The position numbers were made by a program, and so were the translations under genes. A stretch of 64,000 nucleotides of DNA, taken from the NCBI GenBank assembly GCA_002162675.1, contig MAAE01000007.1:62001-126000 (forward strand), read 5' to 3'. Below, piece after piece: positions 1 to 64,000 of this stretch (its first letter is position 1; each line of letters opens with the position of its first letter). The notes under the pieces are model-generated. The model was not told where the DNA came from. It searched no databases and worked only from the letters and a program-made list of their open reading frames with translations. The stretch comes from Colwellia sp. 39_35_sub15_T18 (lineage in GTDB: Bacteria > Pseudomonadota > Gammaproteobacteria > Enterobacterales > Alteromonadaceae).

Positions 1-1
1 G

Positions 2-208
2 CAAAGTTTAACTGATACTACCCATTACAGAGTAGAAAATGGCATGGTAGCTATTGCAGCAGTAATTAATGACACCGCCTACGCAGACATTTTACAAATG
101 CAATTACAACGTATTTACCAAAGTTGTCAAATTCAATTCAATTTTTTTAGTGATTCAAATAATGCCAAAATTTGGTTAGACAGTTTTATCAACGAATACG
201 ACCAGTAG
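2..208 (+). CDS. C-terminal part of an unidentified protein, truncated by window edge
   Basis: Open frame from base 2 to TAG at 206-208 (QSLTDTTHYRVENGMVAIAAVINDTAYADILQMQLQRIYQ...). Confidence 0.5.
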   Translation, partial: QSLTDTTHYRVENGMVAIAAVINDTAYADILQMQLQRIYQSCQIQFNFFSDSNNAKIWLDSFINEYDQ

Positions 209-249
209 ATGCAAAGCAATTAAAAAGCAGTATTCTGTTAGTCTGACAA

Positions 250-283
250 CTTTACTCATCATTTAATTAAATGATGAGTAAAG
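250..283. repeat. 34-bp perfect palindrome (possible bidirectional terminator)
   Basis: ctttactcatcatttaa/ttaaatgatgagtaaag is self-complementary along its length. Confidence 0.8.
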
Positions 284-303
284 TAAAAAACCCGCAGTTA
301 CCA

Positions 304-855
304 TCAATACCCCCCCATTAATTGATTAAAAAGCTTTAACCTCAACTCACTGCTTAACAGTACCGCTGCTTTATGCCCTAATACCGACCAAGAAAAAAGC
401 GAAAAATAACACACGACAAAATAGACCGATGTAAAAGTCAAAAACGCTTGATGATTGTTTGGTACAGAAAATAAAGAAACGCCAGCCATACAAGCTATCC
501 ATGCCTTAGGGTTTAACCATTGCAATAAAAAACCTTGTATAAATGTTGGTTGTTTATGCTCTTTAATATCTAACTCTGCTTTTGATGTCATCATGAAATA
601 TCCCATATAAACAATAAATAGCGAACCCGCTATGGCTAGATATTTAAGAAAGTAGGGATATAAATCAATGACTTTTGAAAACCCTAAACCAACGAATAAC
701 AATAATAATGTAAAGCCAATTGCTCCACCTGACACAAACGAAAACGTTTTACGTATCCCATAACTTGCTCCTGAAGATACAATAACCATATTCACTGGTC
801 CTGGAGAGATTGACATAGCCAATGAGAATGAAAACATTGCGATCAATAGCGACAT
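304..855 (-). CDS. LysE family translocator, C-terminus frameshifted at a 7-G tract
   Basis: LysE-like N-terminus (SISPGPVNMVIVSSGASYGIRKTF) and LNPKAW motif; the final residues continue in another frame (VLMVTAGFLLYSSFN*) past the homopolymer. Confidence 0.8.
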   Translation of the reverse strand: MSLLIAMFSFSLAMSISPGPVNMVIVSSGASYGIRKTFSFVSGGAIGFTLLLLFVGLGFSKVIDLYPYFLKYLAIAGSLFIVYMGYFMMTSKAELDIKEHKQPTFIQGFLLQWLNPKAWIACMAGVSLFSVPNNHQAFLTFTSVYFVVCYFSLFSWSVLGHKAAVLLSSELRLKLFNQLMGGY

Positions 856-957
856 AAGTTTTCCTATATTTTTTTGTACACTATATAGCTATTTTATTAA
901 CAAGATAAGATACTATAATTCAACTTCACTGTTCTAAATACGTTAATAAAAATACAA

Positions 958-1827
958 ATGATAGATGAATTACGATCAATGGCTATTTTTGCTGAAACGA
1001 TAAAGCAAGGTTCTTTTCGAGCGGCTGCAAAAGAACTAAATCTTTCACCTTCTGTGGTTAGCTATCAAGTGACTCAATTAGAAAAATCGGTAGGTACCGT
1101 TTTAATTTACAGGTCAACTAGAAGTTTGTCGTTAACATCTGAAGGGCGAGTGTTATATCAATATGCTTTAACTATGATCCAAGCCGCACATCAAGGCTTA
1201 AACCAAGTAACTTTAGAAAAACAAGAGTTAAGAGGTACTTTAACCCTCACGTTACCTTCTGCCTTAATCAAATCAAAAATAACTAAAAAAATATCTCAAT
1301 TTAGCAAATTACATCCTTATCTGAATTTTAAATTATTTTATACCGATAATAGACAAGATTTAATTAACAAAGGCATTGATTTAGCTTTTAGGGCGGGAGC
1401 AATGACTAACAGTAACCTTAAGTCTAAGCGAATCGGAGCAATTAATAGAAAGTTGGTCTGTTCTTATGGCTATTGGCAAGAAAATAAAAAACCAATTTCC
1501 CCTCAAGATTTAACAAAGTGGCAGTGGATAAAATTAACAATGCTGCCAAATAACAGAACTTTGGTAAATTCTACCGGTGAAAAGTGTGAAATTAATTTTG
1601 AAAGCAATATCAGCGTGAATAGCGTTGAAGCGATGACTCAGCTGTGTATTAATGGCGCAGGTATAGCTACTCCTCCCGATTTTTTAATCGAAAGAGAACT
1701 TAAAAATAATGACCTAGTTGAATTGTTACCAAATTGGCAAGTAGAGCCCATTCCTCTATATGCAGTTTGGCCGAGTAATATTTTTCAAAATAGTAGTGCA
1801 AAACGTTTATTAGATTTTTTACTATGA
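958..1827 (+). CDS. LysR family transcriptional regulator
   Basis: N-terminal LysR HTH (FAETIKQGSFRAAAKELNLSPSVVSYQVTQLEK) and substrate-binding domain; divergent from the LysE gene. Confidence 0.9.
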   Translation: MIDELRSMAIFAETIKQGSFRAAAKELNLSPSVVSYQVTQLEKSVGTVLIYRSTRSLSLTSEGRVLYQYALTMIQAAHQGLNQVTLEKQELRGTLTLTLPSALIKSKITKKISQFSKLHPYLNFKLFYTDNRQDLINKGIDLAFRAGAMTNSNLKSKRIGAINRKLVCSYGYWQENKKPISPQDLTKWQWIKLTMLPNNRTLVNSTGEKCEINFESNISVNSVEAMTQLCINGAGIATPPDFLIERELKNNDLVELLPNWQVEPIPLYAVWPSNIFQNSSAKRLLDFLL

Positions 1828-2030
1828 AAAGCGCTGCGGGCTCTCGATGCAATGAGCGCGTAAGCCGCTAAAATTATGCCAATCACCATAGACGATGTGA
1901 TTATTAAGATCGAAAACTGTAAATGAGTATCTATTTCAGGGTTCATAAATTGAGGTAGAAAAGCCATATAAAAAATTATCGCTTTCGGATTTAAAAGTGA
2001 AGCAAGAAAACCAGCCTTGAAGCTAGCCAA
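1785..2030 (-). pseudogene. Truncated LysE family exporter remnant
   Basis: LASFKAGFLASLLNPKAIIFYMAFLPQFM...ASRARSAFHSKK is mid/C-terminal LysE; the first ~90 aa are absent and the 3' end runs into the LysR gene. Confidence 0.7.
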
Positions 2031-2182
2031 AGTTACCTAGCGTCATGGCTGCACCCTACACTGTTTTGCACTCAGATTTAATCCTAACCTTACCCAAACT
2101 TGTTGCCCTACATATAGCAAAGATGATCGATATTGAAATTTATTCACCGCCAATTTTCATTCCTAACTATCAGCTAAACATA

Positions 2183-2207
2183 TACTGGCACAAACTAAAT
2201 GCCAGTA
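2183..2207. repeat. Inverted repeat/hairpin TACTGGCA-N9-TGCCAGTA
   Basis: Perfect 8-bp arms. Confidence 0.6.
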
Positions 2208-2216
2208 AAACGAGTC

Positions 2217-2255
2217 ATCATAGTTGGTTAAGCCAATTGGTTAGCCAACTATGAT
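2217..2255. repeat. Long imperfect inverted repeat/hairpin
   Basis: atcatagttggttaagccaattggttagccaactatgat: arms ATCATAGTTGG/CCAACTATGAT plus inner near-complementary bases. Confidence 0.65.
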
Positions 2256-2499
2256 CTAGGCCTCATTGGTAATGATATGGATATGGATTTTCGTCAGAGG
2301 GGAAGTGTCATGCACTAAAATGATGGGTTTAAATAGCCAAAATAGCGCTGTAAATATTTATGTCATGAATGTTTCGTTAATGCATACGAGTTTAGTGACT
2401 GTAACGAATAAATTTGCGCTTTATGTCGCATGAACTGAAATTGGCGATTTAAGAGCCCATCACGTAAAATGATAAAAATTTCACTCATAATGCTGTTCA

Positions 2500-3210
2500 A
2501 TGAAACTTAATTTAAAAAAAGCGACATTAATTAAACGTTATAAACGCTTTCTTGCCGATGTTATTCTTGAAGATGGCACAGAAACCACTATACATGTCGC
2601 TAATACTGGCGCGATGACTGGTTGTGCTGAGCCTGGTGATACCGTGTGGTATAGCACCTCTGCTAACCCAAAGCGTAAATACCCCTTTAGTTGGGAGCTT
2701 AGCCAAACAAAGAATAATCATTTTATTTGTGTTAATACCATCAAAGCGAATCAACTCGTTGAGGAAGCGCTGACGGCTAATATTATCACTGAACTTGCGG
2801 ACTACTCCTCAATACAGCGGGAAGTAAAGTACGGTAATGAAAGCAGTAAAATTGATTTTTTCCTTTCAAGCTCAGAAAAAACAGATGTTTACCTTGAAGT
2901 TAAAAGTGTAACGTTATTAGAAGGTGAACAAGGTTACTTTCCCGATGCCGTCACCACGCGTGGACAGAAGCATTTGCGTGAACTCATAGCAATAGCGCAA
3001 CAGGGTCAACGAGCTGTTTTGCTGTTTGCGGTATTACACTCAGGCATTCATTCGGTAAAAATAGCCAAACATGTTGATAAAAAATATAATGACTTAATTA
3101 TTGAAGCACAAATAGCGGGTGTTGAAATTATCGCCTATAAGGCAGAAACTCAACTGAGCCAAGTGTCCGCTGAAATAATGATAACGCAAGCGATCCATTG
3201 TATAATTTAA
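2500..3210 (+). CDS. sfsA: Sugar fermentation stimulation protein SfsA
   Basis: SfsA family sequence ([62 protein letters not shown]). Confidence 0.93.
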
Positions 3211-3562
3211 TCGACTTTTAAAAGATAATGATTGACGAACCCTAGCAAAACTTGCTAAAAGAGCTTGCTCTTAAAAAAAGACAATAAAGATAATAACAAC
3301 ATGAAATCAACCATCAAACACAACCCGTTGATTACAAAGAGATTATTATTTATTTTCCACTTTTCTTACTGGAAACCTTGTTTTTTATTAAAGGGAATAC
3401 AATATAGACCTGATATTTTAGGTCTATTATAAATATACTCGCTGTACTTGCAGAGACAAGATTCAAGCAAAACGAGTATTATATTGGCACTTACAACCAA
3501 GTAATAGTTAATTGATGTCTTCATCAAACAACCTTGGTCTTTGTAGCATTAGGAGATAAAGC

Positions 3563-4009
3563 ATGCCAACAGGTAAAAATAAAACGTTAGGTTTAATGGC
3601 ATTAGCGGGTGTAAAACCCTACGTAGAAAAAGCTAATGAAGAGTACATGGGTACCCCACAGAAAGAGCATTTTAAAAAGATTTTAGATGCTTGGCGTGTA
3701 CAACTTCGAGAAGAAGTTGATCGTACTGTAACTCACATGCAAGATGAAGCGGCAAACTTTCCAGATCCAGTAGACAGAGCGGCTCAAGAAGAAGAGTTCA
3801 GCCTTGAACTACGTACTCGAGATCGTGAACGTAAACTTATCAAGAAAATTGAAAAAACCTTGCAGTTGATTGAAGAAGACGAATTTGGCTTCTGTAAGTC
3901 TTGTGGTATTGAAATTGGTATTCGCCGTTTAGAAGCACGCCCTACAGCCGACCTTTGTATTGAATGCAAAACTTTAGCTGAAATTAAAGAGCGTCAAATG
4001 GCTGGCTAA
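3563..4009 (+). CDS. dksA: RNA polymerase-binding transcription factor DksA
   Basis: DksA/TraR zinc finger [27 protein letters not shown]. Confidence 0.97.
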
Positions 4010-4013
4010 GCCA

Positions 4014-4976
4014 TTGAATACGAAAAACGTTAAAGTACAAGCACAGCAAAACAAGCGACCAGCCCCTGTTAATCAACAAGGGTATCGTGGTCGCTTTGCT
4101 CCCTCTCCTTCTGGTTTACTCCACTTCGGTTCATTAATTGCGGCTCTTGCTAGCTTTTTAGACGCCAAGGCACATATTGATGACAGCGGCAATGGTGGTA
4201 AATGGCTAGTTCGACTAGAAGACATTGATCCACCTCGTGAACAAGCAGGCGCTAGCGCCGATATTTTAACGACCCTTGACGCTTTTGGTTTGCATTGGGA
4301 TGGGCAGGTTCTTTACCAAAGTCAGCAATCTGAACGATACAAACATATCTTGAACGACTTGCAGCAACAAAAATTAAGTTATTACTGTCATTGCACGCGT
4401 GCTGAAATTAAAGCCCTTGGTGGCATTTATCAAGGTCATTGTCGCTCTTTAAACCAAGCTGAGCAAAATGCTGCTACTCGACTGATCAACCAACATGGTA
4501 TTCACCAATTTACTGATATATTTCAAGGACAAGTTCTTTGTGACAGAGGCCTGGCAGCAGAAGATTTTATTATTCATCGCAAAGATGGTTTATTCGCCTA
4601 TCAATTAGCCGTGGTTCATGATGATATTTATCAAAATATTACTCATGTGATCCGCGGTTGTGATTTGCTTGAGCCAACAGCGCGGCAGTTAACTTTATAC
4701 ACTACGCTCAATAAACAGCTTCCTAAATACGGTCATGTGCCATTAGCCACCACGAAGCAAGGTTATAAACTTAGTAAGCAAAACAAAGCGCCTGCTATTG
4801 ATAATAGTAATCCACAGCCCGCACTCATTGCTGCCTTGGCGTTTTTGGGGCAAATGCCACCAGCAGAGCTACTTCATACGGGTGTTGATGACATTATTAC
4901 TTGGGCTATTAAGCACTGGTCTAGAAACAAAGTACCTAAAAAACAAAAGATAAATTATGAACTTAAACTTTTCTGA
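4014..4976 (+). CDS. gluQ: Glutamyl-Q tRNA(Asp) synthetase
   Basis: Class I aaRS HIGH-like GRFAPSPSGLLHFGSL; YCHCTR; lacks anticodon-binding domain; downstream of dksA. Confidence 0.94.
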   Translation: MNTKNVKVQAQQNKRPAPVNQQGYRGRFAPSPSGLLHFGSLIAALASFLDAKAHIDDSGNGGKWLVRLEDIDPPREQAGASADILTTLDAFGLHWDGQVLYQSQQSERYKHILNDLQQQKLSYYCHCTRAEIKALGGIYQGHCRSLNQAEQNAATRLINQHGIHQFTDIFQGQVLCDRGLAAEDFIIHRKDGLFAYQLAVVHDDIYQNITHVIRGCDLLEPTARQLTLYTTLNKQLPKYGHVPLATTKQGYKLSKQNKAPAIDNSNPQPALIAALAFLGQMPPAELLHTGVDDIITWAIKHWSRNKVPKKQKINYELKLF

Positions 4977-5583
4977 TCTTTCCGCAAACCAGCGTTATCA
5001 CTTAATGACGCAAACCATCATTCCGCGCCCTATCGCTTGGGCATTGACTGATTCAAGTAATGGCTCTTTCAATTTAGCGCCTTTTTCTTATTTTACCGCC
5101 GTGGCTAGCGCGCCACCGATACTCATGCTGTCGGTGGGTAAAAAACCTAACGGTGACAACAAAGATACGCTGATTAACGTTATCAATAACGAAAAAATGG
5201 TCATTCATATTGCCTCCGCGCAACATGCACCGTTGGTGACACAAACTGCCCAAACCCTAGCGCACGGTGAGTCAGAGCTTAGTAAAGCAGAGTTAGTAAC
5301 CACTGAGTTTACCGGCTTTTCTTTACCAAGGTTAGCGCAATGCGACATTGCTTATGGCTGTGAACTTTATGAAATAAAAGAGCTTGGTGAGGTAGCACAA
5401 AGTTTAATTTTTGTTGAAGTTAAGCAATTATATATTAATGACCACGTTGCTGACGTTGATGTCGATGCTCATGGAAAAGAAAGAATTAAAGTGCATGCCG
5501 ATAAAGTAAACCCATTAGCTCGCCTTGGTGGTGGTGAATATGCCGCCATTAATGAACCTTTTAATATTGTCAGACCCAAATAA
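4957..5583 (+). CDS. Flavin reductase family (FMN-binding split-barrel) protein
   Basis: IIPRPIAWALTDSSNGSFNLAPFSYFTAVASAPPILMLSVG; overlaps gluQ 3' end by 20 nt. Confidence 0.88.
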   Translation: MNLNFSDLSANQRYHLMTQTIIPRPIAWALTDSSNGSFNLAPFSYFTAVASAPPILMLSVGKKPNGDNKDTLINVINNEKMVIHIASAQHAPLVTQTAQTLAHGESELSKAELVTTEFTGFSLPRLAQCDIAYGCELYEIKELGEVAQSLIFVEVKQLYINDHVADVDVDAHGKERIKVHADKVNPLARLGGGEYAAINEPFNIVRPK

Positions 5584-5585
5584 CT

Positions 5586-5690
5586 TTGTATTTATTCAGC
5601 TTAGAAAAATTTACCACAGAGAGCCCTCTGCGAAGCATTACGGCTCGGTGGTGAGCAGTTGCATAACCTTTACATACATTCAAATTCAAA
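5586..5690. repeat. Interspersed repeat copy 1
   Basis: ttgtatttattcagctta.aaaat..accacagagag and ccctctg(c/t)gaagcattacggctcggtggtgagcagtt shared with 9655-9840. Confidence 0.75.
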
Positions 5691-5708
5691 TACAGAAAAG
5701 GAAACACC

Positions 5709-6389
5709 ATGACTGAAACTATCGTAATAACAGGCGCTAACCGTGGCATAGGCTTAGCCATGGCTGAAATTTGTCAGCAACGTGGTGATAAAGTTTATGC
5801 GCTTTGCAGACAAAGCTCATCACAGCTCGACTCACTTGGCGTAAATATTATCGACAAGGTCGACATTTCAACCGATGCCGGCATTGCCATAGCAAAAGCT
5901 GCTCTTGCTAATACAAAAATTGATTTGTTAATTAATAATGCTGGCATTTTACGCAATGAAAGCCTGCAAGACTTTAATCAGCACACCATAACTGAGCAGT
6001 TTAACGTTAACGCCCTAGCGCCACTTGCCTTAACACAGTCGCTATTAGCAAATTTTAGCGCCGGCAGTAAAATAGCCTTTATTACTTCCAGAATGGGCTC
6101 AATCACTGACAATGGCTCTGGTGGTCGCTATGGCTATAGAATGTCAAAAGCGGCACTGAATATTGGCGCTATGTCACTGGCTAAAGACTTAGTCGACCCA
6201 CAAATAGCGGTTGGCATTTATCATCCCGGTTATGTACAAACCGATATGGTTAATGCTACTGGCGAAACAAGCAACGGCGATATTAGCACCGAAGTTGCCG
6301 CACAGCGGTTATTAGGCTTAATGAGTGAATTAACCATGGAGGAGTCTGGCGTGTTTAGGCACTCTAATGGCGAAGTACTACCTTGGTAG
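5709..6389 (+). CDS. SDR family oxidoreductase
   Basis: Rossmann TGANRGIG, NNAG, YRMSKAALN catalytic motif. Confidence 0.9.
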   Translation: MTETIVITGANRGIGLAMAEICQQRGDKVYALCRQSSSQLDSLGVNIIDKVDISTDAGIAIAKAALANTKIDLLINNAGILRNESLQDFNQHTITEQFNVNALAPLALTQSLLANFSAGSKIAFITSRMGSITDNGSGGRYGYRMSKAALNIGAMSLAKDLVDPQIAVGIYHPGYVQTDMVNATGETSNGDISTEVAAQRLLGLMSELTMEESGVFRHSNGEVLPW

Positions 6390-6540
6390 CCTATTAATAG
6401 TATTAATTGCATTGATAGCAGCTATGATACCTGAAGCAGTGATGAGTAATTATCGCTGCTTTTTCATTCTCTTTCGTGCTTGATTACTGTATCATTACGC
6501 GAATATTTATCATAAATTTCCAGCCAAAAAGGTCTGCATC

Positions 6541-7947
6541 ATCAAACGCGTTATCAACCTCTGCAAAAAAGTTTTAGGCTCAAGAGCAAATAAAACCAAC
6601 AAAACAGTCACTACACTGAAAGAACCTATTGTGCTATCACGTGATCAGCACCCGGTATCTCGTCAATTTATGAGTTCAAGCGCCTTAAAAGTGTTATATC
6701 GGCTCAATAAAGGTGGTTACGATGCTTATCTTGTTGGCGGCGGTGTTCGTGATATTTTACTCGGACTAAAACCAAAAGATTTTGATATTGCCACCAACGC
6801 CACCCCTGAACAAATCAAAGCTTTATTTCGTAATTGTCGTTTGATTGGCCGCCGTTTTCGGCTGGCACATATTGTTTTTGGTCGAGAGATCATTGAAGTG
6901 GCCACCTTTCGCGGTCACCACGACAGCGCTAGCGATAAAGATCAACAAGACATAAAAACCTCCAAACAAAGTGAAGATGGCATGCTATTGCGTGACAATA
7001 TCTACGGCAGCATAGAAGAAGATGCCGAGCGTCGCGATTTCACCATTAATGCCCTCTATTACTCTGCCAAAGACTTTAAAGTCTATGATTTTGCCAATGG
7101 CGTTAAAGACGTTGAAAACAAAATTATTCGCTTAATTGGTGATGTGGAAACTCGCTATCGAGAAGATCCTGTCCGTATGTTACGTGCCATTCGCTTTGCT
7201 ACCAAGTTAGATATGGAGATAGAAGCTCAAACTAAAGCGCCCATCAAAACACTTGCACCATTGATGGCTAATATTCCTGCCGCGCGCATGTTTGAAGAGT
7301 TTCTCAAAATGTTTATTGCTGGCAAGGCTGTTGCCAATTTTGAACAGTTACGTGACTATCACCTATTTAAGTTTTTCTTTCCTGCGGTTGATCAAGCATT
7401 AGACAACAACGACGAGCTACTTGAGCGCTTTATCATACTTGCCATGGAAAATACTGATAAGCGCATTAACAATGACCAACGCGTAACGCCAGCGTTCTTA
7501 TTTGCCGCTATGCTTTGGTATCCTCTGCAAAACTACATTAAACAAATCAATATCAATAATTCCTTGTCACCACAAGATACTTTTTTTGCCGCGCTCAATG
7601 AAATAATGCCAGAACAACAACGCAGCATTGCCATTCCTAAACGCTTTCAAGGCGTGATGAAAGATATTTGGATATTACAAGATAAGTTGGCGCACAGAGT
7701 CGGTAAAAAGGCCTTTAAAGCTTTTGAGCACCCTAAATTTCGTGCTGGTTATGATTTTCTCCTCCTGCGCAGCGAGATTGAATCAGACAATACTCAATTA
7801 GCCGAGCTAGCTCAATGGTGGACAGATTTTCAAGATGTATCACCAGAAGCACAATTGCAAATGGTAAAAGGCATTAAAGGTGAACAAAGTCGTCGACGCA
7901 CACCAAGAAAACGTCGTAAACCTACCACTACATTTTCTACCGAATAA
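6541..7947 (+). CDS. pcnB: Poly(A) polymerase I; homology supports an AUC start at 6538 or 6541 rather than the GTG at 6631
   Basis: YLVGGGVRDILLGLKPKDFDIATNATPEQIKALFRNCRLIGRRFRLAH; in-frame upstream IIKRVINLCKKVLGSR resembles the E. coli PcnB N-terminus; RBS-like AAAAAGG at 6526-6532. Confidence 0.9.
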   Translation: MKRVINLCKKVLGSRANKTNKTVTTLKEPIVLSRDQHPVSRQFMSSSALKVLYRLNKGGYDAYLVGGGVRDILLGLKPKDFDIATNATPEQIKALFRNCRLIGRRFRLAHIVFGREIIEVATFRGHHDSASDKDQQDIKTSKQSEDGMLLRDNIYGSIEEDAERRDFTINALYYSAKDFKVYDFANGVKDVENKIIRLIGDVETRYREDPVRMLRAIRFATKLDMEIEAQTKAPIKTLAPLMANIPAARMFEEFLKMFIAGKAVANFEQLRDYHLFKFFFPAVDQALDNNDELLERFIILAMENTDKRINNDQRVTPAFLFAAMLWYPLQNYIKQININNSLSPQDTFFAALNEIMPEQQRSIAIPKRFQGVMKDIWILQDKLAHRVGKKAFKAFEHPKFRAGYDFLLLRSEIESDNTQLAELAQWWTDFQDVSPEAQLQMVKGIKGEQSRRRTPRKRRKPTTTFSTE

Positions 7948-7967
7948 AACGCTTGAGTAACCTTTAG

Positions 7968-8171
7968 ATGACAGTTACCAAAATTACTGCTTACATTGGC
8001 TTAGGCAGTAATTTATCTGAGCCTATTGCACAAGTTAAAAATGCGATTGATGAAGTTAAGCAATTAGCCCAATGTCAAGTCACCGCTATTTCATCTTTAT
8101 ACTTAAGCAAGCCCCAAATGGATAACCCGCAAGAGCAAGTGATTTCAGGAAGTACAGGAAGTACAAAATGA
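7968..8171 (+). pseudogene. Partial folK duplicate (N-terminal ~49 aa only)
   Basis: ITAYIGLGSNLSEPIAQVKNAIDEVKQLAQCQVTAISSLYLSKP nearly identical to the start of the next ORF, then diverges and stops; overlaps folK start by ATGA. Confidence 0.85.
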
Positions 8172-8650
8172 CAACGGCTTACATTGGCTTAGGCAGTAAT
8201 TTATCAGACCCTATTGAACAAGTGAAAGATGCGATTGATGAAGTTAAGCAGTTAGCTCAATGCCAAGTCACCGCTATTTCATCTTTATACTTAAGTAAGC
8301 CCATGGGTCCACAGGATCAAAATGACTACATTAATGCTGTTATAGCCATTGAAACCTCATTGTCTGCTATTGAATTGCTTGATGTCTTGCAGGCCATTGA
8401 AAATAGTGCCGGCAGAGTGCGTAAAGACAATCGCTGGGGCGCGCGTATTTTAGATCTCGATATCATTTTATTTGGTCATGAAGTCATCAATACCGAGCGT
8501 TTAACAATACCTCATTACGGCATGCACGAGCGCGAATTTGTTTTGTTACCATTAGCTGAAATAGCACCAACGCTTAACTTACCTAATGGCGAAACGGTAA
8601 AGTATTTGAGCCAAAATATTGCTAATAATGCCATGGTCAAATTAAGCTAA
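8168..8650 (+). CDS. folK: 2-amino-4-hydroxy-6-hydroxymethyldihydropteridine pyrophosphokinase
   Basis: HPPK family: TAYIGLGSNL, GPQDQNDYINAV, RWGARILDLDIILFG. Confidence 0.95.
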   Translation: MTTAYIGLGSNLSDPIEQVKDAIDEVKQLAQCQVTAISSLYLSKPMGPQDQNDYINAVIAIETSLSAIELLDVLQAIENSAGRVRKDNRWGARILDLDIILFGHEVINTERLTIPHYGMHEREFVLLPLAEIAPTLNLPNGETVKYLSQNIANNAMVKLS

Positions 8651-8773
8651 CCTAAACTAGCGTAAGCAGCATATTGCAGTTGAAAAAAAATTATGCGAAA
8701 GTACGCCATTGAGTAATTACTCAACTCACCCAATTAACTCAACTGATTAACTCAGCAATGTATTGAGAACTGT

Positions 8774-9568
8774 ATGGCTAAAATAACGACATCAACCTTG
8801 TTAAAAATGAAACAGCAAGGGGAAAAAATTTCAACTATTACTGCTTATGACGCAAGCTTTGCCAAGCTATTTGACCAAGCAGGTATTCACGCTATTTTAA
8901 TTGGCGATTCGCTAGGCATGGTACTGCAAGGCCAAGATGATACGCTACCCGTTTCTATCGACGATATGGCTTATCATACTCAATGCGTTAAACGCGGTGT
9001 TGAAAACACGCTAATCATCGGCGATATGCCTTTTATGACGTACGCTACCACCGAACAAGCACTTACCAATGCCGCTAAATTAATGCAAGCTGGCGCTAGC
9101 ATGGTAAAAATGGAAGGCGGCGCTTGGTTAGCTGATACCATAAAGTCCTTAGTTGAACGCGGTATTCCCGTTTGTGCACACTTGGGCTTAACTCCCCAAT
9201 CTGTCAATGTTTTTGGCGGCTTTAAAGTGCAGGGTCGTGAAGATGCCCAAGCACAGCAGATGATAAAAGATGCTCAAATATTAGAAGCCGCTGGTGCACA
9301 ATTATTGGTATTAGAATGTATTCCCGCGCCGCTAGGTAAGGCTATTGCTGAAGCGATTGCTATTCCAACTATTGGTATTGGCGCAGGTGGAGATACCGAC
9401 GGACAAATATTAGTAATGCACGATGCCTTAGGTATTTCTTGTAGCTATATGCCTAAATTTTCACGTAATTTCATCAAAGAAACAGGCGATATTAAAAAAG
9501 CGATTGAGCTTTATATTAGCGAAGTTTCAAAGGGTAACTTTCCCGGTGAAGATCATATTTTTAAATAG
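8774..9568 (+). CDS. panB: 3-methyl-2-oxobutanoate hydroxymethyltransferase
   Basis: [56 protein letters not shown]. Confidence 0.96.
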
Positions 9569-9654
9569 TCACGAGTAAAAAATGAGTTTTTTAGTTACGG
9601 CTATCACAGCAACATGTTGATAGTCTAACTTTTTATCTCACCAGCTACTATTTT

Positions 9655-9840
9655 TGTATTTATTCAGCTTAAAAATTTTCACCACAGAGAGCACTGAGGC
9701 AGGTTATATGCTCCATGCATAACCTAAGTCACCTACATCCATGTAGGCCTTGCTGCGCACTACACCGAGCAGAACAAAGTCTTAGTGTCGGCTCGAAGAG
9801 CCCTCTGTGAGCATTGTGACTCGGTGGTGAACAGTTCGAA
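9655..9840. repeat. Interspersed repeat copy 2 with internal extra segment
   Basis: Ends shared with 5586-5690; extra middle segment includes perfect inverted repeat CCTACATCCATGTAGG. Confidence 0.7.
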
Positions 9841-9872
9841 TAAATGAGCACGGAAACCCAGCCCCGTAAGAG

Positions 9873-10733
9873 ATGACCATGAACACAGTTGAAAATATTA
9901 AAGATTTACGCGCACAAGTCAAAACATGGCGTATGCAAGGTTTAACTATTGCTTTTGTGCCAACCATGGGGAACTTGCACGACGGTCATTTGGCGTTAGT
10001 CAAAGCAGCGCACCGTTATGCAGATAAAGTGATTGTTAGTATTTTTGTTAATCCTATGCAATTTGGCTTAAGCGAAGATATTGATAATTACCCAAGAACC
10101 TTAGCACAAGACAAAGCCAGTTTAATAACAGTGCATACTGACTTACTATTTACCCCCACCGCCGATATTATTTACCCGAAAGGGTTTGGTGAAAATAGTT
10201 ATATTGAAGTGCCTAATATTTCAGATTTATACTGTGGCGCCAGTCGTCCGGGGCATTTTCGCGGTGTCGCTACCGTAGTATGTAAATTATTCAACCTAGT
10301 ACAGCCCGATGTCGCTTGCTTTGGCTCGAAAGATTATCAGCAACTACAAGTAATAAAAACCATGGTCGAAGACTTATCAATGCCTGTTGATATCATTCCT
10401 GTAGAGATTATTCGTGAAAAGTCTGGCCTTGCCATGAGCTCACGCAATGGCTACTTAACTAAGCAAGAGTTAGCAATAGCGCCTGCCCTTTACCAAACGT
10501 TACAGTGGTTAAGCGAACAGTTACGTGCCAGCCATCAACCTAGAGACTATGCAGCGCTTGTAATGCAAGCCAGTGAACAAATAGAAAAATCAGGATTAAA
10601 GACAGACTACATTAACTTATGCCATGCCCAAACATTAGCGCCAGCAGCGCCTAATGACAAAGAGGTCGTTATTCTAGCTGCTGCCTACCTTGGCAAGGCA
10701 AGGTTAATAGATAACTTACCGGTGAGCTTGTAA
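9873..10733 (+). CDS. panC: Pantoate--beta-alanine ligase
   Basis: [38 protein letters not shown]. Confidence 0.96.
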
Positions 10734-10753
10734 GCTGATGTTAATTAGATTAA

Positions 10754-12388
10754 TCAAACTTTAGCCGCCGCCAACAACTGCGGCAAAAAGTTTTCACTCT
10801 CTTGTGCTAACAAGCACTGCTCAGCTAATATATCTCGTAAGGTTTCTTTACTGGTTAATGGGTTGGCCAGTACCACTCGAAAAACAATCACTTTCTCATC
10901 ATTATAACAAGCGACTTTAATTCGGGTACGAGAAACAAAAGAATGGCCATTTTCACGCTGACGCTTTTGAATGAACTTAGTGAGCTTTCCTAAAATCAAG
11001 TTAAGCTCAGCTTGCTGCTCCGCATCGGCTGCTGATAATAACCTTTGTACCGATGTTGGCACGTATCTATAGGTTAATAAACATAACTCAGGCTCAGTAA
11101 CCAATTCAAAGTCTTCATGCTCGTTAATAATTTTGGCAAAGTATTTAGCTTTATCTATCGCTCGGTTAATCAACATTTCATAACCCGGACGACTAATAAT
11201 ATGTAAGCTGGCATACACTAACATTGCCATGCCCGAGCGAGAACCTTCTAAAGTGTGGCTACCTAAATCTTTTGAGCCTTTACGCAGTATATATTCAGCA
11301 TGGTGTTCAATATCAGCCACAGAAGAAGGGTCTTTGAATACGACAACGCCCGCCCCCATAGGTACGTACATTTGCTTGTGAGCATCAATAGTCACTGAGT
11401 CAGCACGCTCAATACCATTAAGTAAATAGCGGTGTTTATTAGACAATAAAGTTGCCCCACCCCACGCAGCATCAACATGAAAATGACACTGATATTGCTC
11501 GGCAATATCCGCTATTTTATCAAGTGGATCAACATTACCAGTTTCTGTGGTACCCGCAACACCAACAATCGCCAATATCTTAATATTTTGCGCACTAAGC
11601 TGCTGACATTTTTGTGCTAATTTTTGACAATCTATTTTGTTATTTTCATCGGTTTCAATCGCAATAACACTATCTTGACCAATACCGAGAATATCCGCAG
11701 ATTTTTGCAATGAGTAGTGGCCACGCTCTGAAGTCAATATAACTAAGTCTTGGTAACCGTAATGCTGCAAGGCGGCAAATAAACCAGAACGAGTAATGCC
11801 TTTAAAGTCACCATCCGCTTTAAGTAGTTTGTTACGAGCGACCCAAAGGGCGGTGATATTGGCGACAGTGCCACCAGAACAAAAAGCGCCTAAAGAATGC
11901 TGAGCGCTGTGCATCCAAGCTTGATAAAAACTCTCGTCTTCTTGATAGACCAAGTTATGCATCATGCCTAGTACTTGCCGCTCTAAGGGCGTAAAAGCTT
12001 TCGACGTTTCCACTTTCACTAAGTTTTGATTTAAGCCCACCATCAGCTTAGACAAAGGTAGAATAAAGGCAGGTAAAGCAGAAGTCATGTGACCAATAAA
12101 GCTGGGGCTGGCTGTATGTACCGATTGCGCCACCAGCTTATCTAACAGGTGATGAATGTGATCAGAAACAAATTCTGGTTGCTCAGGGATGCGTGGGCAA
12201 ATAAAGTCTTGTTCAATATCCGTTAAAGCATTTTTGCTGGCAACAATACGATTATTTAAAAAACCGATAAGATTGTGAGAAATTTCTTGCTCAATGCGCC
12301 CTAACGTGGAGTCTGGCGCTTCAGCAATAGTGAAAATTCTATGTAAGGCTTCTGGTGTTGCTTGTGCAGTACGCTTCGACGTGATCAT
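10754..12388 (-). CDS. panP: Putative pyridoxal-dependent aspartate 1-decarboxylase PanP
   Basis: Group II PLP decarboxylase (HVDAAWGGATLLS, TIDAHKQMYVPMGAG); convergent with panBC; overall PanP-like sequence. Confidence 0.85.
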   Translation of the reverse strand: MITSKRTAQATPEALHRIFTIAEAPDSTLGRIEQEISHNLIGFLNNRIVASKNALTDIEQDFICPRIPEQPEFVSDHIHHLLDKLVAQSVHTASPSFIGHMTSALPAFILPLSKLMVGLNQNLVKVETSKAFTPLERQVLGMMHNLVYQEDESFYQAWMHSAQHSLGAFCSGGTVANITALWVARNKLLKADGDFKGITRSGLFAALQHYGYQDLVILTSERGHYSLQKSADILGIGQDSVIAIETDENNKIDCQKLAQKCQQLSAQNIKILAIVGVAGTTETGNVDPLDKIADIAEQYQCHFHVDAAWGGATLLSNKHRYLLNGIERADSVTIDAHKQMYVPMGAGVVVFKDPSSVADIEHHAEYILRKGSKDLGSHTLEGSRSGMAMLVYASLHIISRPGYEMLINRAIDKAKYFAKIINEHEDFELVTEPELCLLTYRYVPTSVQRLLSAADAEQQAELNLILGKLTKFIQKRQRENGHSFVSRTRIKVACYNDEKVIVFRVVLANPLTSKETLRDILAEQCLLAQESENFLPQLLAAAKV

Positions 12389-12494
12389 ACGGATTCATTA
12401 AAAGTTATACATTTAAGCAGTGAACTTTAATAAAAAAACACTCAAATGTCTTCTACTTTCCGCGTAAAGAGTGCTGATAATAACTATAACGAAA

Positions 12495-12593
12495 CTAATT
12501 AACCAATGAACTGGCGTAAATTAATCCTGCTTGTGTGCACATAACTAGGGTAAATATTATCATTAATATTTTACTTTTTACCGCTTTCATCAT
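12495..12593 (-). CDS. Candidate small membrane/secreted peptide (32 aa)
   Basis: MMKAVKSKILMIIFTLVMCTQAGLIYASSLVN* preceded by AAAGGA 6-8 nt upstream; not in supplied ORF list. Confidence 0.4.
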   Translation of the reverse strand: MMKAVKSKILMIIFTLVMCTQAGLIYASSLVN

Positions 12594-12833
12594 TAATTTC
12601 CTTTAAAAACATTGATTACAGTATTTATACTCAATGATTATGCCAACTAACTAATACTATGATTTTAAAGAAATTAATATATTTTGGTTTTTGCGGAATA
12701 TTTAAAAGTGGTGAATATCACTATAAAATAGCGATTTAATAGGTGAACTTCATAAATAATGTTGAGTGTGTCAGCGAATAATGAAATTTAATCTATTGGT
12801 TTAGTTTATGGCTGCTCTAATATTTGAAAGTAT

Positions 12834-12866
12834 CCTCCGGTATGGGCACTAAGATCATACCGGGGG
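12834..12866. repeat. Strong hairpin CCTCCGGTATG-N11-CATACCGGGGG
   Basis: 11-bp stem with one G-U pair. Confidence 0.7.
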
Positions 12867-13104
12867 CATGAGTAATACGGTGTTAAGGCAACAAGAGCCT
12901 AGAGCGGACGTCAAGGTTTTGTGAAGTCGTGATCATATTTGGGGTGATATTTAAGCAAAATTTTCTGCTCGCTTGTGAGGCAGGTGTAGGCTTATTGCTG
13001 CCTGTGGCGTTTTATCTCAGAACGCTAACTGATACCACATTGCGGACATTAGCATTTAATCAGTAGCGGTGATTTGGATTAGATTTTGTATCGAGTTTCC
13101 AATA

Positions 13105-13737
13105 TTAAATATTTTTAACAGTAAAAAATGTTTCACTTGTTTTTTTACCATCAATAAACGCTTCAAATTTCCAAGTTCCAACAGAATCAAGTCCTTTTTT
13201 AAACTTATACGAGCATGACCAGACCATAGAGTAACTTTGTTGTTTTGTGTCGTGCATACAAATCCTCGCTACTCTGCCTTTGCTATCTGTTATTTTTAAT
13301 TGAGATTGATACTCGTTTTTATTTTTTTCAAAATCCCATTTTACATAGCCATAAATCGTTTGATCTATATTTACAGTTTCAATCACTTTATTAGGCTTGT
13401 TTTTTCCTGTGATTTTGTCTGTAATATAGGTTGTAGCACTAACAATTTTTACAGGACTTTTTTTAGAAAAGTAAAAGAAACTAGAAATTAATATCACAAC
13501 TAATATAAAAGAAGAAAAAAGTAAAATAAGTTTATTTCTTTTTTTGTTTTTATTCGTAATATAGTTGCTGTGAACATCATCAGCTATAGGCTTTATTTCT
13601 TCTATTGATAAACCTGTAACTTTTGAAATTGACTCTAACGTATCGTCTATATTTTGATTTAGTGATTTTTTTTCTTTACTCTGATTGTAGTATTTGAAAA
13701 CTTCATCTTTTATTTCTTCTAATAATTTATCGTTCAA
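13105..13737 (-). CDS. Single-TM hypothetical protein with extracytoplasmic domain
   Basis: Cytosolic N-terminus, TM LILLFSSFILVVILISSFFYF, then ~140 aa soluble domain with two Cys. Confidence 0.55.
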   Translation of the reverse strand: MNDKLLEEIKDEVFKYYNQSKEKKSLNQNIDDTLESISKVTGLSIEEIKPIADDVHSNYITNKNKKRNKLILLFSSFILVVILISSFFYFSKKSPVKIVSATTYITDKITGKNKPNKVIETVNIDQTIYGYVKWDFEKNKNEYQSQLKITDSKGRVARICMHDTKQQSYSMVWSCSYKFKKGLDSVGTWKFEAFIDGKKTSETFFTVKNI

Positions 13738-13775
13738 TTTTAATTCCTTTTGTTTTTCAAAAACCTATTTTTATT

Positions 13776-14000
13776 TCATGATTTTACAACCCCCGATAAT
13801 CCTACCAACCTTATAGGTGACTTTTGCTCATGTAGTCTTGTGCGAACTAGATTTAGACCATCTAAACCGCTAAGTCCCCCTTCGTGCCTATCCGATGAAT
13901 CGAATAATCGAATTTGGTCGTCACAAAAATATTCATCGTTAACGCCTCCTGGTGAGTTTGCCCAGTTATCAACTCCTAACAAAATGGGACATCCACGAAT
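13776..14000 (-). pseudogene. Remnant of nSTAND-like P-loop NTPase, stops at a mutated Walker A
   Basis: LLGVDNWANSPGGVNDEYFCDDQIRLFDSSDRHEGGLSGLDGLNLVRTRLHEQKSPIRLVGLSGVVKS*; family form ends RLVGLSGVGKTR... Confidence 0.6.
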
Positions 14001-14344
14001 TATTATCCTTAAATTACTATATCAGAGCAAGAATCAGTATATCAATTGATTAGAAAATATATGTCAAAAAATTTGAGGCTAATGTCTTCTGTGCGCACTT
14101 TGAAGTCATGCCAATGCGACTTTGAAGTGACTGGCCACAATGGTAGCTAACTTGCCGTTAAGTAAAAAAAATGTTGCTCTGAAATTTAACTTGCTTAATG
14201 ATGGAAATAATCAGCATTCTGATACCCGGTATCCTGTTCTTCACTGAAGGAGCGACTGTTAGTAAAACAAGCTCTAACGTCAACGGTGTGCACTTACGGC
14301 TTAGTGGCTGTCTCATAGCTCTTGATACCAGCACTTCAATTACT

Positions 14345-15064
14345 TTATCGACGATTAAGCGTTAATTGCCAGCAAGTTTGAGCGCTCGCTTGATATTTCG
14401 CCTCGAATGGAGTCAACGGCTGCGCTTCAATGGCCAGCGCAGTAATATCACCGAATAAATTAACCTGTTTAGCAGCTTGTTGAAACTCCTGCAGATACAA
14501 CGGCCAGTTGCTGCGCAAAATAAGTGCTTTACCAATACTGGTCATTGCTGGAAATACAGCACTACCATGCCAGCGACGTTGCAAATGTTTTGATTTAGGC
14601 CAAGGGTTTGGGTACAAAATATAATGCTTAGACACCGGCCAATTAGCCGCTTTGACCAAGCGATAGAAATCATTCAAGTCGGCACGCACTAAATGATAAT
14701 TTTGAGTTTTAGAGTCTTCCTCTTCGGTAGAGTCTTCAATATTACGCCCTGCTACTTTACGATTAATGCGGTGCGCTGATTTATCTACGCCAATAACCAA
14801 TGCTTGTGGGTTTTGCTCTGCCAAAAGTCGAGTACTTTGTCCTACGCCGCAGCATGCATCGAGAATAACTTCGCCTTGAGGATTAGCTGCTAAAAATTCA
14901 TTTACTCTTAAATTCATCTCAGCAAAAGCTTGCTCAGTATGAGCTTGATAAGGCTTTTGAAAAGGATGCGTTAAGTGCTTTTGCACCACTTCATCAAGCT
15001 TCTCATGTATGCCCTGTTGATTAGTGATAATAGCTTTTGAGTCGCCGGTAACGCTATTGGTCAT
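14345..15064 (-). CDS. TrmB-like SAM-dependent methyltransferase (divergent)
   Basis: VILDACCGVGQSTRLLA; YILYPNPWPKSKHLQRRWH resembles the TrmB DPWPKK.H..RR motif. Confidence 0.75.
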   Translation of the reverse strand: MTNSVTGDSKAIITNQQGIHEKLDEVVQKHLTHPFQKPYQAHTEQAFAEMNLRVNEFLAANPQGEVILDACCGVGQSTRLLAEQNPQALVIGVDKSAHRINRKVAGRNIEDSTEEEDSKTQNYHLVRADLNDFYRLVKAANWPVSKHYILYPNPWPKSKHLQRRWHGSAVFPAMTSIGKALILRSNWPLYLQEFQQAAKQVNLFGDITALAIEAQPLTPFEAKYQASAQTCWQLTLNRR

Positions 15065-15117
15065 TGTTTATCCTTTTGATAGGCGGGAACTTGTTCGCGC
15101 GATTGAAATCTCGCCTA

Positions 15118-15882
15118 CTAGCTGCGCAACCCTATGCCTTTGCTGATCAATGTCATCGCAATAGTAAACAGGGTAATAATAAAAAAGCCAATCACGGCAA
15201 AAGCGGTAGTGATACTGACATCAGATACACCTAAAAAACCATAACGAAAAGCATTGACCATATAAACAATGGGGTTAAGTTGAGAAACACCTTGCCAGAA
15301 GTCAGGCAACAAACTAATCGAATAGAACACGCCACCCAGATAAGTTAGCGGTGTTAAAATAAAAGTTGGAATAATTGATATGTCATCAAAACTGCCGGCA
15401 AAAATAGCATTTATTAAGCCACCTAAGGCAAAGGTTGCTGAGGTTAATGATACCGTGGCGATGATCACCCAAATATTATGAATTTGTATATCGACAAATA
15501 ATAGCGACACTAAGGTCACAATTAAGCCGACTAATATGCCGCGCGCCATACCGCCACCCACATAACCGGCAACAATCACCCAATTAGGCACGGGTGCTAC
15601 TAACATTTCTTCAACATTACGCTGCCATTTAGCGCTAAAAAATGAGGAAGCAACATTAGAGTATGAGTTAGTGATCACACTCATCATGATCAGCCCAGGC
15701 ACAATAAACGACATATAATCGAAACCACCCATTTCACCAATACGAGAGCCAATAAGCGAGCCAAAAATAACAAAGTACAAGCTAATAGTGATGGCAGGCG
15801 GCACTAAAGTTTGCACCCAAATGCGCGTGAATCGTTGAATTTCTTTAGTTAAAATACTTTTCAAGGCGATAGCGTTATTCAT
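15118..15882 (-). CDS. ABC-2 type transporter permease (YadH-like)
   Basis: Six-TM ABC-2 permease; likely start MNNAIALKSIL within the longer ORF. Confidence 0.9.
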   Translation of the reverse strand: MNNAIALKSILTKEIQRFTRIWVQTLVPPAITISLYFVIFGSLIGSRIGEMGGFDYMSFIVPGLIMMSVITNSYSNVASSFFSAKWQRNVEEMLVAPVPNWVIVAGYVGGGMARGILVGLIVTLVSLLFVDIQIHNIWVIIATVSLTSATFALGGLINAIFAGSFDDISIIPTFILTPLTYLGGVFYSISLLPDFWQGVSQLNPIVYMVNAFRYGFLGVSDVSITTAFAVIGFFIITLFTIAMTLISKGIGLRS

Positions 15883-15883
15883 A

Positions 15884-16855
15884 TTATTTAGCCTCTTGTT
15901 CAGATTTATTATTAGCGTCTTTAGCCGGCTCTTTGTTAGAAATGAGATTAACAAACAAAGCTTCTAAGCGATTACTTTTGTTACGCATACTTAATACCTC
16001 GACACCTTGAGCAGACAATTGTTCAAATACGGCATTTAAGTTTTGTGTTTTTTGTACATCAATTTCTAAGGTATGATCATCAATAATGCGATAGCCAATG
16101 TCATGTAAAGTGATTTCATTTGCAAAAGGTGCTAAGTCTAACACAAAAGTTTCAATGTCTAATTTCGATAACAAGGCTTTCATGCTAGTGTTTTCAACGA
16201 TTTTACCGTCATCGATAATAGCAATATTACGACATAGCGTTTCCGCTTCTTCTAAATAATGCGTCGTTAAAATAATGGTGATCCCTTGCGCATTTAATGT
16301 TTGCAAAAAGTCCCACATACCACGACGAATTTCGATATCAACACCGGCGGTTGGCTCATCTAAAATAAGCATTTGTGGCTCATGCATTAAAGCACGGGCA
16401 ATCATCAATCGGCGCTTCATGCCGCCCGATAATGTACGTGCAGGCATATTGCGCTTATCCCACAATTCTAATTGTTTTAAATATTTTTCAGCGCGCGCAA
16501 TCGCTGTTTTTTTGTCAACGCCATAATAACCCGCTTGATTAACCAAAATATTCATCAAGGGTTCAAACTGATTAAAGTTAAATTCTTGTGGTACTAAACC
16601 AATAAAAGATTTTGCTTTTTCTAAATCAGTATCAATGTCATACCCATACACCTTTACTTGACCTTGTGTTTTATTCACTAAAGAGGTTATCACCCCGATG
16701 GTGGTTGATTTACCTGCGCCATTAGGGCCTAACAAAGCAAAGAAATCGCCTTGTTTAACGCTTAAATCAATACCTTTAAGCGCTTGAAAGCCGCCTTTAT
16801 AGGTTTTTTCAAGTGAGCTTATTTGCAAGGCATAAGTTGCTAATGCATTGGTCAT
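15884..16855 (-). CDS. ABC transporter ATP-binding protein (YadG-like)
   Basis: Walker A GPNGAGKST, signature LSGGMKRR, Walker B LILDEPTAGVD. Confidence 0.95.
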   Translation of the reverse strand: MTNALATYALQISSLEKTYKGGFQALKGIDLSVKQGDFFALLGPNGAGKSTTIGVITSLVNKTQGQVKVYGYDIDTDLEKAKSFIGLVPQEFNFNQFEPLMNILVNQAGYYGVDKKTAIARAEKYLKQLELWDKRNMPARTLSGGMKRRLMIARALMHEPQMLILDEPTAGVDIEIRRGMWDFLQTLNAQGITIILTTHYLEEAETLCRNIAIIDDGKIVENTSMKALLSKLDIETFVLDLAPFANEITLHDIGYRIIDDHTLEIDVQKTQNLNAVFEQLSAQGVEVLSMRNKSNRLEALFVNLISNKEPAKDANNKSEQEAK

Positions 16856-17018
16856 GGTTTTACCTTTACGGGTTAATGAATAAAAAGCACTCTGAATAGG
16901 ACAATATATATGGTGTTCTAAATTCTAATTTCAACCAGTTCAGAAAACTATTAGAAAAGAAAAATAGTGCTATAATCCCCTTCATTGTTTATTTTACATC
17001 CCTTTATTGATGTGCCTT

Positions 17019-17891
17019 ATGTCTAAAAAATTACCTTCTATTCGCGAAAAAACTATCTTTGACGGAATATTCACTAAATATTTTTTAAAATCATTGTTTA
17101 AGTTATGGTTCAAATTATCAGGTTGGAAAGCGTGTAAATTCCCACCCGAAGGGGCTGGTGTCGCCATTGCTGCACCACACACCTCTAATTGGGACTTTTT
17201 CTACGCCCTTGGTGCCGCCATATTACAAGATGTGAAAATCTATTTTTCCATCAAAGATAGCCTGTGCAAAGTTCCAGTTTTAGGAACATGGTTAATGTGG
17301 CTAGGCGCTATGCCGATAGACCGCTCGCCAAAAGGGCAAGGGCAAGTTGAGCAAATAAAGGCCTTTATTGACTCTCAAAAAGGCAATCGAGTATTTTTCT
17401 TGTTCACACCTGAAGGCACTCGCGGTGCAGTAACGAAGTGGAAAACTGGCTTTTACCATGTCGCCCAAGGTTGCGAGCTGCCTATTTTTCTCGCCAAGGT
17501 TGATTACCTAAGTAAAGAAACAGGCGTGTTTCATACTTTTGAATTAACGGGAGATAAAGACAATGACATACAAGCAATACAGGCGTCATATAAAAGTGTT
17601 CACGGAAAATTCCCTCAAGATCAATATCCAGCATATATTGGTGAACTACCTTCAATATCTGAAGCTGAGGCGGCTATCATTAAAGCACTGTATTCATTTA
17701 AAGGTGTAGCCACCAAAATGGAAATTCGCGCTAAAGCTAAACTCGCGGAGCTTTCAAATACCATGCTGACTTTATTAACAGAAAAGGGGTTGTTAGAGCA
17801 ATACAAGGTAAGCGGTAGTGCTAATGAAACCACTTACCAACTAACGTTTGCTGGCCGGGGCTATTTTTTGCATTTAACACCGACAAGGTAA
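17019..17891 (+). CDS. Lysophospholipid acyltransferase family protein with C-terminal winged-helix-like extension
   Basis: HTSNWD (HX4D), FTPEGTRG; C-terminal ~80 aa resembles a wHTH fold. Confidence 0.8.
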   Translation: MSKKLPSIREKTIFDGIFTKYFLKSLFKLWFKLSGWKACKFPPEGAGVAIAAPHTSNWDFFYALGAAILQDVKIYFSIKDSLCKVPVLGTWLMWLGAMPIDRSPKGQGQVEQIKAFIDSQKGNRVFFLFTPEGTRGAVTKWKTGFYHVAQGCELPIFLAKVDYLSKETGVFHTFELTGDKDNDIQAIQASYKSVHGKFPQDQYPAYIGELPSISEAEAAIIKALYSFKGVATKMEIRAKAKLAELSNTMLTLLTEKGLLEQYKVSGSANETTYQLTFAGRGYFLHLTPTR

Positions 17892-17910
17892 TACTTTAAA
17901 GTATTACCTT
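17885..17910. terminator. 26-bp perfect palindrome between convergent genes, putative bidirectional terminator
   Basis: aaggtaatactttaaagtattacctt. Confidence 0.5.
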
Positions 17911-17932
17911 AAAATAAGGTCTAAAGTAGATT

Positions 17933-18766
17933 TTAAAAAAACTCGGAAAAATCATCTTCTAAATCAGCATAATCGGCTACGGTAATGCCTAATATATTTA
18001 GTAATTGCTCTTCAGATTCTTGCCACTGCTCCGAGTAGTTAAAGCGCTTAGCCCGCTCGACCATATTCTCCGCAGCTTTGAGTGCCGCAAAGGCAATTTT
18101 ATATTCTTCCTCAGCATCACTAGATAAATAATTATTATCGTGGTGCTGGAGTATTAGTTGACATATTTCTTTAGGTAAGTGCCAAGAAGAAGCAACATAG
18201 TAACCAAGTACGGCATGATTGGTTTGATAATACCGCTCTTCTATAGCAGTAAAGTTTTCTTGAGAGCTATTTGCTTCAACCAACACATCCTTGTAATTTG
18301 GAAATTTCAAGGCTAATAAGGGAATACCGCAATGATGAAATAATCCTATGCTATAAAGTACTTCTACTGGTACTTTACTCTTAACTTTACTACCAATAAA
18401 AGTCATGGCATTCGCTACATCGTTGGCATCATCCCAAAATCTTTCTAATGATATACTCGCCTTACCCACATAAGATTGCTTAAGTAGTGTCGCTGTGACT
18501 AAGCTATTGATTGTCTTTAAACCCAGCATCATAACCGCTTGCTTTATTTCAGATATACGCCTATTCATACCATAAAGTGGCGAATTAATAATTTTCAAAA
18601 TAGTGGCAGACAGGCCGACATCACTTGATATTAAAGCGGCAATAGCATCAATATTCGGTTCTTTTTCTGTCATCAACTCATCTATTTCAGATAAGACTTT
18701 TGGTTTAACAGGCACTTGAAAGCTAGAAACTACCGCAGCCATTTTTTTATTATCAAGGTCAAACAA
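17933..18766 (-). CDS. HDOD domain-containing protein
   Basis: LISSDVGLSATILKIINSPLYGMNRRISEIKQAVMMLGLKTINSLV typical HDOD. Confidence 0.92.
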   Translation of the reverse strand: MFDLDNKKMAAVVSSFQVPVKPKVLSEIDELMTEKEPNIDAIAALISSDVGLSATILKIINSPLYGMNRRISEIKQAVMMLGLKTINSLVTATLLKQSYVGKASISLERFWDDANDVANAMTFIGSKVKSKVPVEVLYSIGLFHHCGIPLLALKFPNYKDVLVEANSSQENFTAIEERYYQTNHAVLGYYVASSWHLPKEICQLILQHHDNNYLSSDAEEEYKIAFAALKAAENMVERAKRFNYSEQWQESEEQLLNILGITVADYADLEDDFSEFF

Positions 18767-18951
18767 ATTCGCTACTCCCTAGATCATCAATTTTCACTAT
18801 AGCGTATCTCAGCCAATAGCGATACAACCACTGCCAGCCATATTTTCTGTTAAAAATTGGCGAAATAAATTAAAATAATCCCTTGTCGCTCTCTTGGTTT
18901 AACCGTGAAATAAGTTAATATTGAGCTATACCCATATATGAAGGAATAATT

Positions 18952-19848
18952 GTGTTTACTGCCCAACTTGCCAATAATGCTGAAAAAAGCAACACCTCAC
19001 TAACACCGACTAACTTACTAAAAGAAGAAATCGATCAAGTCGCCAATATTTACAATATCATTATTGAGTTTTTTACCAATTATAGCTTTCAACTTGTTGG
19101 TGCTCTTATTGTTTTTATTATTGGTTATATACTCGCGGGTAAAATATCGGCTTGGGTATTAAAGTTATGCCTTAAAAATAAACTCGATATCACCTTAAGC
19201 CAGTTTTTATCTAACACCACCAAAATGGTTATCGTGATAATGATCACCATAGTGTCATTGAGTAAATTAGGCATTAGTGTGACACCTTTTATTGCCGCAA
19301 TTGGCGCTATTTCGCTAGGTGCTGGTTTAGCCTTGCAAGGTTTACTGGCTAATTATGCGGCTGGTTTTAACATTATTCTTATCCGACCTTTTGTTGTTGG
19401 TGATACGATAACGGTACACGGTGTGACCGGTGTTGTTGAAGAAGTGTTGCTTGCCTATACGTTGTTAAAAAATGAAGATGATGTCAGCATTACTGTGCCT
19501 AATAAGCATATCGTCGGCGAAATATTACATAACTCGCGTAATGATTCACTGCTTGAATTAAGCGTCGGCATTTCTTATGAGCATAATCCATTAGAGGTGG
19601 TAAAATTACTCGAAGAAACAATATTATCCCTTGATATTATTGGTGATAATAAAAAACTACAAGTCGGTATAGATGAGTTTTCAGACAGTGCTATTACACT
19701 GGCTATTCGTTTATGGACGCCCACTGTCAACCTTTATACGGCAAAATATCAAGCTTACGCCAGTATTTACCTTGCCTTAGATAACGCCAATATTCACATT
19801 CCATTTCCACAACGTGATGTCCATATTCATCAAGTAACGCCAAAATAA
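18952..19848 (+). CDS. Small-conductance mechanosensitive channel (MscS family), GTG start
   Basis: GAISLGAGLALQGLLANYAAGFNIILIRPFVVGD; VPNKHIVGEIL. Confidence 0.93.
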   Translation: MFTAQLANNAEKSNTSLTPTNLLKEEIDQVANIYNIIIEFFTNYSFQLVGALIVFIIGYILAGKISAWVLKLCLKNKLDITLSQFLSNTTKMVIVIMITIVSLSKLGISVTPFIAAIGAISLGAGLALQGLLANYAAGFNIILIRPFVVGDTITVHGVTGVVEEVLLAYTLLKNEDDVSITVPNKHIVGEILHNSRNDSLLELSVGISYEHNPLEVVKLLEETILSLDIIGDNKKLQVGIDEFSDSAITLAIRLWTPTVNLYTAKYQAYASIYLALDNANIHIPFPQRDVHIHQVTPK

Positions 19849-19871
19849 TAGCCGCCGACCTTCCTGAAAAC

Positions 19872-19900
19872 AAAAAAGCCGATAGAGACTATCGGCTTTT
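19872..19900. terminator. Intrinsic terminator
   Basis: aaaaagccgatagagactatcggctttt. Confidence 0.85.
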
Positions 19901-19948
19901 AATATTAACGCTTATATTGCTAGTACTTACGTTACTAGCGCTTTTCTT

Positions 19949-20458
19949 TTATAAGAAGCTTATACCTTTCTTCAGCATACCTGCTGCATCACCATAGCCA
20001 TTACTTTCTAAATAACTTGAGACAGTGTTAACCATGCTAGGTAAGCTTTCTTTTGGAATGCCAAGTGTTTTAAAAGCTGAATCTAAATAGTTGGCACTTT
20101 CAGCCTTTTTACTGGTTTCATTACTACCCAGCAATGACGTGATGGCTGATACTGAAGATGTTGGTGCTTGCTTAATGTAACTATTAATATCAGGCACTGC
20201 GCTACTTAACATCGAAAAGTTTTCTTTCGATAAATTATCTTGAGCCACTTTAAAAATTGCTCCCAAACCGCCAGCAACCTTTTCTTCTGACAGACCCAGT
20301 TGACTTGCTGCATAACTTATCAAGGCATTACTTTTAACTGCTGCTACTTTTTTACTGTCCGCTAACTTTTCGGTTAACGAGCTTGGCAATTCAATCGCTA
20401 ATGTGGGTAAAGTAAGACCACTCAATGCTACAGACAATAACAATATACTGGCTTTCAT
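19949..20458 (-). CDS. DUF2780-like secreted protein
   Basis: Signal peptide, LISYAASQLGLSEEKVAGGLGAIFKVAQDNLS. Confidence 0.7.
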   Translation of the reverse strand: MKASILLLSVALSGLTLPTLAIELPSSLTEKLADSKKVAAVKSNALISYAASQLGLSEEKVAGGLGAIFKVAQDNLSKENFSMLSSAVPDINSYIKQAPTSSVSAITSLLGSNETSKKAESANYLDSAFKTLGIPKESLPSMVNTVSSYLESNGYGDAAGMLKKGISFL

Positions 20459-20470
20459 GATGAAAATTCC

Positions 20471-21043
20471 TTATTTAGTACTTGCTCTTGAAACATAGTC
20501 ACCAGAGCGCGTGTCAATTCTTACTTTTTCACCTATTTGCACAAACAAAGGTACGCGTATTACCGCCCCCGTTGCCAGTGTCGCCGGCTTGCCGCCCGTT
20601 CCCGCGGTATCACCTTTTAAGCCGGGATCAGTTTCAGTGATTTCAATTTCCACAAAATTAGGTGGCGTAACTGAAATAGGCGAGTTGTTCCATAAAGTGA
20701 TAGTACAAACATCCCCTTCTACTAACCATTTCACTGTCTCGGCAACCGCTTTATCGTCAGCGGCAATTTGCTCAAAAGTGTCATTGTTCATGAAATGCCA
20801 AAATTCACCATCAGCATAAAGATAAGCTAACTCAATATCCATTACATCAGCGCCTTCCACTGACTCACCTGATTTGAAGGTTTTTTCTAACACTTTACCT
20901 GACACTAGTTTACGAATTTTAACGCGGCTAAAGGCTTGACCTTTGCCTGGCTTAACCAATTCGTTTTCAAGAATATTGCAAGGTTCGCCATCAAGCATGA
21001 TTTTAAGTCCCGCTTTAAACTGGTTAGTACTGAAATTAGCCAT
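20471..21043 (-). CDS. efp: Elongation factor P
   Basis: [38 protein letters not shown]. Confidence 0.96.
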
Positions 21044-21109
21044 AATTATGCTCTTTTTTTGTTAGCGGATAACCTTTAAAATAGCCACTTACTAAGCCGA
21101 GGTTAACCT

Positions 21110-22138
21110 TTGAAAATAGAATTACCGCAGATAATACCGCAAATCCACGCTGATTTGCAGACCCGTTGGCAAAAAGATTTGCGCGAAGTCATTACTGAGC
21201 CAGAAAAATTGTTAAAGATGCTGGATATTGCAGCTGAAGACTATAAGCAACACTTTAAAGCGCGACAATTGTTTCCTGTGCGTGTGCCTAAACCCTTTAT
21301 AAAGCGCATGAAAAAAGGAGATATAAATGATCCTTTGCTCAAACAAGTTATGCCATTAAACGAAGAGTTTGTCGTCACTGAAGGTTTTAGCCAAGATCCA
21401 TTGCAAGAGCACACTGCTGCTGTTGAAGGCTTATTACACAAGTATAAAAGCCGTGTGTTAATGATAGTAAAGCCGGGTTGTGCAATAAATTGTCGCTACT
21501 GCTTTCGCCGCCACTTTCCTTATCAAGAAAATAGCCCTAATAAGCAGCGCTGGCAGCAAGCATTGAATTATATTGCCAAGCATAAAACTATTTCAGAAGT
21601 TATTTTTAGTGGTGGTGACCCTTTAATGGCAAGTGATGAACATCTCGCTTGGCTTATTAAGCAAATTGAACAAATCCCCCATATTAAACGCTTACGAATT
21701 CATACTCGTTTACCTGTGGTGATCCCTAATAGAATAACCCCTGACTTGGTGGCGTTATTAGCAAGTACGGCTCTTAAAGTCACCATGGTGTTGCATATTA
21801 ATCACGGTAATGAAATCTCGCGTGATTTTGTTGATGCACTTGAGCCATTACATCAAGCTAGAATTCCAATATTTAATCAAAGCGTGTTACTTAAAGGCAT
21901 AAATGACGATGCGAATACTTTGATAGAGCTAAGCGAGGTTATGTATGATGCCGGCATTATTCCCTATTACTTGCATTTATTTGATCAAGTGCAAGGAGCT
22001 GCCCATTTTGATGTTAGTGAAGAAAAAGCGGTTAGTATCGCCAAAGAAATGCTGGCAACATTACCTGGTTTTTTAATGCCAAAATTGGTCAGAGAAATTG
22101 CGGGCGAAGCTAACAAAACGCCGATAAACCTGACATAA
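21110..22138 (+). CDS. epmB: EF-P beta-lysylation protein EpmB (radical SAM)
   Basis: Radical SAM CAINCRYCFRRHFPYQ; divergent from efp. Confidence 0.94.
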   Translation: MKIELPQIIPQIHADLQTRWQKDLREVITEPEKLLKMLDIAAEDYKQHFKARQLFPVRVPKPFIKRMKKGDINDPLLKQVMPLNEEFVVTEGFSQDPLQEHTAAVEGLLHKYKSRVLMIVKPGCAINCRYCFRRHFPYQENSPNKQRWQQALNYIAKHKTISEVIFSGGDPLMASDEHLAWLIKQIEQIPHIKRLRIHTRLPVVIPNRITPDLVALLASTALKVTMVLHINHGNEISRDFVDALEPLHQARIPIFNQSVLLKGINDDANTLIELSEVMYDAGIIPYYLHLFDQVQGAAHFDVSEEKAVSIAKEMLATLPGFLMPKLVREIAGEANKTPINLT

Positions 22139-22198
22139 TCAGCACAATTATGCCAGTTACATTAATTAAGTAACCTATTTTTAAACGAAGACAACACC

Positions 22199-22507
22199 AT
22201 GACCAAAGCGATAGAACAACAGTTAATCGAAAACATTTCCCTTATTTTGAAAAAATCACTGACCGCTGATGCCACCTTAGCTGACTTACGTGAACATAAG
22301 AAAGCGAGTTTTGAAACTATTTTTAAAAAAGACGCTGGCTTTAACTGCTCGGCAAACACCTTTCAACCTTACGTTGAAGAGCTTGCCGATGATTTACTGC
22401 ATTGGCAAGCCAACAAAGAGCAGCAACAGTTATTAATTCCTTTAGTGAAAAAAATAGAGCAACTATTTACTGTGCTAGCAGGGTTTGAACAAACTCATAG
22501 TCACTAA
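22199..22507 (+). CDS. Hypothetical protein
   Basis: 102-aa ORF with plausible spacing, no recognised family. Confidence 0.5.
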   Translation: MTKAIEQQLIENISLILKKSLTADATLADLREHKKASFETIFKKDAGFNCSANTFQPYVEELADDLLHWQANKEQQQLLIPLVKKIEQLFTVLAGFEQTHSH

Positions 22508-22518
22508 TTTATTTAGCT

Positions 22519-24150
22519 TTAAACCGAAACCCTATCGCTAACAATTTGCAACTGACAATGATGTTGCTCAAGTAATGACAAAATAGTTAAGTTTAATTGG
22601 TTAATTTCATCTAAGTAATCATCAAAACTGGTTGTTGCTACATAGAGTAAAATATTAAGTTCTATGCCCTGGTGGGTACATGCTTTTATATGTGCTCGCT
22701 GGGGTTTCGCTGATAAGGTATCTAAGCTTGAAAAATGCGCCCGTAAGTCACCTAACAACGCTTCTATATTAGCCATAGTACAGGTGGGCGTTAAATACAT
22801 TTTAGGACGAAAAGCGATCCTTTCACGTTCTGAAAAGTTTTCAATTTCCATCTCAATAAATTTGGCATTGGCAATATAAATCACCGTTCTGTCTAATGTT
22901 CTTATTCGTGTCGCGCGTAAGCCAATTTCTTCTACTACGCCTAAGTGTTTACCAAATCGGCAAAAATCACCTATTTTTACTGGTGCCGAGGTGTATAAGG
23001 TGATCGCTCCGATAATATTTTCAACGGTTTTTTGTGCGGCAAGGGCAATAGCCAAACCACCAATACCTAAACCGGCAAGCAGTGTAGTGGCACTAAAGCC
23101 TAAATTTTCAAACCAAATCAACGCCGTTGCCACGGCAATGATTGATTTGACTACGGTACCTGCCGGTCTAAGCAAATAAACAGCTAACGGCTTGTCTTGT
23201 TTCACAAAACGCTCGGCCATTTTAATTTTCAATAAATCAACAAAACGAAACAGTACCCAAACCCAAGCAATAGTCAGTAAAGTCGCCCCTTCTGCTACGG
23301 CTCTAGACTCGTGTGTAGCATTGGCCTCAGGAATAAAAAACCTTAATAAAACCACAGTCAGCAATAAAGAGAATGGTTTCTCAATAAATTGTCGGGTGTC
23401 TGCTGATACATTGGGCTTGAAGCGTTTCAACAGATAACTAAAACTTAATGTTAAAATTTTAGCGGCAATAAAAAAAACAACAATCATGTATAAAAAATAA
23501 AGCCATTGCCATAACTTCACCCCTAAAAAACTCATTGCCGGTAAGTTTTTTGATAACCATTCTCCCAATGGCGTATAAGCATATTCAAGACTTAGGCTTG
23601 GAATTTTTGCAACAGTAGAATTAGATATTTTCCAAATTTTAACTCTATCGTCTTGACGCGGCACATGTTGAAGGAATAGCTTTACCGAGCCATGTTTGGT
23701 ATTTATATTACCGAAGAATTCTCGATAGTTAGGCACATTCTTTTCATTTAAATCACCTTCTGCCTCATCGCTAATACCATTGATATCAACCCATATCGTT
23801 CTACTTAACACCACATAAAGCTGACGCGCTAATTCTTCTTTGCCAACATTAAGTACCTCGGTAGGCAAGTTTCTATAGTCGAGATACTTTGTCGCTTTTG
23901 CATAATCTTGTTTTTTTACTGCCGCTAGAAACCCTTGGAAACTACTTCTTGGTTGACCCCGTCTGTATTCATCCTCAGGGATATTTTCATCAATAGATAA
24001 TTCATCTTCAGTTGTTTGTTCTTCTGGCTGAGCATCATCCTTCAAAATATCTTTCAAGGAAACTTTAGGTGTGAGTTGCTCTTGTGCGTATAAAGTATGA
24101 GAAACAGATAGGGTGAATAAGCAAAAAAACATCAAGAGCAGGGTTTTCAT
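22519..24150 (-). CDS. MscS family mechanosensitive channel with periplasmic N-terminus
   Basis: Signal peptide, TM region, TLLAGLGIGGLAIALAAQKTVENIIGAITLYTSAPVKIGDFC. Confidence 0.9.
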   Translation of the reverse strand: MKTLLLMFFCLFTLSVSHTLYAQEQLTPKVSLKDILKDDAQPEEQTTEDELSIDENIPEDEYRRGQPRSSFQGFLAAVKKQDYAKATKYLDYRNLPTEVLNVGKEELARQLYVVLSRTIWVDINGISDEAEGDLNEKNVPNYREFFGNINTKHGSVKLFLQHVPRQDDRVKIWKISNSTVAKIPSLSLEYAYTPLGEWLSKNLPAMSFLGVKLWQWLYFLYMIVVFFIAAKILTLSFSYLLKRFKPNVSADTRQFIEKPFSLLLTVVLLRFFIPEANATHESRAVAEGATLLTIAWVWVLFRFVDLLKIKMAERFVKQDKPLAVYLLRPAGTVVKSIIAVATALIWFENLGFSATTLLAGLGIGGLAIALAAQKTVENIIGAITLYTSAPVKIGDFCRFGKHLGVVEEIGLRATRIRTLDRTVIYIANAKFIEMEIENFSERERIAFRPKMYLTPTCTMANIEALLGDLRAHFSSLDTLSAKPQRAHIKACTHQGIELNILLYVATTSFDDYLDEINQLNLTILSLLEQHHCQLQIVSDRVSV

Positions 24151-24224
24151 TAACAACTTCCGAAGGTTAAATATACACATTAGCTTACACAGCTAAGTCA
24201 TTAACCTCAATTTATATAGACAAT

Positions 24225-24250
24225 AAAAAAGCTGCCGAAGCAGCTTTTTT
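24225..24250. terminator. Intrinsic terminator
   Basis: aaaaaagctgccgaagcagctttttt. Confidence 0.88.
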
Positions 24251-24269
24251 CAACATTAATTAACTGGGG

Positions 24270-24782
24270 TTATTTGTTATCAGCCAATAGATCGTTAAAG
24301 GTTTCTAAAAACCAACCGTTAAGCATTTTCTTTTCATAACCCAAAGATTCATTACGATATTTAAGATTGCTACCCATCATAAAGCTCATATCTTTAAGTA
24401 CAACCGTATCTTCTTTGTCCACGCTACCATCGGCATTGACCAATTGATAAGAAAAGTTCATACGCGGAAAATAAATATCTTTAACAACGCGCAGACGGTG
24501 AATACCCGCGGCATTAGTATCTCCAGCTAAATCAACATCGGTTACATCAATTTTCAATACCTGACCTTCAGGTAAACGTGCTGCTAATTCGGCAAAATAT
24601 TTTTCAAATTCTCTAAAGGTTCTTTCACGAAAGTGTTTACGACTTTCATCGCCAGCATCAATATCGCGATACTTTTTATAGTCTGTCCAAGTTACTTCAC
24701 TGGTGGCCGCAAAAGCTTGGCTTTGCATGCTGATTAACGTCAGTGTAGCGATTAACATTGTAGTTAGTGTTTTCATTATCAT
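24270..24782 (-). CDS. DUF3016 domain-containing protein
   Basis: VTWTDYKKYRDIDAGDESRKHFRERTFREFEKYFAELAARLPEGQVLKIDVTDVDLAGD. Confidence 0.8.
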   Translation of the reverse strand: MIMKTLTTMLIATLTLISMQSQAFAATSEVTWTDYKKYRDIDAGDESRKHFRERTFREFEKYFAELAARLPEGQVLKIDVTDVDLAGDTNAAGIHRLRVVKDIYFPRMNFSYQLVNADGSVDKEDTVVLKDMSFMMGSNLKYRNESLGYEKKMLNGWFLETFNDLLADNK

Positions 24783-24845
24783 ATCCTCTTTCCGTTGACT
24801 CAGTATATAAGACCATGCTTTTAAGTATTATGTTGTAAAAAAATG

Positions 24846-25412
24846 TCAATTTGTTTGATAGAATTGTTTCATTACCGTGGCAACAATAGTCTCAGTGCGT
24901 TGTACCCTTTGTTCAGTAGAGAGCTTTTCATTGGCAAACCCTTGCGCAATACCACGCCAGACACGCTCACCTGTTTGAGCATTTTCAATATAAATTAAAA
25001 AACTACCCTTCTTTAAATTATCCTGCTCAGGCAACCCTGGCGATATACCAAACTTTTTATTAATTTTATCATCAGAAAAATCTTCTGTTAGCGCGATACC
25101 AAAGCCAACATAAAAATTAGCTTGCGTTAACACCTTAGTATTTACAAAGCCATTCTGCTGTAGATCAGCCTCAATCGCATTAGTATATAACTGATAAATA
25201 GTTTGAGTTTGCTTAGCTTTAAGAGAGGTTTCTTTAACGTATTTAGGCGACAATGAAAATAAACTGCCCTTAGGGTAACTAAGCGGTAAATCTCTGACAC
25301 TTGAAATTGCCAATTGCTTGGCTCTGCTGGGATTTTCTACCGATACTTGTACGCAGGCAGCCAAGGTTAAAGTCGTGAAGACTAAAGCAATTAAACTGGT
25401 TGTTTTTTCCAT
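24846..25412 (-). CDS. DUF4136-like lipoprotein
   Basis: Lipobox LAAC; KGSFLIYIENAQTGERVWRGIAQG. Confidence 0.75.
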   Translation of the reverse strand: MEKTTSLIALVFTTLTLAACVQVSVENPSRAKQLAISSVRDLPLSYPKGSLFSLSPKYVKETSLKAKQTQTIYQLYTNAIEADLQQNGFVNTKVLTQANFYVGFGIALTEDFSDDKINKKFGISPGLPEQDNLKKGSFLIYIENAQTGERVWRGIAQGFANEKLSTEQRVQRTETIVATVMKQFYQTN

Positions 25413-25552
25413 TTTCCCATCCTAGAAATAGTAAGCTCTTACGCTATAGCTTCTTATTCTGTCACATAAATCCCTATTCGCTAAGCATATTTGTGCAACA
25501 GAGTGTAATGTTAGCAAAATGAAAAAACATAACGATTAAGCTTATAGCCAAG

Positions 25553-25936
25553 CTATTTAGTTGCTCCAAACTGGGCAAATATCTTGTCTACAAATAACTT
25601 AGAATAATCTTTTTCTAAACAGCAAAGGTGAGCATACTCTTTGGTTATATTTATATGACTATCGGTAAGTCCGCCACTCAGCAAGAAAATAGGTAAGTTT
25701 CCCTCTATTTTGCGTATAAGTTGCACAACCTCTATCCCTTCGCCATCAGGTAAATTCCAGTCTGTCAGCACCAAATCATACTTATTGGCATGAAAAACCT
25801 CTTTTGTCTCTGCAATCGTTTCAGCAATTTCTAGCACGATATTTTCCGAGCCATAGTACCTTTCAATGCACATTGTTAATAATTCGACATCGCCGGGGTT
25901 ATCTTCAACATAGAGAACCTTTAATTCGTTCTTCAT
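25553..25936 (-). CDS. Response regulator receiver protein
   Basis: MKNELKVLYVEDNPGDVELL...DLVLTDWNLPDGEG; start overlaps upstream kinase stop (ATGA). Confidence 0.88.
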   Translation of the reverse strand: MKNELKVLYVEDNPGDVELLTMCIERYYGSENIVLEIAETIAETKEVFHANKYDLVLTDWNLPDGEGIEVVQLIRKIEGNLPIFLLSGGLTDSHINITKEYAHLCCLEKDYSKLFVDKIFAQFGATK

Positions 25937-26694
25937 AACGGCAAATCCTTTGCAACGGCTCTTGAAATAGTCTTTGAAATAGTAAAGTAGAATGAAGAAC
26001 CAATTCCCTCTTCGCTTTCCAGCCAAATAGCACCATGATGGTTTTGTAATATTTTTCTGGCTATAGCAAGCCCCATTCCCATGCCGGCATATTTTTTCGC
26101 AGGAACTGCTCGCCTCAATATTTTGAATATTTTTTCAGTGAACTTATCGGCAACACCAATGCCATTATCTTTAATGCTAAATTGCCAAACATCATCCATT
26201 TCCACGGCATTAATGGTAATGTCGGCACGACTGTTTGGTAATTGATAATGTAAAGCGTTATGTATTAGGTGGGAAAAAAGCTGCTTAATCTGAGCTTCTC
26301 TACCAATAATATTAGGCAGGCTTTCACAGTTGATAACAGCATTTTTCTCCGCAATAACCGCTGAAAAGCACTGCTGAGTTTCAATGACTATTTTATTAAC
26401 ATCTAACAAGGTATAAGGCTCTGTCGCTGCATTTAATCGAGAATAACTTAGCAAGGCTTCAAGTAATTGCTTAGCCTGAGCAGAACCTCCTAAAACAAGC
26501 TCAATATGACGCTTAGTTTTATCATCGAAACTGTCGGTATTATTAGCAACGACCAGCTCCATAAAGCCTTCTATTTGGCGTAAAGGCGCACTGAGATCAT
26601 GCGAAACAATATAAGAAAATTCATCGTATTCAGCTTGCAGCGTAGCTAACTCTCGCTGAGCATTAGCCAACTGCTTTGCTAATGTTGTACTCAT
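25933..26694 (-). CDS. Sensor histidine kinase
   Basis: HisKA FSYIVSHDLSAPLRQIEGFM; HATPase DNGIGV, GMGMGLAIARKI. Confidence 0.93.
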   Translation of the reverse strand: MSTTLAKQLANAQRELATLQAEYDEFSYIVSHDLSAPLRQIEGFMELVVANNTDSFDDKTKRHIELVLGGSAQAKQLLEALLSYSRLNAATEPYTLLDVNKIVIETQQCFSAVIAEKNAVINCESLPNIIGREAQIKQLFSHLIHNALHYQLPNSRADITINAVEMDDVWQFSIKDNGIGVADKFTEKIFKILRRAVPAKKYAGMGMGLAIARKILQNHHGAIWLESEEGIGSSFYFTISKTISRAVAKDLPL

Positions 26695-26711
26695 AACAGA
26701 CCTTACTTTAT

Positions 26712-27158
26712 TTAATTATTTACTGAGGGTAAGCAAACAATGTCGACCCAAAAATTTTCAACACTTCTGACTACGCCCATAAATTTCATGGCGTTAACGG
26801 GTTTAACGATATAACAATTGGCATGTAAGTCGTAACTTTCAACAATATCTTTATCGGCTTGTGAACTGGTTAACACAATGACAGGAATTCTTTTCAGCAT
26901 TGGCTCCGCTTTAATAATTTCTAATACTTCTCGGCCATCGGTACTGGGTAGATTTAGATCTAATAAAATAATATCGGGCGTCACCGCATTTTCATAGCCA
27001 TTACGTTTAAACAAGTAATCGAGTGCTATGTCACCATCTTCGGCAATGTGGAGTTTATTGCGAAATTTAGCTTCTTCAAATGCTTCTCGAGTCAGCTCTA
27101 TGTCACCTTCGTTATCTTCAACAAGCAGGATTTCTGCTAATCTAACATTTTCTGTCAT
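26712..27158 (-). CDS. Rcp1-like response regulator
   Basis: ILLVEDNEGDIELTREAFEE...DIILLDLNLPSTDGREVL...VLTSSQ. Confidence 0.93.
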   Translation of the reverse strand: MTENVRLAEILLVEDNEGDIELTREAFEEAKFRNKLHIAEDGDIALDYLFKRNGYENAVTPDIILLDLNLPSTDGREVLEIIKAEPMLKRIPVIVLTSSQADKDIVESYDLHANCYIVKPVNAMKFMGVVRSVENFWVDIVCLPSVNN

Positions 27159-30100
27159 TAGTTTTCCTTAATGGGAGTTGGTTTTAATAGTTTAATGTAA
27201 AAAGTAGACCCGAAACCCTTCTTCGAGTTAACCCAAATAGTTCCTCCGTGACGCTCTACCACCTTTTTGCAAATAGAAAGACCTACGCCAGTACCCGCAA
27301 ATTGGCTTCTTCTATGTAGGCGCTGAAACACTTCAAATATTTTTTTAAAATGCCGCTCTTCCATACCGATACCATTATCTTTGACAATAAAAGTCCAGTG
27401 CTCACCGGCATCTTCAGCACTAATATGTACATGAGGTATTTGCTCTGGCTTTTGATATTTCATACCATTGTTAATCAAATTTTGAAATAGTTGCAGCAGT
27501 TGGGTTTTATTGCCTTGTAGTTCAGGTAGTGGCTCAAAGGTGATTTTTCCTTTATTCACTTCTTGGTTAGCAAGCATGTTAGTGCGGATTACATTAATTA
27601 AGCTTTCAATATTCACTCTTTCCAAAATTTGCGTGTCACTACTGATGCTTGAGTAGGCAAGAATGTCGGTAATAAGCGTTTGCGCTCTTGAGGCGCCATC
27701 GGTAACAAAGTTAAAATATTTTTGGCCTTTGGCATCATTTTTAAGATCATCGGCAATATGTTCTTGTAGTTTTTCAGAAAAGCTACGGATCATTCTGAGT
27801 GGCTCTTGCAGGTCGTGTGAGCAAACATAAGCAAAACGCTCTAACTCTTCATTGGAGTCGGTTAACTCATCAATAAATTTCTCACGCTCTTTTTCCAAGG
27901 CAATGCGTTTACTAATGTCTCTCACAATACCACTAAACTTTTTACTGTTAGCAAACAGCATTTCACTGATAGAAAGTTCAATAGGAAAAACGCGACCATC
28001 CTTATGTTTCCCTTCAACATAACGACCAATACCGATGATTTTTTTGACACTAGTATCATGGTAGTTTTTTAAATAACCATCATGCTCACCATGATATGGC
28101 TCAGGCATCAGCATTTTAATATTGCTACCAATAACTTCGGTGTCAGCATAACCAAACATTTTTTGTGCTGAGGCATTAAATTTTTCAATACGGCCTTGCT
28201 CATCAATGGTGATGAGTCCATCAACGGCATTTTCCACCACGGCGCGATATTCTTCTTCACTCGCGGTTAGTTCAGAAGTTCTAATATTAACTAGCTGTTC
28301 AACAATTTCTCGACGACGAATAAGGTGGACCATGCCCAAGGATATTATTCCAGAAAGTATCATACCGCCAATAAGTATTAGCCAAGCTGACCATACTATT
28401 GATTCATCATTAATCTCACTGTAAGTGCTAATACGCCAATTTCTGCCGGCAACCGTGAGTATCTCGGCACGAGAAAAAGCATTGTTAACGGGTGAGTTTC
28501 CATAAATAACTTCAGGGCTATCAGCATCCGAAACATCTTCAATATATAATGATAATTGACCTGCTCCGCTCATTGAGGTACTGGCAATAAGATCACCAAC
28601 ACGTAACACCATAAGCACAAACCCGCGCAAATGTTGAGCTTGCTCAGTCATATCACTGGTGACGTCATCTGAAAAAATGGGATTAAACACAAGAATACCA
28701 CTCTGACTGCCTTGTTCTTGTACCAAATTGATTTTAGCGGTCGCCACTTTACGATTATGCTTTTCTGCGTCCATCAATGCCGCTAAACGTCTACTATTTG
28801 ACGCAAGATCAAAACCAACCGATTTTTCATTTCCTGTCATGGGTTCGACATAATAAACTGGAAAGTAGTTGTCACGCATTTTAGCGACAATCAAGCTGCC
28901 ATTAGCGCTTTTTTCTTTAATGGCAAAATGGCTTATGCCATCTAGTTTTGCTTGTTGTTGGTAATATTCTCGCTGTGAGTGGCTAATGTTAGGTATCCAC
29001 TCAAGCGCCTGTATGTTGTCATGATTGGCGAGTAGTGGTGCAGTAAACGTTTTAAACTCCTGACGACTAACACTTGCTGAAGCACTATAAAACGCTTTTA
29101 CTGCGTCTAGTGATTGCAGGTTTTTATCTATACTTGCTCGAATAGCATTTATTTTTTGTTGGCTTTCAACCGTTAATGCTTTTTCAATGGTGGTTTTTTC
29201 AAGATTCAAGGTCATCATATAAGCGCTGATACTGGCACTTACTCCTATCACCCCCACTAATATTGGTAAGGCATAGGTTTTCCAAAATGAAAACCGAATA
29301 CTATTGGTATGTTGAGCTTGCAATAAGCCCTGATAACCCAGTACAACAAACACTAAAAATGATAATACAAAGCTAAAAAACAGTACCGATAATATAGTAT
29401 TTTGCAGAGAACGCTTGCTGTCGATAATCAATGCATCGTCAGTAATGAAAATAAAAGTAAGGTTGGGGCCAGGTAATTGCATTGAGTTTTCACGAAATGT
29501 TTTAATGTGCTTGGTGCCCGTGTCTATCACTAAATTATCTTGCACTAATTTAAAAGCAACATTGTTATTAAATGATTTAATCACAAAAACATCTGCCAGT
29601 GACACGGTCATTTCACTACTTAACAGGCCTTCAACATAGCTATTATATAAAACAGGAACGGACATTTTGAATGTTAACCGCTGACCCTCTTGACTCAATA
29701 ATTGAAAATGATAAGGCTTAACACCGCTTAATAGTGGCTCTATCCACTGATTGTCAGTAACATAATCAGCTTGCAAATTCTTACCTGTTTGCATCAAAAC
29801 ATTACCTGCAATGTCTTGTAGTACCAACCGACCTTTTTCACCACCAATAATCACATTATCCAGTAATTCTTGAATAGTTCGATTACTGGCATCAGACAAC
29901 ATTACCGCACTAGTGAGACTGGGATATGTGGCTAAATCTTCAATAATAGTGCGTTGACTTTCAACAAAATTATTAAACAATGCCGCCTCTAATGCTAGCT
30001 CAACCTGTAAGTCCTCATGATGTTGCGACTCAAACATTTGGTTCACTTTGGGGATGATCACAAAAGCACTCATCAGCATAATCAATAAGAATAAACTAAC

Positions 30101-30169
30101 CGTAAACAGGCTAAGAGTACGCAACATTGAAGTACGCTCAGCAGAGACTGGTGTTGTGGCTATTATCAT
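27158..30169 (-). CDS. CHASE/PAS-domain sensor histidine kinase
   Basis: CHASE region (GFDLASNSRRLAALMDAEKHNRKVATAKINLV), FixL-like PAS (ENAVDGLITIDEQGRIEKFNASAQKMFGY), HisKA/HATPase. Confidence 0.93.
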   Translation of the reverse strand: MIIATTPVSAERTSMLRTLSLFTVSLFLLIMLMSAFVIIPKVNQMFESQHHEDLQVELALEAALFNNFVESQRTIIEDLATYPSLTSAVMLSDASNRTIQELLDNVIIGGEKGRLVLQDIAGNVLMQTGKNLQADYVTDNQWIEPLLSGVKPYHFQLLSQEGQRLTFKMSVPVLYNSYVEGLLSSEMTVSLADVFVIKSFNNNVAFKLVQDNLVIDTGTKHIKTFRENSMQLPGPNLTFIFITDDALIIDSKRSLQNTILSVLFFSFVLSFLVFVVLGYQGLLQAQHTNSIRFSFWKTYALPILVGVIGVSASISAYMMTLNLEKTTIEKALTVESQQKINAIRASIDKNLQSLDAVKAFYSASASVSRQEFKTFTAPLLANHDNIQALEWIPNISHSQREYYQQQAKLDGISHFAIKEKSANGSLIVAKMRDNYFPVYYVEPMTGNEKSVGFDLASNSRRLAALMDAEKHNRKVATAKINLVQEQGSQSGILVFNPIFSDDVTSDMTEQAQHLRGFVLMVLRVGDLIASTSMSGAGQLSLYIEDVSDADSPEVIYGNSPVNNAFSRAEILTVAGRNWRISTYSEINDESIVWSAWLILIGGMILSGIISLGMVHLIRRREIVEQLVNIRTSELTASEEEYRAVVENAVDGLITIDEQGRIEKFNASAQKMFGYADTEVIGSNIKMLMPEPYHGEHDGYLKNYHDTSVKKIIGIGRYVEGKHKDGRVFPIELSISEMLFANSKKFSGIVRDISKRIALEKEREKFIDELTDSNEELERFAYVCSHDLQEPLRMIRSFSEKLQEHIADDLKNDAKGQKYFNFVTDGASRAQTLITDILAYSSISSDTQILERVNIESLINVIRTNMLANQEVNKGKITFEPLPELQGNKTQLLQLFQNLINNGMKYQKPEQIPHVHISAEDAGEHWTFIVKDNGIGMEERHFKKIFEVFQRLHRRSQFAGTGVGLSICKKVVERHGGTIWVNSKKGFGSTFYIKLLKPTPIKEN

Positions 30170-30172
30170 GAA

Positions 30173-31405
30173 TTAATCATCTGAAATTAATATTTCATCC
30201 TGCTGACCATATTTACCCATGCAGTAGCTGTCACTTTGTAATGCTTCGTGCCCGTTGGTGTTTTTTTCACTATCAAAGGCCGAAAAAGGTTTATGGTATG
30301 TTTTTACCAGACCTTCAATTGGCACCTTGATATTTTCTAATGCTCGGCGTATCGCCTCACGATCTTTGATGATGTCTCCGCTAAGATCTGTTTGTTTTAT
30401 TGCTTGAATAAGTAACTTGGTTAAATCGTAAGCATGAATAAAACCCACTGCTGACTTCAAATCTTTAGGCTCAGTAATAAGACCATTAGAATAGCTAACA
30501 AGTTGTTCAAAAACCTGTTGGGCTAATGGGCTTTGCTCCGCATTAGTAAAAGAAAAACAAGATTGAATAAAATGTAAATTGAGTTTTTTTCTGGCGTCAG
30601 CATTAACAACCTCATGAAAATTGCCACCGGTAATACCCCAATGGCTGATAATTGGCAAGCGTTGGGCTAATGGGTATTTAAGCATTTCTTTGGCTATGAT
30701 AGCCCCTTCAACAGCATTGCCGACTAATATCACACAATCACTGCCTTTATCCATAATGTTATCAAGCACAAAACGAGCGCCTTTTGCCTTTAAATTCCAG
30801 CTAAAACGAGTCAACCTTGGCGTCTCAATATTATAATTATTAAGCGCTTTAGACATACTTTGTAAATTAGAATCCCCCCAAGGCGATTCTTCAAGCAATA
30901 AGTGCGGGTTTTGGCATTTTTGGTTATTCATGGCAAAATTAATAATCACCGGCCCTGCTTGTGTATCGTCAACCGATAAACGAAATACCCAGTTTTCTGG
31001 CGATGGATAGCGAGTAATTGGCCCGCCAGCAGCCCATGGTACAAGTGTTAATGCTTTATTTTCATTAATAAAAGCACGGTTTTTTATTAACGGCGGTGAG
31101 TGAATACCTGAATAAATAACTAACGCGTTAGGGTCGTCAATAAATATTTGATAATTACGTTTACTGCGCACAACGTTACCGCGATGATCTAAATATTTAA
31201 AAGCAATTTTATAGCCAGCAATGTGATTATCAATTTCATTAAAGGCAACCTCAATCCCTTGCTGTATAGCTTGGGCAGATTCATGGTGATTAGCAATATC
31301 GGCGTCTTGGTATATATATAACACCTTTTCGCTAACTTCTTCAGCCAACAATGAACCGATTGATGACAGTAAAATTAATACGGTAATCTTTAGTCTGTTT
31401 TTCAT
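30173..31405 (-). CDS. Periplasmic ligand-binding (substrate-binding type 1) protein
   Basis: Signal peptide; SBP fold-type sequence (QGIEVAFNEIDNHIAGYKIAFKYLDHRGN...). Confidence 0.82.
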   Translation of the reverse strand: MKNRLKITVLILLSSIGSLLAEEVSEKVLYIYQDADIANHHESAQAIQQGIEVAFNEIDNHIAGYKIAFKYLDHRGNVVRSKRNYQIFIDDPNALVIYSGIHSPPLIKNRAFINENKALTLVPWAAGGPITRYPSPENWVFRLSVDDTQAGPVIINFAMNNQKCQNPHLLLEESPWGDSNLQSMSKALNNYNIETPRLTRFSWNLKAKGARFVLDNIMDKGSDCVILVGNAVEGAIIAKEMLKYPLAQRLPIISHWGITGGNFHEVVNADARKKLNLHFIQSCFSFTNAEQSPLAQQVFEQLVSYSNGLITEPKDLKSAVGFIHAYDLTKLLIQAIKQTDLSGDIIKDREAIRRALENIKVPIEGLVKTYHKPFSAFDSEKNTNGHEALQSDSYCMGKYGQQDEILISDD

Positions 31406-31503
31406 TTATGCCTCACTGAAATATAAAATTCATTTGTAATGACGATATTCATTCGTCGCCCCCTTTACATCAAAATTGTTGTACTAAAGCTAATATTTGA
31501 ACA

Positions 31504-33204
31504 CTATGTTTGCAACCATTTTTTTTCTATTGCTACCGCTGATAACGGTCTTTCAAAAAAGTAACCTTGTATTTCATCGGCATTTAGTTGGCAACACAAT
31601 TCATGTTGAAACTGCGTTTCAACGCCTTCAGCAATAATATGCAAGCCAATAGTGCTCGCCATTACGGCAATTCCTTTTACTATGGCTAAATGCCGTATTT
31701 CAGCATTTGATTGTGGCAAAAGAGATTTATCTAATTTAACAATATTAATCGGGTAATTGAGTAAGTGCGATAAGGAAGAAAAACCCGTGCCAAAATCGTC
31801 TAACGCTAACTTGCAACCCAGATCATTAAGTTGCGCTATACGCCTGCTACTGCTTTCCTCGTCTTGAGATAACAAGGCAGTTTCAGTAAGTTCTAATACA
31901 ATGGATTCAGGGGCAACATGATATTTTGCTAAGAGTTGTTCAATACTTGAGGTAAGTGATGTATGTACAAGCTGTATCGCTGAGATGTTTATTGCCATGG
32001 TCAGCTCAGCATTAAATTTTGTTTGCCAAACAGACAGCTGTTTAATCGCCGTATCTAATACCCATTCACCTATTTTGTCAATGAGGCGCGATTGTTCTGC
32101 AATAGGAATAAACTCATCTGGTGTACTCTTTAACGAGCAGTTTGGCCATCGAATAAGTGCTTCAAAACCAACCATTTCTTTACTTTTTGTATTGATCACT
32201 GGTTGATAATGAAGTTCAAAGTCTTTATTTTTTATCGATTTTTTTAATTCTATTTCAATTTGATAGTTACGTGAAAACTGCTCTTGCATTAACTCTTCAA
32301 AATAACATAATTGATTTCGCCCTTGCTTCTTAGCGCGGTACATAGCGATATCAGCATACTTTGTTAACGTTTCTGCGGTGTCTGCATTTTGAGGGTGCAT
32401 GGCAATACCAACGCTAACACCGCACTGTATAATATGACCGTCAATTTCAATAGGAACTTCTAATGATTGAATAATACGTTGCGCGACGGCCGTGGCGCTA
32501 TTGGCAAATGTTAGCCCGGTAATTAGAATGGCAAATTCATCTCCGCCAAGGCGACCAAACAACTCATTACCCCGTAAACAAAGACTAATGCGATCAACAA
32601 CATGCTTAAGTAGGTTATCGCCCGTTTCATGCCCGTAGGTATCATTAACATTTTTAAAATGGTCGAGATCTAACAGCAATAGGGCAATATTATGTTGAGA
32701 GCGTTTGTTATTGGCAATAGATACTTTTAACGCTTCTTCAAAATGGTAGCGATTTGATAAGCCCGTTAATGAGTCTTTTTCTGCCAATTCTCGTACTTGG
32801 CAAAAGCTATCGTAGAGTTTTTTCTCCAGCTCAAAGCGCTTTTTAGCTTGAATAATAGCTCGGTGAAGTTTTGCTGGCGTTATTTCACTTTTGGTAATAA
32901 AATCTTGAGCGCCTGCCTGTAAACATGAAAGAGCCAGTACTTCATCGTCAGAATTACTCATCATAACAATAGCCATTTCACCAAGATTAGGCCGGCTTCT
33001 TAGTTCTATCACCATTTCGATGCCATCTATTTTTGGCATTCTATAATCAAGTAATAAAACATCAAAGCGTTTATTTTCAACCGCTTTCAAGCCTTCTTCG
33101 GCAGAGCATACTTCATGTAATCGTGGCGCATATTCATTCTTACTTAATGCTCTTTTAACCGTTTCTCGGTCAATCGCATCATCATCTACCAATAATATTT
33201 CCAT
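31504..33204 (-). CDS. Response regulator with GGDEF and EAL domains
   Basis: REC LLLDYRMPKIDG; GRLGGDEFAIL; GFEALIRWP. Confidence 0.95.
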   Translation of the reverse strand: MEILLVDDDAIDRETVKRALSKNEYAPRLHEVCSAEEGLKAVENKRFDVLLLDYRMPKIDGIEMVIELRSRPNLGEMAIVMMSNSDDEVLALSCLQAGAQDFITKSEITPAKLHRAIIQAKKRFELEKKLYDSFCQVRELAEKDSLTGLSNRYHFEEALKVSIANNKRSQHNIALLLLDLDHFKNVNDTYGHETGDNLLKHVVDRISLCLRGNELFGRLGGDEFAILITGLTFANSATAVAQRIIQSLEVPIEIDGHIIQCGVSVGIAMHPQNADTAETLTKYADIAMYRAKKQGRNQLCYFEELMQEQFSRNYQIEIELKKSIKNKDFELHYQPVINTKSKEMVGFEALIRWPNCSLKSTPDEFIPIAEQSRLIDKIGEWVLDTAIKQLSVWQTKFNAELTMAINISAIQLVHTSLTSSIEQLLAKYHVAPESIVLELTETALLSQDEESSSRRIAQLNDLGCKLALDDFGTGFSSLSHLLNYPINIVKLDKSLLPQSNAEIRHLAIVKGIAVMASTIGLHIIAEGVETQFQHELCCQLNADEIQGYFFERPLSAVAIEKKWLQT

Positions 33205-33272
33205 TATAATTCCTCCTAATCTGAGATTTTACGCGACTAAACCACTAATTCTTTTGAACATTATACATATCA

Positions 33273-34391
33273 TTAATTTGGCCAAACAATGTTGAACTTA
33301 GCACCATGGTCAACTTGCGAGGTAACACTGATAGTGCCGCCATAAATGGCTAATATTTTTTTTACCATGGCTAAACCAAGTCCGTTAGCCTCTATTTCAT
33401 CCTTTGATTTAAGCGTTTGAAATGGCTTAAATATTTTATCCTGTAGCTCAAGAGGAATACCTGGACCGTCATCAGTTATTGAAAATTGATAATCAGCAGC
33501 GTTAGCTAGACAATGTATAGTAATGAGCCCTGATGTTTTATCGTGATGTTTAATGGCATTAGAAATTAAATGAGACAAAACAATGGATAAATGGCGTTTT
33601 GGAAGCTTAATCTCACAATCATTAACGTTGACATCAAATTCCTTACTTATATTTAGCTTGGCGCAGCAATCCTTCACAATGCAGCTAAAATTCAAATGCT
33701 CTGCTGGGGTATTACCTCGCCCCGTCTGCGAATAGTGGCGTAAACCACTCAGTAGTAATTGCATGCGGTTAATACTATTTTCAATCATGCCAAAATACTT
33801 GCTATTACTCGCCACAACATCTTCGGCTAAATCTTCTTTGATCCATGAGGTAACATTTTTTATCGCATTGATGGGCGATTTCAAATCATGAGAGACTATA
33901 TGCATAAATTCATCTATTTCACTATTAAGCTCATAGTTTTTTTTAACTAGCTCTATCTGTGAAGCAATATCTCTAGCCAATAAACGAAAAACTGATATTT
34001 GATATGCAGTCAATTTTTGCGGTTTACTATCCATAACACATAACGTGCCGATGACACAGCCATCAGACATCATCAAAGGTATGCCTGCGCAATATCTAAC
34101 AACCTCTCCATGGACTAGTAGTTTATTTTCAGTGAAACGAATATCTTCAAAGGTATCTGGCACTTCACAAAAGTCATTTTCGTTAAGTATAAGCTCATGA
34201 ATTTCTATGTTTTTATCTAATGATGTAACACTCAAAACCTTGTTTATTCGACACCATTGCTTGCCTACATTGACTAAACTGATTTGTGATATTAGGCAAT
34301 TACATGTATCGGTAGCCAATGTTGTCGCATTGTCAAACGTGTGCTCGAAGTTCATCGCTAAATATGTGCCGTTTTGCTGGTCAAGAAACAA
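33273..34391 (-). CDS. GAF domain-containing sensor histidine kinase
   Basis: GAF-like MMSDGCVIGTLCVMD; HisKA FMHIVSHDLKSPINAI; HATPase DDGPGI. Confidence 0.92.
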   Translation of the reverse strand: MFLDQQNGTYLAMNFEHTFDNATTLATDTCNCLISQISLVNVGKQWCRINKVLSVTSLDKNIEIHELILNENDFCEVPDTFEDIRFTENKLLVHGEVVRYCAGIPLMMSDGCVIGTLCVMDSKPQKLTAYQISVFRLLARDIASQIELVKKNYELNSEIDEFMHIVSHDLKSPINAIKNVTSWIKEDLAEDVVASNSKYFGMIENSINRMQLLLSGLRHYSQTGRGNTPAEHLNFSCIVKDCCAKLNISKEFDVNVNDCEIKLPKRHLSIVLSHLISNAIKHHDKTSGLITIHCLANAADYQFSITDDGPGIPLELQDKIFKPFQTLKSKDEIEANGLGLAMVKKILAIYGGTISVTSQVDHGAKFNIVWPN

Positions 34392-34635
34392 GATAATCCC
34401 ATTAAAATTTTTTATTCCATAATTGAAATCAGTATGGCACCTAACCTTAAAAATATCATTATTAATTGATATAAATCAAAAGACTGCTATAAGAAACATG
34501 GTAACGCTTGATGTAAGCTAGCGTTCAAAAATCTACAATGATTTATAGCTAAACACCGATAAGTAATATTAATGGAAAGAAATGAGCGAAATTTATTTAG
34601 GCTGCTATGGCTAAAAGTATAATTAAAGATGACAG

Positions 34636-34670
34636 AAAAAAGCCCGGATATTGCTATTCGGGCTTTTTTA
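34636..34670. terminator. Intrinsic terminator
   Basis: aaaaaagcccggatattgctattcgggctttttta. Confidence 0.88.
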
Positions 34671-34699
34671 TAAACAAATATATATGCGATTAAATTCAG

Positions 34700-35257
34700 C
34701 TAGTCTCGTTTATACAAAGATTCAATAGTACTAGATTCTATGGTGTTGGCATTAATCATGTAACCTGCTAATGCCCCAGAAGCATCTTCAGGCAAGGCCA
34801 GTGTTTCTACCGAGAGTGCATGTATGGTAAAGCGGTAGTGATGTACGCCATGGCCTGAAGGCGGGCAAGCGCCACCATAGCCCCGGCTACCGTAATCATT
34901 TTTTATTTGCATACTGCCTTGTGGCGCAAGATCTTTTTTCGTACTACCGGCAGCTGTTGCTATTTCTGTCACGTTTTTTGGAATATTCACTACTTGCCAA
35001 TGCCACCAACCACTGCCTGTAGGCGCGTCAGGATCATAGGCGGTAATGGCAAAACTTTTTGTGCCTTTAGGTGCGCCTGACCATTTAAGATGTGGTGATA
35101 AATCGCCGCCAGCACAGCCAAAGCCAGTGAATTCCTGTGCTTTAGGCATAAATTCACCTTGAGCTATATCTTGGCTAGTTAATGTCAGATCGCCGGCAAA
35201 TACCGATGCTGAAAGACCCAGTAATGCAGTTGAAAGAAGTTTCGGTGTATAACGCAT
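34700..35257 (-). CDS. YbhB/YbcL family Raf kinase inhibitor-like protein
   Basis: GAPKGTKSFAITAYDPDAPTGSGWWHWQVVNIP; YGGACPPSGHGVHHYRFTIHAL. Confidence 0.93.
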   Translation of the reverse strand: MRYTPKLLSTALLGLSASVFAGDLTLTSQDIAQGEFMPKAQEFTGFGCAGGDLSPHLKWSGAPKGTKSFAITAYDPDAPTGSGWWHWQVVNIPKNVTEIATAAGSTKKDLAPQGSMQIKNDYGSRGYGGACPPSGHGVHHYRFTIHALSVETLALPEDASGALAGYMINANTIESSTIESLYKRD

Positions 35258-35367
35258 AATTACCCTCGTTAGTTTATGATTAGTTTGTGATTAACTTGTG
35301 ATTAATTTAATCGTTATGTTAACCTTTTTTACCATTGCTATTGCCCCGAAACCGTCATAATTTCGCC

Positions 35368-36186
35368 CTAATCCGCCATTTTAGTTTTTCTAAGTTCAGA
35401 AGGGGTTAACCCAAAGCGTCGTTTAAAACGATCGGTGAATCGTGATTGGGATTGATAACCGCATTTTTCAGCCACTAAACTGATAGGTTGTCGCGTTGTT
35501 TGTAACAAATGCAAACCTAGACTTAATCTAGCTTGATCCTTAATCTCTTGCACACTAGTTCCTTCTGAGTTCAGTTTTCGGCGCAGCGTCGATTCACTCA
35601 TGGCTAACTGTTGACAAATATGTTCATTGGTTAATTCATAAAAGCCATGCTTACAGAACATATCATGTAATCTATGTCCTAATTTGGCATTAGCCATCAT
35701 GGATAAAATTTCTTTATGCCCCATATAACAAAGTAACTCTATGAGCTCTCTTTTTCGTGAAGACCACAAGTTCTTAGGCGCCCAAAGTGCACTTTCAACA
35801 AATTGCTGCAAGCATTGCTCGAGTATCGGCGTTGTTTCACCCATGCAATAATGTTGTTTATTGACAACATTATTTTGCAGACCATTAAAATCTTGATAGT
35901 CAAATTCAATTAACAGCGCAAAATACTCTTCACCTTTCGGGATGTTACGCATGTTTATCGCCGGGCTATCAGATAAAAAGATAAAGTGACCCGCATGGCA
36001 TATCAGTTCGTGATTTTTACCTAGCTCTTTACAACCGCTGAGAACAACCACTAACAATGGTTTTACAATAGGCACATTTAATAGGTTCTGCTCTTTAATT
36101 GACGAATACACCGCAAAAGGCAGTTCATTTCTTTCATTAATAGAGCTTTTGATTGTGTTTTTGATGGTAGTCTGGAGATTGGCCAT
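35368..36186 (-). CDS. AraC family transcriptional regulator
   Basis: C-terminal AraC HTH: MSESTLRRKLNSEGTS...VAEKCGYQSQSRFTDRFKRRFGLTPSELR. Confidence 0.93.
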   Translation of the reverse strand: MANLQTTIKNTIKSSINERNELPFAVYSSIKEQNLLNVPIVKPLLVVVLSGCKELGKNHELICHAGHFIFLSDSPAINMRNIPKGEEYFALLIEFDYQDFNGLQNNVVNKQHYCMGETTPILEQCLQQFVESALWAPKNLWSSRKRELIELLCYMGHKEILSMMANAKLGHRLHDMFCKHGFYELTNEHICQQLAMSESTLRRKLNSEGTSVQEIKDQARLSLGLHLLQTTRQPISLVAEKCGYQSQSRFTDRFKRRFGLTPSELRKTKMAD

Positions 36187-36292
36187 AACGTTCTCTATAC
36201 CTAGCGCCTAAAGCCCGTCATCATGGGACGAACGGCTAATAGTGAAGTCTAGCCCACAGCTCCTTTTTGTGGGCGATCGTTAGTGTGCTTAT

Positions 36293-36661
36293 TTAACTGC
36301 TCTGGGCAACGTAAAAGCTCAGCCCAGCAATTGACCAAAAAAATAGCCAAGAAATATGCTTACCTTTGGTAAACGCAGCCGAAAGTAAACCACTGATTAA
36401 AAATACCGCGGCAATAACCATAAGTATTTGCTGTTGAATATCTTCACTTGGACTCGAAAGCATAAAAAGAATGGCTGCGAACCCCCACCAAGCTACCGTC
36501 GTTAAATGCCATGCGAACCTTAAAACTCGCTTAGTAAACCAGTCACTACCGAGTAATTTAGGTAACTCTCCCTTAAACAATCGAATCAAAATATAGCGCT
36601 CACCGAGATAAGAGTGAACCAAACTTATAAATATTGCTAAAAAAGCACCCGTAACTAACAT
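36293..36661 (-). CDS. Small multi-TM membrane protein
   Basis: MLVTGAFLAIFISLVHSYLGERYILIRLFKGELPKLLGSDWFTKRVLRFAWHLTTVAWWGFA; four hydrophobic segments. Confidence 0.7.
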   Translation of the reverse strand: MLVTGAFLAIFISLVHSYLGERYILIRLFKGELPKLLGSDWFTKRVLRFAWHLTTVAWWGFAAILFMLSSPSEDIQQQILMVIAAVFLISGLLSAAFTKGKHISWLFFWSIAGLSFYVAQSS

Positions 36662-36781
36662 ATAATCCTCATAATTTTTCCACTTGTTGTAAACAGTTAA
36701 CGCCCATAATAGGCAAATTTGTTGGCTAAAGTTAGCGAACAGCAACAAAAGCCAACGATTTTGTTACTGTTCAAATACTTA

Positions 36782-37069
36782 TTATGTGCTTTGAACGCCA
36801 TAACTAATTTGGTAGTGTCTTTGGACATTGTCTGTAACTTTGCCCCAAGTTGAGTTTTTAACTCTTTTTTGGTGGTAATCAAATGCTTGCTGATCGACAA
36901 ACTCCTCATAAACACTAAATACATTAATGTTAGTGCTATCTTGAGTCACTTCAAAGATTAAGCAACCAACTTCTTGTTCAGTCAACTTTTTATGAGTGAT
37001 AAGCTCGCTCTTAACAATAACTAAATCGGTATCAGGCACGACTATATGACCTTGCAAAATAACTTTAGA
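36782..37069 (-). CDS. Antibiotic biosynthesis monooxygenase (ABM)/quinol monooxygenase-like protein, TTG start suggested
   Basis: ABM-like FEVTQDSTNINVFSVYEEFVDQQAFDYHQKR; SD AGAGGTGAGC ahead of TTG. Confidence 0.75.
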   Translation of the reverse strand, partial: SKVILQGHIVVPDTDLVIVKSELITHKKLTEQEVGCLIFEVTQDSTNINVFSVYEEFVDQQAFDYHQKRVKNSTWGKVTDNVQRHYQISYGVQST

Positions 37070-37210
37070 CAATAGCTCACCTCTTAAAGCATAATTATAT
37101 AGCAGGATAAATCTCAACAATTCCCTAGCCATAATCGTTATTTTATTTACCTTAATATCTCATAATTTCAAAGAACTGGAAACAAAAATCAATTTAACCA
37201 TGCAATGACT

Positions 37211-37318
37211 TCATACCGCCCATTCCTGTAAAAAGGCCTCAGCTAAATACTGCATGACCAACTTTATTCTTGTTGCATGACGTAATTCAGGAGGAGGATG
37301 GGAATATCCGCTACTGCT
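37211..37318 (-). pseudogene. C-terminal remnant of LysR family regulator
   Basis: ...SHPPPELRHATRIKLVMQYLAEAFLQEWAV* resembles LysR C-terminal 'HPELR..ARI..(V)M.(Y/F)L'; no upstream gene body. Confidence 0.45.
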
Positions 37319-37473
37319 CACTTTATTGGCAGTAGCACTGCTTGGTTTAGGAGATGGGAAATATGCTATCAGTAGCTACTTTCTGTCAAAAAAACAGAAA
37401 ATTAGCACCTAAGGATGCTAACCCATTAATAAGCTAGCCATAATAAAATCACATAGCGCGAATGCCATCAGAC

Positions 37474-39165
37474 TTAATTCAGTTTAACCTGAGTTGAAGT
37501 TGATGTTTTTGACCAATCTAAGCGTATATCCCAATCATAGCGATGCTCGATAGACAAAGGTGCTTGGCTTTCATCAACGTGTTGTAATACATTGGTGGCT
37601 GAGGTCAAATTAGCGTCCCGGCCAAATATATAACTTTGCTCACGCACGATAGATAAATATGCTTTATTTAACTTAAGCGCGCGTTCGCTAGAGGGAGTGA
37701 TAAGTTCATAGACACTCTGTGCACTAGATACCTTTTGTGAATTTACTGTACCATCTTGATTAAACCATCGTTGCAGCATTTCTTTATTTTGGCGGAATTC
37801 ATCGCCCCCACCAACTCGTTGAAAGTAGGTTAGTATTTCACCCTGTTCTTCACCTAAATTTGGAGCATCTTGTTGTTTAGCTAAGTTGATATAACCCCAT
37901 CCTTCTGAGCCCTCAACTTTACGAGGAAAAGAGAAGGTTTGATCTAATGTCGAACCTATGGTTTTGTGACAACCGGCACAGAAAGCTAGCTCTTGCGAGT
38001 TTTGATGACGTAATTCACCTTTCGCATTTTCAATGTAGGCATTGAGTGTCCAGCCCATATTACTATTCACACCTTTGTCACCTAATAAATGTACTTGGGG
38101 CAAATTTTCAAAATGCTTTTCTTTAGCTTCTAAGTAGTATTCTGACGCCAATTCAGCTTTGTTTTTAAAGCTATGCTTTTTCATGTAACGTACTTCTTTC
38201 ATACGTTGAGCGTTGTATATAGTGCCATCGTCATTAACACCTATATATCGAACGGTATGTAAAAATTCAGTGTTTTCTGGGTACAATAAATTATTTAATG
38301 CTATGTTTTTCGCGTCACCTAAGTAATGTGTACGTAAATTGATTTGACTGACATTGCTTGTTAATTGGCTGTTGCCATCAATATCTGCACCAATGGCGTG
38401 TTCTGATACTGGTATAGTTGAAATACTTTGTACCCCTTTCATGGTCATTTCTACTAACGCCAAGTTAGCAAAATACACGTCGACTGAGAATTTACCGCTT
38501 TTTTCTCGAAAGGCTTTAGGTAGGCGGATCATGGCATCACCTGTAGAGCCATTAGTTGGCCAAAAAGTACTTGGAAAAGGTTTATAATTAAATGCGACCC
38601 AATGGCTACCGTCTTTTGCTAAGCCTTTATCGTCAAAGGCTTTATTTGGATAAGCTAAATTTTTAATTGCCGTTACTTCGCCTTGCCAGTTTTTATTGCT
38701 GCTAAAGCTTTCTACAAAATCAGCATAGTTGTCTTGTGAGATCCATTGCTTAATTTCTTTATCTGAAATTTGCTCTATCAATTGGCTTCTATCAATAAAT
38801 AAATTTTTCCAATGATTTTTAGTACCTAAATCAGAAAATTGATACTCACCTTGTAAATAACCATCATTCATTGTGTTAGGGCGATCAGGGCTATTTGTAT
38901 AAGATTGATGACAAGTATAACAAGGGTTGTTGGTACCTTGTGTTTTGGTATAACACTGAGGTGGGATAACAGACTCTGCATTGTAAATTTCTTGATGTTC
39001 TATGTAGGCCATCGCTGGAATAGCGTCACCCTCTGAATAAGGTGTAGCTAAAGACAGTTCCGCATCAGTTTTTTTATCTATCGACACTTCATTTGACTGC
39101 TCTGAACAAGCAGACAAAATAAAAAGAATCGAGATTATTAGTGTTATTTTAATTGAAGATCGCAT
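37474..39165 (-). CDS. Lipoprotein with two CXXCH haem motifs
   Basis: Lipobox LSAC; CYTCH and CAGCH. Confidence 0.75.
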   Translation of the reverse strand: MRSSIKITLIISILFILSACSEQSNEVSIDKKTDAELSLATPYSEGDAIPAMAYIEHQEIYNAESVIPPQCYTKTQGTNNPCYTCHQSYTNSPDRPNTMNDGYLQGEYQFSDLGTKNHWKNLFIDRSQLIEQISDKEIKQWISQDNYADFVESFSSNKNWQGEVTAIKNLAYPNKAFDDKGLAKDGSHWVAFNYKPFPSTFWPTNGSTGDAMIRLPKAFREKSGKFSVDVYFANLALVEMTMKGVQSISTIPVSEHAIGADIDGNSQLTSNVSQINLRTHYLGDAKNIALNNLLYPENTEFLHTVRYIGVNDDGTIYNAQRMKEVRYMKKHSFKNKAELASEYYLEAKEKHFENLPQVHLLGDKGVNSNMGWTLNAYIENAKGELRHQNSQELAFCAGCHKTIGSTLDQTFSFPRKVEGSEGWGYINLAKQQDAPNLGEEQGEILTYFQRVGGGDEFRQNKEMLQRWFNQDGTVNSQKVSSAQSVYELITPSSERALKLNKAYLSIVREQSYIFGRDANLTSATNVLQHVDESQAPLSIEHRYDWDIRLDWSKTSTSTQVKLN

Positions 39166-39231
39166 TTTTTATCATTTATGAAAGCGGGACAAAAGTCCCG
39201 CTATATTTAAAGCTATCCCTTAATTTAGCAA

Positions 39232-41073
39232 TTAAAGAGACTTAGGATCGTACATCCATAAGGTATTGTTTTCTTGGAAACCATCTTCACCAATGATAAT
39301 ACGACCATCACGCATAACGATGACGTTATCAGGTTGAGATAGTTGTTCAACATCACAACGCAGTGCACCCGTTAAACTAGAGCGATAAGTGCCACCCATG
39401 ACAACAGGCTCAATTCGAGCCAAGTTATAATTTTCTTCAAGTTTAGCGCGGTAAACACCACCACAATCTTTAACACGAGCAGACAATTGAATATCGCCTT
39501 CATCATCGATTAGTGTGTTGTCTAAATCGGCAATACCCATATACATATATGCTGCTGTAACGTCTTCGTTTGCAATTGCCTCGACACCACCGACGGCTTC
39601 TAGCGCTCGGTCGTGATTGATACTGATACCTTCAAGTTTTCTCCACTCTGCTGTGGCTCCTTTCATTTTAGCTGCCTGACGAGACTCTAAAAATGCAGAT
39701 CTATCGTCCATAGCTTGACCTGCAGTTACCGCGCTACCACCATCAGCTACTGATGGGTAATTAGCGTCGCCATTCGCCCATGCTTGTACGTCAGCAAGCG
39801 TCATATAGCTCGTTTCGCCGTCAACATAATCTGAGGTATCAATGCCATCGTATTCAGAAATCCATGCTTCGATAGTTGCGTTGTCGCCAGATGCTATTTC
39901 AACCCATGTCACATCAAAACCCGTGGTTGCAGGCTCAGTACTACCAGCGTCTTGTACTAGCTTAGCGCCATATATTGTGCCTGAACTTAAATCTTCATCG
40001 GCGTCAGCAACAAATTTAAACAATACGCCTCCAGTATCATCTTGTGATGAATAAACCGTACGACGATCAGGCATTACAGTAGAGTTTTCATGCTCATAAC
40101 GACCAATAGTGTAATGTTTAACGGGAACAGGTTTATCAGATGTGGCATTTGTAATTTCAACGGTATAGCCGTAGCGGTACGGGTTAGGAAAATCAGGAGC
40201 GGTTAACGCTTCAAGATTATCAGTGCTCGTGTTGGCAGGATCATTCCAGCTAGCATCAGTAGTAGAGTCAACCGTTGAACGTACGATCCACTCTTCAGAG
40301 CTTAGTGGTGTACCCCACGGAGAAACTGAACCGAAGCAGTTTGCTGCAGTACCGCCGACACTGTCGAAATCAACCATCATAGCTTCAGCAACAGACCAGC
40401 TGCCAAATTCATCTTTTTCGATTTTCATACGGCTTACACCGCCAGGGTACGACTCCCAGTTAGTGAATAAATACCCTTCACCTTCACCTGTTGAAACATA
40501 ACCGTTAAAGTCAGGTGCATTGTTTTCAATGATTTTATCGCCGGAAATGATGCCGTAGTGCACACCTAAACCACCAGCTAAACCTTTTTCACCTAAATCA
40601 GCAAAGGTATCATTCGTTTGGCCAATGATTTGATATTCACCTAACGCAGATACGACGACTTGACGCTCTTCTTCTGTGTCTGGTACCGGAGAGTTAACAA
40701 TGGTTTTTGGTAAGTTATTAAAGTTAACACCACGTAAAACGCCAACGGTACCTTTATTGTAAGGTTTGTTATTCACACCTTCCGTCATAGTGTTAGCATC
40801 AGATGGATGTTGAACATTGAAGAATAAATCACCTTCCTCAGTCAAAAATGCGCCTGTCACTTCAGCCCCCGTTGGCACCGTTGCTAAACGAGTTAAAATC
40901 GGAGCTGATTGACCATTAATGCCGTCAGCACCGTCTGTTCCTACTAGGCCTTGAATACCCGCGTCACCGGCTTGACCGTCTTTTCCATCATCGCCATCAC
41001 AAGCTGATAGTCCTACAGCTAAAGAGATAGCCAACGCTGATAATTTAAATGTTTTCATTACACTTATTGACAT
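39232..41073 (-). CDS. PhoX-family (DUF839) lipoprotein with collagen-like Gly-X-Y tract
   Basis: LSAC lipobox, GKDGQAGDAGIQGLVGTDGADGING; PhoX-like NCFGSVSPWGTPLSSEEW, YTIGRYEHENSTVMPDRRTVYSSQDDTGGVLFKFVAD. Confidence 0.85.
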   Translation of the reverse strand: MSISVMKTFKLSALAISLAVGLSACDGDDGKDGQAGDAGIQGLVGTDGADGINGQSAPILTRLATVPTGAEVTGAFLTEEGDLFFNVQHPSDANTMTEGVNNKPYNKGTVGVLRGVNFNNLPKTIVNSPVPDTEEERQVVVSALGEYQIIGQTNDTFADLGEKGLAGGLGVHYGIISGDKIIENNAPDFNGYVSTGEGEGYLFTNWESYPGGVSRMKIEKDEFGSWSVAEAMMVDFDSVGGTAANCFGSVSPWGTPLSSEEWIVRSTVDSTTDASWNDPANTSTDNLEALTAPDFPNPYRYGYTVEITNATSDKPVPVKHYTIGRYEHENSTVMPDRRTVYSSQDDTGGVLFKFVADADEDLSSGTIYGAKLVQDAGSTEPATTGFDVTWVEIASGDNATIEAWISEYDGIDTSDYVDGETSYMTLADVQAWANGDANYPSVADGGSAVTAGQAMDDRSAFLESRQAAKMKGATAEWRKLEGISINHDRALEAVGGVEAIANEDVTAAYMYMGIADLDNTLIDDEGDIQLSARVKDCGGVYRAKLEENYNLARIEPVVMGGTYRSSLTGALRCDVEQLSQPDNVIVMRDGRIIIGEDGFQENNTLWMYDPKSL

Positions 41074-41325
41074 AATTTTTCCAAATTTTAAAAGGTTTAA
41101 AGTGATTAATGGCAAACAGGCTTCTAATAGATAAAATGGAAGAAGTACTGAAAGTGACGGGTATATTGACGGTACCTTTTGACAGTTTAGTGAATGAAAA
41201 ATTAAATTAATGAGTCACTAAAATGACAAATATGTGAATAGGCGATCTAATGGCATAAAACACCTGATAAAGAATAATATCCTAGTTAATCGAGGCGTTT
41301 AAAAATAAAAACGGTAATAAAAAAT

Positions 41326-41350
41326 GGGAGCGTTCAAAATTTTGTGTCAG
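41326..41350. mobile_element. Probable terminal inverted repeat of an IS256-family remnant
   Basis: GGGAGCGTTCAAAATTTTGTGTCAG next to transposase remnant. Confidence 0.45.
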
Positions 41351-41359
41351 CTTAAATTG

Positions 41360-41479
41360 TTAAATATCGAGTACGCTGTCTAAACGTCCTTCAAAATAAA
41401 TAGCTAACTGAGATAAACAAAGGCTCCAATTATGTATTGGCATTGTCCATTTTTCGGTGGTGTTTGATCGATAATCAGT
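41360..41479 (-). pseudogene. IS256 (mutator) family transposase C-terminal remnant
   Basis: TDYRSNTTEKWTMPIHNWSLCLSQLAIYFEGRLDSVLDI*; KWTMPI.NW...L.QLAI.FEGR is the IS256 transposase C-terminal pattern. Confidence 0.7.
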
Positions 41480-41822
41480 TTAAGACTAAATGTGTGATCC
41501 TATAACCCCGAAAGACTGATAGGAATGATCCAAAACTTACGAATAAAACAATCCATGAGCACAGCTCATATATCAATGAAGTAAAATCAATTTTATTCAT
41601 GTTACGAACCAAGTATAAAACACACTCTGCTTTGAACTTTAGACAATATTGCAGTTGGTTCTCAATTAAGCCTTTAAGCATAAACCAAAAAAGACTGTGA
41701 AGACTACCGACTGAAAAATCAATAAAGAAGATTGGAAAGTCTAGAGAGAGCAAGAAATAAATTTAGGTTTTATCTCAAGCTTTTACCTCAGCTTTCACCT
41801 CAGGAATAGGATACAGATCACA

Positions 41823-42800
41823 ATGAATAAAGACTTTACATTTACTATTAAGAGCACTTGTTTCGATGAAAATTATCAGCCATCAGACAATACGCGTATC
41901 ACTACCAACTTTGCTAATTTGGCCAGAGGAGACTACCGCCAAGCGAACTTGCGCAACGCCTTAAAGATGATTGACAATAGTTTTAATGCCTTAGCGCATT
42001 GGGATAACCCCAAAGGAGAACGATATTCTGTCGAACTTGACATCATTTCGGTTGATATGGATATTGAAGGCAGTGATCAAACCTTCCCATCGATTGAAAT
42101 ATTGAAAACGAATATTGTTGATCATAAAACTAACAAACGCATTGAAGGCATTGTAGGGAATAATTTTTCCTCTTATGTGCGAGATTATGATTTTAGCGTA
42201 TTACTGCAGAACCATAATAAGAATCAGCCCAAATTTAGTATTCCAGATAACTTTGGCGAACTGCATGGGAAGCTCTTTCAGTATTTTGTGAATTCAAATA
42301 GTTACAAGCAGAATTTTAATAAGCCACCGGTGATATGTCTCAGTGTTTCAGATAACAAGACCTATCATCAAACTGAAAATCAGCACCCCGTATTAGGTGT
42401 TGAATACCAGCCAAATGAATCTTCTTTGACTGAGCAATATTTCAAAAAAATGGGCTTACAGGTTCGTTATTTTATGCCGTCAAATAGTGTTGCGCCTTTG
42501 GCTTTTTATTTCTTTGGTGATTTACTTAATGATTACACTAATCTTGAGTTTATAAGCACCATCAGCACGATGGAAACTTTTCAAAAAATCTACCGACCTG
42601 AGATCTATAATGCAAATGCTGTTGCAGGAAAATCCTATCAGCCCAATTTAAAGAACCTAGATCATTCATTAACTCAAATTGTTTATGATCGAGAAGAGCG
42701 TGGCCAGCTGGCTAATGAGCAGGGAAAATTTGCTGAGGAGCACTTCATCAAACCATACCAAGCTGTTCTTGAGCAATGGTCTGCTAACTATGTTCAATAG
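41823..42800 (+). CDS. mesX: DUF1852 family protein, MesX-like
   Basis: DUF1852-type sequence (FTFTIKSTCFDENYQPSDNTRITTNFANLARGDYRQANLRNALKMID) directly upstream of a MetE-core protein. Confidence 0.8.
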   Translation: MNKDFTFTIKSTCFDENYQPSDNTRITTNFANLARGDYRQANLRNALKMIDNSFNALAHWDNPKGERYSVELDIISVDMDIEGSDQTFPSIEILKTNIVDHKTNKRIEGIVGNNFSSYVRDYDFSVLLQNHNKNQPKFSIPDNFGELHGKLFQYFVNSNSYKQNFNKPPVICLSVSDNKTYHQTENQHPVLGVEYQPNESSLTEQYFKKMGLQVRYFMPSNSVAPLAFYFFGDLLNDYTNLEFISTISTMETFQKIYRPEIYNANAVAGKSYQPNLKNLDHSLTQIVYDREERGQLANEQGKFAEEHFIKPYQAVLEQWSANYVQ

Positions 42801-42843
42801 TTACGTTCAATAGCTAGGTTCAATAGCTAGGTTCAATACTTAT
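42792..42843. repeat. Four tandem copies of a 13-bp unit GTTCAATAGCTAG
   Basis: gttcaatagttac/gttcaatagctag/gttcaatagctag/gttcaatacttat. Confidence 0.85.
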
Positions 42844-42880
42844 CTTTAATAAATAACCAAAATATACGGCATCATCTATT

Positions 42881-43930
42881 ATGAAAACATCTCTTAACAA
42901 AACACTGTTACCCACTTCAACGGCAGGCAGTTTACCTAAACCCTCTTGGCTTGCACAACCTGAGACGCTTTGGTCACCTTGGAAATTGCAAGGTGAGGAA
43001 TTAATTGAGGGCAAACATGATGCGTTACGTTTGTCATTGCAAGATCAACAACAAGCAGGTATCGATATTGTCAGTGATGGCGAGCAAACGCGCCAACATT
43101 TCGTCACAACATTTATTGAGCACCTCAACGGTGTTGATTTTGAAAAACGTAAGACCGTTAAAATTCGTGATCGTTATGATGCAAGTGTACCAACGGTCGT
43201 TGGCCCTGTTAGTCGCCAAAAGTCAGTTTTTGTTGAAGATGCCAAGTTTTTACGTCAGCAAACCAAGCAACCTATTAAATGGGCCCTTCCTGGTCCCATG
43301 ACGATGATAGATACGCTTTATGATGATCATTATAAAAGTCGTGAAAAACTAGCCTGGGAGTTTGCCAAAATTCTCAATCAAGAAGCCAAAGAATTAGAGG
43401 CGGCTGGTGTTGATATTATCCAATTTGATGAGCCTGCATTTAATGTGTTTTTTGATGAGGTTAATGATTGGGGTATTGCTTGTTTAGAGAGAGCAATTGA
43501 AGGGCTTAAGTGTGAAACTGCTGTACATATTTGTTATGGTTATGGCATCAAAGCCAATACAGATTGGAAAAAAACGTTGGGGTCAGAGTGGCGACAATAT
43601 GAAGAAGCTTTTCCCAAACTGCAAAAATCTACTATCGATATTATCTCGCTAGAATGCCATAACTCTCATGTTCCAATCGAGCTACTTGAACTTATTCGAG
43701 GTAAAAAAGTGATGGTAGGTGCCATTGATGTCGCAACCGATACCATTGAAACACCAGAGGAAGTCGCCAAGACCCTACGAGAAGCACTCAAATATGTAGA
43801 TGCCGACAAGCTTTACCCTTGCACCAACTGTGGCATGGCACCTTTATCTCACCAAGTGGCAAGAGGCAAGCTAAATGCCTTAACTGCAGGCGCAGAAATA
43901 GTCCGAAGAGAACTATCCACCCGTAACTAA
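42881..43930 (+). CDS. mesD: MetE-like methionine synthase, MesD-type
   Basis: MetE C-terminal domain (LPTSTAGSLPKPSWL, DGEQTRQHF, QFDEPAF, HICYG, CTNCGMAPL) without the N-terminal MetE domain; adjacent to DUF1852. Confidence 0.85.
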   Translation: MKTSLNKTLLPTSTAGSLPKPSWLAQPETLWSPWKLQGEELIEGKHDALRLSLQDQQQAGIDIVSDGEQTRQHFVTTFIEHLNGVDFEKRKTVKIRDRYDASVPTVVGPVSRQKSVFVEDAKFLRQQTKQPIKWALPGPMTMIDTLYDDHYKSREKLAWEFAKILNQEAKELEAAGVDIIQFDEPAFNVFFDEVNDWGIACLERAIEGLKCETAVHICYGYGIKANTDWKKTLGSEWRQYEEAFPKLQKSTIDIISLECHNSHVPIELLELIRGKKVMVGAIDVATDTIETPEEVAKTLREALKYVDADKLYPCTNCGMAPLSHQVARGKLNALTAGAEIVRRELSTRN

Positions 43931-44097
43931 TCAATCGCTAACCAATAACAAAGAAATATATTAATTTTACCCAGGTTACTTTTGATGGCTAAAAATAATA
44001 GGGGCATACTATTTACTGTTTGCAATTACCCCTTAAATTGATAGTAAGATCTTTGTGGTTCTTAAAAAATAGCAACGAAAAATAGAAGTAGTATCTA

Positions 44098-44928
44098 ATG
44101 AATATCATTGAATTTATAACAAATAATATCTCACCCTTTTTGGCATTAGTTGCCACAGGTGTATTTGCAGGCATTTTAGCTGGCTTGTTAGGCGTAGGTG
44201 GCGGTATCGTAATCGTACCTGTGCTATTTTTCTTGTTCCAGAGCTTTGGCGTATCATCAGAATCTGCGATGCTTGTTGCGACAGCAACCTCACTGGCTAC
44301 CATAGTACCAACGTCGATTAGTTCAATACGTTCTCATAACCAAAAAGGTAATGTAGATTTTGACCTGCTCAAACGTTGGGCTGTATTTATTCTTATAGGT
44401 GTCATGGCTGGTAGTTGGCTAGTGACTCGCGTTGAGGGCACTATACTTACTACAATGTTTGGGGTGATAGCGGTTTTATCGGCACTAAATATGTTATTCA
44501 GCACGGGAAAATCCGCTCGGTATCAAAAATTTCCTGGTAAAGCAGGACAAACGGTAATGGGCACATCCATTGGTTTTTTCAGTTCAATGGTTGGGATTGG
44601 CGGCGGCACTATTTCGGTTCCACTTCTCACCCAGTATAGCTATCCCACTCACAAGGCAGTTGGCACAGCTGCGGCAATAGGGTTAATTATTTCGTTGCCA
44701 GCTACGCTAACAATGTTGACTTTGGGTAGTACACCAAGCGATGCTCCAGCGGGAACATTTGGCTTGGTCAACCTATTTGGCTTCCTTTGTATTGTGCCGC
44801 TAACGGTATTATTCGCACCGGTAGGGGTATCACTGGCCGCAAAATTAGATGCGGTAAAACTGAAAAGAATCTTTGCCTTAGTATTACTATTGACTGGCTT
44901 ACGTATGTTGCCGCAACTTTTCTTATAA
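44098..44928 (+). CDS. TauE/SafE family sulfite exporter-like permease
   Basis: GVFAGILAGLLGVGGGIVIVPVLF; second repeat GFFSSMVGIGGGTISVPLL. Confidence 0.93.
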   Translation: MNIIEFITNNISPFLALVATGVFAGILAGLLGVGGGIVIVPVLFFLFQSFGVSSESAMLVATATSLATIVPTSISSIRSHNQKGNVDFDLLKRWAVFILIGVMAGSWLVTRVEGTILTTMFGVIAVLSALNMLFSTGKSARYQKFPGKAGQTVMGTSIGFFSSMVGIGGGTISVPLLTQYSYPTHKAVGTAAAIGLIISLPATLTMLTLGSTPSDAPAGTFGLVNLFGFLCIVPLTVLFAPVGVSLAAKLDAVKLKRIFALVLLLTGLRMLPQLFL

Positions 44929-45061
44929 ATTTTATTCCTGTTAATTGTTGTTGAACAGTAAATGGTAATTGTAAATTAACTTGTTTGATGAATAAAAATA
45001 ATATAACTTCATCAATCAATGAATCTAGTTCATCATTAAAGCTAAAGATAGGAGTTAACAG

Positions 45062-45946
45062 GTGTTAGAAAGGATCCATTTAGAAATACTAACCGCAATA
45101 AAAGAACATGGAACCCTAACTAAAGCTGCTGATTCGTTGCACTTATCCCAATCTGCGTTAAGTCACAGTATCAAAAAATTAGAAGGGCAAGTTGCTACTC
45201 CTATATGGAAAAAAAACGGTCGAAACCTGCGCCTTACTGCTGCTGGAGAGCGTATTCAAACGCTTGCTAATAGAGTATTGCCTCAGTTTTTACACACGGA
45301 ATTATTACTGAGTCAGATTGCAAAAGGTGAAATGGGGTCGCTACGAATTGGAATGGAGTGCCATCCTTGTTATCAATGGCTACTTAGAGTAATTCAGCCT
45401 TATCTAGAGCGGTGGCCAGACATCGATATGGACGTGAAGCAGGAGTTCCAGTTTGGCGCTTTAGGGGCATTACTTAGCTACGAAATAGATGTACTTATTA
45501 CACCAGATCCGCTCTTTAAACCTAAAATAGCCTACATACCCGTTTTTGACTATGAACATAGACTCGTCGTTTCCTCGTCTCACAAACTTGCAGAGCAAGA
45601 TTTTGTATTACCCGCGCAACTAAGCGAAGAAGTGCTATTTAGTTATCCTGTTGAGCCACTGAGGCTCGATATTTTTAGTCAATTTCTTAATCCAGCAAAG
45701 TGTTCAGTAAAGAAACACACGAACATTGAAACAACTGAGATCATGTTACAGATGGTCGCCGCTGGCCGAGGTGTTTGTGCCTTGCCGGGCTGGTTAGTAG
45801 ATGAGTACTCAAAATCAATGCCTATCAAGAGTATTCGTTTTGGAGAGAAAGGTATTGGTAAACAGATCTTTGTAGGTATTCGCAAGAACGAACAGCATAT
45901 TGACTACTTAAACGATTTTATTGATCAAGCTAAAAAAACAAAATGA
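45062..45946 (+). CDS. LysR family regulator, MetR-like, GTG start
   Basis: HLEILTAIKEHGTLTKAADSLHLSQSALSHSIKKLE; RIGMECHPCYQWL; SD aggag upstream. Confidence 0.85.
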   Translation: MLERIHLEILTAIKEHGTLTKAADSLHLSQSALSHSIKKLEGQVATPIWKKNGRNLRLTAAGERIQTLANRVLPQFLHTELLLSQIAKGEMGSLRIGMECHPCYQWLLRVIQPYLERWPDIDMDVKQEFQFGALGALLSYEIDVLITPDPLFKPKIAYIPVFDYEHRLVVSSSHKLAEQDFVLPAQLSEEVLFSYPVEPLRLDIFSQFLNPAKCSVKKHTNIETTEIMLQMVAAGRGVCALPGWLVDEYSKSMPIKSIRFGEKGIGKQIFVGIRKNEQHIDYLNDFIDQAKKTK

Positions 45947-46280
45947 TCAATTAGCCCAGCCTTTAGGGTAGTTAGCTCTGAAGACTACTTCATAGCTCTA
46001 GGTAGTTCCGAATAAAATTAAACGCCTGCTATAAAAAGAGGACAAGCTTGCCACTAATCTATGTGACCATCTCTAGAACGCTCACATGAACCATTGTGAG
46101 TATTTTGGCTTGCTGAATATTATTTAACGTTCTAAATCTTTATCTTGCTCTAATGAACGATTAGGTGAAGCTCTAGCCTTTTGAATCTCAGCTCTATTTT
46201 TATCAATTTGAGCTTGTTTTGAATCAATCGGACTTACCAAAACTTGCTTAGCAACAGAAAATTAACTAGCCTCTTCAGCG

Positions 46281-46499
46281 GTCATTAAACCTTGCTCTGT
46301 TGTTAAATCGGCAACACAACCAACACCAAACCCTGAACGTATAATTCATGCTAAAGAAGTGCAAGAGCTAACAGGGCTTTCACGAACAACTATTTGGCGA
46401 TTAGAGCGTTCGGGAAAGCTTCCAGCAAGAGTGCCGTTATCTTCAAGTATTATTGGTTGGCGATCTAGCGATATTACTCAGTGGATCGCAACAAGATAA
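46281..46499 (+). pseudogene. AlpA-like excisionase/regulator remnant without a canonical start
   Basis: PERIIHAKEVQELTGLSRTTIWRLERSGKLPARVPLSSSIIGWRSSDITQWIATR*. Confidence 0.7.
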
Positions 46500-46506
46500 G
46501 GCAATA

Positions 46507-46535
46507 TAAAAACCGATATTCATCGGCTTTAAATT
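46507..46535. terminator. Terminator-like hairpin downstream of Fic gene
   Basis: minus strand CCGATgaatATCGGTTTTTATATT. Confidence 0.6.
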
Positions 46536-46547
46536 GTTATATATATT

Positions 46548-47552
46548 CTACTTTTTAAGTAAGTTTTCAACTTTCTTAAAGAATTCATAACCTTTTTCTT
46601 TTCCTTCATCCGTACCATCTTGCGAGAAGAAGTTTAACTGTTCAATTAATGATTCTTTAGCTTTTTGAGCAACAAATAGCTGAAAAGGTGAACTATCACC
46701 ACCGCTAATAACACCACGATAATGAGATAAAACACTGTAATATTCCTTACGTTTACTCATTTCTGAATCAATTACCGTTACAGGGTAATCGTGCTGAAAT
46801 AAGTATAAATTCATCACTAACCTCGAAGTACGTCCGTTACCGTCAATAAAAGGGTGAATATTTACTAATTTTTGATGAAGATGTGCCGCCATTTCAACAG
46901 GGTGTAAAATATTTTTATATTCATTGAAAAACAGAAAGAAATCTTCCATTAATTTTGGCAAAATATAAGGCTGCGGAAAATCGTGTTTACTGCCATCTTC
47001 CTGCATTACAAACACAGGCTGTTTCCTATATTGGCCTTTATGTTCGTCTTGAATACCTTTAAGTATTAGTGAGTGAATATTTTTAATTTCACGCTCTGAC
47101 AGTTCAATTTCTTGCCTAGCCAACTCACGAATATACTGGATAGCCTCTTGATGGTTGATAGCTTCTAAATGGTCTACAAGCGGTTTACCACCGATGGTTA
47201 GCCCTGTATTAATTACTTGGTCAGTTTCACCTAAGGTTAATGAGTTCCCTTCAATGCAGTTTGATTCATAGGTATATTTAATATCTAGCTCTTTATTGAG
47301 GTTTTTTACCATGCTTGGATTGAGCGGTCTAAAACTATTAAGACACTTTTTTAGCTCTGTTAGCTGACTATAAAGTTCAGGTAAATTATTCGTTTCAGGC
47401 CATATTTTAAGTAAATCTAGGCTAGCATTATATTTTCCTGACGTATTCATAATATCTAGAAGTGACGTATTAAAACGATCTTTCAAAATGAGTAACTCTG
47501 ATTTTTGACTCTCATTAAGTAAATTATCGGATTGTGGTGTGTTTATTGTCAT
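46548..47552 (-). CDS. Fic family protein
   Basis: Fic motif HPFIDGNGRTSR; inhibitory-helix-like SNCIEGN. Confidence 0.93.
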   Translation of the reverse strand: MTINTPQSDNLLNESQKSELLILKDRFNTSLLDIMNTSGKYNASLDLLKIWPETNNLPELYSQLTELKKCLNSFRPLNPSMVKNLNKELDIKYTYESNCIEGNSLTLGETDQVINTGLTIGGKPLVDHLEAINHQEAIQYIRELARQEIELSEREIKNIHSLILKGIQDEHKGQYRKQPVFVMQEDGSKHDFPQPYILPKLMEDFFLFFNEYKNILHPVEMAAHLHQKLVNIHPFIDGNGRTSRLVMNLYLFQHDYPVTVIDSEMSKRKEYYSVLSHYRGVISGGDSSPFQLFVAQKAKESLIEQLNFFSQDGTDEGKEKGYEFFKKVENLLKK

Positions 47553-47706
47553 AATTAGCTGTACTTATTTATTTAAAATTTAAAACTCAATTTTTTTGCT
47601 ATCCGAATTAAAATAAGAGTTCAAATTAAGTTTATTGTACCTATTTTTTCAATATATCAAGCATAAGCTTTAATAGGCATTATACATAAGGAATATTTAC
47701 AAAAAA

Positions 47707-48018
47707 TTAACTATCAATTAAATAATCTAAATAGTCAGCCCACGCTTGCATCATCTTTTTTCTGTCGGCTAAGTATATTGAGCGATTATAAGCGCGTGAT
47801 GTTGCCGTGCCAGTTAAATGTGCTAATTGCGCCTCAATAATATCGTGATTCCAGCCTTGTTCATGCAAAATGGTAGATGCAGTACTACGAAAGCCATGTA
47901 CTGACATAACATCGGCGGAGTAACCTAAATCTCTCAGTCGGTTGGTCGATGCATGAGAATATGTATAAAGTATACGAGCAACATCAATACCTGTTATTAC
48001 TAACTTGATGAAATACAC
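47707..48018 (-). pseudogene. Tyrosine recombinase/phage integrase C-terminal fragment
   Basis: HGFRSTASTILHEQGWNHDIIEAQLAHLTGTATSRAYNRSIYLADRKKMMQAWADYLD; N-terminal domains missing. Confidence 0.85.
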
Positions 48019-48334
48019 TCAATTGAGTTTTTTATCGAGAATAAAAAAGGTAAACCACAACTCGTCTCTGGTTGTTGCGGTGTATTATCAGTTAATACTT
48101 TCCTGATTAAGCATATCATGTCTAGCTTGGACACAAACTAAGTGTTTGACTCTGTTATAGGTTATCTTCACTAGGTAGTAAAAGTACTTTTCTCTATGAC
48201 CCCCTATCAAAAAGAGATAGTTCATCGACCCATCTATGATGTGATCCCTTTTACATATAGCGTCCAGTTAATGGATAAATAATTTTGGCAAAAATAGTGA
48301 CTAAAAAGCAAAAGCCAACGACTTTTTCCTGAAA

Positions 48335-49249
48335 CTAATTGTGCCATACAACGCAATTTCGTCCCTCTCCTTTTGCCTTATACAACATATCGTCAGCCAA
48401 CTTAAACGTAGCTACAGAACACATGACCTGCGTTGGAAAGCAATTGACTCCACCAATACTGATTGTCAGATATTTACTGCCCGTATTTTTTTCGTGTTCT
48501 ATTTTCAGATCTTCCACTGCTTGACGACAAGACTCCATTATACTAAATGCATCTTGAGCTGGGGTATTCGGTAGCAACACAGCAAATTCCTCACCTCCGT
48601 AGCGAGCAACAAAATCAAAAGGTCTTCTTAATTGCTTAAAAATGACTTGTGCCACTTTTTTTAAAGCTTGATCTCCTGCCGCATGCCCATATTGGTCGTT
48701 ATATTGTTTGAAATAATCTATATCAATCATAATCTGAGATAAAGGTGTCTTTTCTCTGACGGACATTCTCCACTCAAGATCAAACATTTCATAGAATTTT
48801 CGACGATTAGGAACACAGGTTAACGAATCTAAATTTGCTAACTGCTCAAGCTGCAAGCGCTGCTCTGCCAATTTCAAATGCAGATTAACACGCGCACTGA
48901 CGATATCAAGATGGAAAGGTTTTTGGATATAATCACAGGCACCTAATGCCAAGCCTTGACTTTCATCGACTACATCTGTGAGACCTGTAATAAAAATTAC
49001 AGGTATAGAAGAAGTTTCCTCATTATTTTTCAGTTGCATGATAACTTCAAATCCATTCATTCCTGGCATGATAATATCCAGTAAAATAAGATCCGGCTTA
49101 AATTTTATTATTTTTTCAATGCCCTGCGTACCATTTTTTGCCAAAATAATATTAACTCTTGACTTAAAAAGCTCACTTAAAATTTTAAGATTAGCTTTTT
49201 CATCATCTATGACTAAGATAGTTTGACGCTCAGGCAATAAGTTTTTCAT
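48335..49249 (-). CDS. Response regulator diguanylate cyclase (REC-GGDEF)
   Basis: REC DLILLDIIMPGMNG; GGEEF in VARYGGEEFAVLLP. Confidence 0.95.
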   Translation of the reverse strand: MKNLLPERQTILVIDDEKANLKILSELFKSRVNIILAKNGTQGIEKIIKFKPDLILLDIIMPGMNGFEVIMQLKNNEETSSIPVIFITGLTDVVDESQGLALGACDYIQKPFHLDIVSARVNLHLKLAEQRLQLEQLANLDSLTCVPNRRKFYEMFDLEWRMSVREKTPLSQIMIDIDYFKQYNDQYGHAAGDQALKKVAQVIFKQLRRPFDFVARYGGEEFAVLLPNTPAQDAFSIMESCRQAVEDLKIEHEKNTGSKYLTISIGGVNCFPTQVMCSVATFKLADDMLYKAKGEGRNCVVWHN

Positions 49250-49298
49250 GAATTATTTTCTCAGCTGTACTGCGATATTAAAAAATATGAATGCTACG

Positions 49299-52200
49299 TT
49301 ACAATTGGCTAATTTCAGCATATAGTTTCTCGGCATATTCCGATGCTTCTTCATACTCAATATTATCAACCAGTTCAATTATATTATTAATAAAAAATGA
49401 ATATTCACTATTCTTACACATTGTTTGTATTCTGGGTAAATATTTCTCCACCGAAAAATCAGAAGCTTCCAGCAACGGTCTTATTTTATCCAAGTCACTG
49501 CGGAGACTTTCAATTGAAAATGAAACTGCTAGCTCAGTTTGAGTGGTATTGACTATACGAGCAATATCTTCAAGTAGTATATCCAATTCCTTTAATGTTA
49601 TATCGAATAAAGTCTTGCTTGGTGCTCCCTCTAGCAAGGTGTATTCCAGTTCATCACATAATGTCGATAATTCAAAAGCGCCTATATAAGCAGCATTCGA
49701 CTTTAGCGAATGTATCATTCGGTGGAGAGTCTCCCAGTCGCCCTTTCGATACAAATGTTCAAGTGCTTCTTTTTTTTCTTGACCATTCACAAAATCGTTT
49801 ACTAAATCCAAATAAAACTCGACATTACCTTTTAAATTATCCAAGGCTAAATCATATTTAATGCCTTTTACTTGCTTAATTAAAGATAATTTATCTTGAA
49901 TATTTTGAGGGATATCAACTCCTAAAAGAACCGTACTATCAAGGTTAAATCCTGACTCTTCAGATTCTTCTAAATGCATTTCAACTGTAACACTCAAAAA
50001 ATTGGTCAATGTTTTATACAATATATCAGGATCAATCGGCTTAATTAGATGAGTATTCATGCCGACCTCTAGACTTTTTTCAACATCACTTTGCATCGCA
50101 TGGGCTGTCATAGCAACGATAGGTAGATCAACCAGTTCCAACGTCTGTCGAATTTCTTTAGTGGCAGTTAACCCGTCCATTTCCGGCATCTGAATATCCA
50201 TCAGAACTAAGTCGTAAGTCGATTTCTGCAATTTGTCCAATGCAATCAAACCGTTTTCTGCAATATCCACTTGAACGTTCGTATCCTTCAAAAACCCTAG
50301 CATTACTTTACGGTTGAGAACGTTATCCTCAACTAATAAAATATGAAAAGAAGCTAAATTCGGCGTAGCAACTTCGGCTTTAAAAGCGCGTGGGCGCTCT
50401 TCCACAAGAGGTGACAGAACATTAATAATAGAATCTATTAATATCGATTGATTAACCGGTTTTTCAATAAACCCTTGAATCGCTGTGCCACTGATGAGTG
50501 GTTTAGCTGCGTATTTGTCATAAGCTGAAACCATTAGAATATGTGGCGATTTTTTGATACCCAACTCACTAATATGACGCACCGTTTCAATACCATCCAT
50601 ATTGGGCATTCGCCAGTCCATAAAAATAATATCATAGTAAATATCATCTTTTTCAGAGCGTTTAATAAACTCAATTGCCTCTTTACCTGATTCAGCTTCA
50701 TCAGCATGAATACCGAGATCATTTAGCAGGGATTGCAATACAGATCTAGCTAGAGGAATATCGTCCACCATAAGCACCTTCAGCTTTGATAATTTATTTT
50801 TATCAATCGATATTTCCGAGTTGAAATCGTCTTTTTCTACCAAGGCTGTAAAATGAAAAGCAGTGCCTTTACCCATTTCACTTTCAAGCCATATTTCTCC
50901 ATTCATTAACTCACTTAACTGCTTTGATATAGCTAAGCCAAGACCTGTTCCCCCATATTTTCGAGTCACAGAGTCATCTGCTTGAGAGAAAGACTGAAAT
51001 AATCTAGATTGCTGTTCCTCAGTCATGCCAATACCTGTATCAATAACAGAAAATTGCAACATTAACTGTTGCTCCCTGTCTTCTTTAATCTGTAATTTGA
51101 TACATATAGTGCCTATTTCAGTGAATTTAACAGCATTACTAATTAAATTAACTATGATTTGCTGGAGCCTGTATGAATCTCCTATAAGCTTGGGCGGTAT
51201 ATTTTTGTCTACATTAAGAATCAACTCAAGGCCTTTATCATGAGCTTTTAAAGTACTGAGATTGATTGCTTTACTTAATAGTTTTTCTAATGAAAATGAA
51301 CTTTTTTCAAGCGTTAGCTTACCCGCTTCAATCTTTGAAAAGTCGAGAATTTCATTAATTAATACTAATAGACCTTCACCTGACTCCAAAATATTTCTAA
51401 TATTATCTTCTTGTACATCGTCCAAGTCAGTTTTAAGTGTCAAACGACTAAAACCAATCACAGCATTCATAGGTGTACGAATTTCATGACTCATTTTTGC
51501 TAAAAAATCAGATTTAGCTTCGCTGGCTGCTTTTAACTTTAAGTTAGAGACTGCCAGCTGTGAAGTTCTCCGCTCAACCTTAGCCTCCAAGCCCTTATTT
51601 AACTCTATATTTTCTTCATTAATTAAACTAAATTTATTGGCCATAGCAAAAGCAAGTAATATCGATTCCAGAGCAAAACCAATCAGCCCCAAAAAGTATC
51701 CCGTGACACTTATAGGTGGTAATAGATCAAACGTAATCAAATTATTAAGCATATTCGGCACTGATAGGGTTATATATGCCAATATAAAATATCTTGCAGG
51801 CCTAAAACCAAGTCGCCAAGAATAGATTCCCGCATAAAACGCTAACAGCACATAAATACTACTTACTATTGTCAACAACCAAAACCCTGTGCCAGGAGCT
51901 GCCATAACAACAGGTATGCAACAAATAACGAAGCGAGCAAAATAAATGGAAAGTTTATTTAGTTTTGGATGAAACTCCTTCAATTTCAAAAAATGTGTAT
52001 AAAAATAAATACCAAAAACAATCATTAAATCAACACCTAACCAATGTAGGTGTGAATAAGAGTCGCCTGATATTCGAGGGAAAATCAATTGAAAATGAGT
52101 CCAATAGAAAACCCATGAACCTGTAAATAATGAATAATAAAGGTGACTGAGATCTTTAAAAGCAATATATATTAAAAAATTATAGATGCACAACGAGAGT

Positions 52201-52799
52201 CCGATGCCCAAACACAGTACAACAATTAAATTTTCTAACGTAACTTGATCTTTAAACGCTTCAACCGGTGTAACACGTATGTTAAGTGATAAGTAAAAAT
52301 AGCTACTTTCAATAAAACCAATAATATAGTGCGGTTCACCTATATTTAGCGTGATGTTATTACCGTAATGAAAATCGTATTCAGTCGGATAGTTTTCCCC
52401 TGAGAATACCTGCTGTACACCATTTTGAGAATAAATGGAGAAGCGCATATCCTCAATTAAAGTATTATAGGGATACAAAGCAAAGTCACTGTATTCAGAC
52501 TGGTTGTAAATTTTTATCACAAACCAAAATTTATCTCCATTGGCGTTGATTTCTGAAGGGGGTAATACTTTTTTATCTTCAAGCCACCCAGGTATGTCAT
52601 CTAAACCGGCAGGGAGTTCTACGTCGTCAGCTTGGTAGTATGTGACAAGATCGCTAAAGTCACGATCAACAGTAGAAGAATTTAATATTAGCGGCTCTAC
52701 CTTTGTAGCACTTACACTGAATGACACAACAAACAACAGAGCGACACACAACAAAGCATTAACATATATGAATGTTTTTCTTAACATAAAGTAGACCAA
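49299..52799 (-). CDS. 7TMR-DISM hybrid sensor histidine kinase (HisKA-HATPase-REC-REC-HPt)
   Basis: N-terminal DISM/7TM region; AKMSHEIRTPMNAVIGFSRL; FMDWRMPNMDG; LMDIQMPEMDG; HPt LHRMIHSLKSNAAYIG. Confidence 0.94.
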   Translation of the reverse strand: MVYFMLRKTFIYVNALLCVALLFVVSFSVSATKVEPLILNSSTVDRDFSDLVTYYQADDVELPAGLDDIPGWLEDKKVLPPSEINANGDKFWFVIKIYNQSEYSDFALYPYNTLIEDMRFSIYSQNGVQQVFSGENYPTEYDFHYGNNITLNIGEPHYIIGFIESSYFYLSLNIRVTPVEAFKDQVTLENLIVVLCLGIGLSLCIYNFLIYIAFKDLSHLYYSLFTGSWVFYWTHFQLIFPRISGDSYSHLHWLGVDLMIVFGIYFYTHFLKLKEFHPKLNKLSIYFARFVICCIPVVMAAPGTGFWLLTIVSSIYVLLAFYAGIYSWRLGFRPARYFILAYITLSVPNMLNNLITFDLLPPISVTGYFLGLIGFALESILLAFAMANKFSLINEENIELNKGLEAKVERRTSQLAVSNLKLKAASEAKSDFLAKMSHEIRTPMNAVIGFSRLTLKTDLDDVQEDNIRNILESGEGLLVLINEILDFSKIEAGKLTLEKSSFSLEKLLSKAINLSTLKAHDKGLELILNVDKNIPPKLIGDSYRLQQIIVNLISNAVKFTEIGTICIKLQIKEDREQQLMLQFSVIDTGIGMTEEQQSRLFQSFSQADDSVTRKYGGTGLGLAISKQLSELMNGEIWLESEMGKGTAFHFTALVEKDDFNSEISIDKNKLSKLKVLMVDDIPLARSVLQSLLNDLGIHADEAESGKEAIEFIKRSEKDDIYYDIIFMDWRMPNMDGIETVRHISELGIKKSPHILMVSAYDKYAAKPLISGTAIQGFIEKPVNQSILIDSIINVLSPLVEERPRAFKAEVATPNLASFHILLVEDNVLNRKVMLGFLKDTNVQVDIAENGLIALDKLQKSTYDLVLMDIQMPEMDGLTATKEIRQTLELVDLPIVAMTAHAMQSDVEKSLEVGMNTHLIKPIDPDILYKTLTNFLSVTVEMHLEESEESGFNLDSTVLLGVDIPQNIQDKLSLIKQVKGIKYDLALDNLKGNVEFYLDLVNDFVNGQEKKEALEHLYRKGDWETLHRMIHSLKSNAAYIGAFELSTLCDELEYTLLEGAPSKTLFDITLKELDILLEDIARIVNTTQTELAVSFSIESLRSDLDKIRPLLEASDFSVEKYLPRIQTMCKNSEYSFFINNIIELVDNIEYEEASEYAEKLYAEISQL

Positions 52800-52849
52800 T
52801 CCAATAATACTAAAGGCGCTAAACAGTAATAATTAAATAGCGGAAGTTT

Positions 52850-55228
52850 TTAAAATCGCCAATTTACATCAAGACCATAGTGTCGAGGCATAGGCATAAT
52901 ATAATAATCAAACATAAACATTTGCTGAGCATTAATGGCATAAACGGGCTCATTGTTCTCTTCAATACTCTTAATCCACAGTGATACATCATAACTTTCA
53001 TCTACTGACGACCAAGTAAACCTAGCATTTGACTGCATATAAGCGTCTGCTTTAATTTCCTCATACCCATAGTCATCATTGTAAGCAGAGAACCACTGTT
53101 TACTCACATAGTGACTATTTAAGTGCATTGATACTTCTCCCCAGCTCCCTTTAGCCGCGATGTAATCCACCGAAATATTCATATTTACACTGGGCGCCGA
53201 AGGTAATTGATTACCAGAAAGGTCGACGGGTAAACTTGTCGCCGGGTTTGTTAAGCTAAGTTCATCATACTCAGTATCGAGTAAACCAATACCTATATTA
53301 ATTGATAAGTCCTGGGACAATAACGCACGAAATTCTAATTCCACACCATCAATGTACGAGCTACCCGCATTTTCCAGAAATCGTACCGCACCAACAATAT
53401 TAACCAGCTGCTGGTTTTTGTAATCATTATGAAATATCGCGCCATTAAGCTGCAAGCGATTATTCCACCAACGAGATTTCATCCCAATTTCGTATGCCTG
53501 TACCGTTTCAGGTTCAGCTACGGTCAATTCAGTCGTACTGAAAGTTGCACCACCATTAAAAGCACTACTGCGATACCCCTGACTATAACTACCATAAAAC
53601 ATAAATTCATCGGATAATTGATATTTCAACCCCATACTACCGCTTACTTTGTCATCGTCGTAACGCTTAGTTGGCTGATCTACAATTAAGTCATAGGCGT
53701 GATTAGCATCATAATCGCCCACCCATGAATGGACATTAGAAAGTTCACCTTTATCTTTGGTATAACGCAAACCCAAGAAGCCTTCTAAAAACTCATTAAT
53801 GTCGTAGGTTAAGTGAGCATAAATAGCCTGAGAATCACGCTGTTGTTGATAGCTTTGGCCTACGGTAAAACCACTAGTCGTTAGCGAAGGATCAAATGGC
53901 ACTCCTAAAGACTCAGTGAACAACAGAAAGCTCAGGTCATTTTGAATTTTCATTTTATCGTGACTAACAAACACGCCAACAATAGCATTAAGATCCCCCT
54001 CAAAATTGGTAGTTAAACGTAGATCTTGTGACCACTGCTCAATCTTACTACCCCAATCTATTTCAAGAATTGAGACCGGTGAACCATCGCCGTTCTCATT
54101 TAAAGCTTTACCCTTTGACCATGCTGTCACGGAGGTATAATCAATATCTTTTGTTAATGCACCTTTTATGGCTAAATTAATACTATCTGTTTCTGTTCTA
54201 TAAGCACCCACTTTATCTTCTGAGCCTTCAAAGTCATCATAGTTTTGTTCAATACGTTGTTCTATTGCACCACCACTAAAAAAGCCCGCCACATCATAAC
54301 CATTAGGACCTCGCCCTTTAGCAATAATTCCCGCCGTATTTCCAAGGGTCTTACCTGACTGCAAACGTAATGTTGCATCAATAGTATCTGTTTTATAACG
54401 TAACGAGGTTCGAAGCGCCCAATTGTTAATCTCTCGTAAATCTTCAGCGCCTTCATAGTTATTTTTATAAAACCCGTCACTGTCGCTGTAGGTAAAAGCG
54501 GTTCTTAGCCCCAGAGTCTCATCAATAAATACGGTTTCAGCTGCGCCTGAAACACGAAGGTTATTATTATTGCCGTAGGAAAAATGCAAGCGTGCATTAC
54601 GCTCAAATTCAGGAATTTTACTCGTAAAGTTGATAGCTCCAGCGGTCGTGTTTTTACCGTATAACGTTCCTTGTGGGCCACGTAGAACTTCGGCACGTTC
54701 AATATCAATCAAGTATGAAGCCTGCATAAAAGATGCCTCAATTGGTGACTCATCGACATAAATACCAACAGGGCTAGATTGATTGCTGTTAAAGTCCGTC
54801 ATACTTATTCCACGTAATGTAAAAATAGGCTGCGCATCACCATAAGGTTGTGATACCTGTAGATTAGGCGTTTGTTGAGCAATATCTGACGGCAGGAGGA
54901 TACCCAAGCTCGATAATGATTGGCTATCAAAAGCCGATATTGAAACCGGCACCTTTTGAAGGTTTTTTATGCGTTTCTGTGCCGTTACCACTATAACTTC
55001 CAGCACCGGATGTGGCTTTGGGGTTATATTTGATGGTAATAAAACATCCACGTTTGACGCCGATTCGCTATCGGTAGCAATGAGTGAAACAGGCACATTT
55101 TGAATACTTTCAACATCGTGCTTTCCAGTTACAACTAATACATCCTGATTATGGGCAGAAGAGAAAAAAGAGAATAGAAAGAAAGGAGCTACAAACTTTA
55201 AAGAAAAGCGTGAAGGAAACACCAGCAT
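52850..55228 (-). CDS. TonB-dependent receptor with duplicated TonB-box/plug start
   Basis: TBDR plug (VLRGPQGTLYGKNTTAGAINFTSK) and barrel (YDDDKVSGSMGLKYQLSDEFMFYGSYSQGYRSSAFNGG). Confidence 0.94.
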   Translation of the reverse strand: MLVFPSRFSLKFVAPFFLFSFFSSAHNQDVLVVTGKHDVESIQNVPVSLIATDSESASNVDVLLPSNITPKPHPVLEVIVVTAQKRIKNLQKVPVSISAFDSQSLSSLGILLPSDIAQQTPNLQVSQPYGDAQPIFTLRGISMTDFNSNQSSPVGIYVDESPIEASFMQASYLIDIERAEVLRGPQGTLYGKNTTAGAINFTSKIPEFERNARLHFSYGNNNNLRVSGAAETVFIDETLGLRTAFTYSDSDGFYKNNYEGAEDLREINNWALRTSLRYKTDTIDATLRLQSGKTLGNTAGIIAKGRGPNGYDVAGFFSGGAIEQRIEQNYDDFEGSEDKVGAYRTETDSINLAIKGALTKDIDYTSVTAWSKGKALNENGDGSPVSILEIDWGSKIEQWSQDLRLTTNFEGDLNAIVGVFVSHDKMKIQNDLSFLLFTESLGVPFDPSLTTSGFTVGQSYQQQRDSQAIYAHLTYDINEFLEGFLGLRYTKDKGELSNVHSWVGDYDANHAYDLIVDQPTKRYDDDKVSGSMGLKYQLSDEFMFYGSYSQGYRSSAFNGGATFSTTELTVAEPETVQAYEIGMKSRWWNNRLQLNGAIFHNDYKNQQLVNIVGAVRFLENAGSSYIDGVELEFRALLSQDLSINIGIGLLDTEYDELSLTNPATSLPVDLSGNQLPSAPSVNMNISVDYIAAKGSWGEVSMHLNSHYVSKQWFSAYNDDYGYEEIKADAYMQSNARFTWSSVDESYDVSLWIKSIEENNEPVYAINAQQMFMFDYYIMPMPRHYGLDVNWRF

Positions 55229-55690
55229 ATTATATTAAAGTCCACAAAAAACCTGAGTCTTAACTATAAACATCCGACAGATTAATTTCAATGAACAATA
55301 CCTCTATTTAACGGTATACCATACTTACATTATGCTTTTTTTATAAATGAAATGGAAAATTATAATAATTTTATCAAAGACCTATTTCATAAATATTTTA
55401 TCTTTACCCATCAATGTAATTTTCTGAATTTTGATATTAAATACGTTATAAAAAAGCCAAAGTTGTTACTGATTGTTGGACTATAACTAGCAAGACTATT
55501 CACTAAGAACATACAAGATATAACACAGATCCTATTTATATTTTCCGAGAAGCTATGTCAGTAATGATCAAAGTGGATGATATTGATCTCCACCAAAAAA
55601 TTTGTTTTTACAAAAAAAAACGTTTAGTGTTTGTGGGCGCATCAACTTGAGCCATTTTTCACGTTGATATCATAAAGTTATATTAAGGAC

Positions 55691-56662
55691 ATGAGTATGA
55701 TGAATAATTTACCTCCCTACATTAACTACCCAGGCAATATGATTATACATCCACCCTGCAATATGGATAATGCCGATATGTATGGTTTTTTCGCTAAAGG
55801 AAAACTTGAAGCGCTACAAGCTAGCGTTGATCAATGCCTCAATACTCCAGCTAATGGCAAGATGCACTTTAAAGTGCTATCGCCCTACATCATGCTAACA
55901 TTCACCCAGGTTGGTAAAGTCGCTCCAGTTAATCCTCCTGGTAAAGATTACGGTTGGTTTCCTGAAGGTGATGTTATTCCTTGGATTATGGTTGGCAGTA
56001 TGGTCGAGCATAATGGGAAGCAAAAGCTTGATCATATTTTCTGGTATCCTCGATTTACTTGGGTAGATGATGGTATGGCAATGATCACCGGTAGAGAGGT
56101 TTTAGGCTATCCCAAATACCTCGGTGATATAGTTATGCCGAATAAATCTGGTGACCCTGCTACTAACTTTAGCTGTAGTGTCAAGGCCTTCCAACCCTTT
56201 AATGTCGCTACAGAAATGGCTAATCATCCTCTAATTGAAGTAAATCAAACCAAAGATGGTCCAGTAAAAAAGATAAAAACAATTTTTGATTTAATTGAAC
56301 TGGCCAGCAATACAGAAGATTTGCTAGATTTGGATTTAGCTGGAATAGAACAGGTTTTAGATATTCTTAAAAAACCTGGTGTTGATCAACTATTTCTTAA
56401 ACAATTTCCTAACTGTAGAGGTGATAAAGCGATATATCAGGCGATAATTCACGCGCCAGCCGCCATCAAAAAAATTCATTCAGTCGAACTGCTTGGAGGT
56501 CAATACAAATTAACCGTACAGCAAGTCGATAGCTTTCCTTTGGTAGAGACTCTAGGGCTAAAACTTGGTGCCCAAAAAACACTACTTCCCTTTCATGTGA
56601 ATTTTGACTTTGTTATCGAGAATGGTACGGAATTGGTTAATAACTCTGACATTACACCCTAA
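55691..56662 (+). CDS. Acetoacetate decarboxylase (ADC)-like protein
   Basis: ITGREVLGYPKYLGDIVMP and overall ADC-fold-like sequence. Confidence 0.72.
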   Translation: MSMMNNLPPYINYPGNMIIHPPCNMDNADMYGFFAKGKLEALQASVDQCLNTPANGKMHFKVLSPYIMLTFTQVGKVAPVNPPGKDYGWFPEGDVIPWIMVGSMVEHNGKQKLDHIFWYPRFTWVDDGMAMITGREVLGYPKYLGDIVMPNKSGDPATNFSCSVKAFQPFNVATEMANHPLIEVNQTKDGPVKKIKTIFDLIELASNTEDLLDLDLAGIEQVLDILKKPGVDQLFLKQFPNCRGDKAIYQAIIHAPAAIKKIHSVELLGGQYKLTVQQVDSFPLVETLGLKLGAQKTLLPFHVNFDFVIENGTELVNNSDITP

Positions 56663-56813
56663 TATCACTTTTCTCAGTGCCTACTGAATTAATAAAAATT
56701 TCAGCCTCAACAGTCTATTGAGGTATGAGAGCAGTAGGGATGCTGCATTACAACAATTTAATAGAGCTCTTTCATTACTAAAGGCTAGGAGCAATCAATT
56801 ATGGAAATAAATA

Positions 56814-59042
56814 ATGTCTATAACTAATAAAAGTTCCCCTGATAACACGAATACTGCAGCTGAAACTACACCCGAAAAAATTGCCATCCTAGGAACTGGC
56901 GTAGCTGCTATGACCTCTGCTTTTTATTTAACAGACCAACCTTCGTGGAAAGAAAAATATGATATTACGGTCTACCAAATGGGCTGGCGTGCTGGTGGTA
57001 AAGGTGCAAGTGGTTGTAATGCTGAATATGGAGAACGCATTGAAGAACATGGCTTGCATATCTGGTTTGGTTTTTATGAAAATGCCTTTAAAACGATACA
57101 AGAAACTTATAAATTACTTAATCGTCCAGAAGGTGCACCACTGCGAACTTGGGAGGATGCCTTTAAACCTCACAGTTTTATTGCATTAGAGGAATACATT
57201 GATAAAAAGTGGGAGACTTGGCCGATTAATTTCCCTACTAACAACTTAGTCCCAGGCACGAGTGAACGAAGCGCTAATCTTTGGGAGCTTCTGCCGGCAG
57301 CTTATTCATGGATTAATGAAGCTATTGATGAATTAGAACCTCATTTAGTGAGTAATAGTGGTAACCACATTGAAAAATGGCTTACAAAACTCTCGAAAGA
57401 AATAGGTAAAGATCTAAAGAGTATTAATCACGCGACACTTCATTTAAAAGGACTTATTGATTCTTTACCAAAGCAAACTAAAAATCATGACAGCGGAATA
57501 ATTAATGATATTTTCATGTTATTTAAAGCGTTTAATAAGCTTAAAAATTTACTGCCTATAATTTTAGATCCAATATTAAATGATCTTCCTGGCGTGCGCC
57601 GTTTATTTATTATTGTTGATTTAGGACTCACCATTATTACTGGTATGATTGAAGACAATGTTTTCACCAAAGGTTTCGACGTTATAAATAACTATGACTA
57701 TAAACAATGGTTAATTAAACATGGTGCCAATAAAAAATATACCGCCAATTCTGCCGCTGTGATTGGGTTTTACGACTTGGCTTTTGCCTATGTCGATGGC
57801 AATGAGAAAAAACCCAATATAGAAGCTGGCACCATGCTGAGATCTTTTCTTAAAATAAGCCTTGAATTTCGCGGTGCAATCATGTGGAAAATGCAAGCCG
57901 GTATGGGGGACGCAATATTCGCTCCTTTCTATCAAGCTCTCAAAGAACGTGGAGTAAAGTTTGAATTTTTTCACAAAGTGGAAGAATTAATTCCTGAAGG
58001 AAATACCGTTTCAACCATTAAGTTAACAAAGCAAGTTAACCTAAAAGCTGATATTGAAGAATATAACCCTTTAGTAGAAGTTTATGGACATGGTTCAATT
58101 GAAGGTGAGCCACCACTCGACTGCTGGCCCAGTAAACCAAATTATGGCCAGATTGATCCAATTCAGGCGGAATTATTACAAGAACATGACATTAACTTAG
58201 AGTCATTTTGGTCAAATTGGGGAAAGGTATACAAAGAACATACTTCCAAAACTCTCCCCGAAATAATCCTTAAAAAAGGAGTTGATTTCGATAAGATTAT
58301 TTTTGGTATTTCCGTAGCTTCATTACCGCACTTATGTCCTAAGCTATTAGAAAAAAGCGAGCCTTTGAGGCTCACAACAGAAAAAATAAAAACAGTGGTA
58401 ACTCAAGCTTATCAAGTATGGAATAACGTGACACTGGAAGGCTTAGGCTGGTCGCATAATCCCAAAGCCGATCCTACGGCACAACCTGTTTTATCAAGTT
58501 TTGTTGAACCCTTTGATACTTGGGCATGCATGGATCAGTTACTTTGCAGAGAAGATTGGCCAACGGCCCACCAACCTAAAAATATCGCTTATTTTTGTAA
58601 TGTTATGCCCGTAGACTTATTTCCTCCTGCCAGTGATTCAAGCTTTCCTGCGAAGTGTTATGACACCGTTAAGAAAAATGCCATGAAGAACCTTACTGAC
58701 GATATTTACAACATATGGCCAGAGGTCGCTAAGAAAGGAGCGTTTAACTGGGATATTTTAGTAGATATTCACAACCAACAAGGTGAAGCTCGTTTTGATA
58801 GTCAATTCTGGCGTGCCAATATTGACCCAAGTGAGCGCTACGTTCAGTCGGTTGTAGACAGCACACAGTACAGACTAGCCACTGATGGAAGTGGGTTTGA
58901 TAACCTTTATCTGACCGGAGATTGGATAAAAACAGGCTTGAACGTTGGCTGTGTAGAAGCGGCAACCATGGCTGGCATGCAAACATCTCGAGCTATTTGT
59001 GGACATCCAGAAACAATACATGGAGAAAAAGATTCTAATTGA
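56814..59042 (+). CDS. Large FAD/NAD(P)-binding oxidoreductase (amine-oxidase/phytoene-desaturase-like)
   Basis: IAILGTGVAAMTSAFYLTD...YDITVYQMGWRAGGKGASG; C-terminal LYLTGDWIKTGLNVGCVEAATMAGMQTSRAI. Confidence 0.85.
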   Translation: MSITNKSSPDNTNTAAETTPEKIAILGTGVAAMTSAFYLTDQPSWKEKYDITVYQMGWRAGGKGASGCNAEYGERIEEHGLHIWFGFYENAFKTIQETYKLLNRPEGAPLRTWEDAFKPHSFIALEEYIDKKWETWPINFPTNNLVPGTSERSANLWELLPAAYSWINEAIDELEPHLVSNSGNHIEKWLTKLSKEIGKDLKSINHATLHLKGLIDSLPKQTKNHDSGIINDIFMLFKAFNKLKNLLPIILDPILNDLPGVRRLFIIVDLGLTIITGMIEDNVFTKGFDVINNYDYKQWLIKHGANKKYTANSAAVIGFYDLAFAYVDGNEKKPNIEAGTMLRSFLKISLEFRGAIMWKMQAGMGDAIFAPFYQALKERGVKFEFFHKVEELIPEGNTVSTIKLTKQVNLKADIEEYNPLVEVYGHGSIEGEPPLDCWPSKPNYGQIDPIQAELLQEHDINLESFWSNWGKVYKEHTSKTLPEIILKKGVDFDKIIFGISVASLPHLCPKLLEKSEPLRLTTEKIKTVVTQAYQVWNNVTLEGLGWSHNPKADPTAQPVLSSFVEPFDTWACMDQLLCREDWPTAHQPKNIAYFCNVMPVDLFPPASDSSFPAKCYDTVKKNAMKNLTDDIYNIWPEVAKKGAFNWDILVDIHNQQGEARFDSQFWRANIDPSERYVQSVVDSTQYRLATDGSGFDNLYLTGDWIKTGLNVGCVEAATMAGMQTSRAICGHPETIHGEKDSN

Positions 59043-59330
59043 GGCCAGTAGTCGCTATAACTGACAAATTTAGCGACTAACAACCTTTTATGAATTGCAC
59101 ACATCAATTCACATAAAAATGCTAGTTTCAACTGGAATTAAAAGCGTATAAAGTAAAGCATTAATTGATAAAAATAGCAGCTCCTTTTTCGAAATCAATA
59201 GCGTAGCATAACGTTTCTAAACCAACCCTACAGTGAGTATATGGGTAGTTTTTACTTATCATTTTCTCACTCTTTAAGAGAATAATCATTTGACAAGATA
59301 TGCTTTCACCAGAAAGTTAGATTAGGATTG

Positions 59331-59364
59331 AAAAAAAGCCCGAACATTACTGTTCGGGCTTTCT
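59331..59364. terminator. Intrinsic terminator
   Basis: aaaaaaagcccgaacattactgttcgggctttctt. Confidence 0.85.
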
Positions 59365-59476
59365 TTATTTAGTGTTTGAGCTGTGTATATAGAGTTAAAA
59401 ATTTCTATGCGTCATGCCGCCCATGTAGCCTTTATCTACTTGTTTTTATTGAATTAGTTACATAGGAGCTAGTGGT

Positions 59477-59495
59477 GATACCCCACTTCATACCC
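59477..59495. repeat. Direct repeat left copy (19 bp) flanking AbiEi-Fic module
   Basis: gataccccacttcataccc, one mismatch to 61231-61249. Confidence 0.8.
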
Positions 59496-59614
59496 CTACA
59501 CCTCAAGTATTCACCCTAACTTATTGAATAATAATGAAACATCGTTGTTTCATATAAACCTCACATAATTGAAAAATATAACATCAACATCCTAAATTGT
59601 TACCGTTATATTAA

Positions 59615-61102
59615 TTACCCCGCTGACAATGCAACTCTATATTTTGATATTTCTCTATTAAATACAGCTACACCTTGATCCGGTAACTTATGGGCAAAAT
59701 GACTTTCCAATGTTGTTCTCGCTTCTGAATAATCTACCCATTCAACAGAATGGGTATAACCATGCAAATCTGAAAAAACTTTAGTAATAGTTCTAAATTT
59801 ATTATTTCTTGTAGCATCCCTTAGACCATTTAAGTAACTATCTCGGTGTACAGTAGGAACAATTATTTTAACTTCTTCTGCACTCACTAACTCGGCATTC
59901 ATCATAATCCTTGCAAGTCGTCCATTTCCATCATCAAATGGATGGCACTCAGTAACTAGAAACTGGATAAAAATAGCTCTTGCTAGACCTTCTGGTAAGC
60001 TTTGATAGATTGGAAATGCCTGCGCAAATGTTCCCTCTATTTGATCCGGTGCTACAAATACTGTATCACCGGCTTTATTAGATTTAATTTTTAACTGCCC
60101 TGGTCTTTTTTCAGGGCGCGCGTTCATAATCAAGCTGTGACGCTGTGTTAGAAGAGCTAATAACTCTTCAACACTTTTAGGGGTCGTAGACATTTCAGTA
60201 TAATCTTGAACGACATCAAAAACGGCTAAAACATCATGACTATCTTGATGGCGATTATTGATTTCATGTTTCTCAAAAACAATTTGCTCCGCTTCTTCGA
60301 TCTCAAACTCAGTGCCTTCAATATAGTTAGAAAAATAACTCTCAAAGAATGACAAATTTCTCCAGCTAGATGAGTTGTATTGATAAGGTCTTGATACAAA
60401 TTCACATTGACGTAAATACTTAGCCAAACATTCAAATATTTCAATCCTATTTGGATCGAACGGTTCTTTTTTGGCTACAGCAATTGCTCTTTCTGTAGAT
60501 AACACCTCAATAGGCTGGGTAGATAGAATAGCACCGATCAACCGTTCAAGCGCCTGAAATTCTTTTTCCATTTTAAGTACAGAGAAATTAGCTAGTGCCT
60601 CTTCCCGGATTCGATTAAGTTCTCTTTCGCCATAACGTTCAAGTAATCGACAAAGCTCTTGTTCAACCCAATCTTTACCTAAAGATTTAGGAGCAGCTAC
60701 GTCTTTATGGCTAATTTGTAAATTTTCCAATAAATACCGTGTCGGCGAACTTCTAAATGAATTGGGCTGAAAAGGCTCCTTAAGATGCTCAACATCACCG
60801 GGAAGTACCTCAACCGTCAAGAGATCACTAATCTGTATTTTTTTACGTATTTTTACTGGTGCAGTAATATACACCACTTTATTTTCAGGCAATAGTGAGA
60901 CTGCTGTAGCATGAGAAACAACGGCAGAGGGATATAAATACCCTATAATTTGATACCACTTATTATGCAGTAATTTAGGTATATCCTCCCATGCAGCATC
61001 AGTATAAATACCTTGCCTTATTCTTTTCAACTTACCTTGAGCAACAGCCTTAGAAAACTTCTTGGCCTCAGACGTATCTTGAACAAAAATTAATTGACTC
61101 AT
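59615..61102 (-). CDS. AbiEi-like N-terminal domain fused to Fic domain
   Basis: N-term GKLKRIRQGIYTDAAWED...YPSAVVSHATAVSLLP; Fic HPFDDGNGRLAR; inhibitory motif SNYIEG. Confidence 0.88.
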   Translation of the reverse strand: MSQLIFVQDTSEAKKFSKAVAQGKLKRIRQGIYTDAAWEDIPKLLHNKWYQIIGYLYPSAVVSHATAVSLLPENKVVYITAPVKIRKKIQISDLLTVEVLPGDVEHLKEPFQPNSFRSSPTRYLLENLQISHKDVAAPKSLGKDWVEQELCRLLERYGERELNRIREEALANFSVLKMEKEFQALERLIGAILSTQPIEVLSTERAIAVAKKEPFDPNRIEIFECLAKYLRQCEFVSRPYQYNSSSWRNLSFFESYFSNYIEGTEFEIEEAEQIVFEKHEINNRHQDSHDVLAVFDVVQDYTEMSTTPKSVEELLALLTQRHSLIMNARPEKRPGQLKIKSNKAGDTVFVAPDQIEGTFAQAFPIYQSLPEGLARAIFIQFLVTECHPFDDGNGRLARIMMNAELVSAEEVKIIVPTVHRDSYLNGLRDATRNNKFRTITKVFSDLHGYTHSVEWVDYSEARTTLESHFAHKLPDQGVAVFNREISKYRVALSAG

Positions 61103-61110
61103 AGCTTAAT

Positions 61111-61223
61111 CAGTAAAAACTAAATATAAAACATATAATAAGTGAAATACTAGATATAAACAAACAGATAAGGTGAATATTAAGATATAAAAGCAATCGT
61201 ATGGGAAATATAAGATATAAAAA
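61111..61223. promoter_or_regulatory. Four iteron-like repeats (core TAAGATATAAA) at 30-31 bp spacing
   Basis: taaatataaa 61121, tagatataaa 61151, aagatataaa 61182, aagatataaa 61212, each with an upstream purine-rich (a/g)gtgaa-like half. Confidence 0.75.
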
Positions 61224-61230
61224 TAGAACC

Positions 61231-61249
61231 GATACCCCACTTTATACCC
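61231..61249. repeat. Direct repeat right copy (19 bp)
   Basis: gataccccactttataccc. Confidence 0.8.
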
Positions 61250-61450
61250 TTGAGCTTTATGCCTTTAAATTAGTGTCGTCAAACCACTAAAATTTTTCTT
61301 TAATAAAATATAAACTTGTGACACAAAATCGACATTATGTACGCTATTACTACTGTCATGTCTGAGCTTCTAACGGACTAAACCTTATTTAAAAACTTCC
61401 CCAAAAGACATATTATAAGAATATTTAAACGTAGAAAGTTATGACAAATA

Positions 61451-62350
61451 TTAATTATAAATAGCCAATTGTTTTGTAAAAATATTGTTAAGCATGGTTA
61501 ACTCATCCGTTCTGACATAGTTGGGTCTAATAATTAAGGCAATAGTGCGATGAGGGCTAGGTTCATTTAAATGCACAGCGACTAACTCTGACTCATTATT
61601 TATGAGTTGATCTAATGCCATTTTAGGCACAATAGTGGTGCCTATTTTCCCCGCAACCATTTGAATTAATGTATGCAAACTTGCCGCATCAAAATCGTTA
61701 TTTTGCGTATGTTTTTTTAAACTACAGGCAGCTAACGCATGTTCTTTTAAACAATGTCCTTCTTTTAATAACATTAATTTTTCTAACTCAAGTTCTTGAG
61801 TGCTGATTTCTTCTAACTGACTTTGATGCTCATCTTTATGACACACCCAATAAAAGTCTTCTTGCCATAAGTCAAAACTCATCAAACCATCAATAGGGAA
61901 AGGCAGCGCTAATATTGCTGCATCAAGCTCGCCATTCTTGACCATATCAATTAAAACATGTGACTGTTCTTCATGAATTTTTAATTTAAATTCAGGGAAC
62001 TGTTTTCTTACTTCGGGTAATACTTTAGGCAATAAGTAAGGTCCTACGGTAGGAATAACACCAATAGACATTGATGTTGAAAAGGGTGCTTTATCACGTT
62101 GTGATATTTGCATGAGCTGGTCAAGCTCTACCTTAACACGTTTCGCCTGCTCAAGAATAAGCTGCCCTTTGCTCGTCACTAATACTTTTTTATTGTTTCG
62201 TTCAAAAATATTTATCCCTAGCTGCTTTTCTAGCTCATTAATTGCTGTGCTTAATGCAGATTGAGAAACATTACAGGCATCTGCAGCTTTCTTAAAATGT
62301 AAGGTTTTCTCTATCGCGAGTGCATAGTGTAGTTGTTTTAATGAAATCAT
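61451..62350 (-). CDS. oxyR: LysR family hydrogen peroxide regulator, OxyR-like
   Basis: LysR HTH; LMLLKEGHCLKEHALAAC contains the OxyR peroxidatic Cys context; divergent from catalase. Confidence 0.88.
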   Translation of the reverse strand: MISLKQLHYALAIEKTLHFKKAADACNVSQSALSTAINELEKQLGINIFERNNKKVLVTSKGQLILEQAKRVKVELDQLMQISQRDKAPFSTSMSIGVIPTVGPYLLPKVLPEVRKQFPEFKLKIHEEQSHVLIDMVKNGELDAAILALPFPIDGLMSFDLWQEDFYWVCHKDEHQSQLEEISTQELELEKLMLLKEGHCLKEHALAACSLKKHTQNNDFDAASLHTLIQMVAGKIGTTIVPKMALDQLINNESELVAVHLNEPSPHRTIALIIRPNYVRTDELTMLNNIFTKQLAIYN

Positions 62351-62597
62351 TTTAATAATCCATTGTTATACATAAAAGGTATTTCTATTTATTTTTCAAT
62401 CATAAAATTTTATCTAAGAAGCATAGCAGGGTCACAAACTCTCCCTGCCCCATTATTCAGTTTATTAGAACATTAAAATCTATTTTATTAATTTTATCAA
62501 TGATGCGGGGTGATTTATTATGACTATAGTGATGAAGAGCTACATTTATATCTTCAATCAAGTAATAAAAACTGTGTCTAAAAATACGGAGAAACTG

Positions 62598-64000
62598 ATG
62601 ACTATTAAAAATAAATTAACAACTGCTAACGGAAGCCCTGTAGCGGATAATCAAAACGTACAAACGGCAGGCCCTAGAGGCCCTATACTTTTACAAGATG
62701 CTTGGTTTCTTGAAAAGCTCGCTCACTTTGACCGAGAAGTCATTCCTGAAAGACGAATGCATGCAAAAGGATCTGGCGCTTACGGCACATTCACAGTAAC
62801 TCACGATATATCCAAATACACGAAAGCTAATATTTTTTCAGAGGTAGGTAAGAAAACAGATTTATTTGTTCGTTTCTCTACTGTTGCCGGTGAACGTGGC
62901 GCCGCAGATGCAGAACGAGACATTCGTGGATTTGCAATGAAATTTTATACCGACGAAGGTAATTGGGACCTAGTGGGAAATAACACACCCGTATTTTTCC
63001 TTCGAGACCCATTAAAGTTTCCTGATTTGAATCATGCGGTGAAACGTGACCCACGTACCAACTTGCGCAATGCTCAAAGCAACTGGGATTTTTGGACTCT
63101 GTTACCTGAAGCACTTCATCAAATTACCGTACTTATGAGTGAACGTGGTATTCCTCGCACATATCGTCATATGCATGGTTTTGGTAGCCATACCTTTAGC
63201 TTTATTAATGCTGATAATGAACGATTTTGGGTGAAATTCCACTTGGAAACGCAGCAAGGAATAGAAAACTTAACCGACCAAGAGGCTGAAACGTTAATTG
63301 GGCAAAACCGTGAAAGTCATCAACAAGACTTGTATGAAGCAATAGAAAATGGCGACTTTCCAAAGTGGGATTTAAAAGTACAAATAATGCCAGAAAAAGA
63401 TGCGGAGAATTATCGCTTTCATCCATTCGATTTAAGTAAAGTATGGTCGCACGCTGATTACCCATTAATTGATGTTGGCGTAATGGAACTGAACCGTAAT
63501 CCTGACAATTATTTCGCTGAAGTAGAACAAGCGGCTTTTAACCCTGCGAGTGTAGTTCCAGGTATAGGTTTCTCACCAGATAAAATGTTACAAGGTCGCT
63601 TATTCTCATACGGAGACGCTCAGCGTTATCGCTTAGGCGTTAACCATGTACATATTCCAGTGAACCAACCACGTTGTCCAGTGAGCTCATACCATAGAGA
63701 TGGAGCAATGCGCGTGGACGGAAATTACGGCAGCACCAAAGGCTATGAACCGAATAGTTTAGGCTTATGGCAAGAACAACCAGAAGCGAATGAACCGCCA
63801 CTTCATTTGCAAGGTGGCGCCTATAACTGGGACTTCCGCCAAAACGACAGTGACTACTTTACTCAGCCGGGAGATTTGTTCAACTTAATGAGCGCTCAGC
63901 AGCAGCAAGCCTTATTTGAAAATACCGCCAGGAGTGTTGGTGGCGCATCGATTGAAGTTCAACATCGCCACATTGCTAACTGTTACAAAGCTACAAAAGC
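62598..64000 (+). CDS. katA: Catalase (clade with N-terminal [10 protein letters not shown]), truncated by window end
   Basis: [66 protein letters not shown]; read from sequence, absent from ORF track. Confidence 0.96.

What the first reader, a model, noticed from the sequence alone, without database searches (positions are those of the whole stretch)
61111..61223. Four phased iteron-like repeats immediately upstream of the AbiEi-Fic gene
Reading the 120 bp before the start codon (61102, minus strand) shows four related ~21-bp units with core T(A/-)AGATATAAA at 61121, 61151, 61182 and 61212, a 30-31 bp spacing close to three helical turns. The third and fourth share AAGATATAAAA exactly. AbiEi antitoxins are known to bind repeats in their own promoters (established for AbiE type IV systems), so an operator for autoregulation by the gene's own N-terminal domain is a reasonable inference.
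Basis: partly seen in the sequence, partly recalled or inferred. Interest (0 to 1): 0.68.

Follow-up and report, generated by a model that had tools for sequence, protein, structure and literature searches.

The report
Phased operator array of AbiEi-Fic gene
Just upstream of a gene for a fused DNA-binding and AMP-transferring (Fic) protein lie four head-to-tail copies of a 20-base site every 30-31 bases, very probably the switch by which the protein turns down its own gene; relatives in several bacterial phyla keep the same spacing while the letters of the site change with the protein.

Summary
Four 20-bp units lie on the gene strand at 61203-61222, 61173-61192, 61142-61161 and 61112-61131, spaced 30, 31 and 30 bp. 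None of 3000 dinucleotide shuffles reaches the score, nor does any tile of the window away from the array.

Upstream regions of homologous AbiEi-Fic genes share the 30/31-bp period: Gammaproteobacteria z about 10; Actinomycetota and similar MAGs z 7.8; a separate set of Bacteroidota, alpha- and betaproteobacterial plasmid genes z 6.0. Coding and farther-upstream controls show no comparable peak, nor do genes with only an AbiEi-like or only a Fic match. Unit sequence changes by clade and tracks the N-terminal domain better than the Fic domain.

Against the nearest homologue (89% protein identity) units are 68/80 identical, ordinary spacers 6/23, putative promoter bases outside units 8/8.

Best reading: an autoregulatory operator, one protein per unit on one helical face, covering the promoter. 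It works like AbiE and CccR autoregulation, but with direct, not inverted, repeats. Binding and repression are inferred. New variant of a known kind.

The parts
61203..61222 (-). operator unit 1 (distal): TTTTATATCTTATATTTCCC
61173..61192 (-). operator unit 2: TTTTATATCTTAATATTCAC
61142..61161 (-). operator unit 3: GTTTATATCTAGTATTTCAC (lies largely between the putative -35 and -10)
61112..61131 (-). operator unit 4 (gene-proximal, second half degenerate): TTTTATATTTAGTTTTTACT
61158..61163 (-). putative -35 hexamer TTGTTT (inferred)
   Evidence: best sigma-70-like pair upstream in a weighted scan, 17-bp spacer, same pair at the same position in Paraglaciecola; not reported by the stricter scan; bases outside units conserved
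61135..61140 (-). putative -10 hexamer TATTAT (inferred)
59615..61102 (-). AbiEi-Fic fusion gene, 495 aa
   Evidence: AF2 model mean pLDDT 91.9
60518..61102 (-). N-terminal AbiEi-like region (residues 1-195), predicted DNA-binding part
   Evidence: PADLOC AbiEi E 5.6e-7; best PDB folds 1zel and 6y8q, both AbiEi-type proteins; Pfam AbiEi_4 below cut-off
59891..60151 (-). Fic core (Pfam match residues 318-404), catalytic motif HPFDDGNGRLAR at residues 387-398; the inhibitory motif SNYIEG (residues 258-263) lies N-terminal to it (class II arrangement)
   Evidence: Pfam Fic 37.5 bits, cut-off 24; motifs invariant or nearly so in relatives
59477..59495 (+). left copy of a 19-bp direct repeat bracketing array + gene: GATACCCCACTTCATACCC (end of a longer dispersed intergenic repeat)
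61231..61249 (+). right copy: GATACCCCACTTTATACCC

Best explanation
The array is the autoregulatory operator of the AbiEi-Fic protein. Each 20-bp unit is a site for one protein, contacted by the AbiEi-like N-terminal region in two blocks about one turn apart. Units are set about three turns apart (30/31 bp, in some relatives two turns, 20/21 bp), so successive molecules bind head-to-tail on one face of the helix, probably cooperatively. The promoter lies inside the array (TTGTTT-17-TATTAT, unit 3 over its spacer, unit 4 near the start site), so a filled array blocks RNA polymerase and keeps a potentially toxic Fic enzyme scarce. Shown: array, spacing, conservation in the homologues examined, covariation with the N-terminal domain, array and gene conserved together. 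Inferred: binding, cooperativity, promoter, repression, toxicity.
For: Array non-random. Period 30/31 in homologues: gamma n=24 z 10.1/9.3, without window and nearest homologue 11.3/8.8, deduplicated n=18 8.6/7.9; Actinomycetota-like n=24 z 7.8 at lag 31, deduplicated n=16 z 6.1; separate plasmid set from Bacteroidota, alpha and beta n=9 z 6.0 at 31. Weaker secondary peaks near 21, 41, 52 and 62 fit multiples of about 10.4 bp. The array is tied to the start codon. Clade-specific unit sequence; Mantel r 0.80 with residues 1-95; partial r 0.42 (p 0.0002) given Fic, whereas Fic given the N-terminus is 0.08 (p 0.22). Window vs Paraglaciecola: units 68/80, non-promoter spacers 6/23, promoter bases outside units 8/8. 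DNA homology between them runs from the first unit to 3 bp past the stop codon. The 30/31 period is not seen upstream of 8 AbiEi_4-profile hits without Fic or 15 SoFic-like genes. Precedents: AbiEi autorepression (PMC3985639, PMC7319586); Fic-HTH protein CccR autorepression (PMC9755527).
Against: No binding, transcription or toxicity data. The N-terminal region scores below the Pfam AbiEi_4 cut-off, matches only the second half of that model, and its TM to solved AbiEi is only 0.41. Some distant homologues show no array on their own (e.g. L055, L059, L012, L024); L048 is unclear. Promoter scores are weak and the best hexamers vary in position among homologues. The Mantel test does not fully remove shared ancestry. 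The AbiEi_4 control group is small and some of its members look unrelated to AbiEi.
Confidence: 0.86

Rival explanations
1. The array is bound by some other host factor (the LysR-type regulator encoded upstream, a nucleoid protein, or another regulator), not by the gene's own product.
For: A LysR-family gene (61451-62350) lies directly upstream on the same strand; the repeats are AT-rich.
Against: Neighbouring ORFs differ among the homologous loci examined while the array persists. The spacing is kept across phyla. Unit sequence follows the N-terminal domain of the adjacent gene. No other match with 0-1 mismatch in the genome.
Confidence: 0.07
2. The array is a plasmid/replicon element (iterons or centromere-like parS) captured next to the gene.
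For: Direct repeats phased by helical turns resemble iterons; homologues occur on 20 plasmid records, two of them near ParA genes.
Against: No replication initiator at the window locus; many homologous loci lie on long chromosomal-type contigs; the array is tied to the start codon of this gene.
Confidence: 0.02
3. The repeats are a chance or slipped-strand feature of AT-rich intergenic DNA without function.
For: The region is AT-rich and repeats can arise by slippage.
Against: 0 of 3000 shuffles; conserved units with unconserved spacers; different unit sequences at the same spacing in homologues.
Confidence: 0.02
4. The array is an operator, but its main role is as a DNA scaffold that switches Fic enzymatic activity (toward silence or deAMPylation) by assembling head-to-tail oligomers, with repression secondary.
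For: For CbFic2, DNA binding through an HTH is proposed to shift the enzyme to a deAMPylating dimer (PMC10628234). The inhibitory motif and the DNA-binding region are conserved together.
Against: No direct evidence. One locus per cell could hold only about four molecules. Repression alone explains the position over the putative promoter.
Confidence: 0.12

Closest known systems
AbiE type IV toxin-antitoxin operators (S. agalactiae AbiEi; M. tuberculosis Rv2827c)
   Same: AbiEi-like regulator, a box of about 20-23 bp per monomer, two or four boxes over the promoter, autorepression (PMC3985639, PMC7319586)
   Different: Those boxes are inverted repeats separated by 3, 4 or 13 bp and the regulator sits in an operon with a nucleotidyltransferase toxin. 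Here the boxes are direct repeats at 30/31 bp and the regulator is fused to a Fic enzyme with no partner gene.
CccR of Yersinia pseudotuberculosis (class II Fic + C-terminal HTH)
   Same: Fic enzyme with class II inhibitory motif that represses its own promoter through its DNA-binding domain (PMC9755527)
   Different: C-terminal HTH, palindromic boxes with a 26-bp spacer bound by a dimer; here an N-terminal AbiEi-like region and tandem direct repeats.
CbFic2 of Coxiella burnetii
   Same: Class II Fic enzyme with a DNA-binding domain; DNA changes its activity (PMC10628234)
   Different: C-terminal HTH, tested with random DNA sequences; no operator array described in the passages read.
SoFic-like Fic_N genes of the same bacterial family
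   Same: Several also carry repeated boxes upstream
   Different: Boxes look palindromic (ATGTCGAT...ATCGACAT) and lack the 30/31-bp period.

Membership tests
AbiEi antitoxin family (PF13338 / COG5340) | AbiEi sequence profile above the curated cut-off | tested here: not met
   AbiEi_4 12.2 bits vs cut-off 25, covering only profile 29-46 of 49; 4 of 25 relatives match at E<=0.01. PADLOC AbiEi models do match, best 5.6e-7.
AbiEi antitoxin family (PF13338 / COG5340) | Two-domain AbiEi fold | tested here: inconclusive
   The two best PDB folds for residues 1-195 are Rv2827c (1zel) and S. agalactiae AbiEi (6y8q), prob 0.90/0.93 but TM about 0.41 and E about 0.01.
AbiE type IV toxin-antitoxin system | Adjacent AbiEii/DUF1814 nucleotidyltransferase toxin gene | tested here: not met
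   No such ORF seen next to the gene; the C-terminal half is a Fic domain.
AbiE-type operator | Pairs of 23-bp inverted repeats over the promoter | tested here: not met
   Units are same-strand direct repeats; definition from PMC7319586.
AbiE-type operator | Autorepression by the AbiEi protein | not testable with these tools
   Needs binding or reporter assay.
Class II Fic protein | HPFx(D/E)GNGRxxR motif with (S/T)xxxE(G/N) inhibitory motif N-terminal to it | tested here: met
   HPFDDGNGRLAR with SNYIEG upstream of it; catalytic histidine kept in the variant motifs of the relatives checked; Pfam Fic above cut-off.
Class II Fic protein | AMP transfer activity, autoinhibited | not testable with these tools
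   Needs biochemistry.
Plasmid iterons | Direct repeats beside a replication initiator gene/origin | tested here: not met
   No initiator seen at the window locus; the array follows the AbiEi-Fic gene between differing neighbours.

The most novel reading that the evidence does not exclude
A widespread single-gene regulator-toxin in which a DNA array with strict helical phasing both represses the gene and assembles head-to-tail Fic oligomers whose enzymatic activity is held off (or reversed) on DNA, so that loss of operator binding releases both expression and AMPylation.
Probability: 0.17. Interest if true: 0.82.

Novelty: new variant of a known kind. Interest (0 to 1): 0.62.

Why it matters
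It turns a poorly described group of AbiEi-Fic fusions, found in several phyla and on plasmids, into a testable regulatory system: the operators can be predicted largely from spacing, and the specificity of the DNA-binding region can be read from natural protein-operator pairs. Conserved spacing with changing sequence is a clear signature of binding on one helical face. Direct-repeat operators would differ from the inverted-repeat operators of known AbiE systems and of CccR, and link DNA binding to the open question of how class II Fic enzymes are kept off and switched on. My literature searches turned up no description of such arrays or of these fusions, but only titles, abstracts and searched passages were read and that library holds only part of the literature.

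Tried and rejected
Iteron/replicon reading: rejected on context. Chance in AT-rich DNA: rejected by shuffles and comparative data. Wider regulon in the genome: the unit has no other match with 0-1 mismatch, and hits with up to 3 mismatches (24 vs 17 in the reversed-pattern control) are near background. The simple promoter scan reported no promoter at the array; a weighted scan gave the TTGTTT/TATTAT pair, kept as inference. Empty-site test: in genus relatives homology stops at the 3' end of the LysR gene (61466-61477), so no clean empty site was found. Fold search of the whole protein listed Fic structures at the top, so the N-terminal part was modelled separately. Sequence-profile search of the N-terminal part against the PDB found nothing meaningful. 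Rfam gave no match reaching a gathering score near the locus. Phage collection: no relatives. My first print of upstream regions was wrong for minus-strand loci because they are not re-oriented; corrected.

Full report
OBSERVATION. The 120 bp before the start codon of the gene at 59615-61102 (minus strand) hold four related direct repeats. Tandem Repeats Finder reports 61107-61222, period 30, 3.9 copies, score 82, the highest-scoring row in the window. Read on the gene strand the units are TTTTATATCTTATATTTCCC, TTTTATATCTTAATATTCAC, GTTTATATCTAGTATTTCAC and TTTTATATTTAGTTTTTACT, beginning at -120, -90, -59 and -29 from the ATG. A three-copy score of 46/60 compares with 31.3 +/- 2.2 (maximum 44) in 3000 dinucleotide shuffles, and no tile of the window away from the array exceeds 38.

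THE GENE. The 495-aa product has an AbiEi-like N-terminal region (PADLOC AbiEi 5.6e-7; Pfam AbiEi_4 below cut-off) and a C-terminal Fic domain with HPFDDGNGRLAR and, N-terminal to it, the inhibitory motif SNYIEG, i.e. a class II Fic arrangement. An AlphaFold2 model is confident (mean pLDDT 91.9). Modelled alone (pLDDT 93.0), residues 1-195 have as their two best matches in the PDB Rv2827c (1zel) and S. agalactiae AbiEi (6y8q), with modest scores (TM 0.41, prob 0.90-0.93). No nucleotidyltransferase partner gene was seen next to it.

COMPARATIVE TEST. Homologues were taken from the same family, order and class and from other phyla. A motif search that did not fix the spacing found several copies 30 or 31 bp apart in most close gammaproteobacterial loci, with none of 100 shuffles reaching the score in many of them; L037 shows anchors at 30, 21 and 30 bp. 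Pooled autocorrelation of the 150 bp before the gene peaks at lag 30/31: z 10.1/9.3 (n=24), 11.3/8.8 without the window and its nearest homologue, 5.8 at 31 for nine distant gammaproteobacterial homologues, 7.8 at 31 for 24 Actinomycetota and similar genomes. After removing near-duplicates the values are 8.6/7.9 (n=18) and 6.1 (n=16). A separate set of nine plasmid genes from Bacteroidota, alpha- and betaproteobacteria (32-39% identical proteins), not used to form the idea, gives z 6.0 at lag 31, with individual unit pairs of 14-17/18 at 30-32 bp in L090, L092, L094, L095 and L098. The coding region and the -300..-150 region show no 30/31 peak of this size. Upstream regions of eight AbiEi_4-profile hits without Fic and of 15 SoFic-like genes also lack it at lag 31 (z 1.4 and -2.5; at lag 30 -2.3 and 2.5); the first control is small and some of its members look unrelated to AbiEi.

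ANATOMY. Across nine loci with the same motif type, identity between copies within a locus is about 0.8-0.96 at unit positions 1-7 and 0.73-1.0 at 12-17, and mostly 0.2-0.45 in the spacers: a 20-bp site with two blocks about one turn apart, then 10-11 bp free spacer. Mean spacing is 30.5 bp, and L038 and L037 also use 20/21 bp. Weaker autocorrelation peaks near 21, 41, 52 and 62 fit multiples of about 10.4 bp. This is what binding on one helical face would produce; that step is inference.

PROMOTER. TTGTTT (61163-61158), 17 bp, TATTAT (61140-61135) is the best sigma-70-like pair upstream of the window gene in a weighted scan, and the same pair is at the same place in Paraglaciecola. Unit 3 covers most of the spacer between the hexamers. 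Between these two genomes units are 68/80 identical, spacer bases outside the hexamers 6/23, hexamer bases outside the units 8/8. The promoter remains inferred: the stricter scan did not report it.

SPECIFICITY. The unit sequence changes with clade: TTTTATATCTAGTATTTCAC (window, Paraglaciecola), TTTATCTnnnnTAATTCGC (L038), TATATCTAATAGTTCAC (L040, L042), TTTATATTAAGTAATTC (L041, L043, L049), AATACcGCTGGAgTTCGC (L053), TATAGTTATGT (L046, L047). Similarity of unit profiles over 18 loci correlates with identity of residues 1-95 (Mantel r 0.80) and, given the Fic domain, still does (partial r 0.42, p 0.0002); the Fic domain given residues 1-95 adds nothing detectable (0.08, p 0.22). Shared ancestry is only partly controlled.

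MOBILITY. The gene is sporadic: 1 of 39 genomes of the genus, 14 of 399 of the family. Neighbouring ORFs differ among loci. DNA homology with Paraglaciecola runs from the first unit to just past the stop codon, so array and gene are conserved, and presumably travel, as one piece. In the window this piece is bracketed by a 19-bp direct repeat (59477-59495, 61231-61249), with no other copy within 1 mismatch in the genome. The left copy is the end of a longer repeat found dispersed in related genomes. Several other loci also sit between repeats.

MECHANISM. Most likely the protein binds its units head-to-tail and represses its own promoter, keeping a Fic enzyme at low level. Precedents: AbiEi proteins repress their own promoters through 23-bp inverted repeats (PMC3985639, PMC7319586), and the Fic-HTH protein CccR represses its own promoter through palindromes (PMC9755527). 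DNA can also alter the activity of a class II Fic enzyme (CbFic2, PMC10628234), so a second role of the array in controlling the enzyme is possible but unsupported here.

VERDICT. Observation confirmed, interpretation supported and extended; geometry differs from known AbiE and CccR operators; a new variant of a known kind of autoregulation. Binding, repression, cooperativity and toxicity are untested.

Noticed in passing
window 59477-59495 and 61231-61249: A 19-bp direct repeat GATACCCCACTTYATACCC brackets the array plus gene. The left copy ends a longer intergenic repeat (CCGCCCA...GATACCCC) dispersed in related genomes; in L135 two copies bracket a pair of small ORFs that look like a toxin-antitoxin pair. 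Possible cassette or recombination site.
   Followed up: partly
L004, L042, L043, L045 flanks: Homologous AbiEi-Fic genes in other genomes also lie between repeated intergenic sequences (208 bp at 97% in L004; about 100-bp repeats in L045), suggesting recurrent insertion at dispersed repeats.
   Followed up: partly
L110, L111, L112, L115, L117, L123, L126 upstream regions: SoFic-like Fic_N genes carry their own repeated boxes upstream, mostly palindromic ATGTCGAT...ATCGACAT, with a pooled lag-40 peak (z 8.1): a likely separate autoregulatory operator type.
   Followed up: partly
window about 46550-47550 (minus strand): A second Fic gene (334 aa from its ATG, HPFIDGNGRTSR, SNCIEG) lies downstream of what reads like the C-terminal end of a tyrosine recombinase, perhaps part of an integrated element.
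   Followed up: no
L050/L052 (G758) and L047 (G142): Apparently broken copies of the gene: one split into 175-aa and 265-aa frames, one with stop codons. L047 still keeps its upstream array.
   Followed up: no
window 42788-42851: Another tandem repeat, period 13/26, score about 80.
   Followed up: no
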